Below, one piece after another: positions 1-64,000 of a stretch of DNA of 64,000 bases. The DNA is from Sulfitobacter alexandrii. GTDB taxonomy: Bacteria; Pseudomonadota; Alphaproteobacteria; Rhodobacterales; Rhodobacteraceae. Both the position numbers and the translations under genes were made by a program. The notes beneath the pieces were generated by a model. It was not told the DNA's origin. It ran no database searches and saw only the letters and a program-made list of their open reading frames with translations. The stretch covers positions 186,001-250,000 of the forward strand of contig NZ_CP018076.1 of the NCBI RefSeq assembly GCF_001886735.1, given 5' to 3'. Each line of letters starts with the position of its first letter. Position 1 is the stretch's first letter.

Positions 1-1120
1 CTTCCATCTTCTCTTCCTTGGAGCCCAGGATGATCTCGGCCCCTTTCGAGACCGCGTCTTCCACGTGTTCCTTGACCTTTTCGCTGGCATCGCCGTTGAT
101 CAGCGGGCCGAGTTCCACGCCTTCACCGAAGCCGTCTCCGACCTTCATCTTGCTGACGCGCGCCTTCAGTTTCTCGGCGAAGGCATCGTAGACGCCGGAT
201 TGCACGTAGATGCGGTTGGCGCAGACGCAGGTCTGGCCGTTGTTGCGGAACTTGCACATGATCGCGCCTTCGACCGCCGCGTCGAGGTCCGCGTCGTCGA
301 AGACGATGAAGGGTGCGTTGCCGCCGAGTTCCATGGAACATTTCATCACCTGGTCCGCCGCCTGGCGCAGCAGGATCCGCCCCACTTCGGTGGAGCCGGT
401 GAAGGTCAGCTTGCGGACCGCGGGGTTCTCGCAGAATTCCTTGCCTGCCTCGGAGGAGGAGGACGTCGGCACCACGTTGAACACGCCAGCCGGAATGCCG
501 GCACGTTCGGCCAGCACGCCCATGACGATGGCGCTGAGCGGCGTTTCCGTGGCGGGGCGCGCCACGAAGGCGCATCCTGCGGCCAGTGCCGGCGCGGCCT
601 TGCGGGTAATCATCGCGTTGGGGAAGTTCCAGGGCGTGATCGAGGCGGCGACGCCGATCGGCTGCTTGATGACGGTGATGCGCTTGTCGCGCTGGTGGCC
701 GGGGATCGTCTCGCCGTAGATGCGCTTGGCTTCCTCGCCGAAGAATTCGATGAACGAGGCGCCGTAGGCGATTTCGCCTTTGGCCTCGGCCAGCGGCTTG
801 CCCTGTTCGGCCGTCAGGATCGTGCCGAGGTCGTCCTGATTTTCCATCATCAGGTCGAACCACTTGCGCAGGACTGCCGCGCGCTCCTTGCCGGTCCAGG
901 CGGCCCATTCCTTCTGCGCCTTCTCGGCCTGCGCGATGGCGCCGGCGATCTGGGCGCGGCTGAGGTTCGCGATCTTCGCGATCACGTCGCCGCGGGCGGG
1001 ATTGGTCACGTCGAAGGTGCCATCGTCGCCATCGACCCACTTGCCGCCGATGTAGGCACGGGTTTCCAGCAGGGAGGGATCCTTGAGCATGGATTTCAGA
1101 TCGGTCTTGTCGTCGGTCAT
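1..1120 (-). CDS. gabD: NAD(P)-dependent succinate-semialdehyde dehydrogenase, 3' end cut by the window edge
   Basis: An aldehyde dehydrogenase that oxidises succinic semialdehyde (or a related short aldehyde) to the acid in the cytoplasm, typically the last step of GABA breakdown. Reading the minus strand from ATG at 1120 gives 373 codons with no stop, running off the left edge; the family is near 480-490 residues, so about 115 C-terminal residues are missing. Visible are the TPWNFP stretch (about 162-167), FTGSTEVG (240-247), the general-base motif ELGGNAP (264-270) and the nucleophile motif NNGQTCVC, with Cys298 catalytic. A GGAGA ribosome site lies just upstream of the start. It is divergent from the hydrolase at 1218. 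The subfamily (GabD versus another ALDH) rests on overall resemblance and is likely but not proved. Confidence 0.88.
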
Positions 1121-1217
1121 GTATCTCGTCTCCGCTTTTGTCTGTGGCACCCAAAGCAACATTGGCTATGATTGTCCAGTTCCCGTTTGTTTCGGGCCGC
1201 TACCCAAAGGACCATAT

Positions 1218-2009
1218 ATGACGCAGTTTGACGACGCCTACGACAATTCCGGCCACATCGAGGGCGCCGAGACCTTTCCGCCGACCTGGGAAAAGGCGGC
1301 TGCCGCGTTTCGCCGGGATCTGGGTGCGCGGGCGCAGACGGGCGTGTCCTATGGACCGTCGGACCGGCAGGCATTCGACTTCTTCCAGCCGGAAGGCGTG
1401 GCGCGCGGGACCGTCATCTTCGTGCACGGCGGCTACTGGAAGGCGCTGGATCGCAGCTACTGGTCGCATCTGGCGGCAGGGCCTCTCGCGCGGGGCTGGG
1501 CGGTGGCGATGCCCTCCTACGATCTGTGTCCGGACGTGCGGATCAGCGACATCACCACCCAGATCGCCGCCGCGGTGACCGAGATTTCCCGCCGCACCTT
1601 CGGCCCGATCTCGCTTGCCGGGCATTCGGCCGGGGGGCACCTCGTGTGCCGGATGATGGATCCGCTGGTGCTGCCGGCCGAGGTGCGCGACCGGATCCGG
1701 AACATCGTTCCGATCTCGGCCGTAGCGAACCTCGCACCGCTGATGCAGACGTCGATGAACGACATCCTGCGCATCGACACGGCGGAAGCCCAATCGGAAA
1801 GCCCCGTCAACATGAGCCCGCCGCACGGCGTGAACGTGACCGTCTGGGTCGGCGCCGAGGAGCGGCCGGCGTTTCTGGAACAGTCGGAGCATCTGTCCCG
1901 CGTCTGGGGGGCACGGCAGACGGTCGTCGAGGGCAAGCATCACTTCGACGTCATCGATGCGCTGGCGGACCCGGAAAGCGACATGGTGCGGGCGCTTCTG
2001 GGCGGGTGA
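1218..2009 (+). CDS. alpha/beta hydrolase, kynurenine formamidase-like esterase
   Basis: A 263-residue cytoplasmic alpha/beta-hydrolase. It shows the oxyanion motif HGGYW (70-74) and the nucleophile elbow GHSAGGH (135-141, Ser137), with a likely catalytic His in GKHHFD near the C-terminus. The HGGYW/GHSAGG combination is the one seen in eukaryotic-type arylformamidases and related carboxylesterases, so the substrate may be N-formylkynurenine or another small ester or amide; no other kynurenine gene is in the window to support this. ATG at 1218 was chosen because homology-like sequence starts there; in-frame ATGs further upstream run into the promoter region shared with gabD. The stop overlaps the next gene's GTG start, suggesting translational coupling to the transporter. 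Confidence 0.8.
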   Translation: MTQFDDAYDNSGHIEGAETFPPTWEKAAAAFRRDLGARAQTGVSYGPSDRQAFDFFQPEGVARGTVIFVHGGYWKALDRSYWSHLAAGPLARGWAVAMPSYDLCPDVRISDITTQIAAAVTEISRRTFGPISLAGHSAGGHLVCRMMDPLVLPAEVRDRIRNIVPISAVANLAPLMQTSMNDILRIDTAEAQSESPVNMSPPHGVNVTVWVGAEERPAFLEQSEHLSRVWGARQTVVEGKHHFDVIDALADPESDMVRALLGG

Positions 2010-3274
2010 ACGTAGCGCGCGCCAGCCCGATGGGGCGCAATGTCGCGCTCTATCCCTGGTTCAAGTTCTGCCAGAACCTTCTGTTCTGGCAGGCGATCTG
2101 GTTCCTTTATTTCCAGGCGGAACTGTCGGCGGCTCAGGCCCTGGCCCTTTACGCGGTCTACGACGTGGCCACGACCCTGCTTGAGGTGCCGTCTGGTTAC
2201 CTCTCGGACCGCCTTGGCCGTCGCAGGACACTTCAGGCGGCCTCGGTCATGGGGGCTGCGGGCGCGGGGCTGATCGCGGCGGGAAACGGTTTCGTGATCT
2301 TTGCTCTCGGACAGGTCTGCCTGGGTGCGGCGGCGTCCTTCGCCTCCGGGACGGAGAACGCTCTCCTGTACGAATCCCTGCGCGCCGCAGGCCGGGAGAG
2401 CGAGATCGAGCGGCAGGAAACCCGCGGCTGGCGGTACACCCTAGTCGCTTTGGCCCTGTCGGCGTTTACCGGCGGTGCGATGGGGCTTGTCAGTTACCCT
2501 CTGGCCTTCGCAGCCGCCGCGGTCGCCATGGTCGCCGCGCTTGTGATCGCTTCCCGGTTCGAGGAGCCGCCGCACGAGGTTTCGGAAACCGGGCAGGGGA
2601 TCGCGGCTCAAGGACGCTTCGTCCGGTCTGCGATCCGCCGGCCCGTGCTGGCCTGGCTCTTCGGGCTTTCGGTGCTGATGTACGGCTTCAGCCATGTGCC
2701 GTTCGTCTTCGGACAGCCGTTCATCGCCGAGGCGCTTGGCCGGATCGGCTGGCGGGCCGATGCCGCCCTGGTCAGCGGTGGCGTCTCGGCACTGATGATG
2801 CTGGTCTCGGTCGGTGCGACCGTGATGGCGGTGGTCTTGCGCAGGCGCATGGGGTTGCCCGCGATGCTGATGCTCGCCTTCGCCATGCAGATCGGGCTGA
2901 TCGCGGTTCTGGCCATCACCAACAGCGTGGTGGCCATCGTGTTCCTGTTTCTCCGGATGGTGCCGGATTCCTTTTCGCGGCCCTTCATCGTCGCGCGGAT
3001 GCAACCCCTGCTTGACGATGGCGGACGCGCGACCTTCCTGTCCTTGCAGAGCTTTGCAGGCCGCCTGCTCTTTGCCGCGACGCTCCTGGTCGCCTCCGCA
3101 CAGACATCCGGTCCGGGTGAAATGCGATACGCCGATATTCAGGCCAGTCTCACGTGGTACGCCGTGTCCGGGGTTCTGTTTTTGCTGGTCCTGGGCGCCA
3201 CCGTCCGGGCCGCCGGGGTGGAGCCGATGCGGGGAAGTTTGCCTGACCGGGGGTCAACGGATCATCGGCCTTGA
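2006..3274 (+). CDS. MFS transporter
   Basis: An inner-membrane major facilitator of 422 residues if started at the GTG that overlaps the hydrolase stop (GTGA), or 414 residues from the ATG at 2030. Neither start has a convincing Shine-Dalgarno; the overlap favours coupled initiation at the GTG. The protein is a run of hydrophobic helices consistent with about 12 segments, and between helices 2 and 3 it carries GYLSDRLGRRRTL, a good match to the MFS A-loop motif. The substrate cannot be told from sequence. Pairing with the hydrolase suggests export or uptake of the same compound or its product, which is inference. Confidence 0.82.
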   Translation: MNVARASPMGRNVALYPWFKFCQNLLFWQAIWFLYFQAELSAAQALALYAVYDVATTLLEVPSGYLSDRLGRRRTLQAASVMGAAGAGLIAAGNGFVIFALGQVCLGAAASFASGTENALLYESLRAAGRESEIERQETRGWRYTLVALALSAFTGGAMGLVSYPLAFAAAAVAMVAALVIASRFEEPPHEVSETGQGIAAQGRFVRSAIRRPVLAWLFGLSVLMYGFSHVPFVFGQPFIAEALGRIGWRADAALVSGGVSALMMLVSVGATVMAVVLRRRMGLPAMLMLAFAMQIGLIAVLAITNSVVAIVFLFLRMVPDSFSRPFIVARMQPLLDDGGRATFLSLQSFAGRLLFAATLLVASAQTSGPGEMRYADIQASLTWYAVSGVLFLLVLGATVRAAGVEPMRGSLPDRGSTDHRP

Positions 3275-3360
3275 CCCGACCTGTCTGTTCCATAATACCG
3301 TTGCAGAATTGATTTCCGGGCAAGATCGCATCGGGGTCGCGCGTAAACGAAAGTGCCTGA

Positions 3361-4458
3361 ATGTCAGACAAGCTGATCGACGACGAGGAAATCCGCCTGG
3401 CCCTGCTGCGTGGATACAACATCCTCGATACGGCGCCGGAAGAGGGCTTCGACGATATCGCGCGGCTGGCGGGTGCGATCTGCGAGACGCCTATCGCGCT
3501 GGTGTCCCTCGTCGAGAAGGAGCGCCAGTGGTTCAAGGCGGTTCAGGGTTTGGATGTCGGCGAAACACCGATCCAGATGAGCATCTGCGCCCACGCGATC
3601 CAATCCGGTGATTTCCTCGAGGTTCACGACACCACCAAGGACCCGCGCACGGCGGAAAATCCATTGGTCGTCGGGGACGAGAGCATCAGGTTCTATGCCG
3701 GCGCGCTGCTCAAGAACGAAGAGGGCGTGGCGGTGGGGACGCTTTGCGTGCTGGATCGAAAGCCGCGCACGCTGAACGACATGCAGCGAAAGACGCTCAA
3801 GATCCTTGCCAACCAGGTGATGCGCCATCTTGAGCTGCGCGAGGCGCTGGGCGCCGCCGAAATGCTGCGCCGTGAAGTCGACCACAGGGTCAAGAATTCG
3901 CTGCAATCGCTGGAGGCGTTGATCCGCATCCAGACCCGGTCGGTGAAAACCGATGAGGCTCGCGAAGCGCTGGAGGCGGTGCAGGGGCGGCTCGCAATGG
4001 TCAGCAACCTGCACGAGGCGCTGTACCTGTCGGATGCGGGCGCCATGGTGAACCTTTCGACCTTCCTCAACCGGGTGGTGCAAACCGCGTCGGGGCAGAT
4101 GCCCGAAGGTATCATCGTCCGCCACGAAGTGGCCCCGTGCAAGCTGGAATCCCGTGCCGCTTCCTCGGTCGGCATGGTCGTGAACGAAGCTATCGCCAAC
4201 GCGTCGAAATACGCTTTCGAAGGACGCGACAAGGGGGCTTTCGACATCGTTGGCAAGGTCGATGGCGACGATTACGTCCTGACCTGTGCGGACGACGGGG
4301 GCGCGACCGATACGCAGACCGGCGGTGTGCAGACGATCGTCGGAACGGGCCTTGGCATGCGGATCATGCAGGCGGCCGCCCAGCAGCTGGGGGGCGAGCT
4401 GAAAGCCGAGGTGGGCGACAAAGGTCACGTCGTGACGCTGCGCTGGCCCCTGAACTGA
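3361..4458 (+). CDS. GAF-domain sensor histidine kinase, HisKA_2/HWE-like
   Basis: A 365-residue soluble sensor kinase without membrane segments. Residues about 20-160 form a GAF domain (ILDTAPEEGFDDI start, FYAGALL and GTLCVLD strands typical of such GAFs). The dimerisation/phosphoacceptor region has REVDHRVKNSLQSL, with His175 the likely phosphorylated residue, as in the HisKA_2 group. The ATP-binding domain has the N-box NEAIANASKYAF (275-286) and a glycine-rich GTGLGMRI segment (328-335). Kinases of this class in alphaproteobacteria often work in light, redox or general stress (PhyR-type) signalling, but no response regulator is next to it here, so the output is unknown. It stands directly upstream of the uncharacterised cluster starting at 4585. 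Confidence 0.88.
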   Translation: MSDKLIDDEEIRLALLRGYNILDTAPEEGFDDIARLAGAICETPIALVSLVEKERQWFKAVQGLDVGETPIQMSICAHAIQSGDFLEVHDTTKDPRTAENPLVVGDESIRFYAGALLKNEEGVAVGTLCVLDRKPRTLNDMQRKTLKILANQVMRHLELREALGAAEMLRREVDHRVKNSLQSLEALIRIQTRSVKTDEAREALEAVQGRLAMVSNLHEALYLSDAGAMVNLSTFLNRVVQTASGQMPEGIIVRHEVAPCKLESRAASSVGMVVNEAIANASKYAFEGRDKGAFDIVGKVDGDDYVLTCADDGGATDTQTGGVQTIVGTGLGMRIMQAAAQQLGGELKAEVGDKGHVVTLRWPLN

Positions 4459-4513
4459 TCCACTCCGCTCTTTTCAAGGGCCGGGGCTTTTGCCAAACTC
4501 CGGGAAATTGCCG

Positions 4514-4542
4514 GTGACAGGCGATGTATGTCGCCATAACAT
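4514..4542 (+). promoter_or_regulatory. candidate sigma-70 promoter of the 4585-12046 cluster, with a dyad in the spacer
   Basis: GTGACA (4514-4519) and TAACAT (4537-4542) are separated by 17 bases, matching 5 of 6 and 4 of 6 consensus bases. The spacer contains a perfect inverted repeat GGCGA (4520-4524) and TCGCC (4531-4535), which could be a repressor or activator site. The surrounding 100 bases are clearly more AT-rich than the coding sequence. Assignment is by pattern only. Confidence 0.4.
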
Positions 4543-4584
4543 TTCCAGTATTTACTATTAACCAATTGGAGAATGGAGTTTTCG

Positions 4585-5661
4585 ATGCCGAACTTGGAGG
4601 CACAGGTCAAGGAATCCCAGTCGCAGGTCGCGCAGGCCCAGTCGAAGATTGCCGAGCTGACCAGCAGGATCGAAACCGCCCGCGCCAAGCTCAAGGCCGG
4701 CGACGACGCGATGATCGACATCGAAAACGCGTCGCTTGAAGATGTTCACGCACATACCGACGTGATGAACGCGAATATCGCGGAACTGATCATGGGTCTG
4801 GACGATGTGACCGCCGGGTTCAGCCGGGACTTCGACGAGATGCGCAGCAAGACCGGCATGGAGACGTTCATTGGCATTTTTTCCCGTGCCAAGGCCGAAA
4901 GCATGCGGCAGGAACGGGTTCGCGCCGCTTCCATCGATGACAAGCTTCAGGATCTGATCAGCAAATCCGACGTGATCGTCAAACTGCTCGAGGGGCAGTT
5001 GGCGATGCTGGAGGAACAGAAGGTCAAGGTGGAGAGCAACCTGACCGAGACCCTGGACGAACGCGAGCTGACGGTCGGAGAACTGGAAACGATCCGGGCC
5101 GACATCGGGCGCATGGACACCGATATCATCAAGCTGGAGAATGCGATCGCGTCGGAGGCGGACGCGGCCAAGCGCACCAAGCTGGAAACCGAACTGGCCG
5201 AGGCGAATGCGAAGTACAACGCGCTTGTACAGGAGGAACAGGTCAAGCTGGCCAAGTCCCAGACGCTTGAGCGCTACATCGAGAAGGGCAAGACCTGGAT
5301 CGACTCGTTGCAGAACCAGGCGGCGACGCAGATGGTGCTCATCAACAAGCTTCAGACCGATACAAAGCAGCGCGTGGTGCTCTATGACGCGCTGACCAAG
5401 TCACTGAAAACCGCGCAGCAACAGGACGTCGCGCACCGGATCAACGAGATCGGCGTGAAGACGGATCAGGAGGCGCAATCGGCCATGGCCGGGATCGGGG
5501 CCGCCACCAACGCGCGCATGGCAGAGATGATGGAGAAGCACGAGGATCACATGGTCTTTGCCCGCGAGGTGCTGGAGGCCAAGGCCAAGGCGGATGAGCG
5601 TTTCGCGCGACGATTTGCCAAGATCATCGAGAAGCACGACAGCAATCAGTATGGCGGGTAG
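4585..5661 (+). CDS. long coiled-coil protein, possibly TelA-like; first gene of the uncharacterised cluster
   Basis: A 358-residue, strongly charged, almost entirely alpha-helical protein with no signal peptide or membrane segment. Heptad-like Glu/Lys/Gln-rich helices occupy nearly its full length, broken by a short non-helical stretch around GMETFIGIFSRAK (about 92-104). The arrangement of long helices and the QNQAATQMVLINKLQ segment remind me of the TelA/KlaA toxic-anion-resistance family, but that is an impression that profile comparison would have to confirm. Start choice: ATG at 4585 has GGAG six bases upstream; an in-frame ATG at 4573 has its only GGAG one base away, so 4585 is preferred. 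It overlaps the next gene by 11 bases, which points to a shared message. Confidence 0.75.
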   Translation: MPNLEAQVKESQSQVAQAQSKIAELTSRIETARAKLKAGDDAMIDIENASLEDVHAHTDVMNANIAELIMGLDDVTAGFSRDFDEMRSKTGMETFIGIFSRAKAESMRQERVRAASIDDKLQDLISKSDVIVKLLEGQLAMLEEQKVKVESNLTETLDERELTVGELETIRADIGRMDTDIIKLENAIASEADAAKRTKLETELAEANAKYNALVQEEQVKLAKSQTLERYIEKGKTWIDSLQNQAATQMVLINKLQTDTKQRVVLYDALTKSLKTAQQQDVAHRINEIGVKTDQEAQSAMAGIGAATNARMAEMMEKHEDHMVFAREVLEAKAKADERFARRFAKIIEKHDSNQYGG

Positions 5662-5902
5662 ACCGAAGTCCGAGGTTCCGCTCTGGCCGCTGGGACTGCT
5701 TGCGCTGACGGCTCTGCTTTTGTTGGTCAGTCCGCTGATTTCCATACCGCGATGGCTGTTGGTTGCCGTGCTGGTCGTTGGCAGCTTTCTTGCCTTCGCC
5801 TTTAAATGGTATTTGATGTTCAAGGCCACGGATCGGTGGGACGTAAAACAAGCCGTGATGCGCAAGCGGGTCATCGACGGATTGAAAAGCAAGGATGACT
5901 GA
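5651..5902 (+). CDS. small two-helix membrane protein of the uncharacterised cluster
   Basis: An 83-residue protein with two hydrophobic segments, WPLGLLALTALLLLV (about 12-26) and WLLVAVLVVGSFLAFAF (about 35-51), separated by a short Pro-containing turn, and a basic C-terminal tail ending in KSKDD. It has no recognisable domain. It overlaps the coiled-coil gene by 11 bases and the following gene by 8, so translation is probably coupled. A plausible role, by position only, is to anchor the coiled-coil or ATPase component at the inner membrane. Confidence 0.7.
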   Translation: MAGRPKSEVPLWPLGLLALTALLLLVSPLISIPRWLLVAVLVVGSFLAFAFKWYLMFKATDRWDVKQAVMRKRVIDGLKSKDD

Positions 5903-7016
5903 CCCAACCCTCGACCACGTCGGCATCACCGACACTTTCGCCAGCCGCCGCTACTTCGCCAAGTTCGAGCGGATCATGCAGCACATGCTGCACGTGGCGG
6001 GCGTGATGCAGGCGGAAGGCGCGTTGAACAACGAAGAGATCGCCATCCTTACCCGCTATGCCGCCAAGCTGACGCACAGTTTCCGCGCGCTCGGTTACAA
6101 GTACCTGCTGGTCGGGCGTGAGACGGGGCGGTTCTTCGGCTCGTTGACCATGGACAACCGCGACAGCGGCTTTCCGGTGGCGGCAGAGATCATGACCATG
6201 GCCAACGACGCGCAGCAGGCGGCCACCCGCCTGCAGAACATGCCCTCGGAGGCGCGCCTGAAGGACGAGATGGTCCAGACCATCCTTGGCGACCGGGAAA
6301 TTCCGACCAAGCTGCAATTCGCCCTGTCGCAGCGGCTCTATTACGCCGAACTCGCGCGGGGCGACCTTTTCTGGGTGCAGAACGATCCGCAGGCGGCATG
6401 GATGGGCAATGTCAGCGAGGGGCGGCGGCGGTTCCGGCTGCACTGGGCTTCGTACGACACGGAGGTAAACCTGCCGGTCATCTACCTGATGGAACTCGAG
6501 GATTCGGGTCGCGTCGGTCTGCCCAAGGACGAACGCCGATGGCCCGAGGTGCAGGCGCACCTGAGCGCGCAGGCACTTGGCGGGCTGAAGCTGCTGACCA
6601 TCGCGCGGGGCTTCGATCAGGATTTCGACGACCTGCACCCCAAGCGGCTGCGCCGGTTCCATCTGGGGCCGATGTACAGCCACGCCTACACCCGCCAGGC
6701 CGGCCCCCTGCGGGAGGTGCTGGCGGAGGCGAACGCGCCCGCCGGCCAGGACTGGGCGCTGGTCTGGACCGAGGAAGAACTGGTCAGCGACCGGGTGATC
6801 GAAGAGAAATCCGGTTGGTTCTCCACGGTCGAGCGGGAGGTTTTCGCGCTCGATCCCTTCGGTGTGCAGGGTCCGGAGCTGGGCGCCACGCGAATGGAAC
6901 GCAGCATCATCCTGCCCCAGCGTCCCTATCAGGTGCTGGAAGAGAAACGTCCCCCCGGCTTTGCCTCGGTGCGGAAATACGTGGTCAGCCCTAACGGACG
7001 TGTTCTTCGATATTAG
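5895..7016 (+). CDS. uncharacterised 373-residue protein of the cluster
   Basis: Not recognised. It is a soluble protein without signal peptide or membrane helix: an N-terminal helical half (about 1-165) and a C-terminal half with alternating strands rich in Arg, Trp and acidic residues, such as RFRLHWASYD and RRFHLGPMYSHAYTR. No catalytic motif is evident. The C-terminus (RKYVVSPNGRVLRY) is basic and beta-like. It starts 8 bases inside the small membrane gene and is followed after 53 bases by the AAA+ ATPase gene, so it is probably a dedicated partner of that ATPase. Codon use matches its GC-rich neighbours. Confidence 0.65.
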   Translation: MTDPTLDHVGITDTFASRRYFAKFERIMQHMLHVAGVMQAEGALNNEEIAILTRYAAKLTHSFRALGYKYLLVGRETGRFFGSLTMDNRDSGFPVAAEIMTMANDAQQAATRLQNMPSEARLKDEMVQTILGDREIPTKLQFALSQRLYYAELARGDLFWVQNDPQAAWMGNVSEGRRRFRLHWASYDTEVNLPVIYLMELEDSGRVGLPKDERRWPEVQAHLSAQALGGLKLLTIARGFDQDFDDLHPKRLRRFHLGPMYSHAYTRQAGPLREVLAEANAPAGQDWALVWTEEELVSDRVIEEKSGWFSTVEREVFALDPFGVQGPELGATRMERSIILPQRPYQVLEEKRPPGFASVRKYVVSPNGRVLRY

Positions 7017-7069
7017 CGGCGTCGTGCCGCAAGAGTGTATTTATTGAACAATGAAGACGAGTTTGAGAC

Positions 7070-9007
7070 ATGAGCCAGACATCTGACGCGATGGAGCTTC
7101 GGGAAGAGGATATTGCAAAGCACGTGAGCGTGGCGCTCTCGCTGCTGGAGGGGTTCGACCATGCGCCGCGCATCGGCAAGGCCACGGATGAAGCGCCCGG
7201 GTCAGAGCGGTCGCCGGGGATCGGCACGCGGCGGCGGTTCCGCAGCACCACGCCGGGTCTGGCCGCGCGCCGGACCACACCCAGCGGTGCGGTGCAGCTT
7301 CTGGCGCGGATCGAGGGCGCGGATGATGGGGACACGCTGGTCTCGCCCCTGCAGGCCACCGTCATGCATGCCCTGCGGCGTGCCATCGCCACCGCGCTGG
7401 CAGTGGCCGAGAACGTGGCCGAACAATCCGGCCTGGGCGATCTGAAACGCGCGAACCTCGAAGGGTCTCTGCCTGCCGCCCGCAAGTCCGAGTTTTCCGA
7501 ACTGCTGGCGGCGGAGGCGCTGGTGACGCTTTATGTCTTCGGCAATGCCACCGCCTATCTGCTGTCGTCGCATCTGTCCGAAACGACGGTCGAGGTCGGC
7601 GATGTGGATGAGGTGCTGACAGACAACGGCCAGACCGCCCTGCATGGCGCGCTGTGGGAACTGGATCAGGACATCGCGGCGCATGCGCAGGACGACGCGC
7701 GGCTGGTGGCCACGGTCAGCGCCTTTGCCGAGGCGCTGATGGAAAAGGTCGCCCTGCGCGGCCAGACCGCCCCGCGCCTAGAGGGGTTCAGGGGCGCGTC
7801 ATGGCGGGTCGAGGCGGATGATTTCACCGTTGCCGGGTTCAGCCCCGCGTCCAAGGCCAAATCCACCAAGCTGACGATGACCTTCAAGAAGCCGAACGAG
7901 GTCGTGGGCAACCACATCGCCAAGTACCAGGCGATGAAGCTGGCCAAGATGCTGATGGCCTACGACTTCGACCGGCGGCTTAACCCCTTTGCGGAACTGG
8001 GCGGCTTCATCTTTACCTTCATGGGGGACGGTGCGCCGGGGACGGGCAAGACGACCCTGATCCAGATGATGGCGGGGCTGATCAGCGAATATTGCGGCAA
8101 CGCGGGCTATCCGTTCCGCTATCAGAACCTGAGCACCGACAACATCGACAGCTATCAGGGCAAGTCGGGACAGAATGCCAAGGCTTTCATCAATACCATC
8201 ATCGACCCTTCGGTGATCGGCTTCGGCACCATCGACGACATCGACCAGCTCGCGGGCAAGCGCGGCGACCGGCAGTCGAGCGCGGGCCAGCTGGAGATCA
8301 CGGCGGTGCTGATGGAAAGTTTCGCGGGGGCGAACACGGTGGTGCGCGGCAACTGCACCTTTGGCATGTTTTCCAACTATCCCGAGAACGTGGACGATGC
8401 CCTGCGCCAGCGCGCCGGGGCGCGGTTCCTGGTGGACGGCCCGCAGACGCGGGAGGACTACGTCGATATCCTGTATCTGCTGATGGGCAAGAACCACGAC
8501 ATCCCGCTGGGCGATCACAATGTGTTCGAGGCGCAGGCGATCAAGAAGGCGGTGGCGGCGTCCTTCGAGAGCCATTCGAAGCCCCACGAAGCTGGATTGC
8601 TCAAGGTCTACGAAGCGGTGCGGGCCGAGGTCGGGGAACTGGACACGATCAACAAGCTGGGCACCTACCTCAAGGGCATCCAACAGGCCGACAACCGGTT
8701 TACCGGCCGCGCGATCAAGAACATCACCGATGCGGTCAAGGTGCGGGCGATGGATTTTGAATTGCCCGACGAATGGATGGAGAACCCGGACCTGTTCCTG
8801 TTCAAGGGATACGACGAGAAGAAAGCGATGATCGAGGACATGCGCCAGCCGATCACGGTGGAGATGGTTGTGCAGGAGATCAACCGCTACGCCGACAGCG
8901 AATTCCGATATGCCGACAAGTCGGACGAGGTGGCGATCGAGAACGCCGTGCGCGAGATGGGGCGGATGGAAGAGGCGAAGAAGCGGTATTTGGGGGGGAA
9001 GGCGTGA
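7070..9007 (+). CDS. AAA+ family ATPase of the uncharacterised cluster
   Basis: A 645-residue protein with a C-terminal AAA+ module after about 310 residues of unrecognised, largely helical sequence. The Walker A motif GDGAPGTGKTT lies near residues 319-330, the Walker B-like strand VIGFGTIDDIDQLA near 382-395, a sensor-1/arginine-finger region FGMFSNYPENVDDALRQRAG near 425-445, and a sensor-2-like TGRAIKNI near 543-550. The ATP-binding strand is preceded by a predicted hydrophobic FIFTFMG. It has no protease domain. AAA+ proteins of this layout remodel protein or membrane complexes; the other cluster products are the obvious candidates as substrates or adaptors. The gene has only weak ribosome-site sequence before its ATG. 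Its stop overlaps the GTG of the AT-rich gene that follows. Confidence 0.85.
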   Translation: MSQTSDAMELREEDIAKHVSVALSLLEGFDHAPRIGKATDEAPGSERSPGIGTRRRFRSTTPGLAARRTTPSGAVQLLARIEGADDGDTLVSPLQATVMHALRRAIATALAVAENVAEQSGLGDLKRANLEGSLPAARKSEFSELLAAEALVTLYVFGNATAYLLSSHLSETTVEVGDVDEVLTDNGQTALHGALWELDQDIAAHAQDDARLVATVSAFAEALMEKVALRGQTAPRLEGFRGASWRVEADDFTVAGFSPASKAKSTKLTMTFKKPNEVVGNHIAKYQAMKLAKMLMAYDFDRRLNPFAELGGFIFTFMGDGAPGTGKTTLIQMMAGLISEYCGNAGYPFRYQNLSTDNIDSYQGKSGQNAKAFINTIIDPSVIGFGTIDDIDQLAGKRGDRQSSAGQLEITAVLMESFAGANTVVRGNCTFGMFSNYPENVDDALRQRAGARFLVDGPQTREDYVDILYLLMGKNHDIPLGDHNVFEAQAIKKAVAASFESHSKPHEAGLLKVYEAVRAEVGELDTINKLGTYLKGIQQADNRFTGRAIKNITDAVKVRAMDFELPDEWMENPDLFLFKGYDEKKAMIEDMRQPITVEMVVQEINRYADSEFRYADKSDEVAIENAVREMGRMEEAKKRYLGGKA

Positions 9008-9795
9008 CAAGCTCCGAAAACCGCGCTTTGGTGAAGGTCTTTCCCTATCGTCTGTCCGTTAAGGAAATTCGAATGCTGTCGGAAGATCAGCAAGCTCTAT
9101 TTGGGCTTGTAAACTACGCCGCGTCCGAATTGAACGCTCTTCAACGTGTCTATATTGGATTGTCGCACAGCGTAGTCTCCGAACCTTGGCTAGATGCAAC
9201 AATTCTTATTCAGAGAAATTCGATCTTAAGGGTTTGGTCGGCAAAGATCTTTGAGTTTTTTGATTGTATTGAACAGCTTGTGAATAAGAAAGGCCTAGAT
9301 GCAGTCGTTCGTAACTTAGTAGACGAAGCTGAAAGGGAACTTGTTCAACTACGTGCCGATGATGGATACGCTTTGGTTCGGAACGTCCGTCACGAAGCAA
9401 CTAACCACTTCTCTTTCAAGGCAGCAAAAAAGAATCTTCCGTATTTGGCTGATCATGCGGATTGTAATCTCTATCTGCACGAGCTTGATGGAAATTCTTA
9501 CTATCCGATGGGCGAAGAACTGATGTTCATTGCCCGTCTTAATAGGCATGGGGCAAACCTTTCGAGCAAAGAGGAAAAAGCTAAAGCACTGGATGACTGG
9601 ATGGAATGGAACTTCAAAGCAAACGCTTGGGTGCGAAAGTTCCATCTCGCCGTTTTCAAGAGGGTTCTGGATGGCCAAGTTCCAGATAGATTTGCGAGAG
9701 AAACTTGGAAATGGGTGGATCCAGTGTTGGTTGCTGATACGAGCCCACCCACGGCACCGTTGTTCCTTCGAAAGACCGCCCCATGCAGCGCCTGA
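9004..9795 (+). CDS. AT-rich inserted gene, unknown function, HEPN-like motif
   Basis: A 263-residue protein encoded in sequence visibly richer in A and T than anything else in the window, with codons such as ATT, AAT, TTG and AGA that its neighbours avoid. It begins at a GTG overlapping the ATPase stop and ends 13 bases inside the next gene, so it sits exactly between two genes that read as natural neighbours. The protein is helical and has no membrane segment. A helix beginning ELNALQRVY and a central RNVRHEATNH (126-135) fit the R-x4-6-H pattern of HEPN nucleases, but that pattern is short and can occur by chance. I do not recognise the family. Composition and position indicate horizontal acquisition. 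Confidence 0.7.
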   Translation: MTSSENRALVKVFPYRLSVKEIRMLSEDQQALFGLVNYAASELNALQRVYIGLSHSVVSEPWLDATILIQRNSILRVWSAKIFEFFDCIEQLVNKKGLDAVVRNLVDEAERELVQLRADDGYALVRNVRHEATNHFSFKAAKKNLPYLADHADCNLYLHELDGNSYYPMGEELMFIARLNRHGANLSSKEEKAKALDDWMEWNFKANAWVRKFHLAVFKRVLDGQVPDRFARETWKWVDPVLVADTSPPTAPLFLRKTAPCSA

Positions 9796-11138
9796 TCAAA
9801 CGCGGCCTCATGTTCGGCAACCTCTTCCACGTGGATTCGCCCGCGCTGGTCGACCGTTACAACCGTGCGCTGCAGCATCTGACCGGCAAGCGCACCACAG
9901 AAACTGATTTCCACATCGACATCTCCGGCTATTCCCCCGAAGTGGGCGACGAGCTGGGCGATCACCTCTATCTCAACCATGCGGGCGTGAACCGGCAGTT
10001 CATCCTGCTGAGCATGGAACAGCGGACAGCGCCCTTGTTGAATGCGAAATTCTCCACCTCGCGCGGCATTCTCCAGCAGTTCATTGCCGAGAACGAGGCG
10101 CAGCTCTTTGCCCTCACCGCCCGCGACGCGGTGGCGGGGGAGTTGGTGAACTCCGTCTTCGACGTGTCGGAGCCACGGCGGCTTTTCGACCTCAGACGCG
10201 TGAAGGTGGAGGCGGATACCACCGCGGGCACCGTGCGCGACGCGGAAAAGCTGGGGCAGATGGTCGAGCGGTTCAGGACCGAGAAAGACGGCTGGTACGA
10301 CGATGTGCTGATCGCGCAGATGATCGAACTGGCGGGCAAGACCGGGGATGTGGTGCGCAACCCGGTCAAGCTGCGCCAGATGTCATTTGACCAGCGGAAC
10401 TTCTGGACGGCGCATTTCGGCGGGCTTTACCTGTTTCAGGATCTGGATCATCCGGCGGTCGTGGCACCCTCTGGCAAGGATCATCTGGGCGATCTGCCGA
10501 TCAAATATGTCTTTGACGCCGACGACCGGAACCAGCTTGCCAAGTTTTTCGAATACAACGGCTTGACGGAAACGATTGTCGAGGCGCGGGGCATCAACTC
10601 GGCCGCGATCCTGCGGCAGAAGATGGATTTCATCCTGATCGACGCGGTGGCGGACGAGGGCGGCGACCTGACCGGCGCCACCCGCGCTGACATGCGGCGT
10701 CTGGCACGGGAGCATGCGGGCAAGCTGCCCGAAGAGTTTCACGCGCTGGGCGCGCTGGTGAACTGGGCCGAGAACGGCGGCAACTGGCCGCGCATCACCT
10801 CGGACCATCCGGCCTATTTCTATACCCTCCGCGCGAGCGATACCAAGGATGCGGAACTGGTGAACATGCTGCTGGCCGAACTGGCCCCCAAGGACGCGCG
10901 GCAGATGTTCATCTGCCACAAGGAACTGTTCTACAAGACCTATGCGCGCTGGCCGGAGGCGAAGAAGGCCTATGTTGCCGATTTCCTTGTGGCCGAGTAT
11001 CAGGTGGACAAGGCGGGCGCGCGGGCGGCGCTGTTCGGGCACGACGCCCCGATGGAGCCGCCGGCCCCCAGAAAACCCGACCCGGTGTCCGACCTGATCG
11101 CCCGCGTCGGTCCCTGGGGCGCGGTGAGGGAGAGATAG
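9783..11138 (+). CDS. uncharacterised 451-residue protein of the cluster
   Basis: A soluble protein without signal peptide or recognisable catalytic motif. The N-terminus (RLIKRGLMFGNLFHVDSP) is the kind of sequence I associate with a conserved, unnamed roseobacter family. The body alternates helical and mixed segments, and the C-terminal 30 residues, beginning APMEPPAPRKPDP, look disordered. Six or more Trp and many acidic/aromatic surface residues suggest a protein-interaction role. Its ATG lies inside the end of the AT-rich inserted gene; without that insertion it would follow the ATPase gene closely. It ends one base before the next start (TAGATG). Likely a core component of the cluster; function unknown. 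Confidence 0.7.
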   Translation: MQRLIKRGLMFGNLFHVDSPALVDRYNRALQHLTGKRTTETDFHIDISGYSPEVGDELGDHLYLNHAGVNRQFILLSMEQRTAPLLNAKFSTSRGILQQFIAENEAQLFALTARDAVAGELVNSVFDVSEPRRLFDLRRVKVEADTTAGTVRDAEKLGQMVERFRTEKDGWYDDVLIAQMIELAGKTGDVVRNPVKLRQMSFDQRNFWTAHFGGLYLFQDLDHPAVVAPSGKDHLGDLPIKYVFDADDRNQLAKFFEYNGLTETIVEARGINSAAILRQKMDFILIDAVADEGGDLTGATRADMRRLAREHAGKLPEEFHALGALVNWAENGGNWPRITSDHPAYFYTLRASDTKDAELVNMLLAELAPKDARQMFICHKELFYKTYARWPEAKKAYVADFLVAEYQVDKAGARAALFGHDAPMEPPAPRKPDPVSDLIARVGPWGAVRER

Positions 11139-11405
11139 ATGTTTGCACTGGCGCGTCTCGTGGTCTTCGGCTTCGTCGTCCTCACGGTGATCTACGTGTG
11201 TCTCTCGTACTATTCGCGGAGCGTTCGGCGCGCCAAGCTGCGCAAGAAATGGTACGACGGCAAGCAGTTGGTGGACCGTGAGACGTTTGTGCAGCGCGGT
11301 CTTGAACGCTATGACGGCTCCATCCGGCGCAAGCTGATCCTTGGCGTCTACATCGTGCCCGTCGTGGTGGTCGGCGCGATCATCTATCTGACCAATTTTT
11401 CCTGA
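11139..11405 (+). CDS. small membrane protein of the uncharacterised cluster
   Basis: An 88-residue protein with an N-terminal hydrophobic helix (LVVFGFVVLTVIYVCL, about 7-22), a basic central stretch (RSVRRAKLRKKWYDGK) and a C-terminal helix (LGVYIVPVVVVGAIIYL, about 69-85). The central loop is strongly positive, so it should face the cytoplasm with both termini outside. It directly abuts the preceding stop and is followed after 11 bases by the DUF1523 gene. No family recognised. Confidence 0.7.
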   Translation: MFALARLVVFGFVVLTVIYVCLSYYSRSVRRAKLRKKWYDGKQLVDRETFVQRGLERYDGSIRRKLILGVYIVPVVVVGAIIYLTNFS

Positions 11406-11416
11406 GAGGGGCCAAC

Positions 11417-12046
11417 ATGGCGATTATCAAGTGGATTTTCTGGATCACCATCTGGGTGCTGGTGGCGGCCTTCTTTCACTACACCTTGCCGCAGGTCGAT
11501 ATCGTGCGGATCACGGACACCTACGAAAAACGTGTCGATCCGGGCGAGAATTCGCTTTTCTGGGCGCAGGCCGATGTCGGCACGGACGGGACGCTGGCGA
11601 ACCGGGACGTCTTCTTCATCCAGACCCGGCGTGCCAAGGGCGACGTCATGGTCTATCGCAACGAGGACACCGGCTGGGGTTGGCCGCCCTATTTCAAGTT
11701 CGACACGTCCAACCTGCAGGCAGAGGCGGCGGACGCGAAATCGACGGAGGCTTCTCCGGAGTGGTACGCGATCAAGCACTACGGCTGGCGCAACGAATTC
11801 CTCACCACGTTTCCCAACGCCATCTCCATCCGCCGGGTAGAGGGGCCGGACGCATCCAAGGGGATCCCTTGGATGAACATCATCATCATCACGCTGTTCC
11901 TGGCGATCGTCTATGCCATCTGGGTGCGGTGGCGGCGGTTCCGTCGTGCGCGGATCGACCCGACGTTGGAGGCGATCGAGGATGATCTCTACCAGAAGCG
12001 GCAGGGAGTCTCGCGCTGGTTCGAGAAACGGCGCGCGCCCAAGTAG
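11417..12046 (+). CDS. DUF1523 family membrane protein, last gene of the cluster
   Basis: A 209-residue protein recognisable as DUF1523 from the N-terminal helix followed by HYTLPQVDIVRITDTYEKR, the central MVYRNEDTGWGWPPYFKFDT and the C-terminal helix followed by RWRRFRRARIDP. Two membrane segments (about 4-22 and 157-176) flank a domain of about 130 residues that should be periplasmic. The function of the family is unknown. A GAGAGGGGCC ribosome site precedes ATG at 11417. As the terminal gene before a strong terminator it probably belongs to the same transcript as the AAA+ ATPase, making the cluster a mixed cytoplasmic and membrane system. Confidence 0.82.
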   Translation: MAIIKWIFWITIWVLVAAFFHYTLPQVDIVRITDTYEKRVDPGENSLFWAQADVGTDGTLANRDVFFIQTRRAKGDVMVYRNEDTGWGWPPYFKFDTSNLQAEAADAKSTEASPEWYAIKHYGWRNEFLTTFPNAISIRRVEGPDASKGIPWMNIIIITLFLAIVYAIWVRWRRFRRARIDPTLEAIEDDLYQKRQGVSRWFEKRRAPK

Positions 12047-12090
12047 GCCGCGGACCCGGCAAGGTCCGGCGCGCCCGAGACCGGCAACCG

Positions 12091-12125
12091 GCCCCGCCGC
12101 GCACATGCGCCGCGGGGCTTTTCTT
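12091..12125 (+). terminator. rho-independent terminator closing the uncharacterised cluster
   Basis: GCCCCGC (12091-12097) pairs with GCGGGGC (12112-12118), and inside it GCGC (12099-12102) pairs with GCGC (12107-12110) around an ACAT loop, with one C-C mismatch. A TTTTCTTTG tract follows. It lies 45 bases after the DUF1523 stop. Confidence 0.85.
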
Positions 12126-12146
12126 TGCCTGTTTGCGAAGAGGGCC

Positions 12147-12189
12147 TTGCAAGCTCGGAACTAGTCGCCATATAACATCCAAGTGGATG
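12147..12189 (+). promoter_or_regulatory. promoter and dyad upstream of the ribbon-helix-helix gene
   Basis: TTGCAA (12147-12152) and TATAAC (12171-12176) with an 18-base spacer make a good sigma-70 promoter. A perfect inverted repeat CATCC (12176-12180) / GGATG (12185-12189) begins at the end of the -10 box, the right place for a repressor to block transcription. Autoregulation by the RHH protein is inferred. Confidence 0.5.
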
Positions 12190-12202
12190 GTAAGGGGAAG
12201 AG

Positions 12203-12607
12203 ATGCCAAAGCAGGTCAAGTCCGTCGACACCGAGAAGATCACGATCAACCTTGGGTACGTGGACCTGGGGCGCATCGACCTGCTGGTGCAGGAAGGGTT
12301 CTACACCAACCGCACCGATTTCATCCGCGCCGCGATCCGCGCGCAACTGGGCGAACACACCACCGAGGTGGGCGCCCTGATCGAGCGGCGGACACTGGAC
12401 ATCGGTCTGCGCGATTTCACCCGCGCGGATCTCGAAGCGGCCCGCGACGCGGGCGAGCTGTTGCACATCAAGGTCGTGGGACTGGCCCGTCTGGCCCCCG
12501 ACATCACGCCCGACCTGGCACTTGCCACGATCGGCTCCATCACGGTGCTGGGCGCCCTTCAGGCCCCGGCAGAGATCAAATCAGCCTTGAAAGACCGGAT
12601 CGAATAG
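12203..12607 (+). CDS. CopG/ribbon-helix-helix type transcriptional regulator
   Basis: A 134-residue cytoplasmic protein. Residues about 11-50 resemble a ribbon-helix-helix DNA-binding domain: a short beta strand (EKITINLGYV), then helices with the NRTDFIRAAIRAQL signature typical of CopG/NikR-like proteins. Such proteins bind DNA as dimers at short inverted repeats, and one lies just upstream (12176-12189). The C-terminal 80 residues include a TIGSITVLGALQAP segment that may oligomerise or sense a ligand. A strong AAGGGG ribosome site precedes ATG. It is followed after 26 bases by a PHB-depolymerase-type esterase and may regulate that operon. Confidence 0.75.
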   Translation: MPKQVKSVDTEKITINLGYVDLGRIDLLVQEGFYTNRTDFIRAAIRAQLGEHTTEVGALIERRTLDIGLRDFTRADLEAARDAGELLHIKVVGLARLAPDITPDLALATIGSITVLGALQAPAEIKSALKDRIE

Positions 12608-12633
12608 TCCGGCACACCCGGTAAGGAAACCAC

Positions 12634-13689
12634 ATGAACGACGATTTCGCGACGGCCATGCGCCGGTCGCTTGCCTTGACGCGCGCCGGTGACCCCGGTG
12701 CGGCGACCCGCGCGATACAGGAACATCTGAACGGCGGCACCATGCCAGCGGCGACCGCTACACGCACGCTCCGCACCCGCGCGCCGCTGGGCGACGTGCT
12801 CAAGGGTCTGGCGGGCAAGGTCAACGGCATGCCGCAGCCGTCCGCCGTGTCGGTGCCGCTTGCCCCCGGCGCGACCTTCGAGCCGCGCCAGTACAGCGGC
12901 CCCCACGGCGCGCGGTCCTACCACCTTTACGTGCCGTCCTGCGACAAGGCCCACCTGCGCGGACTGATCGTGATGCTTCACGGCTGCACGCAGAACGCGC
13001 AGGATTTCGCGGCCGGTACGGGCATGAACGCCCATGCGGAGCGCAACAACATGCTGGTCGCCTATCCCGAGCAGACGCAGGGCCACAACGCGCAGCGTTG
13101 CTGGAACTGGTTCGAGCCGGGCCACCAGTCCGCCGCGTCGGGTGAACCCGCGCTGCTGGCGGGTCTCGCGACGGAGCTGGTCCGCGACTTTGGCCTGCCT
13201 GCAGGCTGCACCTTTGCGGCGGGGCTGTCGGCCGGCGGGGCGATGGCGGCGATCCTCGGTGCGACGCTTCCGGACGTGTTTCGCGCCGTGGGCGTGCATT
13301 CGGGTCTGGCCCCCGGTGCCGCGCGCGACGTGATGTCGGCCTTCGCCGCGATGCGCGGCGACGACACCGCGCGCAACCTGTCGCTGCCGTGTGCCGCGAT
13401 CGTTTTTCACGGTGCAGGCGACACGACGGTCGCACCGGTCAACGCCAGCCGCCTGACAGGCACCCTGTCGGACGCGCGGCGGACGACCGGCACCGCGGGG
13501 GGCCGCGGCTATAGCGTGACCAGCGGCAAGACGGGCGAAGGCCACCCGATGGAGCTGTGGATGGTCGAGCGGACGGGCCACGCGTGGTCCGGCGGGTCGC
13601 GGCAGGGCAGCTACGCCGACCCCGCAGGGCCCGATGCCTCCGCCGAGATGATGCGTTTCTTCAACATGATGATCGAGAGCGACAAATGA
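12634..13689 (+). CDS. PHB depolymerase family esterase
   Basis: A 351-residue alpha/beta-hydrolase of the esterase-PHB-depolymerase family, which cleaves polyhydroxyalkanoate or other hydrophobic polyester or ester substrates. It shows the oxyanion motif MLHGCTQNAQDFA (from 114), the lipase box GLSAGG with Ser199, a likely catalytic Asp in HGAGDTTV (about 272) and His in TGHAWSGG (about 321). No classical signal peptide is visible; the first 85 residues are low-complexity linker-like sequence, so it may act on intracellular granules or leave by another route. It overlaps the following C45-type gene by ATGA, and follows the RHH gene after 26 bases. Confidence 0.85.
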   Translation: MNDDFATAMRRSLALTRAGDPGAATRAIQEHLNGGTMPAATATRTLRTRAPLGDVLKGLAGKVNGMPQPSAVSVPLAPGATFEPRQYSGPHGARSYHLYVPSCDKAHLRGLIVMLHGCTQNAQDFAAGTGMNAHAERNNMLVAYPEQTQGHNAQRCWNWFEPGHQSAASGEPALLAGLATELVRDFGLPAGCTFAAGLSAGGAMAAILGATLPDVFRAVGVHSGLAPGAARDVMSAFAAMRGDDTARNLSLPCAAIVFHGAGDTTVAPVNASRLTGTLSDARRTTGTAGGRGYSVTSGKTGEGHPMELWMVERTGHAWSGGSRQGSYADPAGPDASAEMMRFFNMMIESDK

Positions 13690-14834
13690 CACATTCCCTG
13701 ACATTCGATGCGATTTCCGAAGACGAGAGCGGCCCCAAGTGGTTGGCCCGCTGGCAGCGAAGCTGGCCTGCCTACGAGGCCTGGTTCACGGCCCGGGGCG
13801 GTGACGCCGGCCCCGACCGTGCCGCCTGCGAGGCCGCCTTGGCGGAACATATGCCGGAACTGCTCGACACCCATGCCAAACTGACGCGCCTGACCGGCGG
13901 CAGCGACCGCGCGGCGCGGTTCCTGTCGGCGTGGTGCCCGCCCAGCTACCTCGGGGGCTGCTCTCTGCTGGCCGCCGCCGACGCGCAAAGCGTGCGGCTG
14001 GTCCGCAACTACGACCTTTCGCCCGACCTGAACGAGGGCCTGCTGCTGCGCAGCGCATGGACCGGCACACCGGTGATGGGCATGGTGGAATTCCTCTGGG
14101 GCCTGTCGGACGGCATCAACGGCCACGGCCTGTCGGTGGCACTGGCCTACGGTGGTGGCTCAGAGACGGGCCGGGGTTTCGGGATCTGCCTGATCCTGCG
14201 CTACGTGCTGGAGACCTGCCGCGACGTGCCGGAGGCGCAGGCGGTGCTGGATCGCATTCCGTCCCACATGGGCTACAACCTCGTGCTGGCGGACAGGGCA
14301 GGCCGGACCGCCTCGGTCGAGATGCTGCCCGGTGGCGGGACGCGGCACATGCCCAGACCGCTGGCCACGAACCACCAGCATGGTACCACCGCGCCGGAGC
14401 GGCCCGCCTTTACCAGGACGCGGGAACGGTACGACCATCTCGAGACGTTGGTGGGCGACAGGGCCGAACCCATCGGCCTCGCAAAGCGCTTCATGGAAAG
14501 CCCGCTGTTCCAGGACAACTACGGTCAGGGCTTCGGCACCCTGTTCACGGCGGAATACGACCCCCGCGCGGGCGGCCTGACGCTCCACTGGCCCACGGAC
14601 AAGTGGCACCAGACGCTCGATGCGTTAGAGGAAGGGTCACGCACGGTCATCTACGACGCGAGCACGCGGGCAGCGCAGGACTGGGTCGACGCGATCAGAC
14701 CCTGGATCGGCGCAGCAGCGGACATGCTTGCGGCGAAGGACGGCACGGTGGACTGGGTGGCGTTCGGGATGCAATGTGCGCAGGCCTACGGCGGCGGCTA
14801 CATCCCCGCGGATCCGAGCAAGGACGCGGCCTAG
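13686..14834 (+). CDS. C45-type N-terminal-nucleophile acyltransferase/amidohydrolase
   Basis: A 382-residue protein resembling peptidase family C45 / acyl-CoA:6-aminopenicillanate acyltransferase proteins. The key segment is YLGGCSLLA with Cys92 as the predicted processing site and nucleophile, followed by RNYDLSPD (107-114); the ATNHQH segment supplies the conserved Asn/His region. These enzymes self-cleave before the Cys and then act on linear amide bonds. Here 91 residues would precede the new N-terminus, longer than in classical members. It is translated by an ATGA overlap with the esterase. The gene shares the CTAG stop sequence with the opposing GT14 gene. The substrate is unknown; joint expression with an esterase suggests acyl-ester or acyl-amide turnover. 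Confidence 0.75.
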   Translation: MTHSLTFDAISEDESGPKWLARWQRSWPAYEAWFTARGGDAGPDRAACEAALAEHMPELLDTHAKLTRLTGGSDRAARFLSAWCPPSYLGGCSLLAAADAQSVRLVRNYDLSPDLNEGLLLRSAWTGTPVMGMVEFLWGLSDGINGHGLSVALAYGGGSETGRGFGICLILRYVLETCRDVPEAQAVLDRIPSHMGYNLVLADRAGRTASVEMLPGGGTRHMPRPLATNHQHGTTAPERPAFTRTRERYDHLETLVGDRAEPIGLAKRFMESPLFQDNYGQGFGTLFTAEYDPRAGGLTLHWPTDKWHQTLDALEEGSRTVIYDASTRAAQDWVDAIRPWIGAAADMLAAKDGTVDWVAFGMQCAQAYGGGYIPADPSKDAA

Positions 14835-16408
14835 TCGGCGAAGAGGTAGGCCGTTTCCGCGATCTGCTGCGCTTTCTCAGCCGGGATGTTGAGAAAGCGC
14901 CCAAGCACGGCGGCATTCTCTTCCTCGCTGCTGGCCTCCCGCATGCGATTCAGGAACTCGAACTGCGCGTCCCTGATGCGGTCGCTTTCGTGGACCATGT
15001 TGTTCCGGATGGTGGGCAGCAACCGTTCCAGCGTGTCCTGCGAGGTCTGTTCCCCGGCAAGACCGACCCGCATGGCATGGCCGATCAGGTAGTCGTCCGA
15101 GAATTGGCATTCGATCTCGAGAATGCGGGTCACCGACCGGTCCGAGGCAAAGTCGTTCAGCAGCTCGATGTTGCCGGGGTCCATGCAGACGATCAGGCGA
15201 TCCGTCTCGAAGTAATCGAACAGCATGCGCATCAGCGCACGGCGATGGCGGTGGCGTTTCTCCAGGGTGTTCTGGATGCCCCCGAGATCCGGCAGCGGCG
15301 TGTCCTCTTCGTTGAACAGGTACTCGATCGCCGGCACGTTCGTGACTTGGCGGATGCGGTCCAGCACGCGCTTTGCCACGTGCCATTTCTTGCAGACGAC
15401 GATCAGCAGTTCGCGTTCGCGCCCCAGCGTGCTTTCGGTTTCCCAGAAACGGGTCGCGAACCGCCTGCCGATCCTGCCGCGTCCGGACAGGAACTTGAAC
15501 AGGCTCCGACCCTCGTTGCTGATCTGGAACTGGACACCCTCCGCGGCATAGAGAAGCCCCAGCCGACGCTTCAGATCCTTGGCCTCGGGGCTGATCTTGC
15601 GGGCAAAGAGATAATCCTGGCTCAACAGAAGTTCGTAGTGGTCGTTGTAGAAGTTTACCGGCATCCCGTAGTCCGTGAACATCAGGAATGTCAGGGTCCG
15701 GCAGCGGATCTCGACCTCCGGCACCAGGTGACGCACGAGCGTCTGGAAAAACGTCTCGTCGGGAATCCAGGTGGTGCGGAAGAACCGGACGACATCCCGG
15801 CGCTTCTTCACGAATTCCAGCAACCATTCCACGGTCCGGCGGCGCAGGCACCACCATTGGCTGCCGATCATGATCTGAAGATCGGAAGGAATGTTCCGGG
15901 TGATCCCGAGGCGTTTCTGCGCTTCGTACATCCAGTAGAAGCGTTTCTTCTGCGTGCGTTCGTTGAACCAGTGACGGTAGATCAGCCTCTCTTCCCGCCA
16001 GCCCGTCTTGATCCAGTCACTCTGGAAGTAGTCGAAGCTTTCGATGAAGTCCGCGTCGTGGTCGTCGAGGAACCTGTGGGTATATTCCGCCGACTTGATC
16101 GCCATGCAATCGCCGGACAGCATGTAGAAATGGGTCGCACGGGGAAAGCTGTCCACCGCGGCGGTCAGGGCGTTCAGCGTGGCCTGGACCAGGGACCATT
16201 CACCCCAACCGCATTTCACGCGCTTTTTCGCAAAGGTAACGTTCGGGTTGTCTTTCAGCGCCGCGCGGATCTGCTGGTATTGCGCGGGCTTGGCCCGTGC
16301 GTCGAAGTGGATGGACATGTAGTCGCCCACGGCGGTCAGTCGCTCGGCCTGCCGGATGATCGCAAGCGGATCCTTGTGACATAGCAGTATGTAGGCGATT
16401 TTGGCCAC
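14831..16408 (-). CDS. GT14 family beta-1,6-N-acetylglucosaminyltransferase-like protein (DUF5928 type)
   Basis: A 525-residue two-part protein. The N-terminal half resembles GT14 core-2/I-branching and xylosyltransferase-type enzymes: KIAYILLCHKDP start, YMSIHFDARA, FYMLSGDCMAIKS, then WCLRRRTVEWLLEF and WIPDETFFQT, with Glu/Asp residues of the PDETF motif likely catalytic. The C-terminal part (about 300 on) is the extra domain seen on roseobacter homologues and contains a nucleotide-binding-like LLIVVCKKWHVAKRVLDR. GTG at 16408 is chosen because the family begins at AKIAYILLC; an in-frame ATG at 16468 would add 20 residues but has no ribosome site. Divergent from the sulfotransferase at 16548, which suggests a common glycan pathway. 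Confidence 0.78.
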   Translation of the reverse strand: MAKIAYILLCHKDPLAIIRQAERLTAVGDYMSIHFDARAKPAQYQQIRAALKDNPNVTFAKKRVKCGWGEWSLVQATLNALTAAVDSFPRATHFYMLSGDCMAIKSAEYTHRFLDDHDADFIESFDYFQSDWIKTGWREERLIYRHWFNERTQKKRFYWMYEAQKRLGITRNIPSDLQIMIGSQWWCLRRRTVEWLLEFVKKRRDVVRFFRTTWIPDETFFQTLVRHLVPEVEIRCRTLTFLMFTDYGMPVNFYNDHYELLLSQDYLFARKISPEAKDLKRRLGLLYAAEGVQFQISNEGRSLFKFLSGRGRIGRRFATRFWETESTLGRERELLIVVCKKWHVAKRVLDRIRQVTNVPAIEYLFNEEDTPLPDLGGIQNTLEKRHRHRRALMRMLFDYFETDRLIVCMDPGNIELLNDFASDRSVTRILEIECQFSDDYLIGHAMRVGLAGEQTSQDTLERLLPTIRNNMVHESDRIRDAQFEFLNRMREASSEEENAAVLGRFLNIPAEKAQQIAETAYLFAD

Positions 16409-16476
16409 GGCGGAAACGAACTGCCCCTTTACCTTGTTTTGTTTACTTAGATAATGATGAAGCAACATTGAATAAA

Positions 16477-16517
16477 CCGCATTTTTGCGGCAGCTCTGAA
16501 CTGTTGCTGAAAACAGT
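16477..16517. promoter_or_regulatory. AT-rich divergent control region with two short hairpins
   Basis: Between the GT14 and sulfotransferase genes lie CCGCA-TTTT-TGCGG (16477-16490) and ACTGTT-N6-AACAGT (16500-16517). The surrounding DNA is more AT-rich than the flanking genes and must hold both divergent promoters. No T-tract follows, so these are more likely operators or leader structures than terminators. Confidence 0.35.
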
Positions 16518-16547
16518 CATGACGGATCGAGTGAGAGGCAGGAAGAT

Positions 16548-17366
16548 ATGGGTTTTCCCGGAACGTGGATGACGGAAAGCGAAAGCGTGGTCTACCGCGT
16601 CGTGCCCAAGTGCGCCTGTTCGACCATCGGTCAGATCATGTATTACTCCGATCATGGCGAATTCTTCGACGGTGACATCCACGATGCCCAGTCCGGTCTG
16701 CACAAATGGGCGCTCGACGCGTCGCAGCTGCCGATCACGGAGAACGTGAAGGGGCACAAGTCCTATGCGTTCACCTGCGTGCGTAACCCTTACACGCGCA
16801 TCCTGTCGTCCTTCTTCGACAAGATCTGCGGCATCCAGCGCAACGGAAAGCGGTATCGAGGCAACCTCGTGCCGTTGCTGATCCAGAAATACGGGATCGA
16901 GGTCGGCGGCGACGACGGCAAGCAGGAGTTCGACCAGATCGCCAGCTTCCGCCGGTTCCTTTTGTTCGCGCGGGACACCATCCGCTGGCGGCGCCCGATG
17001 GACCCGGACATTCACTGGTCGGCCATGTCCGGTCACGTCAGCACGTTCATCGTGAACGGCGGCCGCTACGACAAGATTTTCTGGACCGAGGCGTTCAACG
17101 ACGGCATGCAGGACGTGCTGGACGCGATCGACACGACCCACACGGTGAACCTGGCCGAGATTCCCCGCTTCAACGAAAGTGAAGGGCACGGCCCCAAACG
17201 CGCGCATCCCGTCGAAGCGTACTTCGACGACCTGTCGATGCATCTGATGCGGGAAATCTACAAGCGCGACTTCGAACTCTTCAAGTACGACTTCGACAAT
17301 CCCGCCAACAAGCAGCCGGTCGGTGAAATCGATCTGGACGAGGTACATGCCAAGCTGGGGGACTGA
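16548..17366 (+). CDS. sulfotransferase family 2 protein
   Basis: A 272-residue sulfotransferase that would move a sulfo group from PAPS to a carbohydrate. The 5'-phosphosulfate loop appears as VVPKCACSTIGQ (18-29), and the 3'-phosphate segment as CVRNPYTRILSSF (77-89), the two hallmarks of the heparan/chondroitin sulfotransferase-like family. The conserved Arg and Ser of the second motif are present. There is no signal peptide or membrane helix, so it should act in the cytoplasm on a lipid- or nucleotide-linked precursor. A good AGGAAG ribosome site precedes ATG. It is divergent from a GT14 enzyme and followed by a DedA membrane protein after 27 bases. The acceptor is unknown. Confidence 0.85.
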   Translation: MGFPGTWMTESESVVYRVVPKCACSTIGQIMYYSDHGEFFDGDIHDAQSGLHKWALDASQLPITENVKGHKSYAFTCVRNPYTRILSSFFDKICGIQRNGKRYRGNLVPLLIQKYGIEVGGDDGKQEFDQIASFRRFLLFARDTIRWRRPMDPDIHWSAMSGHVSTFIVNGGRYDKIFWTEAFNDGMQDVLDAIDTTHTVNLAEIPRFNESEGHGPKRAHPVEAYFDDLSMHLMREIYKRDFELFKYDFDNPANKQPVGEIDLDEVHAKLGD

Positions 17367-17393
17367 AGAGGACCGGCGACCGGTCGGTCGGCC

Positions 17394-17963
17394 GTGAGCC
17401 TTGAAAGCATCGTCACCAGCTACGGGGTGCCCGCCCTTTTCGTCGGCTGTTTTCTCGAAGGGGAGTCCGTTGCCATCACCGGCGGCGCGCTGGTGCATCG
17501 GCACACGCTGAAATTCATTCCCGTCCTGCTGGCGATCTCTTCCGGCGCTTGGCTGGCGGATACGGCCTTCTTTCTGCTGGGCAGACGGTTTCGGTCCCAT
17601 CCCTTCGTGCAGCGGCGGCTGGAAGGCGGGCGGGTTGCCGGCCTGATGGCCAGAGCCGGCCAGCATCCCGACCGGCTTGCCGCGATGTTCCGTTTCATTC
17701 CCGGCATGCGTATCCTGATGCCACTGGCGCTGTCTCACACCGCGATCAGCTACCGGCGCTATGCCGTGATCACGGCGGTATCCGCGGCGCTCTGGGCCTT
17801 GTTCTACATCCTCGTGGGGCATGTCGTGGGCGCCGCGCTGCAGCAGATCGCCGGGCATCTGCACCACCTGCGGGTCATCGTCTGGGGCGGCGCCCTGATC
17901 GCGGCGGTTTCGTTGATACTGGGCCTGCGCCACCTGATGAAGTCCGGCGGCGGCAAACCCTAG
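17394..17963 (+). CDS. DedA/SNARE-associated family membrane protein
   Basis: A 189-residue inner-membrane protein of the DedA family, which includes undecaprenyl-phosphate and phospholipid translocases needed for envelope homeostasis. It begins with GTG at 17394. The first re-entrant region has the conserved acidic GCFLEGESVAITGG, and the second has MFRFIPGMRILMPL, matching the family's F-x-R-x-x-PG-x-R signature. About four or five hydrophobic segments are visible. It may belong to the same transcript as the sulfotransferase (27-base gap), which would fit recycling of a lipid carrier used in glycan assembly, but this is inference. Confidence 0.82.
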   Translation: MSLESIVTSYGVPALFVGCFLEGESVAITGGALVHRHTLKFIPVLLAISSGAWLADTAFFLLGRRFRSHPFVQRRLEGGRVAGLMARAGQHPDRLAAMFRFIPGMRILMPLALSHTAISYRRYAVITAVSAALWALFYILVGHVVGAALQQIAGHLHHLRVIVWGGALIAAVSLILGLRHLMKSGGGKP

Positions 17964-18023
17964 AGCGCGAAACAAGGGTGCCGAGCCTTGCGCAGCGACG
18001 GGCCGCGTTCTACATCAACATGC

Positions 18024-18512
18024 ATGTCGCAAGTCAAAACCGCCTCCAAATCGGATCCCAATTACAAGGTGATCGCTGAAAACCGCCGGGCGCGGTTCGA
18101 CTATGCCATCGAGGAGGATCTCGAATGCGGCATCGTCCTTGAAGGGTCCGAGGTCAAATCCCTGCGCCAAGGGGGCGCAAACATCGCCGAGAGCTATGCG
18201 GCGGTGGAAGATGGCGAGCTCTGGCTGGTGAATTCCTACGTGGCGCCCTACGCACAGGCCAAGACCTTTCAGCACGACGAGCGCCGCCGCCGCAAGCTGC
18301 TGGTCTCGCGCAAGGAAATGGCCGACCTGTGGAACGCGACACAGCGCAAGGGCATGACGCTGGTCCCGCTGGTGATGTATTTCAACCATCGGGGCATGGC
18401 CAAGATCAAGATCGGCATCGCCAAGGGCAAGAAGAACCACGACAAGCGCGAAACGGCGGCCAAGCGCGACTGGTCCCGGCAGAAGGCCCGCCTGCTGAAA
18501 GACCATGGCTGA
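18024..18512 (+). CDS. smpB: SsrA-binding protein SmpB
   Basis: SmpB (162 residues) binds tmRNA and delivers it to stalled ribosomes in trans-translation. The sequence shows [33 protein letters not shown] N-terminal OB-fold sequence in two blocks (NRRARFDY at about 22-29; [13 protein letters not shown] from about 37), the PYAQAK strand and the C-terminal basic tail [15 protein letters not shown] that inserts into the A site. ATG at 18024 gives the normal length; ribosome-site sequence there is weak, and upstream in-frame codons would add an atypical leader. The tmRNA gene itself is not in the window. Its stop overlaps the next start by 8 bases. Confidence 0.95.
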
Positions 18513-19152
18513 GCCGTTCGAGCTGATCGGTTTCCGATACTCGGTCTACACCCGCATCGTGCGCATCGCCTTGATCGAAACGGGAACCGACGCCAGCTAT
18601 CTCGAGGTCGATCCGTTTTCCGACAGCCCGGCGCTGGAGCGGTTCACGCCGCTCGGGCTGGTGCCCGTCCTGCGCCACGGCGACTTCACCCTGACCGAGA
18701 CGGCGGCGATCCTGCGGTACCTTGCCCGCGTTACCGGGACCGATCGCCTGATGCCCCGGGATCCCCGTGCGCTGGCGCGTATGGAACAGGTGATGGGGGT
18801 GGCGGATACCAGCCTGTACTGGCCGCTAGTGCGGCAGGTCTTCTCACACGGCTTCTTTGCGCCGCAGATGGGCGAACCGTACGATCCGGAACAGGTCACC
18901 GCCGGGCTGGAAGCAGGGCGGAACGGGCTCCGCCTCCTTGACGGCATTGCGGAGGAGGGGCTGGTGCTGCGCGGGGATGCCATGACCCTTGCGGACCTGC
19001 ATCTGGCGCCGATGATCGACTATTTCACCCGCGTCGCGGCAGGGGCCGAGATGCTGGCAAGCCATCCCGCCCTTTCCGCCTGGTGGTCGGGCATGGCCGG
19101 CAGTCCGCTGCTTCTGGCAAGCGAACCGTTCCCGGATGTTCCGCGCCCCTGA
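18505..19152 (+). CDS. glutathione S-transferase family protein
   Basis: A 215-residue cytosolic GST. The N-terminal thioredoxin-like domain (1-78) carries the glutathione-contacting [20 protein letters not shown], where the cis-Pro and the TETAAI Ser/Thr-Glu region are conserved. The all-helical C-terminal domain includes [13 protein letters not shown], the N-capping box common to GSTs. The first strand [17 protein letters not shown] has Ser/Tyr candidates for the catalytic residue rather than Cys. It starts 8 bases inside smpB. Substrate unknown; detoxification or a housekeeping thiol role is likely. Confidence 0.85.
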
Positions 19153-19235
19153 CGGCGGGCGGAACCTTCCTCCCCTTGCCAGTCGGCATCCGCCCGGATA
19201 GGCAGGAAAAGTAGGATTTTGCGGAAGGACTGCTC

Positions 19236-20090
19236 ATGGTTGATGACCCCAAGACGCTGGTGTCCACCTCGTGGCTTGCGAAGCACCTCAAGGACCCTGA
19301 CATGCGGTTGCTGGATGCGTCCTGGTATCTGCCCGACGCAGGACGCGACCCCAAGGCAGAGTACGACGCGGCGCATATCCCCGGTGCCCGGTTCTTCGAC
19401 ATAGAGGACATTTCGGATGCGCGCTCGGACCTGCCGCACATGGCTCCCCCGGTCGAGAAATTCATGTCGCGCATGAGGGCGATGGGCGTGGGCGACGGAC
19501 ACCAGGTGGTGGTCTATGACGGCGCCGGCCTGATGTCGGCGGCGCGGGTCTGGTGGCTGTTCCGCCTGATGGGCCAGGAAAACGTCGCGGTGCTGGACGG
19601 TGGCCTGCCAAAGTGGGTCGACGAGGGGCACCCGACAGAGGACATGCCGCCGATCCCGCGGGACCGGCACATGACTGTCCGTCTGCAGAACCATCTGGTG
19701 CGTGACGTGACGCAGGTGGCGCAGGCGTCCAAGCTGGGCGATCCGCAGATCGTGGACGCACGCGCGCCCGCCCGGTTCCGGGGTGAAGCGCCCGAGCCGC
19801 GTGAAGGCTTGCGCGCGGGCCATATCCCCGGTTCCAAGAACGTGAATTACGAAACGCTGCTGAACGACGACAAGACCATGAAAGACCCCGAGGAGCTGCG
19901 CGCGATCTTCGAAGCGGCAGGCGTGGACCCGGACCGGCCCGTGATCACCACCTGCGGCTCGGGCGTGACCGCCGCGATTCTCGCGCTCGCGCTTGAGCGT
20001 ATCGGCCAGACGAAATGGTCACTTTACGATGGATCCTGGGCGGAGTGGGGGATGTTCCCCACCGTTCCAGTCGCTACCGGAGACGCATGA
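19236..20090 (+). CDS. sseA: 3-mercaptopyruvate sulfurtransferase
   Basis: A 284-residue tandem-rhodanese enzyme that moves sulfur from 3-mercaptopyruvate to thiol acceptors or cyanide. Two rhodanese domains are visible (about 8-130 and 160-280); the second has the active loop TTCGSGVTA with Cys240, and CGSGVT is the loop type of mercaptopyruvate rather than thiosulfate sulfurtransferases. The linker-region motifs HIPGARFFDI and AGHIPGSKNVNY mark each domain. It is followed one base after its stop by an aminotransferase gene with its own GGAGA site, which could make 3-mercaptopyruvate by transaminating cysteine. Confidence 0.92.
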   Translation: MVDDPKTLVSTSWLAKHLKDPDMRLLDASWYLPDAGRDPKAEYDAAHIPGARFFDIEDISDARSDLPHMAPPVEKFMSRMRAMGVGDGHQVVVYDGAGLMSAARVWWLFRLMGQENVAVLDGGLPKWVDEGHPTEDMPPIPRDRHMTVRLQNHLVRDVTQVAQASKLGDPQIVDARAPARFRGEAPEPREGLRAGHIPGSKNVNYETLLNDDKTMKDPEELRAIFEAAGVDPDRPVITTCGSGVTAAILALALERIGQTKWSLYDGSWAEWGMFPTVPVATGDA

Positions 20091-20091
20091 G

Positions 20092-21276
20092 ATGTTCGAA
20101 ACCCTGCAAAGCCAACCCGCCGACAAGATCCTCGCCCTGATGCAGATGTATCGGGACGATCCGCGCGAGGACAAGATCGACCTCGGCGTCGGTGTCTACA
20201 AGGATCCGACGGGCCTGACCCCTGTGATGCGTGCAGTCAAGGCGGCAGAGCATCGGATCTGGGAAGCCCAGGATACCAAGGTCTATACCGGGCTCGTGGG
20301 TGATCCGGCGTTCTCCGACGCGATGATCGGCCTGGTTCTCGACGGGGCGGTCCCGCGCGACACGGTTGCCGCCGCAGCCACCCCCGGCGGCACGGGTGCC
20401 GTGCGGCAGGCGTTCGAGATGGTCCGGATGGCACGCCCCGGTGCGCGGGTCTTCGTTTCCGATCCTACCTGGCCCAACCACCTGTCGATCCTGAAGTATC
20501 TCGGCATCGAGGTCGTGAACTACCGCTACTTCGATGGCGATACCGGTGGTGTGGACTTCGACGGCATGGCCGAGGACATCGGCAAGGCCGAGGCGGGCGA
20601 TGTGGTGCTGCTTCACGGGTGCTGCCATAATCCGACCGGCGCCAACCTGAACCCGAGCGAATGGGACGCGGTCATCAAGATCCTGCAGAAAACCGGCGCG
20701 ACCCCGATGATCGACATCGCCTATCAGGGGTTCGGTGACGGTCTTGCCGAAGACGCCGCCGCGACGCGCAAGATCGCCGCCGCTGTCCCGGAGTGTCTGA
20801 TCGCCGCAAGCTGTTCGAAGAACTTTGGCATCTACCGCGAGCGCACCGGTCTTCTGATGGCGATTGCCGCGGATCCCTCGGCGAGGAAGCTCAACCAGGA
20901 CACGCTGGCGTTTCTCAATCGCCAGAACTACAGCTTTCCCCCCGACCATGGGGCAAGGGTTGTCACCACCATCTTGAACGACGACGACCTGCGCGCAGAC
21001 TGGAAGGCGGAACTGGAGGAGGTCCGCAACACCATGCTGGCGATCCGCACCCAGTTGGCCGAAGAACTTCAAGCGCTCTCAGGCTCGGACCGTTTCGGTT
21101 TTCTCGGCCAGCACCGTGGCATGTTCTCGCGACTGGGGACGACCCCGGAAAAGGTCGAGGAACTGCGCACCAAGCACGGGATCTACATGGTCGGGGACAG
21201 CCGCATGAACATCGCGGGACTGAACCGGCAAACCGTGCCGATCCTTGCGAAAGCGATCATCGACGTCGGTATCTGA
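20092..21276 (+). CDS. aromatic/aspartate aminotransferase, class I
   Basis: A 394-residue PLP-dependent aminotransferase of the AspC/TyrB type. Landmarks are GVGVYKDPTG (32-41), the phosphate/cofactor region TPGGTGAVRQ (97-106), HGCCHNPTGANL with the Asn binding PLP (175-186), DIAYQGFGDGL with Asp and Tyr (208-219), and SCSKNFGIYRERTG with Schiff-base Lys243. ATG at 20092 has a GGAGAC ribosome site overlapping the end of sseA. The family transaminates aspartate and aromatic amino acids; the sseA linkage suggests it also handles cysteine. A bidirectional terminator follows. Confidence 0.9.
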   Translation: MFETLQSQPADKILALMQMYRDDPREDKIDLGVGVYKDPTGLTPVMRAVKAAEHRIWEAQDTKVYTGLVGDPAFSDAMIGLVLDGAVPRDTVAAAATPGGTGAVRQAFEMVRMARPGARVFVSDPTWPNHLSILKYLGIEVVNYRYFDGDTGGVDFDGMAEDIGKAEAGDVVLLHGCCHNPTGANLNPSEWDAVIKILQKTGATPMIDIAYQGFGDGLAEDAAATRKIAAAVPECLIAASCSKNFGIYRERTGLLMAIAADPSARKLNQDTLAFLNRQNYSFPPDHGARVVTTILNDDDLRADWKAELEEVRNTMLAIRTQLAEELQALSGSDRFGFLGQHRGMFSRLGTTPEKVEELRTKHGIYMVGDSRMNIAGLNRQTVPILAKAIIDVGI

Positions 21277-21303
21277 ACCCGTTGGCCGACCCCCAACAAA
21301 AAA

Positions 21304-21333
21304 CCCGCGCCGACAGGCGGCGCGGGGTGTTTT
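21304..21333. terminator. bidirectional terminator between the aminotransferase and csbD genes
   Basis: A perfect nine-base stem CCCGCGCCG (21304-21312) / CGGCGCGGG (21318-21326) with a five-base loop. TGTTTTC follows on the plus strand and six T residues follow on the minus strand, so it can serve both convergent genes. Confidence 0.88.
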
Positions 21334-21363
21334 CAGGGCATCTGGACGTGCCGGTCTGACGTA

Positions 21364-21546
21364 TCAAACCTTGTTGCCCATCTTTCCCTTGATCTCGCCC
21401 TTCGCGTTCTGCGCGTTGCCCTTCGCCTTCTGGGCTTCGCCTTCGCGGCGCAGTTTCTCGTTGTCGGTGGCCTTGCCTGCGGCGGATTTCGCCGCGCCAG
21501 CGACCTTGTTGGCGGTGCCTTTTGCCTTGTCTGCGATTTCACCCAT
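21364..21546 (-). CDS. CsbD-like stress protein
   Basis: A 60-residue, Lys/Ala/Gly-rich, hydrophilic helical protein: ADKAKGTANKVAGAAKSAAG followed by KAKGNAQNAKGEIKGK, the repeating pattern of the CsbD family. In Bacillus and proteobacteria such proteins accumulate in general stress or stationary phase; the molecular role is not known. The start at 21546 is fixed by a clear AGGAGA site on the minus strand, and a longer upstream reading is not needed. Bidirectional terminator downstream; a nine-base inverted repeat lies about 120 bases upstream (21665-21688). Confidence 0.8.
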   Translation of the reverse strand: MGEIADKAKGTANKVAGAAKSAAGKATDNEKLRREGEAQKAKGNAQNAKGEIKGKMGNKV

Positions 21547-21664
21547 GATCTTGATCTCCTGATCAGGCCCGGAAGAGTAGCGCGCCGATCGCGGTTCCTG
21601 TTCCGTCATCATGGCAACCGCATCGGTGGTCTGTTGGTTCCCGGTGCGCTGTGCGGCGGGGTGC

Positions 21665-21688
21665 CGATCGGCCATGTTTGGCCGATCG
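21665..21688. repeat. perfect nine-base inverted repeat upstream of csbD
   Basis: CGATCGGCC (21665-21673) and GGCCGATCG (21680-21688) flank ATGTTT. There is no T-tract on either side, and it lies in the 219-base gap between csbD and amtB, so a regulator site or a leader hairpin of csbD is more likely than a terminator. Confidence 0.5.
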
Positions 21689-21712
21689 CTGCCGGCCCGG
21701 TGAACAGGGCAT

Positions 21713-21741
21713 GAAAAAACCCGGCCTCGAAAGGCCGGGTT
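21713..21741 (-). terminator. terminator of the glnK-amtB operon
   Basis: On the minus strand AACCCGGCCT (21741-21732) pairs with AGGCCGGGTT (21727-21718) around TTCG, and TTTT follows. It is 25 bases beyond the amtB stop. A UUCG tetraloop with a ten-base stem makes this a strong terminator. Confidence 0.88.
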
Positions 21742-21765
21742 CGGTTTCTCGGGACCGAGGGAGGA

Positions 21766-23073
21766 TCAGCCCTTGGAGAATTCCGGGTAGGCTTCCATGC
21801 CAAGCTCGGAGGTATCGAGGCCTTGGATCTCAGCTTCCTCGCTGACCCGGATGCCCATCACGGCCTTGAGGATGCCGAAGACGATGATGCTTGCCACGAA
21901 GACGAAGATGCCGATGGCCGCGAAGCCGATGATCTGTGTCACGAAGGAGGTGCCGTCGGTGTAGACCGGGACCACCAGTGTTCCCCAGAAGCCCGCGATC
22001 AGGTGGACCGGGATGGCACCGACCACGTCGTCGATTTTCAGCTTGTCCAGGAAGGGAACCGCGAAGACCACGATGACACCGCCCACGGCGCCGATCCACA
22101 GGGCGCCGAACAGTGTCGGGTCGAGCGGGCCTGCGGTGATCGACACGAGGCCGGCCAGCGCGCCGTTCAGGACCATCGTCAGGTCGACCTTGCGGTACAG
22201 CAGTTGCGTCAGGATCAGTGCCGCCACGGCGCCGGAGGCGGCGGCCATGTTGGTGTTGGCAAAGATCTGCGCGACGGCGTCCACGTCTTCCAGCGTGCCC
22301 ATGGCCAGCTGCGAGGCGCCGTTGAAGCCGAACCAGCCCATCCACAGGATGAATGTCCCCAGCGTGGCGAGCGGCAGGTTCGAACCCGGCATCGGCACGA
22401 CGCGGCCGTCCTTGGCGTACTTGCCGATCCGCGGCCCGAGCAGCAGGGCACCGGCCAGCGCGGCAAAACCACCTGCGGCGTGCACCAGCGTGGAGCCGGC
22501 GAAGTCGGAGAAGCCCATGGCTGAAAGGAAGCCGCCGCCCCACTGCCAGGACGCCTCGATCGGGTAGATCAGGCCGGTCAGCACGACGACGAAGATCAGG
22601 AAGGGCCACAGCTTGATCCGTTCAGCCAGCGTGCCCGACACGATCGATGCCGTGGTGGCGCAGAACATCAGCTGGAAGAAGAAATCAGATGCGTTGGAAT
22701 AGCCGCCGGCGTCGATCTCCGTCTTGATGTCCTTCGGGGAAATCGTGCCAAGCACGCCTTCCATCATCCAGTTGCCGTCGCCGGGGTACATCACGTTGTA
22801 GCCGATCAGCCAGTACATGATCGCGGCGATGCCGAAGAGCCCCATGTTCTTGGTCAACTGGGTCGTGACGTTCTTGGAGCGCACGAGACCGGCCTCGAGC
22901 ATGGCAAAGCCTGCCGCCATCCAGAACACGAGGAACCCGCCAATCAGGAAGAGCAAAGTGTTGAAGATGAAGGTGGTCTGGGTCGCTGAAGCAAACTCGG
23001 CGTCTTGCGCCGCACCCAGCGTGGGTACCAGCGCGATCGCGGTAGCCAAGGGGATATACTTGAACTTGTTCAT
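21766..23073 (-). CDS. amtB: ammonium transporter AmtB
   Basis: A 435-residue ammonium channel. The first 22 residues (NKFKYIPLATAIALVPTLGA then AQ) form a signal peptide, as usual for Amt proteins, followed by about eleven membrane helices. Family marks include WMAAGFAMLEAGLVRSKN, the pore region DFFFQLMFCATTASIVSG, DFAGSTLVHAAGGFAALAGA with the first pore His, and IPVHLIAGFWGT with the second pore His. The C-terminal tail is the GlnK interaction surface. It is the downstream gene of glnK with a 30-base gap and ends in a strong terminator. Expected to be expressed under nitrogen limitation. Confidence 0.96.
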   Translation of the reverse strand: MNKFKYIPLATAIALVPTLGAAQDAEFASATQTTFIFNTLLFLIGGFLVFWMAAGFAMLEAGLVRSKNVTTQLTKNMGLFGIAAIMYWLIGYNVMYPGDGNWMMEGVLGTISPKDIKTEIDAGGYSNASDFFFQLMFCATTASIVSGTLAERIKLWPFLIFVVVLTGLIYPIEASWQWGGGFLSAMGFSDFAGSTLVHAAGGFAALAGALLLGPRIGKYAKDGRVVPMPGSNLPLATLGTFILWMGWFGFNGASQLAMGTLEDVDAVAQIFANTNMAAASGAVAALILTQLLYRKVDLTMVLNGALAGLVSITAGPLDPTLFGALWIGAVGGVIVVFAVPFLDKLKIDDVVGAIPVHLIAGFWGTLVVPVYTDGTSFVTQIIGFAAIGIFVFVASIIVFGILKAVMGIRVSEEAEIQGLDTSELGMEAYPEFSKG

Positions 23074-23103
23074 TTCGGATTTTCCTCAGATCTGGGGGAA
23101 GGT

Positions 23104-23697
<594 letters not shown>

Positions 23698-23699
23698 TC

Positions 23700-25943
23700 A
23701 TGAGTGATTCATCCAAGCGAAAACGCCCGTTGGTGGCGGATCGTCGCTATCCGTCCAAGGGCAAGGCTGCCGGCAAGCAGCCCGCGAAGAAATCCACGGC
23801 AAAGGCCGCCCCGGCGCGCCGCAAGGCTACCCGCGCACGCAAGCCGAGGCGCGGAGGGGTGCTGGGGCTGCTGTCGGCGCTGGTTTCGTGGATCGTGCGG
23901 CTGATCTGGACGATCACCTGGCGTGTCGCGCTCGTGGCGATCCTGTGTCTCGGTCTTGCGGTCGGCTATTTCTACACGACATTGCCACCGCTTCAGGCGC
24001 TGCTGGACGGGCGCGCACGTGGATCGGTCACGTTGCTCGACCGTAACGGGGATGTCTTCGCCTGGCGCGGCGATCAGTTCGGCGGCGTGGTCACCGCCGA
24101 AAGCGTTTCAAGACACCTCAAGAATGCCGTCATCGCGACGGAAGACAAGCGTTTCTACCGCCATCTTGGCGTCAGCCCGCGCGGGATAGCCTCGGCTGTG
24201 CGCATCAACCTCAGCGAGGGGCGCGGCCCGCTCTCGGGGCACGGCGGTTCCACGATCACGCAGCAGACCGCCAAGCTGATCTGTCTGGGCGAGCCATACG
24301 ATCCGTCATCCGGACAGACGGAGCAGGAATACGAGGCGGGCTGCCGGGCCGGCAACCTTCAGCGCAAGGCCAAGGAAGCGCTCTATGCCATGGCGATGGA
24401 GGTCAAGTATTCCAAGGATGACATCCTGTCGATCTACCTGAACCGCGCCTACATGGGCGGCGGTGCCTATGGCGCGGAGGCGGCGGCGCAACGGTTCTTC
24501 GGCAAATCCGCGGCCGAAGTGAACCCCTCCGAGGCGGCGATGCTGGCCGGGCTTCTCACGTCGCCCTCCGTCCTGTCGCCGACGAACGATCTGGATCGCG
24601 CGCAGAACCGTGCGGCGACCGTCATCCGGCTCATGCGGGAGCAGGGGTACCTGACGGCGGCGGAAGCCGAGACGGCTCAGGCCAACCCGGCAGTGTTGTC
24701 CGATGCGGCAGAGGCCCGTGCGGGGGGCTATTTTGCGGATTGGGTAATGTCGACGGGTCCGGAATTCTTTACCCGGAACACGACCGAGGACGTGATCATC
24801 CGGACGACACTCGACCAGCGTATCCAGAAAGCCGCCGAAGAAGGGCTGAAGTACGTGTTCGAGAACAAGGTGCGCGACGGTTCCGAGGCGCAGGCCGCGA
24901 TCGTCATCATGTCGGCGGACGGGGCGGTCCGCGCGATGGTGGGCGGCCGCAAGACCAAGGTTCGGGGCGCGTTCAACCGCGCCACGCAGGCGCTGCGCCA
25001 GACCGGCTCCGCGTTCAAGCCGTTCGTCTATGCCGCCGCGCTGGACCTGGGGTATTCCCCCAATGACATCGTGGTCGACGAACCTTTCTGCATGAACATC
25101 CCCGGCTCGGGCGAATGGTGTCCAAAGAACTACACCAACCGCTTTCTCGGGCCGGTCACCCTGACCAATGCGCTCAAGGACTCGCTGAACATCCCGGCGG
25201 TCAAGATCTCCGAAGGCGTCGGCCGCGATCTGGTGAGCCGGGTCGCCGGGCAATTCGGCATCAAGAACGACCTCGCCGCAGGCCCGGCGCTGGCGCTGGG
25301 CGCATCGGAAAGCACGCTGATCGAAATGACGGGCGCATATGCCGGTATTCTCAACGGCGGCTCGTCGGTCACGCCTTACGGTCTCGTGGATCTCCGGCTG
25401 ATGGGGGATGACGAACCGCTGATGGGCACCGGCGGCGGCATCGGCGAAAGGGTCATCCAGGAAGACGCGGCGCGGCAGTTGGTCTACATGATGGAAAAGG
25501 TCATCTCCGAAGGGACCGGGCAACGCGCGCAGTTCGGCGGGCGGGAACTGGCGGGAAAGACCGGTACGACCTCGGCCGCGAAGGACGCATGGTTCATCGG
25601 GTTTTCCGCTGACTACGTTGCCGGCGTCTGGATGGGCTACGACGACAACACGCCGCTCAAGGGTGTGACCGGCGGCGGGCTCCCCACCGACATCTGGCGC
25701 GAGGCGATGAGCCGGGCGCACGAGGGCACCGAACTCAAGGGGCTTCCCATGTCGCCCCCGATCGCGCCCAGCGGGCTGGGAGAGCAGGATCCCGTGCTTG
25801 CGTCGGACCCGATCCCGGTCGACAATGGCGGTGGCGGACAGGGCGGCGGCAACATCATCGATCAGGTCCTGCAGGACATCTTCGGCGGTGGCAGCAGCGG
25901 GTCGGGAAGCGGCGCACCCGCGCCACGCCCCGCGGACAGGTGA
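23700..25943 (+). CDS. class A penicillin-binding protein, PBP1A family
   Basis: A bifunctional peptidoglycan polymerase of 747 residues. A Lys/Arg-rich cytoplasmic tail (1-52) precedes one membrane anchor (about 53-92). The glycosyltransferase GT51 domain has ATEDKRFYRHLGVSP (catalytic Glu148), GGSTITQQTAKL and LNRAYMGGGAYG. The transpeptidase domain has the SxxK nucleophile SAFK near 437, SLN near 495 and KTGTTS near 619. The C-terminus is a Gly/Ser-rich low-complexity tail ending in APAPRPADR. An insertion with two Cys (ICLGEPYDP to EAGC) within the GT51 domain could form a periplasmic disulfide. Enzymes of this type lengthen and cross-link the cell wall. Confidence 0.93.
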   Translation: MSDSSKRKRPLVADRRYPSKGKAAGKQPAKKSTAKAAPARRKATRARKPRRGGVLGLLSALVSWIVRLIWTITWRVALVAILCLGLAVGYFYTTLPPLQALLDGRARGSVTLLDRNGDVFAWRGDQFGGVVTAESVSRHLKNAVIATEDKRFYRHLGVSPRGIASAVRINLSEGRGPLSGHGGSTITQQTAKLICLGEPYDPSSGQTEQEYEAGCRAGNLQRKAKEALYAMAMEVKYSKDDILSIYLNRAYMGGGAYGAEAAAQRFFGKSAAEVNPSEAAMLAGLLTSPSVLSPTNDLDRAQNRAATVIRLMREQGYLTAAEAETAQANPAVLSDAAEARAGGYFADWVMSTGPEFFTRNTTEDVIIRTTLDQRIQKAAEEGLKYVFENKVRDGSEAQAAIVIMSADGAVRAMVGGRKTKVRGAFNRATQALRQTGSAFKPFVYAAALDLGYSPNDIVVDEPFCMNIPGSGEWCPKNYTNRFLGPVTLTNALKDSLNIPAVKISEGVGRDLVSRVAGQFGIKNDLAAGPALALGASESTLIEMTGAYAGILNGGSSVTPYGLVDLRLMGDDEPLMGTGGGIGERVIQEDAARQLVYMMEKVISEGTGQRAQFGGRELAGKTGTTSAAKDAWFIGFSADYVAGVWMGYDDNTPLKGVTGGGLPTDIWREAMSRAHEGTELKGLPMSPPIAPSGLGEQDPVLASDPIPVDNGGGGQGGGNIIDQVLQDIFGGGSSGSGSGAPAPRPADR

Positions 25944-26010
25944 TGCTTCACGGCGCGTGACGGCTCGTTGCTGAACGATGTTGCCCGCCCGGCTTAACAA
26001 GGAAGATGCG

Positions 26011-26847
26011 ATGAAACCACTCAGGATCTCGTCCTTTTCCGACGGCGATGCCGGGGGCAATCCGGCTGGCGTTCTCATCGCCGATACCCTGCCATCGCCC
26101 GAAGAGATGCAGCGCGTCGCCGCCGAATTGGGTTTTTCCGAAACGGCCTTTGCCGCTCCCGACGGGGATGCATGGCGGGTCCGGTACTACGCACCGATCG
26201 GCGAAGTCGCCTTTTGCGGTCATGCGACAATCGCCCTTGGCGCCGCCCTCGGGGACAGGGCGGGGGAGGGCCGGTTCGCTCTCAACCTGCGCGATACCGC
26301 CATAACGGTCGACGCGTATCAGCGGGACGGAGCTTGGCATGCCGCGCTGAATTCCCCCGGCACCTGGTCGAAACCGATGCCGGACGCGCTGTTCTATGCC
26401 CTTCTCGACGCATTTTCTCTTGATGAGGACGACATCGACCGCGCCCTGCCGCCAAGGCTCGCCTTTGCCGGGGTGCAGCACGGCATCATTGCCCTGAACG
26501 ACCGGGACACGCTCGGGCGGATGGCCTATCCCTTCGATCCGATGCGCGACCTCATGGCCATGCACGGCCTGACGACCGTCACCCTGCTTTACATCGACGG
26601 CCCCCGCGCCTTTTCCACGCGCAACGCCTTTGCCAGCGGCGGTGTGGTCGAGGATCCCGCCACCGGTGCGGCGGCAGCGGCGCTGGGCGGTGCGCTGGTC
26701 GATCTGGATTGGGATGGCCTGCGGCAGGGTGGACGGTTCGAGGTCCGGCAAGGTGTGGACATGGGCATGCCATCGACCCTGGTGGTGGATGTGACGGGCA
26801 CCCCGGGGGCTTCGGTCCGCGTCAGCGGTACGGTGCGCTGGATGTGA
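26011..26847 (+). CDS. PhzF family isomerase-like protein
   Basis: A 278-residue protein with the twin hot-dog-like PhzF fold. The N-terminal GNPAGVLIAD, the catalytic-region SETAFAAP (Glu near residue 45), the RYYAPIGEVAFCGHATIALG segment and the second-domain ASGGVVEDPATGAAAAALG are all family hallmarks. Known members isomerise phenazine precursors or act as epimerases, but most are of unknown function and no phenazine genes are near. ATG at 26011 has an AAGGAAG ribosome site. It stands alone between the penicillin-binding protein and the type I secretion genes. Confidence 0.85.
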   Translation: MKPLRISSFSDGDAGGNPAGVLIADTLPSPEEMQRVAAELGFSETAFAAPDGDAWRVRYYAPIGEVAFCGHATIALGAALGDRAGEGRFALNLRDTAITVDAYQRDGAWHAALNSPGTWSKPMPDALFYALLDAFSLDEDDIDRALPPRLAFAGVQHGIIALNDRDTLGRMAYPFDPMRDLMAMHGLTTVTLLYIDGPRAFSTRNAFASGGVVEDPATGAAAAALGGALVDLDWDGLRQGGRFEVRQGVDMGMPSTLVVDVTGTPGASVRVSGTVRWM

Positions 26848-26980
26848 TCGGGCCACACTCGCCGCGGTTCGATCAATCTTTGAATGGAAATTTCATTCCA
26901 AACTGGCTATTCCGTTGGCGGTCATCCCGGGACCGGGGTGGCAGAGCATTCTTGTTCGGCGTTTTGGCAGAAAGGCGCAG
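26848..26980. other. 133-base gap upstream of the type I secretion operon
   Basis: The gap contains an AT-rich near-palindrome, AATGGAAATTTCATT (26883-26897), which could be an operator or part of a promoter for the secretion operon. No gene or terminator hairpin with a T-tract is visible. Confidence 0.35.
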
Positions 26981-28717
26981 ATGCGTGATGAAGTGACCCG
27001 ACGCGGCCTGGCCGAATTGCGCGCCGTGCGCCGGCGCAGCCGCGGGCTGTACTGGACGGTTGCGTTGTTCAGCCTGTTCGCGAACCTGCTGATGCTCACC
27101 GGCCCGATGTACATGCTGCAGGTCTATGACCGGGTGCTCGGCTCGGGTTCCGAGGAAACGCTGATCGCGCTGTCGATCCTCGTGGTGTTCCTCTACGGCG
27201 TGATGGGGGTGCTGGACCATACCCGTGGCCGGATCATGGCGCGGGTGGCCGCGCGGTTTCAGGATGCGCTGGATCGTCGCGTCTTTGATGCGGTGGTGCG
27301 CAAATCGGCGATCGCGCCCGACGCGCGAACCAGCGCGAACCTATCGGATCTCGAAGCGGTTCAGCGGTTGCTGAGTTCGCCGGTGCTGATGGCCTTCTTC
27401 GACATGCCGTGGACGCCGATCTTCTTCGCGGCGATCTTCGTCTTTCATCCCTTGCTGGGCTGGCTGGCAATCTGCGGTGCAGGCGTCCTGATCGTGATCA
27501 CCGTCGCCAACCAGTTCCTCTCGCGGAACGCGCAGTCGCGTGCGGGGGTGGCGGGGCAGACAGCCGGGTCCATCGCTGACCAGATCCGGACAGAGGCGGA
27601 AATGGTGCAGGCCATGGGGATGCGCGACGCGGCCTTCGACAGATGGCAGAAAGCCCGCGGCGAGGCGCTGGAAAGTCAGATCAGGGCGGCCGACGTGGGC
27701 GGCACCTTCTCTTCCATGACCAAGACGCTGAGGCTCTTCCTGCAATCGGCCATGCTGGGCCTTGGTGCCTATCTCGTGTTGCAGGGTGAGATGACCGCCG
27801 GCGCGATGATCGCTGGCTCCATCCTGCTGGGCCGGGCCCTCGCGCCGGTCGAGATGGCCTTGAACCAGTGGCCCATCGTCCAGCGCGGCCGGGAAGGGTG
27901 GCAGAACCTCGCGACCCTTCTGGGGGCGGTGGCACCGGAACCGCCGCGCACGGCGCTCCCCACGCCGGCGGCCAAGCTGGTGGCCAAGAACCTGACGGTG
28001 GTGCCGCCGGGCGAACGGCAGGCGTCTCTCAAGTCGATCAATTTCAACGTCGAACCGGGCCAGGCGGTCGGGGTGATCGGCCCCTCCGGCGCGGGCAAGA
28101 CCACGCTGGCGCGGACCCTGACGGGGGTCTGGCCCCCCGCAGGGGGGTACGTGAGGCTCGACGGGGCGGCGCTGGACCACTACGGCACCGAAACCCTTGG
28201 CAGGCACATCGGTTACCTGCCCCAGCGGGTGCAGCTGTTCGACGGGACCATCGCCGAGAACATCGCCCGCCTGTCGCCGCAGCCTGACGATGCCAAGGTC
28301 GTCGCGGCGGCCAAGAAGGCGGCCGCGCACGAGATGATCCTGGAACTGCCCAAGGGCTATGACACGATGGTCAGCGCCGGTCAGGTCCGGCTGTCCGGCG
28401 GACAGATGCAGCGGATCGGACTGGCCCGGGCGCTCTACGACGAGCCGGTGATCCTTGTGCTGGACGAACCCAACTCCAACCTCGACAACATCGGGTCGCA
28501 GGCCTTGAACCACGCGATCCGGTCGATGAAGGCCGATGGCCGGTCGGTCCTGATCATGGCGCACCGTCCCGCCGCGATCCAGGAATGTGATACCCTGCTG
28601 GTGCTGGATGGCGGCATGCGGATGGCGTTCGGCCCCAAGGACGAGGTGCTGGCCGGCATGGTCAAGAACGCCCGCGCGATCCAGTCGGCCCCCGCCGATG
28701 CCGGGGGTGTCACATGA
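26981..28717 (+). CDS. type I secretion system permease/ATPase (PrtD-like ABC exporter)
   Basis: A 578-residue fused ABC exporter that energises one-step secretion from cytoplasm to medium. Five or six N-terminal membrane helices include LYWTVALFSLFANLLMLTGP and the family motif MYMLQVYDRVLGSGSEETL. The ATPase domain has Walker A GPSGAGKTT (about 366-374), signature LSGGQMQRIGLARAL (about 470-484) and Walker B VILVLDEPNSNLD (about 487-499). No peptidase C39 domain is present, so it is of the RTX-protease/PrtD type. ATG at 26981 has a purine-rich site upstream; longer starts read through the promoter region. It overlaps the adaptor gene by ATGA. No RTX-type cargo is in the window. Confidence 0.92.
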   Translation: MRDEVTRRGLAELRAVRRRSRGLYWTVALFSLFANLLMLTGPMYMLQVYDRVLGSGSEETLIALSILVVFLYGVMGVLDHTRGRIMARVAARFQDALDRRVFDAVVRKSAIAPDARTSANLSDLEAVQRLLSSPVLMAFFDMPWTPIFFAAIFVFHPLLGWLAICGAGVLIVITVANQFLSRNAQSRAGVAGQTAGSIADQIRTEAEMVQAMGMRDAAFDRWQKARGEALESQIRAADVGGTFSSMTKTLRLFLQSAMLGLGAYLVLQGEMTAGAMIAGSILLGRALAPVEMALNQWPIVQRGREGWQNLATLLGAVAPEPPRTALPTPAAKLVAKNLTVVPPGERQASLKSINFNVEPGQAVGVIGPSGAGKTTLARTLTGVWPPAGGYVRLDGAALDHYGTETLGRHIGYLPQRVQLFDGTIAENIARLSPQPDDAKVVAAAKKAAAHEMILELPKGYDTMVSAGQVRLSGGQMQRIGLARALYDEPVILVLDEPNSNLDNIGSQALNHAIRSMKADGRSVLIMAHRPAAIQECDTLLVLDGGMRMAFGPKDEVLAGMVKNARAIQSAPADAGGVT

Positions 28718-30024
28718 GCCGGTCCTCCCCGAACCGCTGGTCCGCCACCGGCCCCGTCATTTTCGGTTTCGTGGGCCTTCTGGTGCTTGTCGGCGGTTTC
28801 GGCACGTGGGCGATGACATCGCAGATTGCCGGTGCGGTCGTCGCCTCTGGCCGGATCGAGGTCGATCGCAACCGGCAGATCGTGCAGCACGAGAACGGCG
28901 GCGTGGTGGCCGAGATCGTCGTGGACGAGGGTGACACCGTCGTCGCGGGTGACCTGCTGCTGCAACTCGATGGGCAACAACTGGCCTCGCAGCTCGCCAT
29001 CGTCGAGGGCCAGCTGTACGAGTTGATGGCCCGTCGCGGCCGCTTCGAGGCGGAGCGCGACGAGACCGAGCAGATCTCCTACGAGGAAGAACTGGTCGAG
29101 GCCGGTGCGCGTGATCCCGAGATCGCGGAACTGATGGAGGGGCAGCAGAACCTGTTCACCGCCCGCCGCGCCTCCGTCGCCCGGGAGATCGAGCAGCTGG
29201 GCAAAAGGCGCGACCAGATCGGGGCCCAGATCAAGGGCGTCACCGCGCAGGAACAAGCGCTGGAAGAGCAGCTTGACCTGATCGAACAGGAATTGGCCAA
29301 CCAGCAATCGCTGCTGGACCGCGGGCTTGCGCAGGCCACGACGGTGCTGAACCTGCAGCGGGAAAAGGCCCGGCTGACGGGACAGATCGGTGAACTTGCG
29401 GCCACCCGCGCGCAGTCGGAGGAACGGATCACCGAGATCGAGATCGAGATCCTGAAACTGGGCACCGCCGGACGGGAGGAGGCGATCACCCGTCTGCGCG
29501 ACCTGCGCTACCGCGAGCTGGAGCTGGTCCAGCAGCGCCGTGCCCTGCTGAACGAGATCGACCGCCTGTCGGTGCGCGCACCCGTCTCGGGCATCATCTA
29601 CGGTCTTCAGGTCCAGACTCCCCGATCCGTGGTGCGGGCTGCCGAACCTTTGATGTTCCTTGTGCCGCAGGACAGACCTCTGGTCATCGCGGCACGGGTG
29701 CTGCCGATCCATATCGACCAGATCGCGGTGGGCCAGCAGGTCAACCTGCGCCTTTCCGCATTGGATCAGCGCACGACGCCGGAACTGGTGGGGCAGGTCA
29801 TGCAGATCTCGGCGGATTCCATCGAGGACGAGATCACGGGCAATTCTTATTTCCGGGCAGAGATCGCGCTGAACCCCGGAGAGATGGAAAAACTGCCCGA
29901 AGGCACCATCCTTTTGCCGGGCATGCCGGTGGAAGCGTTCATCCGTACCGGCGATCGCTCTCCGATGGCGTATCTCGTCAAACCCGTGGCGGATTATTTC
30001 GCGCGCGCCTTCCGGGAAAGTTGA
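28714..30024 (+). CDS. HlyD family type I secretion periplasmic adaptor
   Basis: A 436-residue membrane-fusion protein that links the ABC exporter to an outer-membrane TolC-type channel. One N-terminal membrane helix (about 14-34) is followed by the lipoyl-like half IVQHENGGVVAEIVVDEGD, a long coiled-coil hairpin (about 90-255, Gln/Glu-rich), the second half RAPVSGIIYGLQVQT and a beta-barrel region. The C-terminus includes PLVIAARVLPIHIDQIAVGQ and GMPVEAFIRTGDRSP, both usual in HlyD/PrtE adaptors. Translationally coupled to the ATPase gene. The TolC partner is not in the window. Confidence 0.92.
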   Translation: MSRSSPNRWSATGPVIFGFVGLLVLVGGFGTWAMTSQIAGAVVASGRIEVDRNRQIVQHENGGVVAEIVVDEGDTVVAGDLLLQLDGQQLASQLAIVEGQLYELMARRGRFEAERDETEQISYEEELVEAGARDPEIAELMEGQQNLFTARRASVAREIEQLGKRRDQIGAQIKGVTAQEQALEEQLDLIEQELANQQSLLDRGLAQATTVLNLQREKARLTGQIGELAATRAQSEERITEIEIEILKLGTAGREEAITRLRDLRYRELELVQQRRALLNEIDRLSVRAPVSGIIYGLQVQTPRSVVRAAEPLMFLVPQDRPLVIAARVLPIHIDQIAVGQQVNLRLSALDQRTTPELVGQVMQISADSIEDEITGNSYFRAEIALNPGEMEKLPEGTILLPGMPVEAFIRTGDRSPMAYLVKPVADYFARAFRES

Positions 30025-30095
30025 TCGGGGGGCTTCCGGTTTCCGCGACGCGGCGCTACCGTTCGCAAAAGCAGCATGACGGAAAGGAACGCTTC

Positions 30096-30554
30096 ATGGG
30101 TATCGCAGATCGTCTGTCCGACCTCGGGGTTACCTTGCCCGACGCGCCCGCACCGGCGGCAAACTATGTGCCCTTCGTTCAGGTCGGGAACACGGTCTAT
30201 GTCTCGGGTCAGATTTCCAACGGGCCGGATGGTTTCATCACCGGCAAGCTGGGGGCCGACATGGACGTGGCCCAGGGGGCGGAGGCCGCGAAGTCCTGCG
30301 CGATCAGCCTTCTTGCCCAGGTCAAGGCGGCCTGCGGCGGCGACATCGACCGGCTGGTCCGGGTGGTCAAGCTGACCGGGTTCGTCAATTCCACGCAGGA
30401 TTTCACGGACCAGCCCAAGGTCATCAACGGCGCGTCCGACTTCCTCGTCGAGGCGTTGGGCGATGCGGGCCGCCATGCCCGGTCCGCGGTCTCTGCCCCG
30501 TCGCTCCCGCTTGGGGTCGCGGTCGAGATCGAAGGCATCTTCGAAATCAAATGA
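30096..30554 (+). CDS. RidA family protein
   Basis: A 152-residue Rid/YjgF-family protein of the larger type. Trimeric relatives hydrolyse reactive enamine/imine intermediates from PLP enzymes. Visible are YVPFVQVGNTVYVSGQIS (about 24-41) and the C-terminal HARSAVSAPSLPLGVAVEIE block, where the conserved Arg binds the substrate carboxylate. The start at 30096 has GGAACGCTTC upstream. The ATGA overlap with the phosphodiesterase gene suggests co-translation, although no functional link is obvious. Confidence 0.88.
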   Translation: MGIADRLSDLGVTLPDAPAPAANYVPFVQVGNTVYVSGQISNGPDGFITGKLGADMDVAQGAEAAKSCAISLLAQVKAACGGDIDRLVRVVKLTGFVNSTQDFTDQPKVINGASDFLVEALGDAGRHARSAVSAPSLPLGVAVEIEGIFEIK

Positions 30555-31312
30555 GCCTGCCGCGCGCCTTTCATGTCACGCCGCTGGCCCACCGGGGGCT
30601 GCACGACGTGAACGCGGGCCGGCCGGAGAACAGCCGCGCGGCCGTGCGGGCGGCCATCGACGCGGGTTACGGGATCGAGATCGATGTCCAGCTGACATCG
30701 GACAATGCGGCGATGGTGTTTCACGACTACGCGCTGGAGCGGCTGACCGTGGCCACGGGCCCCGTCCGGCTGCGCACCGCCCGGGCCCTTGCCGACACCC
30801 GGCTCAAGGGAGGGGACGAAGGCATACCGCCCCTTTCCGAAGTGCTCGATCTGGTGGCGGGGCAGGTGCCGCTGCTGATCGAACTCAAGGATCAGGACGG
30901 CGGCATGGGGCCGGACATCGGGCCGCTGGAAGCAGCGGTCGCCGAGGCGCTGGCAGGGTACGCAGGCCCGGTCGCCGTCATGTCCTTCAACCCGCATTCG
31001 GTCGCGCGGATGGCCGAGCTGCTGCCCGACGTGCCGCGCGGGATCGTGACCAGCGCCTATCGCTACGAGGACTGGCCCCTGCCGCGCGCCACCTGCGACC
31101 TGCTGCGCGAGGTGCCCGACTTCGACCGGGTCGGGGCCGCTTTCATCAGTCACGAGGTCGACGACCTTGCCCGGCCGCGGGTTGACGAGATAAAGCGCGC
31201 CGGCGCGATGATCTGCTGCTGGACAATTCGCGACGCCGCGCAGGAAGCGCAGGCGCGCCGGGTGGCGGACAATATCACTTTCGAAGGTTACACGCCCGTC
31301 ATTCCCGCTTGA
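30551..31312 (+). CDS. glycerophosphodiester phosphodiesterase
   Basis: A 253-residue GDPD-family TIM barrel that splits glycerophosphodiesters into glycerol-3-phosphate and an alcohol. The metal/catalytic motifs are present: AHRGLHD (13-19, catalytic His), RPENS (24-28), GIEIDVQLTSD (Glu and Asp metal ligands, about 41-51) and VFHDYALERLT (second catalytic His). The late LIELKDQ strand completes the Glu-Lys pair. No signal peptide, so the enzyme is cytoplasmic and likely recycles phospholipid headgroups. Coupled to ridA-like gene by a four-base overlap. Confidence 0.9.
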   Translation: MSLPRAFHVTPLAHRGLHDVNAGRPENSRAAVRAAIDAGYGIEIDVQLTSDNAAMVFHDYALERLTVATGPVRLRTARALADTRLKGGDEGIPPLSEVLDLVAGQVPLLIELKDQDGGMGPDIGPLEAAVAEALAGYAGPVAVMSFNPHSVARMAELLPDVPRGIVTSAYRYEDWPLPRATCDLLREVPDFDRVGAAFISHEVDDLARPRVDEIKRAGAMICCWTIRDAAQEAQARRVADNITFEGYTPVIPA

Positions 31313-31357
31313 TCCTGCCTTCGCCAAGACCAGATATGGGTCAGGCAGGAAAGTGGC

Positions 31358-32545
31358 ATGAGCAAACAGGAAATTGAAATCAGGGTGGTTCCGCACCTGT
31401 CCGAGATTGGGCAGTCCGAGTGGGACGCCTGCGCCTGCCCCGAGGCTGCGGATGGCTGTGCGCCCCATGACCCTTTCACGACCTATCGCTTTCTCTCCGC
31501 CCTCGAGGAAAGCGGAAGTGTCGGACCGGGGACCGGGTGGCAGCCTCAGTACCTGACGGCCTCCGTCGAAGGGCAGGTGATCGCGGTTGCGCCGCTTTAT
31601 GCCAAGTCGCATTCGCAGGGCGAGTATATTTTTGATCACAGCTGGGCTCATGCCTACGAGCGTGCCGGCGGGCGTTATTATCCCAAGCTGCAGATCGCGG
31701 TCCCGCACACACCCGCGACCGGACGCCGGTTCCTGACCCGGCCGGGGTTCGAGGAAACGGGGCTGGCCGCCCTGGTGCAGGGCGCGGTGCAACTGACGGA
31801 CAACAACGGCCTCTCATCGCTGCATGTCACCTTCTGCACGGCGGCAGAGGCGACCGCGGCCGAGGACCTGGGCCTGATGGTGCGCAAGACGCAGCAGTTC
31901 CACTGGCGCAATCGGGGCTATGACGATTTCGACGCCTTCCTCGCGAGCCTCAATTCGCGCAAGCGCAAGAACCTGCGCAAGGAGCGTGCACAGGCGCAGG
32001 GGTTCGGGGGGACGATCCGGACGTTTTCGGGCGATGACCTCAGGCCGGAGCACTGGGACGCCTTCTGGCAGTTCTACCAGGACACCGGCGCACGCAAATG
32101 GGGGACGCCATATCTCACGCGCCGGTTCTTCGACATTGCCCAGGACACCTTGCGGGATGACATGGCGCTGGTGCTGGCCGAACGGGACGGCAGGTGGGTC
32201 GCCGGGGCGCTGAACTTTGTCGGGCGCGAGGCGCTTTTCGGCCGCTACTGGGGATGTATCGAACATCACCCCTGCCTGCATTTCGAACTGTGTTATTACC
32301 AGGCCATCGACATCGCCATCGCACGCGGGCTGCGCACGGTCGAGGCCGGTGCGCAGGGGGAACACAAGCTGGCGCGCGGCTACCTGCCGACCCCGACGTG
32401 GTCGCTGCACTGGATGCGAGATCCGGGTTTCGCCCGCGCCGTGGAGGACTACCTTCACGCGGAACGCAACGCCGTGGACGAGGAGATCGAGATCCTGACC
32501 GACTACGGCCCTTTCAAGCAAGTTCAGATAGAGGAACAGGAATGA
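31358..32545 (+). CDS. GNAT/FemAB-like peptidoglycan-biosynthesis-type acyltransferase (DUF482)
   Basis: A 395-residue cytoplasmic protein of the DUF482/FemAB-like group. Two GNAT-like halves are suggested: an N-terminal [19 protein letters not shown] stretch, with HPF-like [14 protein letters not shown] before it, and a C-terminal half with [30 protein letters not shown] and [16 protein letters not shown], which are characteristic of this family. FemAB relatives attach amino acids to lipid-linked peptidoglycan, but the roseobacter members are untested. It is the first of three coupled genes (ATGA into the next). Confidence 0.82.
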
Positions 32546-32850
32546 CCGAGAAACTGAGTGAAGAGACCCGCCGCACGGTGCTGAAACCGCTGCTGGAAAG
32601 CGGTTGGAAGCTGACCGAAGATCGCGACGCGATGCACAAGACGTTCGAGTTCGAGAATTTCGTCGAAGCATTCGGTTGGATGACACGGGTGGCAATCTGG
32701 GCGGAAAAGTGGGATCACCACCCGGAATGGGACAATGTTTACAAGACGGTGAATGTCACGCTCACCACGCATGACGCGGATGGACTGACCACCCTGGACG
32801 CGAAACTGGCCCGCAAGATGGATGGATTGTACGGAACCGAGAAAGACTGA
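32542..32850 (+). CDS. phhB: 4a-hydroxytetrahydrobiopterin dehydratase (PCD/DCoH)
   Basis: A 102-residue pterin-4a-carbinolamine dehydratase. The signature [18 protein letters not shown] is present with the catalytic His-His (59-60) and the HPEW core, followed by the [12 protein letters not shown] strand. In bacteria with phenylalanine hydroxylase this enzyme regenerates the pterin cofactor; related proteins also assist molybdopterin-type pathways. No hydroxylase gene is in the window. It is coupled on both sides (ATGA from the FemAB-like gene, TGATG into mscS). Confidence 0.93.
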
Positions 32851-33704
32851 TGGAACAAGAGCTGACGAATTTTTTGAACACCGAAATCTGGAATGGCCGT
32901 AGCATCTCGGACGTCCTGACACTGGAATTCCTTGCCAGCACGGCCGGCTCGATCCTCGGCGCCGTCGTGATCCTGCTGCTGGGCTGGATCATTTCCAGCT
33001 GGTTGCAGAGCCGGGTTCAGAAGCTGGGCAAGAGCAGTCGCCACCTCGACGACATGCTGTTCGAATTTCTGGCGTCGATTGTGCGCTATGTCGTGCTGGG
33101 CTTCACGATCCTTTTCGTCCTCAATACCTTTGGTGTGCAGACGACATCGGTGGTGGCCGTCATCGGTGCCGCCGGTCTGGCGATCGGTCTTGCGTTGCAG
33201 GGCACCTTGTCGAACGTGGCCGCCGGCGTGATGCTGATCCTGTTCCGGCCCATCAAGATCGGCGATTTCGTCGAGGTGGCCGGCAAGATGGGTACGGTAA
33301 AGCAGATCAACCTGAACTTTACCGAACTTGCAGACCTCACCAACGTCCACGTGATCGTGCCGAACTCCGAAGTCTGGGGCAACGTCATCGACAATTATTC
33401 GGTCAATCCAACGCGCCGGGCGGAATGGACTTTCGGCGTCGGCTACGGGGCCAACCTCAAGGACGCCGAGACGATCATCCGGGATACCATCATGGCCGAT
33501 TCACGCGCGATGGAAGAACCCGCGCCGTTCATACAGGTGACCAACCTGAACGACAGTTCGGTGGATTTTCTCGTGCGCGTCTGGTGCAGCGCCGGAGACT
33601 ACTTCGCCTTCAAGGCCGACATGACCCGGAACGTCAAGGAAGCGCTGGACGCTGGTGGCGTCGATATTCCCTTCCCGACACGAACGATCGTTCAGGCGGG
33701 CTGA
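32850..33704 (+). CDS. mscS: small-conductance mechanosensitive channel, MscS family
   Basis: A 284-residue homoheptameric channel subunit that opens under membrane tension to relieve osmotic shock. Three N-terminal helices are visible, the third being the pore helix GAAGLAIGLALQGTLSNVAA with its Gly/Ala zipper, then the ILFRPIKIGDFVEVAG beta domain and VIVPNSEVWGNVIDNYS. The C-terminal domain ends in the DIPFPTRTI motif common to the family. Its ATG overlaps the phhB stop (TGATG). Confidence 0.95.
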   Translation: MEQELTNFLNTEIWNGRSISDVLTLEFLASTAGSILGAVVILLLGWIISSWLQSRVQKLGKSSRHLDDMLFEFLASIVRYVVLGFTILFVLNTFGVQTTSVVAVIGAAGLAIGLALQGTLSNVAAGVMLILFRPIKIGDFVEVAGKMGTVKQINLNFTELADLTNVHVIVPNSEVWGNVIDNYSVNPTRRAEWTFGVGYGANLKDAETIIRDTIMADSRAMEEPAPFIQVTNLNDSSVDFLVRVWCSAGDYFAFKADMTRNVKEALDAGGVDIPFPTRTIVQAG

Positions 33705-33725
33705 AACCGGCCTCTTTCAAGCGGT

Positions 33726-33750
33726 GCCGGGCGCATGTCATGCGCCCGGC
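33726..33750. terminator. stem-loop between convergent mscS and peroxiredoxin genes
   Basis: GCCGGGCGCAT (33726-33736) pairs perfectly with ATGCGCCCGGC (33740-33750) around a three-base loop. There is no T-run on either side, so it may act as a barrier or as a factor-assisted terminator in both directions. Confidence 0.6.
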
Positions 33751-33758
33751 GCGATGTA

Positions 33759-34247
33759 TTACATGCTTGCCAGCAGGCCTTCACCTCCGGAAACGTCGCA
33801 GACGCCGGGGTTCTCCTCGGGTTGGAACAGCGTGACCTTGCCATCCTCCACCAGCATGGCATAGCGCTTGGACCGGGCGACCAGCCCGGCGGGCGGCGCG
33901 TCGAAGTCCATGCCGATCGCCTTGGTGAACTCTGACGACGCATCGGCCAGCATGGTGATCCCCGCTTCGGTCGCGCCGGTCGCTTCGCCCCAGGCCTTCA
34001 TCACGAAGGGATCATTGCAGGATACGCAGATGATCTCGTCCACGCCCTTGGCGTCGAACTGGTCCTTGGTACGCACGAAGCTCGGCACGTGGGCGGAGTG
34101 GCAGGTGGGCGTGAATGCGCCCGGCACGGCAAAGACCACGACCTTGCGGCCCTTGACCTTGTCGGCCATCTGCACCGGCTGAGGGCCTTCCGCCCCCATC
34201 TGTACCAGGGTCGCGTCGGGCAGGGTGTCTCCGGTTGAGATTGTCAT
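33759..34247 (-). CDS. peroxiredoxin, Prx5 type
   Basis: A 162-residue thiol peroxidase of the Prx5/PMP20 type that reduces hydroperoxides. The peroxidatic Cys is Cys49 in PGAFTPTCHSAHVPSF, with the family's Pro/Thr and later Arg (ARSKRY) around the site. Further Cys residues occur in ICVSCNDPF and NPGVCDVSGG, either of which could resolve the disulfide. The gene is divergent from a ferredoxin-reductase-like flavoprotein, with 89 bases between them. Reductant unknown. Confidence 0.92.
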   Translation of the reverse strand: MTISTGDTLPDATLVQMGAEGPQPVQMADKVKGRKVVVFAVPGAFTPTCHSAHVPSFVRTKDQFDAKGVDEIICVSCNDPFVMKAWGEATGATEAGITMLADASSEFTKAIGMDFDAPPAGLVARSKRYAMLVEDGKVTLFQPEENPGVCDVSGGEGLLASM

Positions 34248-34336
34248 CGGCTAAGCCTTTCATGGGATTGTGTTCGATCAACGCAAACATATAGGTTTCG
34301 CCCAACGGTGCGAGCAGAATATTCGGAGGAAAAGCT
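34248..34336. promoter_or_regulatory. divergent control region, peroxiredoxin / flavoprotein
   Basis: An 89-base AT-richer gap. On the plus strand TTGTGT (34268-34273) and TATAGG (34290-34295) lie 16 bases apart, a weak sigma-70 match, and a strong CGGAGGAAAA ribosome site precedes the flavoprotein. Shared regulation of the two redox genes is possible but unproved. Confidence 0.3.
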
Positions 34337-35545
34337 ATGAAACACGTGGTGGTCGTAGGCGCGGGGCAAGCCGGGTCATCCTGTGTGGCAAAGCTGCGCA
34401 ACAGCGGATTCGAAGGTGAAATCACGCTCATCGGTGCCGAATCCGTGCCTCCCTACCAGCGCCCGCCGCTGAGCAAGGCCTACCTGATGGGAGAGATGAC
34501 GCTCGAACGGCTCTACCTGCGGCCCGAAGCATTCTATGCCGACAACAAGATCACCCTGCGGATGCAATCGGAAGTCGAAAGCATCGATACCGCGGCGCAA
34601 ACCCTGACGGTCGCGGGCGAGACGATTTCATACGACGAACTGGTGCTCACCACCGGTTCGACGCCCAACCGCCTTCCGGACGCCATCGGCGGCAATCTCG
34701 ACGGCGTGTTCGTCGTGCGCGACCTGTCGGACGTGGACACGATGGCGCCCCGTTTCAAGAAAGGGGCGAAGGTGCTTATCGTCGGCGGCGGCTACATCGG
34801 TCTGGAGGCCGCATCCGTCGCGGCCAAGCTGGGGCTGGAGGTCGTGCTGGTCGAGATGGCCGACCGCATCCTGAAGCGTGTCGCGGCCCCGGAAACCTCG
34901 GATTTCTTCCGCAACCTGCACCGGGGGCACGGCGTCGACATTCGCGAAGGTGTCGGGCTCGACCGGCTGCTGGGCGACGACGCGGTGGCTGGCGCAAGGC
35001 TCACGGACGGCACCGAAATCGCGGCGGATTTCGTGATCGTCGGTGTCGGCATCCGGCCCGGCATCGCCCTTGCCGAAGCCGCGGGTATCGAGATCGACAA
35101 CGGGATCAAGGTGGATGCACGCGGCCGCACATCGGTCCCGCATGTCTGGGCGGCAGGCGACTGCACGTCTTTCCCCTATCGTGGCGAACGTATCCGTCTC
35201 GAATCCGTGCCAAACGCGATCGAGCAGGCCGAAGCCGTGGCGGAAAACATCATGGGTGCCGACAAGGATTACCTGGCCAAGCCCTGGTTCTGGTCAGATC
35301 AATACGACGTGAAACTGCAGATCGCGGGCCTGAATACCGGTTACGATCAGGTCGTGACCCGGCGCGCGGGCGAAAATTCGGTCGGGTTCTGGTACTACCG
35401 CGGCGACGAGCTCGTCGCTGTCGACGCCATGAACGATCCGCGTGGATACATGGTCGGCAAGCGCCTGATCGAGGCGGGAAAATCCCCCGAACCCGCGGCC
35501 ATCGCAGACCCGTCCACGGACCTGAAGGCGCTGCTGAAAGCGTGA
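34337..35545 (+). CDS. NAD(P)/FAD-dependent ferredoxin reductase-like oxidoreductase
   Basis: A 402-residue flavoprotein of the class that passes electrons from NAD(P)H to a ferredoxin, often for a P450 or dioxygenase. The FAD Rossmann motif is VVVGAGQAGSSCVAKLR (4-20), followed by PPYQRPPLSKAYL, the NAD motif LIVGGGYIGLEAASVAAKLG, the second FAD motif VPHVWAAGDCTSFP, and the C-terminal WFWSDQYDVKLQIAG block found in putidaredoxin/rhodocoxin reductases. No ferredoxin or oxygenase is adjacent, so the partner is unknown. It overlaps rsmD by GTGA. Confidence 0.9.
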   Translation: MKHVVVVGAGQAGSSCVAKLRNSGFEGEITLIGAESVPPYQRPPLSKAYLMGEMTLERLYLRPEAFYADNKITLRMQSEVESIDTAAQTLTVAGETISYDELVLTTGSTPNRLPDAIGGNLDGVFVVRDLSDVDTMAPRFKKGAKVLIVGGGYIGLEAASVAAKLGLEVVLVEMADRILKRVAAPETSDFFRNLHRGHGVDIREGVGLDRLLGDDAVAGARLTDGTEIAADFVIVGVGIRPGIALAEAAGIEIDNGIKVDARGRTSVPHVWAAGDCTSFPYRGERIRLESVPNAIEQAEAVAENIMGADKDYLAKPWFWSDQYDVKLQIAGLNTGYDQVVTRRAGENSVGFWYYRGDELVAVDAMNDPRGYMVGKRLIEAGKSPEPAAIADPSTDLKALLKA

Positions 35546-36096
35546 GGATCATCGCGGGCAAATTCCGGGGAACGGCGCTCGCGGCCTTGGGAAAGGGGGA
35601 TGCGGCGGCGCATCTGCGGCCCACGTCCGACAGGGTTCGCGAAAGCCTTTTTTCCATGCTGACGCACCGGAACGTGGTTCACGGCGCCCGCGTCCTCGAC
35701 CTTTTCGCCGGGACCGGGGCGCTCGGGCTGGAGGCGCTGTCGCGCGGCGCGCGGGAGGTCTGCTTCGTCGAAAACGGCCGTGTCGCCCAGCGACTGATAT
35801 CGGAAAATATCCGCAAGCTGCGGGTCGAACGCGAAGTGACCCTGTTGCGGAACGACGCGACCCGGCTGGGCGCCTGGCCACACGCGGCTTTCGACCTGGT
35901 CTTTCTCGATCCGCCTTATGGCAAGGGCATGGGCCAATCCGCGCTGAGCGCGGCCGGCGCGCACGGGTGGCTGACACCGGGGGCGACCGTGGTCTGGGAG
36001 GAGAGCACCCCGATGCAGCCACCCGAAGGCTTCACGCCACTGGACAGTCGCCGGTTCGGCGATACCCACGTCACGTTGTTGCAGTTCGCCGGTTGA
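35542..36096 (+). CDS. rsmD: 16S rRNA (guanine966-N2)-methyltransferase RsmD
   Basis: A 184-residue SAM-dependent methyltransferase of the small ribosomal subunit. It starts with GTG at 35542 overlapping the preceding stop. MRIIAGKFRGTAL and RPTSDRVRESLFSML are the typical N-terminal blocks; the SAM loop is DLFAGTGALGLEALSRGA and the catalytic motif FLDPPYGKG carries the DPPY of N6/N2-amino methyltransferases. It ends two bases before the end of the opposing aminotransferase gene. Confidence 0.95.
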   Translation: MRIIAGKFRGTALAALGKGDAAAHLRPTSDRVRESLFSMLTHRNVVHGARVLDLFAGTGALGLEALSRGAREVCFVENGRVAQRLISENIRKLRVEREVTLLRNDATRLGAWPHAAFDLVFLDPPYGKGMGQSALSAAGAHGWLTPGATVVWEESTPMQPPEGFTPLDSRRFGDTHVTLLQFAG

Positions 36097-36098
36097 TC

Positions 36099-37307
36099 TC
36101 AGAACGCGCGGATCGCCGCTGCCAGCCGCCGGACGCCCTCTTCGATCTTGGCGTCATCCGCAAGCGAGAAGCTGAGGCGCAGGGTATTCGCGCCTGATCG
36201 GTCAGCGAAGAATGCCTGGCCGGGAACGAAGGCGACCCGCTGGCTTTCCAGCGAGGTTCGCAGCAGGTCGGCGCCGTCCATGTGCTTGGGCAGGGTAATC
36301 CAGACGAACATGCCACCTTCGGGCCTGGTCCAGGTCACGCCGTCGGGCATATGCGTTTCGAGCGCCGCCAACATCGCATCACGCCGCGCCGCATAGGTGC
36401 GGCGCAGCCCGGCAGTATGGTCCGCGAACACGCTGCGGGCCACCGTGTTGATGGCCATCTGGTTGATGGTCGAAGAGTGCAGGTCCGCGGCCTGCTTCAT
36501 CAGCACCAGCCGTCCTATCACCTCTGAGGCACCGCAGATCCAACCGACTCTCAGTCCCGGCGCCAGCGACTTGGAAAAGCTGCCGCAGTACAGCGTCCTG
36601 CAGTTCTCGATGCTGCCTTTTCGCGCGATCTCCAGCGCCAGCATCGGCGGGATCGGTGTGCCATCGTAACGCAGCACCTGGTAAGCCGAGTCCTCGATGA
36701 CCGCGATGTCCAGCTCATCGGCCAGTGTCAGGATGCCCTCGCGCGAGGCCCGGTCCAGCGTCTCTCCGGTCGGGTTGGCGAAATCGACCGAGGCGTAGGC
36801 GAATTTCACCCTGCCGCCGTTGGCGTGCGCGGCCTCGGCGTAATCCGCTGCGCTGCGGTTGCCGCGCGGCGCGAGCCGGTCGTAGTGCGGCTCGTAGGCG
36901 TTGAAGGCACCCAGCGCCCCGAGATAGGTCGGCCAGCCCACCAGGGCCGTGTCCCCCGGTGACAGCAGAAGCTTGCCGAGGTAGTCCAGCGCCTGCTGCG
37001 ACCCGGACGTGATCAGCACGTTCTCACGGGTACAGGGAATGTCCAGCGCCTCCATCTGCGTGACGATCCAGTCGCGCAGGGGCGCGTAGCCTTCGGAGAC
37101 GGAATATTGCAGCGCGGCGCTGGCATTGGCCGGGGACAGCGCATCCGCCAGCGCGTCCTGAAACGCGCCCGTCGGAAATAGCGCGGGGTCGGGGATGCCA
37201 CCGGCAAAGGAGATGATGTCGGGCTGGTCCAGCAGTTTGAGCAACTCGCGGATCTCGCTGGCTTTCATGCGGTCCATCCGGGTGGCGAAAATCTGATGCC
37301 AGTCCAT
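36099..37307 (-). CDS. PLP-dependent aminotransferase, LysN/2-aminoadipate-like
   Basis: A 402-residue fold-type I aminotransferase of the group related to MocR aminotransferase domains (2-aminoadipate, valine-pyruvate and similar enzymes), without a DNA-binding domain. Visible are ISFAGGIPDPALFP (about 32-45), LQYSVSEGYAPLRDWI, the cofactor segment LITSGSQQALDYLGKL and the Schiff-base Lys in YCGSFSKSLAPGLRVGW. The C-terminal GGMFVWITLPK strand contains conserved substrate contacts. Substrate is unclear. It is transcribed from a promoter within the 123-base gap that it shares with a small hypothetical gene. Confidence 0.86.
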   Translation of the reverse strand: MDWHQIFATRMDRMKASEIRELLKLLDQPDIISFAGGIPDPALFPTGAFQDALADALSPANASAALQYSVSEGYAPLRDWIVTQMEALDIPCTRENVLITSGSQQALDYLGKLLLSPGDTALVGWPTYLGALGAFNAYEPHYDRLAPRGNRSAADYAEAAHANGGRVKFAYASVDFANPTGETLDRASREGILTLADELDIAVIEDSAYQVLRYDGTPIPPMLALEIARKGSIENCRTLYCGSFSKSLAPGLRVGWICGASEVIGRLVLMKQAADLHSSTINQMAINTVARSVFADHTAGLRRTYAARRDAMLAALETHMPDGVTWTRPEGGMFVWITLPKHMDGADLLRTSLESQRVAFVPGQAFFADRSGANTLRLSFSLADDAKIEEGVRRLAAAIRAF

Positions 37308-37430
37308 GGCGGCTCCTCCGTTTTTCGGAACGTAATCACGAAAGCGAATCTATGGCAATGGTGCTTACCTATAGGACCGGGTCGGACTTATGCGCTGCAC
37401 GACGCGGCTTTTCGTGCTACGATGTCACGC

Positions 37431-37616
37431 ATGACGAATGCCGCCGATTTTGGATCGCTGCCATGGCGCAGCCGGGACCGCGAAAGGGAGATCGCCCTTC
37501 CGAAGCCCGAGCCTTTCGGCGCGCCGGTGCTGATGTGCGACGCGATCACCCCGCTGGCAGGGGAAACCGTGCTGTCCCTTTTGTGGAAAAGGTTCGACAG
37601 ACCCGAGGACCGTTAA
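37431..37616 (+). CDS. hypothetical small protein
   Basis: A possible 61-residue protein, MTNAADFGSLPWRSRDRERE at its start, with no recognisable domain, signal peptide or membrane segment. It is Pro/Arg/Glu-rich at first, then has a more regular APVLMCDAITPLAGETVLSL stretch. An alternative ATG at 37422 would add three residues. It fits the gap between the divergent aminotransferase gene and the convergent map gene and follows the local codon bias, so it is plausible, but no clear ribosome site supports it. Confidence 0.45.
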   Translation: MTNAADFGSLPWRSRDREREIALPKPEPFGAPVLMCDAITPLAGETVLSLLWKRFDRPEDR

Positions 37617-37642
37617 GCGCGCGGCCCGTCCGGTGCGTTATG

Positions 37643-38470
37643 TCAGGTGTCGTAGGTCGGGTGAAAACGGTTTGCGGGCGACAGCGTGAAGATCTCCACG
37701 CCGGTATCGGTCACGCCGACGGAATGTTCGAACTGCGCCGAAAGGGACTTGTCGCGGGTGACAGCCGTCCAGTCGTCCGACAATGTCTTGGTCTCGGCCC
37801 GGCCGAGGTTCACCATCGGTTCGATGGTGAAGAACATGCCGGGTTCCAGAACGGCCCCGGTGCCGGGCCGCCCGTAATGCAGCACGTTGGGTGGCGCGTG
37901 GAACACGCGGCCAAGGCCATGACCGCAGAAGTCGGTGACGACGGACATGCGCTGCGCTTCGACGAAGGTCTGGATCGTGTGGCCGATGTCCCCGAAGGTG
38001 TTTCCGGGCTTCACCGCCTCGATGCCGCGCATCAGGCTGTCATGGGTCACGTCGATCAGGCGCTCCGCCTTCCGGGGCAGCTTGCCGGCAACGTACATGC
38101 GCGACGTATCTCCGAACCAGCCGTCCACGATCACGGTGACGTCGATGTTCAGGATGTCGCCGTCCTTCAGCTTCTTGTCGCCGGGAATACCGTGGCAGAC
38201 CACGTGATTCACGCTGATGCAGGAGGCGTGCTGGTACCCCTTGTACCCAATCGTCGCGGATTTCGCGCCCGCCGCCGTGACCTTCTCCTCGATCAGGCGG
38301 TCGATTTCCCCGGTGGTCTGACCCACGACCACGTGTTCCGCGATTTCGTCGAGGATCGTCGCGGCCAGCCGGCCAGCCGCGTGCATTCCCGCAAAATCGG
38401 ACGGGTCGTAGATGCGGATGCCGTCCTTGGTTACGCGGCCACGGTGCTGTTCGTTCACCGGCTTCTCCAT
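37643..38470 (-). CDS. map: type I methionine aminopeptidase
   Basis: A 275-residue dinuclear metalloprotease that removes the initiator Met from new proteins. The pita-bread fold is recognisable from SVNHVVCHGIPG (His), LNIDVTVIVDGWFGDTSRM with the two metal Asp residues, GHGLGRVFH (metal His) and FTIEPM (metal Glu) plus AQFEHSV (second Glu). The N-terminus EKPVNEQHRGRVTKDGIRI is a little longer than in the E. coli enzyme. Starts at ATG 38470. It is followed upstream, in the same direction, by sfsA. Confidence 0.95.
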   Translation of the reverse strand: MEKPVNEQHRGRVTKDGIRIYDPSDFAGMHAAGRLAATILDEIAEHVVVGQTTGEIDRLIEEKVTAAGAKSATIGYKGYQHASCISVNHVVCHGIPGDKKLKDGDILNIDVTVIVDGWFGDTSRMYVAGKLPRKAERLIDVTHDSLMRGIEAVKPGNTFGDIGHTIQTFVEAQRMSVVTDFCGHGLGRVFHAPPNVLHYGRPGTGAVLEPGMFFTIEPMVNLGRAETKTLSDDWTAVTRDKSLSAQFEHSVGVTDTGVEIFTLSPANRFHPTYDT

Positions 38471-38498
38471 GAATTCACCATATCGTTCAGGCGGATGT

Positions 38499-39212
38499 TT
38501 AGCGCGGGGTGCCCTGCAATGCCAGAGGGGCGGCCAAAGTGACGCATTCAGGTGTTATATGGGTGCCCAGACAGCGGGTTTCCACCCCGGCGTCGGTTGC
38601 CGCCGCATGTGCCTCCGCATAGGCGGGATCGATGTCGCGGGCCATGGCGACAGAGGTGCAGTCGGTTCGTTGAACGAGATAGAGCAGAACGGCGCGATGT
38701 CCCGCCTGTGCCATCCGCATCAGGTCGCGCAGGTGGCGCGCGCCCCGAGCGGTCACGCTGTCGGGAAACTCGGCCAGTCCGGGTGCACGGCAGAGGGTCA
38801 CCGATTTCACTTCGACATAGCAATCGGGCCGGTCCGACCCGGACAGGAGAAAATCGACGCGGGATTTCTCGGCATAGCGCACTTCGGCCCGCACCGTGTC
38901 GTACCCCCTCAGCGCCGCGATCTCGCCGGCCTCGAGCGCCGACCCGATCAGCCGGTTCGGCAGGGCGGTATCGACGCCCGTTAAATGGCCGTTCTCGTGA
39001 TCCACGAGGCGCCAGCCGAACTTGAGCTTCTTCCTGGGGTCGTCGTTGGGTTCCAGCCACACCAGCGTGCCGGGTTCGGCCAGCCCCATCATCGAGCCGG
39101 GGTTGGCACAATGCGCCGTCACCTCGCGCCCGTCCGACAGCCTGCAATCGGCGAGGAACCTCTTGTATCGGCGGATCAGCCGGGCGGGAACAAGTTGGGT
39201 TTGAAAGCGCAT
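38499..39212 (-). CDS. sfsA: DNA/RNA nuclease SfsA (sugar fermentation stimulation protein)
   Basis: A 237-residue SfsA protein. The N-terminus RFQTQLVPARLIRRYKRFLADC forms the OB-like domain, and CANPGSMMGL, VDFLLSG, CYVEVKSVTL and FPDSVTARGARHL form the nuclease-like core, in which the Asp and the E-x-K pair (YVEVKS) resemble a PD-(D/E)xK active site. The biological role remains unclear; E. coli SfsA affects maltose gene expression and has nuclease activity. ATG at 39212 was selected since the longer reading runs into the divergent gene's promoter. Probably co-transcribed with map. Confidence 0.93.
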   Translation of the reverse strand: MRFQTQLVPARLIRRYKRFLADCRLSDGREVTAHCANPGSMMGLAEPGTLVWLEPNDDPRKKLKFGWRLVDHENGHLTGVDTALPNRLIGSALEAGEIAALRGYDTVRAEVRYAEKSRVDFLLSGSDRPDCYVEVKSVTLCRAPGLAEFPDSVTARGARHLRDLMRMAQAGHRAVLLYLVQRTDCTSVAMARDIDPAYAEAHAAATDAGVETRCLGTHITPECVTLAAPLALQGTPR

Positions 39213-39258
39213 GGGCCGCGGCCTATACCGAACGTCGGAATGCCTCAAGGAGAACCCG

Positions 39259-39978
39259 ATGCCAAATCCTACCGCCGCCATGATTGTCATCGGAGACGAA
39301 ATTCTGTCGGGCCGCACCCGTGACAGCAACATGCACCACCTCGCAGGCAAGCTGGCGGAGGTGGGGATCGATCTGAAGGAAGCCCGCATGATCAGCGACG
39401 ATCGGGACGCGATCATCGACGCCGTGCGGGAGCTGTCGCGGCGCCACGATCACGTCTTTACCAGCGGCGGTATCGGCCCCACGCACGATGACATCACCGC
39501 CGACAGCATCGCCGCTGCGTTCGATCGCAGCATCGACGTCCGGAAAGATGCCCGCGCGCTGCTTGTCGCGCACTATGCCAAAACCGGCACCGAGCTCAAT
39601 CCGTCACGCCTGCGGATGGCGCGTATCCCGGAAGGTGCCGAACTGATCGAAAACCCGGTTTCCGCCGCGCCGGGTTTCCGGGTGGAAAACGTCCATGTCA
39701 TGGCCGGTGTACCCAGCGTTTTTCACGCAATGGTCGCCTCCGTCCTGCCCGGACTGACCGGAGGCGCGCCGCTGTACAGCAAGACGCTGCGCATCGACCG
39801 GGGCGAAGGGGATATCGCCGAACCTCTGGGCACCTTGGCCAAGGCCTATCCGGCGCTGTCCATGGGATCGTATCCCTTTCAGAAAGACGGCCGATACGGG
39901 GCGCACGTGGTGATCCGGGGCAGTGACGCCGCCGCCGTGGACGCGGCGCTGGCGGAACTGCAGGTGGCATTTTCGTGA
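39259..39978 (+). CDS. CinA-like molybdopterin-binding domain protein
   Basis: A 239-residue protein carrying only the N-terminal MoCF/CinA domain. It shows AAMIVIGDEILSGRTRDSN (about 6-24), FTSGGIGPTHDDITADSIA and ENPVSAAPGFRVENVHVMAGVP, which are the characteristic motifs of competence/damage-inducible protein A. The C-terminal NMN amidohydrolase part of full CinA is absent. Such short forms bind nucleotide-like pterin or act on ADP-ribose; the function here is unknown. It overlaps the GNAT gene by GTGA. Confidence 0.85.
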   Translation: MPNPTAAMIVIGDEILSGRTRDSNMHHLAGKLAEVGIDLKEARMISDDRDAIIDAVRELSRRHDHVFTSGGIGPTHDDITADSIAAAFDRSIDVRKDARALLVAHYAKTGTELNPSRLRMARIPEGAELIENPVSAAPGFRVENVHVMAGVPSVFHAMVASVLPGLTGGAPLYSKTLRIDRGEGDIAEPLGTLAKAYPALSMGSYPFQKDGRYGAHVVIRGSDAAAVDAALAELQVAFS

Positions 39979-40694
39979 GTATTGCAGCCACACGGCTTTA
40001 CGAGGTCTGCGACCGGACATGGCCGGCCGCGCGTCGCTTCGAACACGGTACGTGGACACTCCGCGAGGGTCAGGGCGGCGGCAAACGCGTGTCGGCTGCG
40101 ACCGCGAGCGGCCCCGTGGACAGTGCCGATATCGATCTCGCGGAACAGGAGATGCGTGCGCTGGGTCAGACGCCGTTGTTCATGATCCGCGAGGGCGATG
40201 AGGCGCTCGACGCCTTGCTGGAGGCACGCGGCTACGACATCGTCGATCCGGTCGTCATGTATACCATCCCGACCGATCGGCTGACCGACCGGCCGATCCC
40301 ACGTGTGACGGCCTTCGAGATCTGGGAGCCGCTGGCGATCATGCGCGAGATCTGGGCGCAAGGCGGTGTCGGTCCCGCGCGGATCGCGGTGATGGAACGG
40401 GCCGCTGAAAAGACGGCGATCCTCTCGCGCTGGAAGGAAAAGCCGGGTGGCGTCGCCTTTGCCGCCCTGCACGACAGGATCTGCATGGTCCACGCCGTCG
40501 AAGTGCTGCCGCACCAGCGCCGCCAGGGCGTGGCCGGTTGGATGATGCGGCGGGCGGCCTTCTGGGCGCAGGCGAGGGGCGCAACCCATCTTGCGGTTCT
40601 CTGCGTGGAACAGAATGCGGCGGCGAATGCGCTGTACCAGGCTATGGGCTTCACCGAACAGGGGCGCTACCATTATCGACAAATTCCGACCTAG
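39975..40694 (+). CDS. GNAT family N-acetyltransferase
   Basis: A 239-residue acetyltransferase with the acetyl-CoA pyrophosphate loop VLPHQRRQGVAGWMM (about 178-192) and the terminal AANALYQAMGFTEQGRYHYR typical of GNATs. The N-terminal 90 residues form a second, less conserved lobe beginning IAATRLYEVCDRTWPAARR. GTG at 39975 overlaps the previous stop. The acceptor is unknown. A possible alternative name is RimI-like, but no ribosomal-protein specificity can be read from the sequence. Confidence 0.83.
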   Translation: MSIAATRLYEVCDRTWPAARRFEHGTWTLREGQGGGKRVSAATASGPVDSADIDLAEQEMRALGQTPLFMIREGDEALDALLEARGYDIVDPVVMYTIPTDRLTDRPIPRVTAFEIWEPLAIMREIWAQGGVGPARIAVMERAAEKTAILSRWKEKPGGVAFAALHDRICMVHAVEVLPHQRRQGVAGWMMRRAAFWAQARGATHLAVLCVEQNAAANALYQAMGFTEQGRYHYRQIPT

Positions 40695-40705
40695 AGGAGA
40701 CCTTC

Positions 40706-41275
40706 GTGACCGACGATTCCCCCACCGCCCTTGATCTGCCGATGGTCGATCCGCTGCCCGAACCGACGCAAAAGTATTTCGATGTCTGCATGGACAAGCT
40801 GGGCATGATCCCCAACGTCCTGCGGGCCTATGCGTTTGACATCGACAAGCTGAACGCCTTCACCGCCATGTACAACGACCTGATGCTGGGGGACAGCGCG
40901 CTCAGCAAGCTCGAGCGCGAAATGATCGCGGTGGCCGTGTCTTCGGTGAACAAATGCTACTATTGCCTCGTGGCCCACGGGGCGGCGGTGCGCCAGTTGT
41001 CAGGCGATCCGCAACTGGGCGAGGCTCTCGTGATGAATTACAAGGTCGCCAAGATCGACGCGCGGCAGATGGCGATGCTGGATTTCGCGGTCAAGCTGAC
41101 CCGCGAAAGTGCCGCGGTGGTCGAAGCCGACCGCGAGGCCCTTCGACAGCACGGCTTCACGGATCGCGACATCTTCGACATCGCCAGTGTCGCGGGCTTT
41201 TTCAACATGACCAACCGGGTGGCAAGCGGCACCGACATGCGGCCCAACACCGAATATCACGCACAGGCCAGATGA
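40706..41275 (+). CDS. AhpD-like carboxymuconolactone decarboxylase family peroxidase
   Basis: A 189-residue all-helical protein of the AhpD/CMD family. The redox site NKCYYCLVAHGAAVRQL contains the Cys-x-x-Cys pair and the His of the proton relay. The surrounding MIPNVLRAYAFD and ASVAGFFNMTNRVASGTDM are typical of the peroxidase-related branch. It starts at GTG 40706 behind AGAGGAGA. It may reduce alkyl peroxides with a lipoyl-type partner, although such partners are not near. Coupled by overlap to the OmpA-family gene that follows. Confidence 0.87.
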   Translation: MTDDSPTALDLPMVDPLPEPTQKYFDVCMDKLGMIPNVLRAYAFDIDKLNAFTAMYNDLMLGDSALSKLEREMIAVAVSSVNKCYYCLVAHGAAVRQLSGDPQLGEALVMNYKVAKIDARQMAMLDFAVKLTRESAAVVEADREALRQHGFTDRDIFDIASVAGFFNMTNRVASGTDMRPNTEYHAQAR

Positions 41276-42198
41276 TCCTGCGGGCGCTGGTTCTGGGGTG
41301 CGTGCTGGCCACACCCGCGGCCGCGTTGGACCTGTTGCTTCCCGCCGCCGCGCGGCTCACGGCGGAACGCAACACCGGGCCCGACAGGTACTCCGCACCG
41401 GCCGGTGTCTTTCGCAACGGTCAGGTGGTCACCCTTGAAGTCGAGGGGCAGGTGCGCCGCGCGGCGTGGCGGTTGAGCCAGCAGGGGCTGACCCCCCTGC
41501 AACTGATCCGCCCCCTCCGCCGCCAGCTTGTGGATGCCGGGTTCGAAATCCTGCTGGACTGCGCCGCGGAAAGCTGCGGCGGTTTCGATTTCCGGTTCGC
41601 GACCGAAACGCTGCCGGGCCCCAACATGTACGTGAACATCCGCGCCTACCATTTCATCACCGCTGTCCGGCCTTCCGTGACGGCGCCACAGGAAGTCCTG
41701 ACGATCCTCGCGAGTACGGCCGCCAATTCGGCTTTCATCCAGGTGATCCAGGCCGGCGAAGTGACCGAGAACCAGGTGGTGACAGAGGCACCGGTGCCGA
41801 TCTCTCCGGCGACCCAGGTAGAGGGTGGGATCGGCACCCGACTGATACAGCAGGGGCACGCGGTGCTACGCGATCTCGAATTCGAGACCGGCGCCTCGGA
41901 ACTGAGCGACGGCAGCTACGAGTCCCTGCGGAGCCTTGCGGAAGTGCTGGAAGCCCGCCCCGATCTGCGAATTGCCCTGGTCGGTCATACGGACACGGTC
42001 GGCGCGCTGGAGGGCAACATCACCCTCAGTCGGCGGCGGGCGCAGTCCGTGCGCCAGCGCATGATCGACAGTTACGGTATCGACGGCACCCGTATGGAGG
42101 CCGACGGCATGGGATACCTCGCCCCGATTGCCAGCAACCTCGAAGCGGCAGGGCGCGAAGAGAACCGCCGGGTCGAGGTGGTCGTTCTGGCGGAATGA
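41272..42198 (+). CDS. OmpA family peptidoglycan-associated protein
   Basis: A 308-residue exported protein. The N-terminal signal peptide ILRALVLGCVLATPAAAL is followed by an unrecognised domain (about 20-185) with two Cys (LLDCAAESCGG) that could form a disulfide in the periplasm. The C-terminal OmpA domain (about 195-305) has FETGASELSDG, VGHTDTVGALEGNITLSRRR and ENRRVEVVVL, the peptidoglycan diaminopimelate-binding motif. ATG overlaps the previous stop. It probably links an envelope component to the cell wall. A terminator follows. Confidence 0.85.
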   Translation: MILRALVLGCVLATPAAALDLLLPAAARLTAERNTGPDRYSAPAGVFRNGQVVTLEVEGQVRRAAWRLSQQGLTPLQLIRPLRRQLVDAGFEILLDCAAESCGGFDFRFATETLPGPNMYVNIRAYHFITAVRPSVTAPQEVLTILASTAANSAFIQVIQAGEVTENQVVTEAPVPISPATQVEGGIGTRLIQQGHAVLRDLEFETGASELSDGSYESLRSLAEVLEARPDLRIALVGHTDTVGALEGNITLSRRRAQSVRQRMIDSYGIDGTRMEADGMGYLAPIASNLEAAGREENRRVEVVVLAE

Positions 42199-42212
42199 CG
42201 GGCACGAAAAGA

Positions 42213-42237
42213 CCCCGGTACCTGAAAGGCACCGGGG
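42213..42237. terminator. terminator between convergent ompA-like and lysR genes
   Basis: CCCCGGT (42213-42219) pairs with ACCGGGG (42231-42237), extended by CC/GG, around CTGAAAG. On the minus strand it is followed by TCTTTTC, so it mainly terminates the LysR gene, but it can stall both directions. Confidence 0.75.
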
Positions 42238-42280
42238 GAAGGTCACCGAGGGAGGTTGGTGATCTCGAAGCAGGCAGGCC

Positions 42281-43186
42281 CTACCAGTCGTTCGGGCCCT
42301 TGTCGGCAAAGGCATGAACCAGGAAGTCGATGAAGGCGCGCACCTTGGGCTGGGTGAAACGGCCCGGCGGATAGACCGCGTAGATGCCCTGGGTTTCCAG
42401 CGGAAGATCGGGGATCGCGTCTTCGATCAAACCCTTTTCCATCGCGTCCGCATAAAGGAAGCTGGGCAGGTAGGCGATACCGAGGCCCGAGATCGCGGCG
42501 TTCAGCAGGCTTTGTCCATCGTTTACGGACAGCCATCCAGCCGTGCGGACCTGGCGCTTCTCACCCGACGGGGCGGTCAGCTTCCACACGTTGCCGCTTG
42601 ACTGGTTGGAGTAGTGCAGCAGCTTGTGATCGTTCAGGTCGTCGATCTTTTCGGGGCGGCCGTAAAGCTCGAAGTACTTCGGGCTCGCGATCATGCGCTT
42701 CGTGGTTTCGGTCAGCTTGCGGGCGCGCAGGGTACTGTCTTCCAGTTCGCCGATACGCACGGCCATGTCAAAGCCTTCGCTGATCAGTTCCACGTACCGG
42801 TTGTTGAGAACCATGTTCACGGTGATGTCCGGGAAATCCTTCAGGAAATCGGAAAGCGCCGGCGACAGGTGGTTCACGCCAAAGTCGGTGGCCACGGAAA
42901 TGCGCAGGAGGCCCGAAGGTGCGGATTGCATGGAGGTGACCAGCGCGTCCGCTTCGCCCGCGTCGTTCAGCACCCGGCGGGCCCGGTCGTAGTAGGCGAG
43001 GCCGATTTCCGTGGGCGACACGCGGCGGGTCGTGCGATTCAGCAGGCGCGCGCCCAGCCGGGCTTCCAGCGAGGACACGTGTTTGGAAACCGCGGACTTG
43101 GAAATGCCCATCTTCTTGGCGGCATCGGTAAACCCACCCTGATCCACCACGGTGGCGAATGCTTCCATCTCTGTTAGGCGGTCCAT
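42281..43186 (-). CDS. LysR family transcriptional regulator
   Basis: A 301-residue LysR regulator. The N-terminal winged helix-turn-helix is FTDAAKKMGISKSAVSKHV (about 19-37), then SSLEARLGARLLNRTTRR. The effector domain follows (about 90-295). It belongs to the large DsdC/AaeR-like branch with ISEGFDMAVRIGELEDS. Targets and ligand are unknown; it lies between OmpA and ZntB genes with no obvious target enzyme next to it. An inverted repeat GATCT-N12-AGATC sits in its promoter region (43227-43248). Confidence 0.9.
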   Translation of the reverse strand: MDRLTEMEAFATVVDQGGFTDAAKKMGISKSAVSKHVSSLEARLGARLLNRTTRRVSPTEIGLAYYDRARRVLNDAGEADALVTSMQSAPSGLLRISVATDFGVNHLSPALSDFLKDFPDITVNMVLNNRYVELISEGFDMAVRIGELEDSTLRARKLTETTKRMIASPKYFELYGRPEKIDDLNDHKLLHYSNQSSGNVWKLTAPSGEKRQVRTAGWLSVNDGQSLLNAAISGLGIAYLPSFLYADAMEKGLIEDAIPDLPLETQGIYAVYPPGRFTQPKVRAFIDFLVHAFADKGPNDW

Positions 43187-43226
43187 GCGGGTCCCTCGTC
43201 AACTTTGTGTTTCGAGGTCCGGATAT

Positions 43227-43248
43227 GATCTTCAAATTAGGCGAGATC
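43227..43248. promoter_or_regulatory. inverted repeat upstream of the LysR gene
   Basis: GATCT (43227-43231) and AGATC (43244-43248) flank 12 bases, close to, but not exactly, the T-N11-A rule for LysR sites. It lies about 40 bases upstream of the start codon, where autoregulation would be expected. Confidence 0.35.
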
Positions 43249-43302
43249 GCGGCAGGGATTGGACAGTTGCAAGGTCTTTGCATGAATCGTTGAAAATCGC
43301 GA

Positions 43303-43321
43303 AACGGCGGAAGGCGCCGTT
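43303..43321 (-). terminator. weak terminator of zntB
   Basis: AACGGCG (43303-43309) pairs with CGCCGTT (43315-43321); on the minus strand the hairpin follows the zntB stop and is followed by CGCGATTTTC. The T-run is short. Confidence 0.5.
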
Positions 43322-43332
43322 GCGACCGCCGT

Positions 43333-44274
43333 CTAGAGCCAGCGCACCAGCTTGAGCAGGATCACCATCAGCGCGCTCAGGCCCAACATGGACAGGCACA
43401 GGACGGCGAAGGCATTGGGAGAGTCCACGCCCGGCATGCCGGCGACGTTGACGCCGAAAAGGCCGGTCAGGAAGCCAAGGGGCAAGAAGATGGCAGCGGC
43501 AAGCGACAGGACGTAACCGTGTCGCGCCTGCCGCTGCGCGATGTTGGCGTCGTGTTCTTCCTGGACCGAGATCAGCCGCCCCTGAAGCTCGTCCAGTTCC
43601 TCCACGTCGATGGCCGCGCGGTTGGCGAGTTCGCGCAAGGACAGCGCGACGGCCTCGGGGATCATGGGCAGGTCCAGCGTGGAAAGCTTGCTCAGGGCGG
43701 CGCGCTGCGGCTCGAGGTATCGGCGCAGGCGGATCACGGCGCGACGATTGTCGGGCAGGTCGCGCGGCATCGGGGTGTCCTTGTCCTCCAGCGCGATTTC
43801 GTAGTGATCCGTGCGCTCGTCGATGGTGGCCACGTGCTGGTCCACCCGATCGGTCAGCCCCGTGATCAGATGTTCCAGAAATTCCGCGGTGCTCGGGGGG
43901 GCGGAGCCCGCTTCTGCCAGGCGGCGTATCGCGTCGATGGCGAAGACCTTGTTGCGCCGCACGGTCACCAGCACGTCCTCGTCCGCATAGATCCGGACGG
44001 AGATCATCTCGTCCGCGTCCTCTCCCACGTTGAGGTTGATGCCGCGAAGGTTCAGGATCAGCCCGCCTTCGAAACGGTCGCACCGCGGCCGGGTCTTGGG
44101 CTGGACCAAGGCACCGCCGGCGATCGGATGCAGATGCTGCTCGGCCCACGGGACCAGCATCGGGTCGGCGAGGTCGAAATGCCACCATCGGTAGACCCCG
44201 TCACCGGTCAAGTTGGTGTCGTTCGGAACGGATGTCGTCCCGTCCCCGGCAACATCGAAAACGCAAATCGGCAT
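43333..44274 (-). CDS. zntB: zinc/divalent cation transporter ZntB, CorA family
   Basis: A 313-residue CorA-type channel or transporter for divalent cations. The N-terminal domain is cytoplasmic, and the long helical stalk leads to two C-terminal membrane helices, the first ending in FLTGLFGVNVAGMPG, where GVN takes the place of the usual GMN; this variant is common in ZntB. A start at 44274 (MPICVFDVAG) was chosen over one further upstream that would add an Arg/Pro-rich leader without homology. It is likely to mediate zinc movement; the direction is unclear for the family. Confidence 0.85.
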   Translation of the reverse strand: MPICVFDVAGDGTTSVPNDTNLTGDGVYRWWHFDLADPMLVPWAEQHLHPIAGGALVQPKTRPRCDRFEGGLILNLRGINLNVGEDADEMISVRIYADEDVLVTVRRNKVFAIDAIRRLAEAGSAPPSTAEFLEHLITGLTDRVDQHVATIDERTDHYEIALEDKDTPMPRDLPDNRRAVIRLRRYLEPQRAALSKLSTLDLPMIPEAVALSLRELANRAAIDVEELDELQGRLISVQEEHDANIAQRQARHGYVLSLAAAIFLPLGFLTGLFGVNVAGMPGVDSPNAFAVLCLSMLGLSALMVILLKLVRWL

Positions 44275-44359
44275 GGGCAGGCCCCTCGTTACTCGCCGCG
44301 AAGTCTGCACGCCGCAGCCATCCGCCGCAAGCGGTTCTCTTGGCTCCTGGACCTGTGGA

Positions 44360-46963
<2,604 letters not shown>

Positions 46964-46967
<4 letters not shown>

Positions 46968-47446
46968 CTCCCGAAGACATCGCGAGGTTGCCCTATCGTC
47001 CCTGCGTCGGCGTGATGCTCGTCAACGCGCGGGGCGAAGCCTTTGTCGGCCAGCGGATGGACCGCGACCAGACGGCCTGGCAGATGCCGCAGGGGGGAAT
47101 CGAAAAGGGGGAGGAACCCCGCGAAGCCGCCCTGCGGGAACTGGAGGAGGAAACCGGGGTTTCCCGTGATCTTGTCACGGTGATGGCGGAAACGCGCACC
47201 TGGGTACCCTACGACCTGCCACACGATGTCGTCCCCCGCATCTGGAAGGGCCGCTTCAGGGGGCAGGAACAGAAGTGGTTCCTGATGCGTTTCCGGGGCA
47301 CGGACGATCAGGTGAACATCGACACCGCGCATCCGGAGTTTTCGCGCTGGCGGTGGATGCCGGTGGACCAGTTGGTGCCCAACATCGTTCCCTTCAAACA
47401 GGCGGTCTACGAAGCCGTCGTTTCCGAGTTCGAGGAGTATCTCTGA
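46964..47446 (+). CDS. rppH: RNA pyrophosphohydrolase
   Basis: A 160-residue Nudix enzyme that removes pyrophosphate from the 5' end of triphosphorylated RNA, starting mRNA decay. The Nudix box [20 protein letters not shown] (then TG) is complete with metal-binding Glu residues. The N-terminal [21 protein letters not shown] and DQTAWQMPQ match bacterial RppH/DapA-type enzymes, and the C-terminal [20 protein letters not shown] fits as well. It is coupled on both sides to the GNAT gene and to a secreted-protein gene. Confidence 0.93.
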
Positions 47447-47922
47447 TGCGTATCGCCGTTTTCCTGCTGGCACTTTGTGCCCCGCTTCCGGCCCTGGCGC
47501 TCTCCTGCATCGCGCCGTCGGTGGAGCGCACCTATCAGGAGGTGAACGAAGCCAAGGAAGAGTACATCGTCGTGCACGGTCGGCTGACCCTCGACCAAAG
47601 CAAGCTGCCGAGCGACGGGACACTGGATTCGAACCCGCCGAAAATGACGATGGTGCCGGCCACGCTGAACGGCCTTTCGCTTGGCAAATCCGGCTTTCAC
47701 GTGCCCTTCGATCAGAACATTCGGCTGGAAGTGGCCTGTTTCGGTCCCTGGTGCGGATCCGTCGCGAATGGTGCCGACGTTCTCGCCTTCCTGCGCCGGG
47801 ACGAAGGCACTTACGCGCTGCACGTGAACCCCTGTGGCGGGCATGTCTTCGCGCCCGCCAAGCAGGCCCAGCTCAAGCAGGTGCGTCAGTGCTTCTCCGG
47901 AGGGCCCTGCAAGGTCAAATGA
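47446..47922 (+). CDS. secreted Cys-containing hypothetical protein
   Basis: A 158-residue protein with a clear signal peptide (RIAVFLLALCAPLPALALS) and a predicted mature part with six Cys residues (Cys21, then pairs in ACFGPWCG, NPCGG and RQCFSGGPC), suggesting periplasmic disulfides. The mature sequence begins CIAPSVERTYQEV and has a mixed strand pattern. Similar proteins occur in other roseobacters, but I cannot name a function. ATG overlaps the rppH stop by TGATG. Confidence 0.7.
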   Translation: MRIAVFLLALCAPLPALALSCIAPSVERTYQEVNEAKEEYIVVHGRLTLDQSKLPSDGTLDSNPPKMTMVPATLNGLSLGKSGFHVPFDQNIRLEVACFGPWCGSVANGADVLAFLRRDEGTYALHVNPCGGHVFAPAKQAQLKQVRQCFSGGPCKVK

Positions 47923-47935
47923 GGCCGCCGCCCGA

Positions 47936-48532
47936 TCAGGGGGCGCGGAACAGCGGAACGTGGGGCGCAGCATCCACGGGAAGATCGCCGGTCAGTCGCG
48001 GATCGTTCTCGACCTCGATCTGCTGCCTGTAGGGGACGAAACCGCTTCGGATGTAGAATGGCAGCGCCTGCGGGCTGTCCAGTGTGCAGGTGTGGACGTG
48101 CAGGCGGGCGATTGGTTCGCGCCACGCCAGATCGATGGCTTGGTTCATCAGGTAACGGCCCGCGCCCGCGCCGATGAGTTCCGGCGCCAGGCCGAAGTAG
48201 GCCAGCTCGCATTCCCCCTCTTTCCGGAAGTCCAGTTCCAGAAGCGCCATGTCCTGTCCGGCCATGCGCAGCGTATGGAAGGTCACACGGGGATCCGTCA
48301 GGATTTCCGCCAGCTCCGTCTCGGGCATGACGCGGCGCGCGAACCACAACCAGTCACGCCCGACCCTGTCGAACAACGCCCTGTACCGCGCCACGTCCGG
48401 TTCGATCCGCTCGAATGTGACGCCATCCCGCAGCTCGGCGGGGCGGAAGGAGGCCGGGGCGCGCATTTCCAGATGGGTGACCACCATCGCCACCTTGCCG
48501 GGTGGTACGTCGTGCAGCCCGTCCTCGATCAT
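47936..48532 (-). CDS. GNAT family N-acetyltransferase
   Basis: A 198-residue GNAT domain protein. The acetyl-CoA binding segment ELIGAGAGRYLMNQAIDLAW (about 117-136) fits the Q/R-x-x-G-x-G/A consensus loosely, and the C-terminal LDSPQALPFYIRSGFVPYRQ is characteristic. It lies next to the PfkB kinase gene with three bases between stop and start regions, so the two minus-strand genes may be on the same message. Acceptor unknown. Confidence 0.82.
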   Translation of the reverse strand: MIEDGLHDVPPGKVAMVVTHLEMRAPASFRPAELRDGVTFERIEPDVARYRALFDRVGRDWLWFARRVMPETELAEILTDPRVTFHTLRMAGQDMALLELDFRKEGECELAYFGLAPELIGAGAGRYLMNQAIDLAWREPIARLHVHTCTLDSPQALPFYIRSGFVPYRQQIEVENDPRLTGDLPVDAAPHVPLFRAP

Positions 48533-48535
48533 CGT

Positions 48536-49525
48536 TCAGATCAGGCCTTCGCTGCGGAACCTCGCCAGCATGTCTTCCTGCGGGCGCGGGCCGATATGGC
48601 TGATCACTTCGCCTGCGCACAGGTTTCCCATTCGGCCGCAGGTTTCCAGGTCGGCGCCCCTTGCAAGTCCGAAGAGGAACCCGGCGGCAAACTGGTCGCC
48701 CGCGCCGGTGGCATCGACGGGGGTGATCTTCTTGACCGGTACGTCGCACCGCTCGCCATCGCGGACCAGCGTCACGCCGTCACCCGACCGGGTGCAGACG
48801 ACGATCGAACAGATCGCGGCGGTCCGGGCGATAGCGTCTTCGAGGTCGTCCGTCTCGAACAGGGCCATCAGTTCGGCCTCGTTGCCGATGACGTAATCGA
48901 GGTCGTTCTCGATCAGGGAAAGGAAGTCGGCGCGGTGACGCTCCACGCAGAAAGGATCGGAAATCGCGATTCCGGCCATGCCGCCACCGGCCTTGGTCGC
49001 GCGGGCGGCCTCGCGAAACGCCGTCTTGCCGGCATCCTGATCGAACAGGTAGCCTTCGAGGAACATCATCTTCGCGTTTCCGGCCACGTCGCCCGGCACA
49101 TCGCCTGAACCCAGCCCGGTGGAAATGCCCAGGTAGGTATTCATCGACCTTTCCCCGTCGGGCGTGACGAAGATCATGCTGCGGGATGTCGGCATCTCGC
49201 CCGATGTCACCGGCGGGTTGACGAAGTCGATGCCGTGGTCCGACATGGCGCTGGCGTAGAACCGGCCGAGCGCATCGTCGCGGACCCGCCCGATGAACGC
49301 GGTCTGCATCCCCAGCGCACCGGCACCTGCGATGGTATTGGCCACCGATCCGCCGGGTGTCTGCACCCGTTCGGTCATGGCGCCGTAGAGGGTTTCTCCG
49401 CGTTCGCGTTCCACCAGCTGCATGATCCCCTTCTCAATGCCCATGTGGTCGAGAAAGCTGTCATCGCATTGGGTGATCACGTCCACAACGGCGTTGCCGA
49501 TGCCGACCAGGTCGTAGGTTTTCAT
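48536..49525 (-). CDS. PfkB family carbohydrate/adenosine kinase
   Basis: A 329-residue ribokinase-fold enzyme. The N-terminal KTYDLVGIGNAVVDVI and PGGSVANTIAGAGALG (about 45-60) are PfkB signature 1 territory, and the C-terminal VDATGAGDQFAAGFLFGLA holds the catalytic Asp and anion hole. The overall pattern suits adenosine kinase-like proteins, which phosphorylate adenosine or related nucleosides, but a sugar substrate is also possible. Its start overlaps the end of nth by ATGA. Confidence 0.83.
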   Translation of the reverse strand: MKTYDLVGIGNAVVDVITQCDDSFLDHMGIEKGIMQLVERERGETLYGAMTERVQTPGGSVANTIAGAGALGMQTAFIGRVRDDALGRFYASAMSDHGIDFVNPPVTSGEMPTSRSMIFVTPDGERSMNTYLGISTGLGSGDVPGDVAGNAKMMFLEGYLFDQDAGKTAFREAARATKAGGGMAGIAISDPFCVERHRADFLSLIENDLDYVIGNEAELMALFETDDLEDAIARTAAICSIVVCTRSGDGVTLVRDGERCDVPVKKITPVDATGAGDQFAAGFLFGLARGADLETCGRMGNLCAGEVISHIGPRPQEDMLARFRSEGLI

Positions 49526-50166
49526 AGTGTCTTTTCCTCGAATGGGCAGAGATCGCGGATGATGCAGGTCCTGCACAGCGGCTTGCGCGCCTTGCAGTGA
49601 TAGCGGCCGTGCAGGATCATCCAGTGGTGGGCATGAAGCTGGAAGTCGGCGGGAATGTGATCTTCGATGGCACGCTCCACGACATCCACGGTCCGGCCCG
49701 GTGCGATGCCGGTTCGGTTCCCGACGCGAAAGATGTGTGTATCCACCGCCTGTGCCGGTTGCTTCCACCACATGTTGAGCACGACGTTGGCCGTCTTGCG
49801 TCCCACGCCGGGCAGACCTTGCAGCGCCGCGCGCGAATTGGGCACCTCGCCGCCGTAGTCATCGACAAGGATCTGGCTCATTTTCATGACATTCTTGGCC
49901 TTCTGACGGAAAAGGCCGATGGTCTTGATATGGTCGATCAGCCCCTCGAGACCGAGGTCGACCATCTTCTGCGGCGTATCCGCGACCTTGAACAGGCTGC
50001 GCGTCGCCTTGTTCACACCGGCGTCGGTGGCCTGCGCGCTCAGGGCGACGGCCACCAGCAGCGTATAGGCATTAACGTGCTCCAGCTCCCCCTCCGGTTC
50101 GGGGTCCGCTGCCTGGAAGCGCAGGAAAATCTCGCGGATCGTGTGATAGTCGAGCTGTTTCGCCAT
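49522..50166 (-). CDS. nth: endonuclease III
   Basis: A 214-residue DNA glycosylase/AP lyase for oxidised pyrimidines. The helix-hairpin-helix LQGLPGVGRKTANVVLN contains the catalytic Lys, VDTHIFRVGNR the catalytic Asp, and the C-terminal CKARKPLCRTCIIRDLC matches the C-x6-C-x2-C-x5-C 4Fe-4S cluster motif. ATG at 50166 gives MAKQLDYHTIREIF, the expected start; an alternative ATG three codons upstream (50175) cannot be excluded. Divergent from the AraC-Ogt fusion gene with about 100 bases between. Confidence 0.94.
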   Translation of the reverse strand: MAKQLDYHTIREIFLRFQAADPEPEGELEHVNAYTLLVAVALSAQATDAGVNKATRSLFKVADTPQKMVDLGLEGLIDHIKTIGLFRQKAKNVMKMSQILVDDYGGEVPNSRAALQGLPGVGRKTANVVLNMWWKQPAQAVDTHIFRVGNRTGIAPGRTVDVVERAIEDHIPADFQLHAHHWMILHGRYHCKARKPLCRTCIIRDLCPFEEKTL

Positions 50167-50267
50167 GTCGGGCATATGACGCAGAAAGGGGGGCGGGGGC
50201 AAGTCGTGGCGATACAAGGCGCATGTTTCGGGTCGTCTGGGCGCCGGATGCTGCGTAGATTGGCGGC

Positions 50268-51128
50268 ATGACACAGGCACACCCCCCTTTCGCCGAAGAC
50301 GGCTACCATTACGGCGTCATGCGCCGGGCCATCGACATCATCGATGCATCCGAAGATCCCCTTGCGCTGGATGAATTGGCCGCGCAGATGGCCATGTCGC
50401 CCGCACATTTCCAGCGCGTGTTCTCGCGCTGGGTCGGCGTTTCACCCAAGCGCTACCAGCAATACCTGATGCTGGGCCAGGCCAAGCGCATGCTGCGCGA
50501 GAATGCCACGACCCTCGATGCCGCGAACGGCATCGGCCTTTCCGGTACGGGGCGCCTGCACGACATGTTCCTGCGCTGGGAAGCCATGAGCCCCGGCGAG
50601 TTCGCCCGGCGCGGTGCGGGGCTGACGATCCGGTGGGGCTGGTTCGACAGCCCGTTCGGCCCGGCCCTCGTGATGGGGACGGAAAAGGGGATCTGCGGGC
50701 TCGCCCTTTCCGCTGAGGTCGGGGGAGACGCGGCAATGGCGGATATGACCGGGCGCTGGCCCTTGGCCGACTTCGTCGAGGATCCCGTCCTGCTGCAGCC
50801 CTGGGTCAGTGCGGCTTTCGGCGCGCAGGGGGCGACACCGGACAAGGCGCCGCTCTACCTGATCGGAGCGCCCTTCCAGATCAAGGTCTGGGAAGCGCTC
50901 CTGAGCATTCCCTCCGGCCAGGTCACGACCTATTCCGACATCGCGGATGCGGTGGGCCATCCCCGTGCCGTGCGCGCGGTCGGCACGGCGGTCGGGCGCA
51001 ATCCGGTCAGCTGGCTGATCCCCTGCCACCGGGCCCTGCGCAAATCCGGCGGGTTGGGCGGGTACCACTGGGGCCTGCCGGTCAAGCGGGCGATACTGGC
51101 ATTCGAGGCGGCCCGCGCGGACGCGTGA
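50268..51128 (+). CDS. methylated-DNA--protein cysteine methyltransferase with AraC-type DNA-binding domain
   Basis: A 286-residue fusion. Residues about 15-115 hold an AraC helix-turn-helix (LALDELAAQMAMSPAHFQRV then GVSPKRYQQYLMLGQAKRML). Residues about 200-285 are the O6-alkylguanine transferase: GQVTTYSDIADAVGHPRAVRAVG and the acceptor IPCHRALRKSGG, with Cys near 253. The phosphotriester-binding N-terminal zinc domain of classical Ada is absent. It could repair O6-methylguanine and, once methylated or independently, regulate genes. Divergent from nth, another DNA repair gene. Confidence 0.9.
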   Translation: MTQAHPPFAEDGYHYGVMRRAIDIIDASEDPLALDELAAQMAMSPAHFQRVFSRWVGVSPKRYQQYLMLGQAKRMLRENATTLDAANGIGLSGTGRLHDMFLRWEAMSPGEFARRGAGLTIRWGWFDSPFGPALVMGTEKGICGLALSAEVGGDAAMADMTGRWPLADFVEDPVLLQPWVSAAFGAQGATPDKAPLYLIGAPFQIKVWEALLSIPSGQVTTYSDIADAVGHPRAVRAVGTAVGRNPVSWLIPCHRALRKSGGLGGYHWGLPVKRAILAFEAARADA

Positions 51129-51257
51129 CGCCGCGCCGCTTCGGCGGGATACTGCCGATGCGAAATTCACCCTGAACGCCGGTCCTGTGCGCACTATATA
51201 AGCGCTGCATCACGATGCCGCGCCCGAACGCGGCGCTCAACACCAAAGGCAGTAGAT

Positions 51258-51929
51258 ATGATTTCTTCCAAAATTTCCGTCGCAGCGCTGATCGCGGGTG
51301 CAATGACCCTCGGTGCGTGTACAGAAACCGGCCAGTTCGGTGCGGGGCCGAACGATCCCAACCAGAGAACCAAGAACGGCGCGCTGATCGGAGCCGCTTC
51401 GGGCGCGGTGCTCGGCGCGTTGACCGGGGACGACGGCAACCGTGGTGATCGCGCCCTGGCAGGGGCGATTCTGGGTGGTGCCGCCGGTGCCGGCATCGGC
51501 TACTCCCTCGACCAGCAGGAAGCCGAACTGCGGCGGCAGATGGACAGCCGTGTCGTCATCACCAACACCGGCGACCGCCTGATCGTGACCTTGCCGCAGG
51601 ACATCACCTTCGCGACCGACAGCACTGCCGTTCAGCCCAGCATCCAGGACGACCTGCGCGCGCTTGCGCAAAACGTGCAGTTGTATGCGAATTCCACCCT
51701 CCAGATCATCGGTCACACGGACAGCGACGGCGACGCCGCCTACAACCAGACCCTGTCGGAAGGCCGTGCGCGGGCCGTTGCCCAGGTTCTCTATGCCAAC
51801 GGCGTCCCGGCAAGCCGGGTTCAGACATACGGCCGTGGCGAAAGCCAGCCTGTCGCGAGCAACCTCACGCCGCAGGGCAAGCAGCAGAACCGCCGGGTGG
51901 AAATCGTCATTCTTCCCAACGCCCGCTAA
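51258..51929 (+). CDS. OmpA family lipoprotein with glycine-zipper region
   Basis: A 223-residue lipoprotein. The signal peptide ends in the lipobox LGAC (Cys21). A glycine-rich segment GALIGAASGAVLGALTG and AGAILGGAAGAGIGY (about 41-82) forms the YMGG/glycine-zipper membrane part, and the C-terminal OmpA domain (about 110-220) has FATDSTAVQPS, IGHTDSDGDAAYNQTLSEGR and QNRRVEIVIL. It is a Pal/YiaD-like outer-membrane anchor to peptidoglycan. A weak promoter (CTGAAC, then TATATA after 17 bases) ends about 65 bases upstream; a terminator follows. Confidence 0.9.
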   Translation: MISSKISVAALIAGAMTLGACTETGQFGAGPNDPNQRTKNGALIGAASGAVLGALTGDDGNRGDRALAGAILGGAAGAGIGYSLDQQEAELRRQMDSRVVITNTGDRLIVTLPQDITFATDSTAVQPSIQDDLRALAQNVQLYANSTLQIIGHTDSDGDAAYNQTLSEGRARAVAQVLYANGVPASRVQTYGRGESQPVASNLTPQGKQQNRRVEIVILPNAR

Positions 51930-51976
51930 GCGCGACGCTCCCGCCGGGGGCGTGTCCGATTGCCGCACTACCGCTC

Positions 51977-52012
51977 GAAGCCTCCGCAAATCGCGGGGGC
52001 TTCTTGCTTTTC
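51977..52012 (+). terminator. terminator of the OmpA lipoprotein gene
   Basis: GAAGCCTCCGC (51977-51987) pairs with GCGGGGGCTTC (51993-52003), one T-G wobble, with loop AAATC, followed by TTGCTTTTC. Confidence 0.82.
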
Positions 52013-52066
52013 GCGTCGCGCGGCCAAGGTTATGAACGACTTCGATCGAGAAAGGGCATTCAAGCG

Positions 52067-52603
52067 ATGAGCACGCCGAAACTGTTGGGGATTTCCGGAT
52101 CGCTCCGGGCCGACGCGACCAATACGCGCCTTCTGCGCGAAGCCGCACGCCTGTTTGGAGATGCGGAATACGAAGAGGCCGACATCCGTTTTCCGCTCTA
52201 CGATGCGGATGAGGAAGCCGAGCACGGTGTGCCCGAAATGGTGGCCAAGGTCGCCCGGCAGATCGACGCGGCGGATGCGGTCATCATCTCGACCCCCGAG
52301 TACAACAAGGGGCCGTCGGGCGTGATCAAGAATGCGCTCGACTGGATCAGCCGGGCCGAGGTGAAGCCCTGGAACGGCAAGCCGGTCGCCGTCATGTCCG
52401 CCACGTCTGGCCGTGCGGGTGGGGAGCGGGCGCAGATGATACTCCGCGGGTTCATGGTGCCCTTCCGCCCCCGCATTCTCCAGGGCCCCGAGATCCATCT
52501 GGCCGGGGCGCGCGATCAGTTCGACGAAACGGACCGCCTGACAGGCGAGATGTACGTCAAGGAACTGACCGAACTCATGAAGAGCCTGCGCGCGATGATC
52601 TGA
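52067..52603 (+). CDS. NADPH-dependent FMN reductase family protein
   Basis: A 178-residue flavodoxin-like enzyme. GISGSLRADATNTRLLREAA (about 8-27) binds the FMN phosphate, STPEYNKGPSGVIKNALDW (about 76-94) forms the isoalloxazine loop, and VAVMSATSGRAGGERAQ completes the fold. Such enzymes use NAD(P)H to reduce FMN, quinones or chromate. The start at 52067 gives the standard length. It is followed after 50 bases by a MaoC-like gene. Confidence 0.88.
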   Translation: MSTPKLLGISGSLRADATNTRLLREAARLFGDAEYEEADIRFPLYDADEEAEHGVPEMVAKVARQIDAADAVIISTPEYNKGPSGVIKNALDWISRAEVKPWNGKPVAVMSATSGRAGGERAQMILRGFMVPFRPRILQGPEIHLAGARDQFDETDRLTGEMYVKELTELMKSLRAMI

Positions 52604-52653
52604 AAAGGGGGGCGCCACCTTGCCCGGCGGCGCGACCTGTCCTACCAAGGCTG

Positions 52654-53460
52654 ATGGCAGTGGAACCAAAAGACACCCAGCGGCAATCTGACGTGATGGA
52701 CCCGGCGCGTGCATGTGCGCTGCAGGTCGCGCTGGGCGAGACGCCGAGCATCGCCGCGGGCGACGCCCTGCCGCCGTTCTTCCACCAGCTCTACTTCTGG
52801 ACATTGCAGCCGCCTGCCGCGCTGGGCCGGGACGGGCATCCAAAGGTCGGCGGCCTGATCCCCGACATGGGCCTGCCACGCCGGATGTGGGCAGGCGGAC
52901 GGCTGCGGTTCGATGCACCGTTGCGGGCCGGCATTCCGGCTGAACGCCGGTCCACCTGCGAGGCTCAGGTTCACAAGCAGGGCCGCAGTGGCCCCCTCGG
53001 TTTTGTCACGCTGCGCCACGAGATCTGGCAGGCGGACACCCTCTGCGTGACCGAATGGCAGGATCTGGTCTACCGCGAGGGCGCCAACGACGAAACACAG
53101 GCTCCGCCCGCACCGATGGCCCGCGAGGACGCGGAATGCACGCGGGAGGCGACGTTCTCGGAAACCCTGCTTTTTCGATACTCGGCCCTGACCTTCAACG
53201 GGCATCGCATCCACTACGATCAGGATTACGCGCGCGATGTGGAAGGGTACCGCGGCCTCGTCGTGCATGGTCCCCTGCTGGCGCAGCTGCTGATGCTGAT
53301 GGCGCAGGATTCCTTGGGTCCGTTGAAGACCTTCGGTTTTCGCGCCACCGCGCCACTGATGCATCACGAGGCATCGACCCTGTGCCGGACCGGGGGTGAC
53401 CTTTGGGTGCGCGGACCCGGCGGGCGGCAGTGCATGGTCGCTTCGGCCGAGGCGGCCTAG
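52654..53460 (+). CDS. MaoC/HTD2-like acyl-CoA hydratase
   Basis: A 268-residue protein with two hot-dog halves, resembling mesaconyl-C4-CoA or other (R)-specific enoyl-CoA hydratases. The C-terminal half shows the catalytic YSALTFNGHRIHYDQDYARD followed by GYRGLVVHGPLLAQLLM; the Asn/His pair is the expected hydratase dyad. The N-terminal half (PPFFHQLYFWTLQPPAALG) is the family's partner domain. In roseobacters it could serve in glyoxylate-replacement or branched-acid pathways; the substrate is not determined. It ends four bases into the opposing FAD oxidoreductase gene. Confidence 0.82.
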   Translation: MAVEPKDTQRQSDVMDPARACALQVALGETPSIAAGDALPPFFHQLYFWTLQPPAALGRDGHPKVGGLIPDMGLPRRMWAGGRLRFDAPLRAGIPAERRSTCEAQVHKQGRSGPLGFVTLRHEIWQADTLCVTEWQDLVYREGANDETQAPPAPMAREDAECTREATFSETLLFRYSALTFNGHRIHYDQDYARDVEGYRGLVVHGPLLAQLLMLMAQDSLGPLKTFGFRATAPLMHHEASTLCRTGGDLWVRGPGGRQCMVASAEAA

Positions 53461-54494
53461 AAACTGTCCTCCACGCGGAAACCTTCGGGGATCGTGTCGA
53501 CATCCTCCAGCATCAGGTCCGCCATGACATCCGCAACCTTCGGGGCCATGCCGAAGCCGATCTTGAAGCCGCCGTTCGCGATGAAGTGTCCCGCTCGGTC
53601 GGGCCAGGGGCCCAGCATCGGCGCCCGACTGCGGCTGCGGGGTCTGACCCCGGCCCACCGGGCGATGACCGGCGCCTCGGCAAGCGCCGGAACTGCCGCG
53701 CGCGCACGGGCGATGACCGCGTCCAATTGCGCGTCCGTGGTTTCGGGGTCGTCGAACTCGCGCTCGGTCGTGGACCCGACGGCGACGGTCCCATCAGCGT
53801 GGGGGATGATATGCAGCCCGACCGCGAACAGTTGCGGCGCACCGGCGGCGGCGTAGTCCAGCAGGGCGGCCTGGCCCTTGATCCCGGCACCGACCTGCCG
53901 GTGATGCGCGGTGTTCAACGCCTCGAGCCCCGATACCCCCGTGGCCCAGAGCGTGCGGCCCTCGTCGGCCCCCTCGGTGACAACGGTGACCCCTCGGGAG
54001 GCGAGCGCCCTGACCAGCGCGGCGCACCCCTTGCGCGGATGGACGTGCGCGCTCAGCGTGTCGCGGACCAGCTGGCCTGTCGGACTGGCGGGTTCCCACG
54101 CTGCCCCGGTGGCGGGCACGACTTCCCAGATCGCGCTGTTCCCCCAAAGGCCGCTTGCCGAACCGGCCCGCTCCTGTGCGAGGGCCAGTTGGTGATCGTC
54201 CGCGATCGGTTGCAGGCGGCCGTCCCGGGCGTATCCGCTTGACCCGCCGCCCGCGCTGTCCACCTCGCGCCAGAACGCTTCGGCCATCAGCAGGCTGTCG
54301 AGCTGGAAGGCCTTCTTCGGGTTCCAGTTTTCCGGCACGTGGGGGGCTAGCGCGCCGACCACGCCGCCGCTGCTGCCCGCGGCCGGCCCGTGAGGGTCGA
54401 TCACCTGAACCCGTGCGCCGCGCCGGACACAGGCCCATGCGATCGAAAGGCCGAAGATGCCCGCGCCACGGATGGTGATATCATGCATTGCCAT
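53457..54494 (-). CDS. FAD-dependent oxidoreductase (DAO family), possible MnmC oxidase counterpart
   Basis: A 345-residue D-amino-acid-oxidase-fold flavoprotein. The dinucleotide motif IRGAGIFGLSIAWACVRRGA (about 7-26) binds FAD, and the C-terminal GGFKIGFGMAPKVAD closes the cofactor site. It is divergent from the mnmD-like methyltransferase gene 51 bases away; in E. coli these two activities are fused in MnmC, in which the oxidase shortens cmnm5s2U to nm5s2U. That this protein acts on tRNA is inference; glycine oxidase or another amine oxidase are alternatives. ATG at 54494 has AGGCGGG upstream; ATG at 54488 is a second option. Confidence 0.75.
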   Translation of the reverse strand: MAMHDITIRGAGIFGLSIAWACVRRGARVQVIDPHGPAAGSSGGVVGALAPHVPENWNPKKAFQLDSLLMAEAFWREVDSAGGGSSGYARDGRLQPIADDHQLALAQERAGSASGLWGNSAIWEVVPATGAAWEPASPTGQLVRDTLSAHVHPRKGCAALVRALASRGVTVVTEGADEGRTLWATGVSGLEALNTAHHRQVGAGIKGQAALLDYAAAGAPQLFAVGLHIIPHADGTVAVGSTTEREFDDPETTDAQLDAVIARARAAVPALAEAPVIARWAGVRPRSRSRAPMLGPWPDRAGHFIANGGFKIGFGMAPKVADVMADLMLEDVDTIPEGFRVEDSF

Positions 54495-54545
54495 TTCCCG
54501 CCTGTTATCGCACATCTGGCGCAACTCTCCCCAGCGGGCAACCCC

Positions 54546-55220
54546 ATGCAGCAGCAGTCCGACCCGATCACATGGCGCGACGGCGACGTGCCGGTTTCGA
54601 CCCGTTTCGACGACCCGTTCTTCAGCCTGAATGACGGGGTGGCCGAGACCCGGCATGTGTTCATGGCGGGCAATGACCTGCCCGCACGGTTCCGCGAGGG
54701 TTTTGCCATCGCCGAACTGGGCTTCGGCACCGGACTGAACCTGCTGGTGGCCTGGGAGGCCTTTGCCAGGGCCTGCCCCGGAGGCACGCTCGATTTCACG
54801 AGTTTCGAGGCCTTTCCGCTGTCGCGCGCCGACATGGTCCGGGCCCACCGCGCCTTTCCCGACTTCGGCGGCAAACGGGAGGCGCTCTCGGACTGCTGGA
54901 CGGGAACAGGCGGCGCAATGACGCTGCCGGGGCTGCGGCTGAATGTCATCACCGGTGACGCACGCCAAACGCTGCCCGGCTGGCAAGGGGCCGCGGATGC
55001 CTGGTTTCTCGATGGCTTCGCCCCGGCCAAGAACCCCGAACTGTGGTCCGCCGATCTGATGGCCGAGGTCGGTGCCCATACGGCCGCGGGCGGCACCGCC
55101 GCGACCTATACAGCCGCGGGCGACGTCCGCCGGGCGCTGGCCGCGGCAGGCTTTGCCGTCGAGCGGGTCAAGGGCCACGGGCGCAAACGGCACATGACAC
55201 GGGCAAGGTTGGCAGGATGA
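54546..55220 (+). CDS. mnmD: tRNA (5-methylaminomethyl-2-thiouridine34)-methyltransferase MnmD
   Basis: A 224-residue SAM methyltransferase of the DUF752 family. The SAM loop ELGFGTGLNLLVAWEAF (about 59-75) and DAWFLDGFAPAKNPELWS (about 147-164) are diagnostic of the methylating half of MnmC, which finishes mnm5s2U in the wobble position of tRNAs for Lys, Glu and Gln. The N-terminal PITWRDGDVPVSTRFDDPFFS is standard, supporting ATG at 54546. As a single-domain form, it is MnmD. Coupled to the following transporter gene by ATGA. Confidence 0.88.
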   Translation: MQQQSDPITWRDGDVPVSTRFDDPFFSLNDGVAETRHVFMAGNDLPARFREGFAIAELGFGTGLNLLVAWEAFARACPGGTLDFTSFEAFPLSRADMVRAHRAFPDFGGKREALSDCWTGTGGAMTLPGLRLNVITGDARQTLPGWQGAADAWFLDGFAPAKNPELWSADLMAEVGAHTAAGGTAATYTAAGDVRRALAAAGFAVERVKGHGRKRHMTRARLAG

Positions 55221-56104
55221 GCCAGGGAAACAACACGCCTCTGGGCATCGGGCTGATGATTGCCACGACCTTCATCTTCGCGGTACAGGACGGGCTGTCG
55301 AGGCATCTGGCGTCGGAATACAACGTGCTGATGGTGGTGATGATCCGCTATTGGTTCTTCGCTGCCTTCGTGATGGCTGTGGCCTCGCGGCGCGCGGGCG
55401 GCATCCGGGCGGCGGCACAGACCACGCAGCCCGTCCTGCAGGCGTTCCGAGGCATTCTCCTCGCGTCGGAGATCTGCGTGATGGTGCTGGCCTTCACGAT
55501 CCTCGGGCTGGTGGAAAGCCATGCGGTCTTTACCTGCTATCCGCTGCTGGTCGCGGCGCTGTCGGGGCCGATCCTGGGCGAAAGTGTCGGGTGGCGGCGC
55601 TGGGCCGCCATCGCGGTGGGGTTCGTCGGCGTGCTGATCATCCTGCAGCCGGGGATGGGCGTCTTCGACCCGGCTGCCCTTATCCCGCTGCTGGCGGCTG
55701 CCATGTTCGCGGTCTATGGCCTGCTGACCCGCTATGCCGCCAAGGCGGACAACACCGCCACCAGTTTCTTCTGGACCGGCGTGGCCGGGGCGGTGACGAT
55801 GACCCTTGCGGGCATCTGGTTCTGGGAGCCGATGACCGGACCGGACTGGCTTGTCATGGCCTGTCTCTGCGTCACGGGCATCTCGGGCCATTGGCTGCTG
55901 ATCCGCGTCTACGAGGTGGCGGAGGCCAGCGCGGTTCAGCCCTTCGCCTATTTCCAGCTCGCCTTCGCGTCGGTGATCGGGCTCAGCTTCTTTGGCGAGG
56001 AGGTCCGCGCCAACGTGATCGCGGGCGCGGCCATCATCGTGGCGGCAGGCCTATTCACCTTTTGGCGCGAACGCCTTCAGCGTCGATCCCGTCAGCTCCT
56101 CTGA
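55217..56104 (+). CDS. EamA/DMT family transporter
   Basis: A 295-residue drug/metabolite transporter-like membrane protein with ten hydrophobic segments in two EamA repeats. The first repeat begins IGLMIATTFIFAVQDGLSRH and has RYWFFAAFVMAVA; the second includes LIPLLAAAMFAVYGLLTRY and QPFAYFQLAFASVIGLSFFGE, typical for this family. Its substrate is unknown. The last 54 bases overlap the opposing lytic transglycosylase gene. Confidence 0.85.
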   Translation: MSQGNNTPLGIGLMIATTFIFAVQDGLSRHLASEYNVLMVVMIRYWFFAAFVMAVASRRAGGIRAAAQTTQPVLQAFRGILLASEICVMVLAFTILGLVESHAVFTCYPLLVAALSGPILGESVGWRRWAAIAVGFVGVLIILQPGMGVFDPAALIPLLAAAMFAVYGLLTRYAAKADNTATSFFWTGVAGAVTMTLAGIWFWEPMTGPDWLVMACLCVTGISGHWLLIRVYEVAEASAVQPFAYFQLAFASVIGLSFFGEEVRANVIAGAAIIVAAGLFTFWRERLQRRSRQLL

Positions 56105-58018
56105 GAACGGCACGGGCAGGGGGTCTTTCCCCAGCCGCGCGCGGTAGACCGGCAGGCTTTCGGTGACGCGCATGATATAGTTCTGCGTCTCGCGAAAGGG
56201 GACCATCTCGATCCAGTCGACGATGTCGATCTCGCCCTTGCGGGGATCGCCGTACAGCGTCATCCAGCGCGGCGGCCGCGCCGGCCCCGCGTTGTAGGCC
56301 GCCGACATCATGACGACATTTCCGTCGAAACGGCCCGCCATCTGGCTGAGGTAGGTCGCCCCCAGCCGCGCGTTGTAATCCGGGTCGGCGATCATCCGGT
56401 CGGTGGTGTGCAGATTGCTGATCCCGAGGTCGCGGGCGATGTCCCTGCCTGTCGCGGGCATGATCTGCATCAGTCCGCGCGCGCCCACCGCACTTTGCAC
56501 GACCGGGTCGAATTCGCTTTCCCGGCGGGCGATGGACAAGGTCATCTCAGGTGCCATGGGCAGGTCCATCTCGACCAGCGAATGCAGCGGATAGTAGGGT
56601 GCCGCGATGGTCAGACCGCGCTGCGCGGCGCGTTTGCCGATCATGACCGCCAGGTGCGGTTGGCCGATGTCGATGGCGGCCTGGCCCAGCAGGTGCAGGT
56701 CTTCCTCGACCAGTTGCTCGGCGAGATGGGTCCAGAAGCGTTCGGCGAGACTCAACTCGCCCGAGGCCTGCAGGAGCAATCCTGCCTCGAACAGCGGTGC
56801 CTTTGCCAGCGCCGAGGTGCGCCAGTCTTCTTCAGGGGCCGGGCCCGCGAGGCTGGCATCGAACGGCAGGCCGCCCCGTTCCGCCGCGAGCAACCCGTAA
56901 AAGGCGGTCTGGTACTGCGCCCCCTTGGCATACGCCTTGGCCGCCCCTTCCGTGTCGCCCATGGCTTCCAGCGCGCGTCCCTGCCAATAGCCGGCGCGCC
57001 CCTGGGAGATCGGCGATTCCACCGCGTCGTCATGGTTGCTGAAATGCCCGTAGGCGGTCTCGGGATCATCGAGAAACCTCAGCGCGATGTAGCCGGACAG
57101 CCATTCCAGATCGGCGTAATCGGATCCGGGCATGAGATAATGCTGCGAGGCCATGCGATAGGCCCGCTCCGGATCGCCAGAGCGCATCTCGCCCCGCGCC
57201 AACGCGCGGCGGCGGTTGCCCCATTTGTCGGGTCGGCCCAGGGCGGCGACCGAGGTGGAACGCTCCAGCATCAGATCCTTGGCGTCGTCCACAAGGTTCT
57301 TGCGGATCCGCCACTCGAACCGGTCGTGCTGCAGCCCGGCATCCCCCTTCTTCGAGGCGGGCAGGGCGTCGATCATGGCGTTCACGTTGCCTTCGAGGCG
57401 CTGAAGCGCGATGCGGGTCTCGGCCAAGGCGATGTCGTCCTTGCCGACCAGGTCGAACATCTGCCGGACCTCCGCGTGTTCGCGTTCCCACAGCATGTGC
57501 TCCATCCGGGCGACATGGTGCGGTTTCAAAAGGTCCTCGTGATCCTTCAGGAACATCGCTTGCGACGTGGGGTTCATCGGCATGCTGCGCCAGGCCATCA
57601 CGAGGTTTGCCTGCGCGTCACCCAGTTTGCCCGCGGCTTTCAGCGCGGCCGCATGTGCGAGAACCCCGCGCGGGGTCTGCGCCGGAACCTGGCCGAAAAA
57701 CGCGAGCACGGCCTCATCCCCGGCCTCGATCACCGCTTCCTCGCTCTGTCGACGCAGGTAGTCCTCTCCGGGCCAGTCCGACCGCCGGGCGAGGAATTCG
57801 CGGACATCCTCGTAGGTGCCCCGCCCCGCTCTCAGCCGGTGCCATTCGATCACGTCGGCGGCCACGGGCCCGTCCCGCGCGGCGATCATCGTCGCCGTGT
57901 TCCAGTTGCCGTTCCGCATGGCGTCCATGGCCCAGCCAAGCGGGCGGGGGCGCTGTTCGGCCTGCGCCGCAACGGCAAGGGAGAAAACAAGCATCAGGGC
58001 GGTCAGAAGTCGTGTCAT
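56051..58018 (-). CDS. slt: soluble lytic murein transglycosylase
   Basis: A 655-residue periplasmic enzyme that cleaves peptidoglycan glycan strands with formation of 1,6-anhydromuramyl ends. The signal peptide TRLLTALMLVFSLAVAAQA precedes a superhelical array of alpha-hairpins (about 25-470), and a C-terminal SLT domain with LSIARRESEFDP (catalytic Glu), GARGLMQIMPATGRDIA and MMSAAYNAGPAR. An alternative ATG five codons upstream (58033) is possible but MTRLL is a proper signal start. The 3' end overlaps the convergent EamA gene by 54 bases. Confidence 0.92.
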   Translation of the reverse strand: MTRLLTALMLVFSLAVAAQAEQRPRPLGWAMDAMRNGNWNTATMIAARDGPVAADVIEWHRLRAGRGTYEDVREFLARRSDWPGEDYLRRQSEEAVIEAGDEAVLAFFGQVPAQTPRGVLAHAAALKAAGKLGDAQANLVMAWRSMPMNPTSQAMFLKDHEDLLKPHHVARMEHMLWEREHAEVRQMFDLVGKDDIALAETRIALQRLEGNVNAMIDALPASKKGDAGLQHDRFEWRIRKNLVDDAKDLMLERSTSVAALGRPDKWGNRRRALARGEMRSGDPERAYRMASQHYLMPGSDYADLEWLSGYIALRFLDDPETAYGHFSNHDDAVESPISQGRAGYWQGRALEAMGDTEGAAKAYAKGAQYQTAFYGLLAAERGGLPFDASLAGPAPEEDWRTSALAKAPLFEAGLLLQASGELSLAERFWTHLAEQLVEEDLHLLGQAAIDIGQPHLAVMIGKRAAQRGLTIAAPYYPLHSLVEMDLPMAPEMTLSIARRESEFDPVVQSAVGARGLMQIMPATGRDIARDLGISNLHTTDRMIADPDYNARLGATYLSQMAGRFDGNVVMMSAAYNAGPARPPRWMTLYGDPRKGEIDIVDWIEMVPFRETQNYIMRVTESLPVYRARLGKDPLPVPFSEELTGSTLKAFAPKGE

Positions 58019-58155
58019 CGCTTGAGTTTCCATGGGTCAGAGGCTAGAGGCTTGCACCATATGGCATGAGTCAACGAGTGCAAATCACGTGGCTGTGCCC
58101 TGCATTTGATTTCCAGTCCGGCAGTCCGCCGGCCAGCACAAAAAGGAGCGTGCAC

Positions 58156-59031
58156 ATGTTCAAAGGCTCTCTGCCTGCCCTCGTCACGCCGTTCAGGAAC
58201 GGCGAGCTGGATCTGGAAACGCTCAAGAAACTCGTGGAATGGCATATCGGTGAAGGCTCCAATGGCCTTGTCCCCGTGGGCACCACGGGCGAATCCCCCA
58301 CGCTGACCCACCGCGAGCATGAGCAGGTGATCGAAGAGGTCGTGAAAGCCGCCGACGGTCGCATTCCGGTCATCGCAGGTGCCGGTTCGAACAGCACCGT
58401 CGAGGCGATCCGCCTGGCGCGGCATGCAGAGGAAGTCGGCGCCGATGCGCTGCTGGTGGTGACACCCTACTACAACAAGCCGACGCAACGGGGATTGATC
58501 GCGCATTTCACCGCGGTGCACGATTGCTGCGAACTGCCCATCATCATCTACAACATCCCGCCGCGTTCCGTGGTCGACATGTCCCCGGACACGATGGGCG
58601 AACTCGCCCGCCTGCCACGGATCATCGGGGTCAAGGACGCGACCGGCGATCTGGCGCGCGTCAGCGCGCAGCGCATCACCTGCGGCAAGGATTTCATCCA
58701 GCTGTCCGGCGAGGACGGTACCGCGCACGGTTTCAACGCGCAGGGCGGGGTGGGCTGCATCTCGGTCACGGCCAATGTCGCGCCCCGGATGATCAGCGAG
58801 ATGCAGGCGGCCTGCGCCGATTGGGATTACGCCAGGGCACTGGAAATCCAGGATCGGCTGATGCCGCTGCACCGGGCGATCTTTACCGAGCCGGGCCTCG
58901 TCGGCGTGAAATACGCGATGTCCAGGCTCGACCTGTGCAGCGAGGAGGTGCGCCTGCCGCTGACCGGTCTTTCGGACAGCACCAAGGCGCTGGTGGATGA
59001 TGGTCTGCGTCACGCGGGCCTGCTGAACTGA
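58156..59031 (+). CDS. dapA: 4-hydroxy-tetrahydrodipicolinate synthase
   Basis: A 291-residue TIM-barrel aldolase that joins pyruvate and aspartate semialdehyde in the lysine/diaminopimelate pathway. The pyruvate-binding [10 protein letters not shown] (41-50), the catalytic Tyr132 in [10 protein letters not shown] and the Schiff-base Lys160 in [10 protein letters not shown] are all present, with the Thr-Thr pair (44-45) and Tyr106 of the proton relay. ATG at 58156 has AAGGAGCG upstream. Divergent from slt, so both wall-metabolism genes share the 137-base intergenic region. Confidence 0.95.
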
Positions 59032-59036
59032 CCGCA

Positions 59037-59089
59037 TGTGGGGTGGGCGATGCTCACCCTACACTTCCCTCGCAAGCGGGCGTAGGGTG
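59037..59089. repeat. overlapping alternative hairpins between dapA and the amidohydrolase gene
   Basis: TGTGGGGTG (59037-59045) pairs with CACCCTACA (59055-59063), one G-T wobble. The same CACCCTAC (59055-59062) is also complementary to GTAGGGTG (59082-59089). The two structures are mutually exclusive. Similar GTAGGGTGGG-type palindromes occur dispersed in roseobacter genomes as far as I recall, so it may simply be a repeat. Confidence 0.5.
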
Positions 59090-59121
59090 CTTCCGATATC
59101 AACGCGCACCGGAGCACCCCC

Positions 59122-60291
59122 ATGAACATCCTGCCCACCATCGCCGAAAGCCGGGACGAACTGGACGCGATCTTTCGCGACCTGCATGCCCACCCGGAAA
59201 TCGGTTTCACCGAGGTGCGCACCAGCGGCATCGTGGCTGACAAGCTGCGCGAATACGGGGTGGACGAGGTGCATACCGGGCTTGGCAAGACCGGGGTGGT
59301 CGGGCTGATCCGGGGCAAGGGGCAGGGGAACCGCCGCGTGGGCCTGCGGGCCGACATGGATGCGCTGCCGATCCACGAGGAAACGGATCTCGGCTATGCG
59401 TCGACCGTGCCGGGGGTCATGCACGCCTGCGGCCACGACAGCCATACCACGATGCTGCTGGGGGCCGCGAAACATCTTGCGGCGACCCGCGACTTTGACG
59501 GGACTGCGGTGGTCGTGTTCCAACCCGCCGAAGAGGGTCTGGGCGGTGCGCGGCAGATGCTGGCGGACGGTCTGTTCGAGCAGTTCCCCTGCGACGAGAT
59601 TTTCGGCATGCACAACACGCCGAACGGCAAGCCCGGCAAAGTCGGCATCTGCAAGGGGGCCGCGATGGCCGGTGCGGCCTTCTTCGATATCGCGATCAAG
59701 GGCAAGGGCAGCCACGCCGCACGGCCCAGTGACAGCAAGGACAGCCTGGTCATCGGGGCCTCGCTGGCCTGCGAACTGCAAACCATCCTGAGCCGCAACA
59801 TTCCACCGCACGAGGTGCTGGTCCTTTCGGTGACGGAACTGCACGCGGGGTCGGCCTACAATATCGTGCCGGACACGGCGCGTCTCGCGGGGACGATCCG
59901 GTATTTCAACGACGAGATGTACCGGCTGGCGGCCGACCGGATGCAGGCGATCTGCGACGGCATGGCCGTGATGCACGGGGTCGAGGTCGCGCTGGATCTC
60001 CGCAATGTCTTTGACGTGTTGATGAATGACGATGAACTGTCGGACGTCTACATGCAGGCGGCAGGCGACATCGTGGGCGAAGACAATCTCGACCGCGAGG
60101 CGCCACCGGTGACCGGCTCCGAGGATTTCGCGGACATGCTGCGGGTCATTCCCGGTGCCTATTGCACCGTCGGTCACGCTGGAACCGTGGGGCTGCACAA
60201 TCCCGGCTACGTGCTGGACACTTCCATCCTGCCTGTGGGCGCGTCGATCATGGCCCGCGTGGTGGAGCGTCGGCTGCCCCTGACAGCCTGA
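59122..60291 (+). CDS. M20 family amidohydrolase (hippurate hydrolase-like)
   Basis: A 389-residue M20D metallopeptidase or amidohydrolase. The metal-binding sequence is LRADMDALPIHEETDL (about 74-89), then MHACGHDSHTTMLLGAAKHL with His and Asp ligands, and FQPAEEGLGGARQM with the catalytic Glu pair. GSHAARPSDSKD marks the lid domain. Such enzymes hydrolyse N-acyl amino acids, hippurate or similar. Neighbours do not indicate a specific substrate, though the adjacent dapA raises the possibility of an acyl-diaminopimelate role, which would not be the standard DapE/DapL route. Confidence 0.87.
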   Translation: MNILPTIAESRDELDAIFRDLHAHPEIGFTEVRTSGIVADKLREYGVDEVHTGLGKTGVVGLIRGKGQGNRRVGLRADMDALPIHEETDLGYASTVPGVMHACGHDSHTTMLLGAAKHLAATRDFDGTAVVVFQPAEEGLGGARQMLADGLFEQFPCDEIFGMHNTPNGKPGKVGICKGAAMAGAAFFDIAIKGKGSHAARPSDSKDSLVIGASLACELQTILSRNIPPHEVLVLSVTELHAGSAYNIVPDTARLAGTIRYFNDEMYRLAADRMQAICDGMAVMHGVEVALDLRNVFDVLMNDDELSDVYMQAAGDIVGEDNLDREAPPVTGSEDFADMLRVIPGAYCTVGHAGTVGLHNPGYVLDTSILPVGASIMARVVERRLPLTA

Positions 60292-60306
60292 AGCGGAAGC
60301 CGTGCC

Positions 60307-61179
60307 TCAGCGCTTGCCGTAGTAGAGGCCGACGACATGCTCGGCCTCGGCAAAGAAGAGCCACCGGGATGCCAGCACACCCGCGACATGCGCCAGCACT
60401 GCGATCACCGCAAGAAAGTGGCTGAACGGCAGCAACAGCAGCAGCACGGGCAGAACGATCATCAGTCCGAAGGAGATCACGCGCAGCTTTTGTGCGTGCT
60501 TGCGTCCGATCTGGAAGACGAACTCGCGAAGCAGATAGTTGGTGCCGGTGTGCGGCGGCTCGAAGGCGCGGACCTTGCCGATGTTGCCGAGCCGGGTGGC
60601 GCTGGCCATGTCGGTCCCGGACGCCGCCAGCGCCCTGTCGCCCAACAGCCATGTCGCGATCTGGATGATGCCTGACAGGATCAGCAGCACGATGCCCCAG
60701 GTGATCTGACCCGCCAGCAGCGCACCGCCCGCCAGCGCCAGCGACAGGAAGTACGCGGGTGTGACCGGCAGGTGCCAGCGCGGAACAGCCTTGATCTGGG
60801 TGTAGATCATCGCGGTCGTGAAGACCGTCACCAGCGAAAGGATCGCGCCGACGATCCCGACCGGCTGCCAGGCGGAATCGAAGAACACCAGACCCGCGCC
60901 ATAGATCGCCATGACGATCAGCGCGGCGACGGAGCAGACACCTTCGCGGCTGAGCCAGCTTGAGCGCCATTGGCGGAACGCCTTGAGCGCGCGTTCCGGC
61001 CGCCCGAGGTGAAAGGTGGACGCGATGAGCCCGCCCACAGCGAGCAGGTACGCAACCGTGAAGAAGGCGAAGGCAGACCAGCCACTGACAGCGGGAACCC
61101 CGAAGCCCAGCCAGAACAGGAGCCCGAAACCCAGGCCCGAGAAAGTCGAAAACGCGATGACGGAGGGTGCGGGATGCAT
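60307..61179 (-). CDS. soeC: DmsC/SoeC-like membrane anchor subunit
   Basis: A 290-residue integral membrane protein of the DmsC family with about eight helices, starting HPAPSVIAFSTFSGLGFGLL and including TFHLGRPERALKAFRQWRSSWLSREG, the conserved loop beneath the first helix pair, and LLREFVFQIGRKHAQKLR. It would anchor the sulfite-oxidising complex in the inner membrane and exchange electrons with the quinone pool. It overlaps soeB by one base. In the DMSO reductase family this subunit has no cofactor of its own. Confidence 0.8.
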   Translation of the reverse strand: MHPAPSVIAFSTFSGLGFGLLFWLGFGVPAVSGWSAFAFFTVAYLLAVGGLIASTFHLGRPERALKAFRQWRSSWLSREGVCSVAALIVMAIYGAGLVFFDSAWQPVGIVGAILSLVTVFTTAMIYTQIKAVPRWHLPVTPAYFLSLALAGGALLAGQITWGIVLLILSGIIQIATWLLGDRALAASGTDMASATRLGNIGKVRAFEPPHTGTNYLLREFVFQIGRKHAQKLRVISFGLMIVLPVLLLLLPFSHFLAVIAVLAHVAGVLASRWLFFAEAEHVVGLYYGKR

Positions 61180-61925
61180 CAGAGTTTCTCCAGTGCCTTG
61201 TCAAGCCAGCCCAGAAAGCCTTTCGGCTCTTCCGCGACAGGCTCCAGATAGGGGGCGAGAATGTCGATCTCGGGCATCTTGTCCTTGGGCCGGGGCGGCA
61301 GGTACTTGTTCACGGGCTTGGTGCCCTGTTCCGGCATCAGATCGACGCCACCGCGTTCGGCAACGAGCCGGCTGACCGCGCTTTCCGGATCACCGAGGTC
61401 GCCGAAGTGGCGCGCGCCCGCCGGGCAGGTGCGCACGCAGGCGGGGGTACGATCCACTTCCGGGAGGTTCTCGTTGTAGATCCGGTCGACGCAGAGCGTG
61501 CACTTCTTCATGACCTTTTCTTCCGCGTCCATTTCCCGCGCGCCATAGGGGCAGGCCCAGGCGCACAGACCGCAGCCGATACAGTCGCTTTCGTTCACCA
61601 GAACGATCCCGTCCTCGACACGCTTGTAGCTGGCGCCGGTGGGGCAGACGGTGACGCAGGGCGCGTCCTCGCAATGCAGGCAAGACTTGGGAAAATGGAT
61701 CAGCTGGGCATGACCTTCCTCGGGCTGCACCTCGTAGCTGTGGACCCGGTTGAGGAACGTGCCCGACGGATCGCCGCCATAGGCGTCCTGATCGCTCAGC
61801 GGGGCGCCGTAGTTCTCGGTGTTCCAGCCCTTGCAGGAAATCACGCAGGCGTGGCAGCCGACGCAGGTATCGAGGTCGATGACAAGGCCGAGCTTCTTCT
61901 CGGTGCGTTCGGGGAGAGACGTCAT
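61179..61925 (-). CDS. soeB: SoeB/DmsB-like four-cluster ferredoxin subunit
   Basis: A 248-residue electron-transfer subunit with 16 Cys in four clusters: CVGCHACVISCKGWN, CLHCEDAPCVTVCPTGA, CIGCGLCAWACPYGARE, and CTLC plus PACVRTCPAGARHFGD. No signal sequence is present, so the complex faces the cytoplasm, as reported for SoeABC and unlike periplasmic DMSO reductase. It lies between soeC and soeA in the minus-strand order soeA-soeB-soeC. The identity rests on arrangement and on strong resemblance to the roseobacter genes. Confidence 0.82.
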   Translation of the reverse strand: MTSLPERTEKKLGLVIDLDTCVGCHACVISCKGWNTENYGAPLSDQDAYGGDPSGTFLNRVHSYEVQPEEGHAQLIHFPKSCLHCEDAPCVTVCPTGASYKRVEDGIVLVNESDCIGCGLCAWACPYGAREMDAEEKVMKKCTLCVDRIYNENLPEVDRTPACVRTCPAGARHFGDLGDPESAVSRLVAERGGVDLMPEQGTKPVNKYLPPRPKDKMPEIDILAPYLEPVAEEPKGFLGWLDKALEKL

Positions 61926-61998
61926 GCGATGCCCTTTCTGTGTCGTGCCGGAACCGGCGTATGGCTCCGGCTGGATGTCTGTCGCGGCTTGCGTTCCG

Positions 61999-64000
61999 TC
62001 ATTTGCCCACCTTCCAGGCCAGGTTCTCTGGCGCTTCCGGGACCGGAGATTTCAGCGGGGGATATTCCGGTTTTGCCTCCGCGGGGGCGGCGGCTTTCTC
62101 GATCTTCACCTTGAGATCGAACCATGCGGCCTGTCCCGTGATCGGGTCGGAATTGGCCCAGCGCAGTCCGTCGCCCTTGGGCGGCAGAAGCTCGTGGATC
62201 AGGTGGTTCAGCAAGAAGCCTCTGGTCGCCTCCGGCGCGTCCTTGTCGAGGGCCCAGGCCCCCTTTCGCTTGCCGATGGCGTTCCAGGTCCAGACGGTAT
62301 TCTCGTTCAGCGCCGCCATCTCCATGACCGGCACCGTGATCGCGCCATGCGGGGAACTGACCCTTGCCCAATCGCCGTCCGCAAGGTCGTGCCGCCGCAT
62401 CAGCTTGGTCGGCAGGTACAGCGGGTTGTGCCCATGCAACTGGCGCAGCCACGCGTTCTGGCTGCCCCAGGAATGGTACATGGCCATGGGCCTCTGGGTC
62501 AGCGCATTGATGGTATAGCCATCATTGCCTTGCTGATCGGTCTCGTACCAGATCGGCAGTGGCGACATGGTCGCCTTGATCCGCTCGCGCAGATGTTCGG
62601 GCGGCTGCCTTTCGCCGTGACCTTCGGCGGCAAGCTGGAATTTTCGCAGCGGTTCGACATAGAGCGAGAAGAGGTAGGGCTGCGGACTGTCGTAGAGGCC
62701 CATCTCGACCGCCCACTGCTGGTAGGCCCGGTTCCACGGCTTGTAGTAGTTGGCGCCGTCGGGGATGTGCGCGGCAAAGAAACCGCCGTTCTTGATATAG
62801 CTGTCAAGCTGGCCTTCGTTCGGTCCGCCGCGGCCGTGCTGCAGACCGCGATCCCCCATCCGCCATCCGGCCAGCGGCCCGATGCCCGGCCGGCGTTCGT
62901 GGTTGACGATGTAATCCGCATAATCCGCGTATTTCTGGCTGCCATCCTCGTTCACGAAGCCGGGCAAACCCAGCTTTGCGCCGAGATCGCACAGCGCGGA
63001 CTGGAACCCCTTCACGTTCCGGTCCGGTGTCACGACCGGCCAGCGGATGGCATCGGCTGCCGCGTCCGCCTCGCAGATGGGCCGATCCAGCAGCGAGATG
63101 CAGTCGTGGCGTTCAAGGTAGGTCGTATCGGGCAGGATCAGGTCGGCATAGGCCACCATTTCCGAGCTGTAGGCGTCCGAGTAGATGATATGCGGGATCA
63201 CGTAGTCGCCGTTCTCATCGGTGTCGGTCAGCATCTCCATGACGCCACCGGTGTTCATCGACGAATTCCAGGACATGTTGGCCATGTACATGAAGAGCGT
63301 GTCGATCTTGTAGGGATCGCCTGCATAAGCGTTGGAAATCACCATGTGCATCAGCCCGTGGGCAGACATTGGGTTTTCCCACGTGAACGCCTTGTCGATG
63401 CGGGCGGGCGTACCGTCAGGCTTGAGCGCCAGATCGGCAGGGCCGTGGACGAAACCCAGGTGCGGACCGTTCAGGGGGCCGCCCGGTGTCATGCCGACGT
63501 GCGGCTTGGGGTGTGCCGTCGCCGGCTTGGGATAGGGGGGCTTGAACCGGAAGCCGCCGGGCACCTCGACCGTGCCCAGGATGATCTGAAGCACGTGAAG
63601 CGCGCGGCAGGTCTGGAAGCCGTTGGCGTGGGCCGAGATGCCACGCATCGCGTGAAAACTGACCGGGCGGCCCACCATCTTGTCGTGGGTCTCGCCCCGG
63701 AAGTCCGTCCACTGGTGGTCCAGTTCGAAGGCCTCGTCAAAGGCAACGCGTGCCAGTTCGGCGGCAATCGCGCGAATACGCTTCGCAGGGATGCCGCAGC
63801 GCTCCGCCACCTTTTCGGGGGCGTATTCATCGCCGAGATACATCTCGGCCATCTTGTGGAAAACGGGTCTGTGGGTGACCCCCTTGGCCCGGTGCGTCGC
63901 GGATAGGTCGGGCTTCACGCCCGGCTGATCGAAAGGCGTCAGTTTCTTGGTGACCCGATCGATGACCAGCTGCTTGCCGTCCTCGTCGCGCAGGTAGAGA
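61999..64000 (-). CDS. soeA: SoeA-like molybdopterin oxidoreductase, 5' end cut by the window edge
   Basis: A molybdopterin-guanine-dinucleotide catalytic subunit of the DMSO reductase superfamily. From the right edge (LYLRDEDGKQLVIDRVTKKL) it reads without a stop to 61999, giving about 667 codons; the full protein is probably 950 or so residues, so the N-terminal 4Fe-4S cluster and early cofactor region are outside. Seen here are ANSDPITGQAAWFDLKVKIE near the C-terminus, LPDTTYLERHD, SAHANGFQTCRALHVLQ and GGFRFKPPYP. With SoeB and SoeC it would oxidise cytoplasmic sulfite to sulfate. Alternative: another membrane-bound molybdoenzyme such as polysulfide reductase. Confidence 0.78.
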   Translation of the reverse strand, partial: LYLRDEDGKQLVIDRVTKKLTPFDQPGVKPDLSATHRAKGVTHRPVFHKMAEMYLGDEYAPEKVAERCGIPAKRIRAIAAELARVAFDEAFELDHQWTDFRGETHDKMVGRPVSFHAMRGISAHANGFQTCRALHVLQIILGTVEVPGGFRFKPPYPKPATAHPKPHVGMTPGGPLNGPHLGFVHGPADLALKPDGTPARIDKAFTWENPMSAHGLMHMVISNAYAGDPYKIDTLFMYMANMSWNSSMNTGGVMEMLTDTDENGDYVIPHIIYSDAYSSEMVAYADLILPDTTYLERHDCISLLDRPICEADAAADAIRWPVVTPDRNVKGFQSALCDLGAKLGLPGFVNEDGSQKYADYADYIVNHERRPGIGPLAGWRMGDRGLQHGRGGPNEGQLDSYIKNGGFFAAHIPDGANYYKPWNRAYQQWAVEMGLYDSPQPYLFSLYVEPLRKFQLAAEGHGERQPPEHLRERIKATMSPLPIWYETDQQGNDGYTINALTQRPMAMYHSWGSQNAWLRQLHGHNPLYLPTKLMRRHDLADGDWARVSSPHGAITVPVMEMAALNENTVWTWNAIGKRKGAWALDKDAPEATRGFLLNHLIHELLPPKGDGLRWANSDPITGQAAWFDLKVKIEKAAAPAEAKPEYPPLKSPVPEAPENLAWKVGK

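Follow-up and report, generated by a model that had tools for sequence, protein, structure and literature searches.

The window analysed here, a stretch of 64,000 nucleotides from Sulfitobacter alexandrii, holds a cluster of eight open reading frames, which we call B to I, all on the forward strand (4585–12046). B (4585–5661) encodes a coiled-coil protein, and C (5651–5902) a small protein with two predicted transmembrane (TM) segments. These are followed by D (5895–7016), for which no family could be named, E (7070–9007), an AAA+ ATPase, and F (9004–9795), an AT-rich gene with a GTG start at 9004. G (9783–11138) encodes a DUF6638 protein, H (11139–11405) a second small two-TM protein, and I (11417–12046) a DUF1523 membrane protein. 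Neighbouring genes overlap at B/C, C/D, E/F, and F/G, the stop codon of E and the start of F sharing the letters GTGA, which confirms the tight same-strand packing described in an earlier note on this DNA. Simple hydropathy predicts two membrane segments each in C, H, and I, and none in B, D, E, F, or G. A Pfam search assigned no family above cut-off to B, C, D, F, or H. The G+C content of F is 46.6%, compared with 60–65% for B, D, E, and G.

Upstream of B lies a 19-bp dyad (4524–4542, forward strand), with two mismatches to the consensus ATGTAA-N7-TTACAT and no other occurrence in the window. With up to two mismatches allowed, the 160 bp preceding B contain the dyad in 75 of 139 distinct loci, and those preceding D, E, G, H, or I in 0 of 132–143 distinct loci each. 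The dyad is thus locus-specific, and it is operator-like. The promoter proposed earlier at 4514–4542 does not stand as a sigma-70 site, such sites being at chance level (2 found, 2.3 expected), although the conserved dyad overlaps this very place. The proposed terminator is borne out: a predicted hairpin with a T-rich tail follows the cluster (12090–12126, forward strand), its stem region (12090–12119) folding at -25.9 kcal/mol (z -3.6), though a terminator scan of the window did not list the hairpin at 12090.

Comparison across genomes shows that B, D, E, and G form a core. The four genes are inherited all-or-none: of 121 genomes of the order, 70 carry all of them and the other 51 carry none; since the core is absent as a block from these genomes, it is dispensable. 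Core gene order is identical in the window and 68 fetched loci, is kept in 10 of 12 fetched loci outside the order, and recurs in rhizobia (S. meliloti pSymB) and on a Vibrio megaplasmid, with E about 40% identical between roseobacter and rhizobial or Vibrio megaplasmid loci. Homologues of the four genes are thus not scattered, within the order or beyond it; scattering was what the earlier note would have taken to refute a single machine. Neither 50,697 phage records nor pattern scans of IMG/VR yielded the core. Its inheritance is largely vertical, tracking a housekeeping gene across 63 genomes (Pearson 0.67, Spearman 0.49), in which many defence systems differ. As far as our searches show, the four-gene core is unstudied, and DUF6638 was named in no paper found in a literature search.

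The eight genes are therefore not one eight-part machine, as the earlier note had proposed; what holds of that proposal is the four-gene core. C is present in 1 of 143 distinct loci and is missing even from the closest relative (L130), F is present in 8 of 143, and H and I also occur without the core. I, a member of DUF1523 (PF07509; 231 bits against a cut-off of 23), was found in 117 of 121 genomes, with or without the core, and H adjoins I in 9 of the 12 core-less loci examined. H and I are a roseobacter membrane pair. In rhizobia, a DUF2333 gene occupies their place, and beside the Vibrio core no adjacent gene among those tested has a predicted membrane segment. The earlier placement of the machine at the inner membrane holds only as far as H and I provide the link, the core proteins having no predicted membrane segment. 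The sensor kinase at 3361, suggested as a signalling neighbour, adjoins the core in just 4 of 143 distinct loci and is not a conserved partner.

Insertions into the core are concentrated at two junctions. The slot between E and G (slot 3) exceeds 150 bp in 122 of 136 distinct roseobacter loci, and the slot between B and D (slot 1) in 92; both are empty in 11, so that cargo is not needed. The gaps downstream of G are short, at most 81 bp between G and H and 28 bp between H and I (67 loci). C and F are cargo of slots 1 and 3, respectively. Contents of slot 3 turn over fast in roseobacter loci: among 177 locus pairs whose E genes are 88–92% identical in DNA, drawn from 41 loci and so not independent, the E–G contents are unrelated in 162, while G is related in all. 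Slot-3 inserts have a lower G+C content than E in 106 of 122 cases. Composite slots contain fossil ends of core genes (E-value 3e-10 or better; 0.004–0.009 for swapped-end controls). In 46 of 58 loci with a slot-3 ORF, the first such ORF begins between -30 and +15 nt from the stop of E, and in 23 of the 58 the two overlap by exactly 4 nt; new cargo often keeps this stop/start overlap and would therefore be co-produced with the machine. Outside the roseobacters, the Vibrio core genes have no intervening gene, and eight loci of one family carry at E|G either a DUF559-like ORF, named by eye (four loci), or no ORF of at least 70 aa (four loci).

The cargo includes Mrr, putAbiC, AbiJ, DEDDh/BRCT, DUF2971, and HEPN-like families, together with toxin–antitoxin and small membrane proteins. 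Seventy dereplicated E|G inserts of at least 150 aa, probably including some spurious ORFs, fall into 33 sequence families, mostly without a Pfam family. PADLOC models at 1e-5 recognised only about 5 of 70 cargo proteins. At this threshold they matched 0 of 55 flanking genes, and the flanking genes tested form no defence island. HEPN RNases carry an R-x4-6-H motif. In F, R129-x5-H135 is invariant across 8 of 8 aligned relatives, a ninth row with wrong coordinates having been left out, and this motif makes F a putative HEPN-like protein; neither F nor L090, L100, L162, or L209 has a Pfam family above cut-off.

Family searches of the conserved core name just an AAA domain and a DUF. In E, the AAA domain (PF00004; 44.4 bits, cut-off 21.2) is the sole Pfam family above cut-off, with a Walker A motif GDGxPGTGKTT, a Walker B motif with DD, and a Y-Q-G pore-loop-like motif. 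G belongs to DUF6638 (PF20343; 786 bits, cut-off 27). Defence-model matches of E are weak (TRIP13, 5e-6; IetA, 0.008), as is a match of B to a type II enzyme model across its coiled coil (8e-4). The predicted structure of B is helical and of low confidence (pLDDT 66.6). D is modelled with pLDDT 85.5 and pTM 0.85, and a fold search of the PDB gave no convincing match. These single-protein models revealed no partners.

We propose, with moderate confidence and from sequence comparison, that the locus encodes a protein-remodelling AAA+ machine in an operon with interchangeable effectors, probably serving anti-phage defence. B, D, E, and G would form a single soluble machine in which E, as a classical AAA+ ring ATPase, pulls on a protein, with B and its long coiled coil, D, and G acting as partners, adaptors, or substrates. 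In roseobacters, the machine may be docked to the membrane through H and I. Accessory genes would be exchanged at B|D and E|G, probably by homologous recombination via the ends of the adjoining core genes. The core could then be a sensor or regulator and the cargo its exchangeable effectors or back-ups. The restriction nuclease, abortive-infection, HEPN-like, toxin–antitoxin, and small membrane proteins found among the cargo point to a role in defence against phages or foreign DNA, and the slots would be a natural trap collecting effector-like genes, though the tested flanks show no defence island. Counting against this reading, the matches of core proteins to defence families are all weak, few cargo proteins match PADLOC models and most have no known family, 11 of 136 distinct loci do without cargo, and the core is largely vertical and was not found in the phage records or IMG/VR scans. 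A stronger version, which we consider rather unlikely, is an immune “socket” in which the core controls any effector placed in E|G (and B|D), cassettes being swapped via the ends of the core genes; one trigger would then lead to membrane, RNA, or DNA killing depending on lineage. If the core does control its cargo, exchangeable effectors would share a single switch.

It is possible, if somewhat doubtful, that the core is instead a housekeeping or stress machine, such as a protein-complex remodeller, and that the slots are safe landing pads within an expressed operon for mobile defence genes functionally unlinked to it. The 11 cargo-free loci among 136, the uninterrupted Vibrio loci, the four of eight outside-family loci without an E|G ORF of at least 70 aa, the largely vertical core, and flanks that are not defence islands are all consistent with this. 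Yet insertions concentrate at two junctions, leaving G–H and H–I free, and the core is dispensable, as 51 of 121 genomes lack all four of its genes.

A membrane-remodelling system of the ESCRT-III/VPS4 type, with E disassembling B filaments at a membrane held by H and I, seems improbable. The best matches of the E AAA domain are FtsH-type, fidgetin-like, and VPS4 chains, B is predicted to be all-helical with two helices of about 88 residues, and the relative L231 adjoins a gene named by eye as PspA-like. However, at Pfam cut-offs neither an ESCRT-III or PspA family in B nor an MIT domain in E was found, fold searches with B returned helical bundles of many kinds, and the Vibrio core has no membrane-segment gene among the neighbours tested. 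Very remote is a Ter-like tellurite, colicin, and phage-inhibition system with B as a TelA-type protein. The earlier note had suggested tellurite stress, and the only other point in favour is the C-terminal half of B, which we take by eye to resemble TelA. The TelA model (PF05816), at an E-value of up to 10, matched a single gene elsewhere in the genome and not B, and HHalign gave probabilities of 0.4% and 0.5%; at the level of sequence profiles, we rejected this assignment.

Among known systems, classical AAA remodellers, including ESCRT-III/VPS4, have an ATPase domain of the same broad class as E, whereas Pfam assigned no such family to B, D, G, or the ~300 N-terminal residues of E. Type III CBASS was rejected: E resembles TRIP13 at the AAA level only (5e-6), and neither a cyclase nor a HORMA match was found with Pfam or PADLOC. 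BREX and BREX-related loci combine a large, conserved core that includes an AAA+ ATPase with embedded effectors or nucleases that vary (PMC12839542). The cluster described here shares this architecture; Pfam and PADLOC gave no PglZ, BrxC-type ATPase, or methyltransferase match among its eight proteins, and we do not assign it to BREX. In the type IC restriction locus ecoprrI, prrC backs up the restriction core from inside the operon (PMC12707154). Both loci embed an accessory effector gene within a multi-gene operon; unlike ecoprrI, the B-D-E-G core includes no recognised restriction or modification gene, and its cargo belongs to many unrelated families that occupy one and the same junction.

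Eight genes on the + strand (B to I, within 4585-12046) had been read in an earlier note as a single AAA+ machine at the inner membrane. The eight genes are real, but the unit was mis-drawn: it comprises four core genes (the coiled-coil B, the core protein D, the AAA+ protein E and the DUF6638 protein G), two membrane companions (H, 88 aa with two TM segments, and the DUF1523 protein I) and two cargo genes (C, 83 aa with two TM segments, and the AT-rich F). None of the eight proteins reaches the cut-off of any NCBIfam model. The host genome measures 4.69 Mb, with the window within its contig C1, and a protein of Sulfitobacter porphyrae shares 97% identity with the window E. Upstream of the cluster lies a GAF + HisKA_2/HWE sensor kinase gene (A, 3361-4458), a type also present 5' of the core in L130, L139 and L140, and 5' of H and I in a core-less locus, L104. 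Past the terminator, an RHH_8 regulator and a depolymerase-like hydrolase (the latter named by eye) occupy 12203-13689; among 143 distinct loci compared, this pair adjoins the cluster in the window only.

Separate searches with B, D, E and G matched the same 70 of 121 Rhodobacterales genomes, with one copy of each gene per positive genome; G076 alone has an additional, short piece of E. The order B-D-E-G-H-I is constant across 68 clusters, which represent all positive genomes other than the window itself and G049, with H undetected in L103; in G049 the four core matches are likewise adjacent by search coordinates. Co-occurrence in one order, as expected of a single machine, thus holds for the core. 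It does not extend to DUF1523, which was found in 117 of 121 genomes regardless of the core and is therefore independent of it. Four genomes (G007, G029, G074 and G119) carry two DUF1523 genes, one within the cluster and the other elsewhere. H was detected next to I in nine of 12 core-less loci sampled from the 47 core-less genomes with DUF1523. In L104, from the same genus as the window, an A-like kinase (59% identity), H and I are directly adjacent, with an A-H gap of about 40 bp; this is the window's neighbourhood minus B to G, reflecting either loss or the state before gain.

An operator-like dyad, ATGTAA-N7-TTACAT, precedes B. Allowing up to two mismatches, it lies within 160 bp 5' of B in 75 of 139 distinct loci (64 lack it at this threshold), mostly starting 59-69 bp upstream, and it was found before D, E, G, H or I in 0 of 132-143 loci each. 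Shuffled upstream regions of 145 loci (duplicates included) gave a mean of 0.85 sites and a maximum of 2. With at most one mismatch, 3.29 Mb of sequence (duplicates included) contained 61 sites before B and three elsewhere, against one in the reversed control; the three off-target sites are one place inside E in three Vibrio records. The window dyad (4524-4542, two mismatches) is the sole site in the window, with 0.22 expected, and overlaps the candidate promoter that the earlier note had placed at 4514-4542. Six upstream regions examined outside the order had no dyad within 260 bp 5' of B.

Core spacing could be measured in 136 distinct roseobacter loci: more than 150 bp separates E from G in 122 and B from D in 92, and neither pair in 11. 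The D|E junction exceeds 150 bp in six of the first 69 loci, and the maximum gaps in 67 loci are 81 bp at G|H and 28 bp at H|I, so insertions favour two junctions, B|D (slot 1) and E|G (slot 3). The first slot-3 ORF starts between -30 and +15 nt from the E stop in 46 of 58 ORF-bearing loci (23 with a 4-nt overlap), and the last overlaps G by 4 nt in 34. The G+C content of slot 3 falls below that of E in 106 of 122 inserts, the mean difference being 7 points.

The contents of slot 3 turn over rapidly relative to the core. In 177 locus pairs with 88-92% DNA identity in E, slot 3 is unrelated in 162, related in 13 and empty in both in two, whereas G is related in all 177; these pairs derive from only 41 loci, many of the genus Ruegeria, and are not independent. 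At 84-88% (44 pairs), slot 3 is unrelated in 25, related in 14, empty in one partner in four and in both in one; it is unrelated in one of three pairs at 92-97% and in 0 of 1 above 97%. Neither C nor F is present in Sulfitobacter sp. EhC04 (L130), the nearest relative identified (E 95%), whose sequence diverges from the window's where E ends. C occurs in one and F in eight of 143 distinct loci. Fossils of core-gene ends persist within the inserts: the E 3' end in slot 3 of L046 and L153 and the G 5' end in L074 (3 of 122), and the D 5' end in slot 1 of L068, L142 and L147 (3 of 92). All six have E-values of 3e-10 or better; weaker matches were seen in L154 and L167 (both 0.004) and, with the B end, in L142 (1e-4), whereas the swapped-end controls yielded just three, at 0.004-0.009. 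These fossils suggest that composite slots were built by stacking, via recombination through core-gene ends.

Slot 3 holds 71 ORFs of at least 150 aa; without near-copies, the remaining 70 fall into 33 BLAST families. The largest has 17 members, including putAbiC (PF16872) proteins of L037 and L075, followed by the F group (9, F counted) and a DUF4145-like protein (4). Among the 70, Pfam at 1e-3 identified Mrr, putAbiC, AbiJ_NTD4 and HATPase twice each, and RNase_T/BRCT, DUF3825, thioredoxin-like, DUF2971 and DUF4145 once each. PADLOC at 1e-5 matched about five of 70 (Mrr 2; DEDDh/PDC-S48, PDC-S31 and DrmA 1 each), a figure that assumes five different proteins, since the tally was by family. 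It matched 0 of 55 flank genes of similar length, one each from 55 of the 70 loci (15 gave no qualifying gene), a control that includes eight sulfotransferases and is unmatched for family age or composition. Metabolism, flagella and regulation account for the Pfam families at the top of the flank-gene list. The commonest small cargo, in 24 of 69 loci, consists of ~113-aa proteins rich in hydrophobic stretches, and the B|D slot of L062 encodes a Phd/YefM antitoxin with a partner ORF. F was given no name by any family library searched; an R-x5-H motif, which resembles that of HEPN RNases, is invariant in F and seven relatives.

Beyond the order, DUF6638 was found in 26 of 398 genomes sampled across the phylum: 14 in the window's family, 11 in the rest of the class and one, G202, in another class, of which 1 of 274 sampled genomes has it. 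B, D, E and G stand in order at all ten loci examined of the 12 outside the window's family. Horizontal transfer is indicated for the G202 locus (L230), which has H and I too and whose DUF6638 protein scores 623 bits, inside the 552-833 bits of the window's family. Family f25, represented by eight loci, has a DUF2333 gene 3' of G, and neither H nor I was detected there. E occurs on 10 of 72,556 plasmid records (Sinorhizobium 4, Vibrio 4, Shinella 1, Rhizobium 1), six of which were examined, two without annotation. S. meliloti (L266) has the arrangement B-D-E-DUF559 endonuclease-IS4 transposase-G-DUF2333; DUF559-type endonuclease genes also lie at E|G outside the order in L232, L233, L236 and L239 (the L266 assignment comes from Pfam, the other four from inspection by eye). 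On the Vibrio megaplasmid L265, profiles confirmed B, D, E and G, which are contiguous with no intervening gene, and two more Vibrio records share this layout by annotation only; identities to the window are 39% (B), 28% (D), 40% (E) and 26% (G). Two unnamed genes 5' of B in Vibrio lack predicted membrane segments. L265, L267 and L270 are Vibrio replicons of 0.88-0.94 Mb, labelled plasmids, with a common stretch that includes the cargo-free core followed by mfd. Adjoining the core in L231 (6099-7790, G401) are genes named by eye as PspA-like coiled-coil, YiaA/B-like membrane and TetR-type regulator, a possible link to envelope stress.

In 22 aligned sequences, E keeps Walker A, an asparagine sensor and arginines at the end of the AAA module. 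Walker B (positions 389-390) is an invariant DD, not the usual DE, in all 22 and in the Vibrio and Sinorhizobium proteins, and Y-Q-G is invariant in the 22 at the pore-loop position of threading AAA proteins. With these motifs, E should bind ATP and would probably hydrolyse it and pull on a protein. That B, D and G accompany E even at 40% E identity argues for one complex of all four. Structure prediction gave a poor, helical model for B and a confident one for D, for which fold searches returned no convincing known fold. Membrane docking is probably an add-on, as membrane companions vary by lineage. We infer a role in defence from what kinds of gene make up the cargo and how they are coupled, rather than from the core.

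Identity in E correlates with that of a housekeeping protein (Pearson 0.67, Spearman 0.49; 63 genomes, leaving out six with a split match), so descent is largely vertical, with some transfer. In the parts of the literature available to our search, we found neither the B-D-E-G core nor so wide an exchange at one internal junction; the general idea of clusters in which exchangeable effectors are embedded is known (PMC12707154, PMC12839542).
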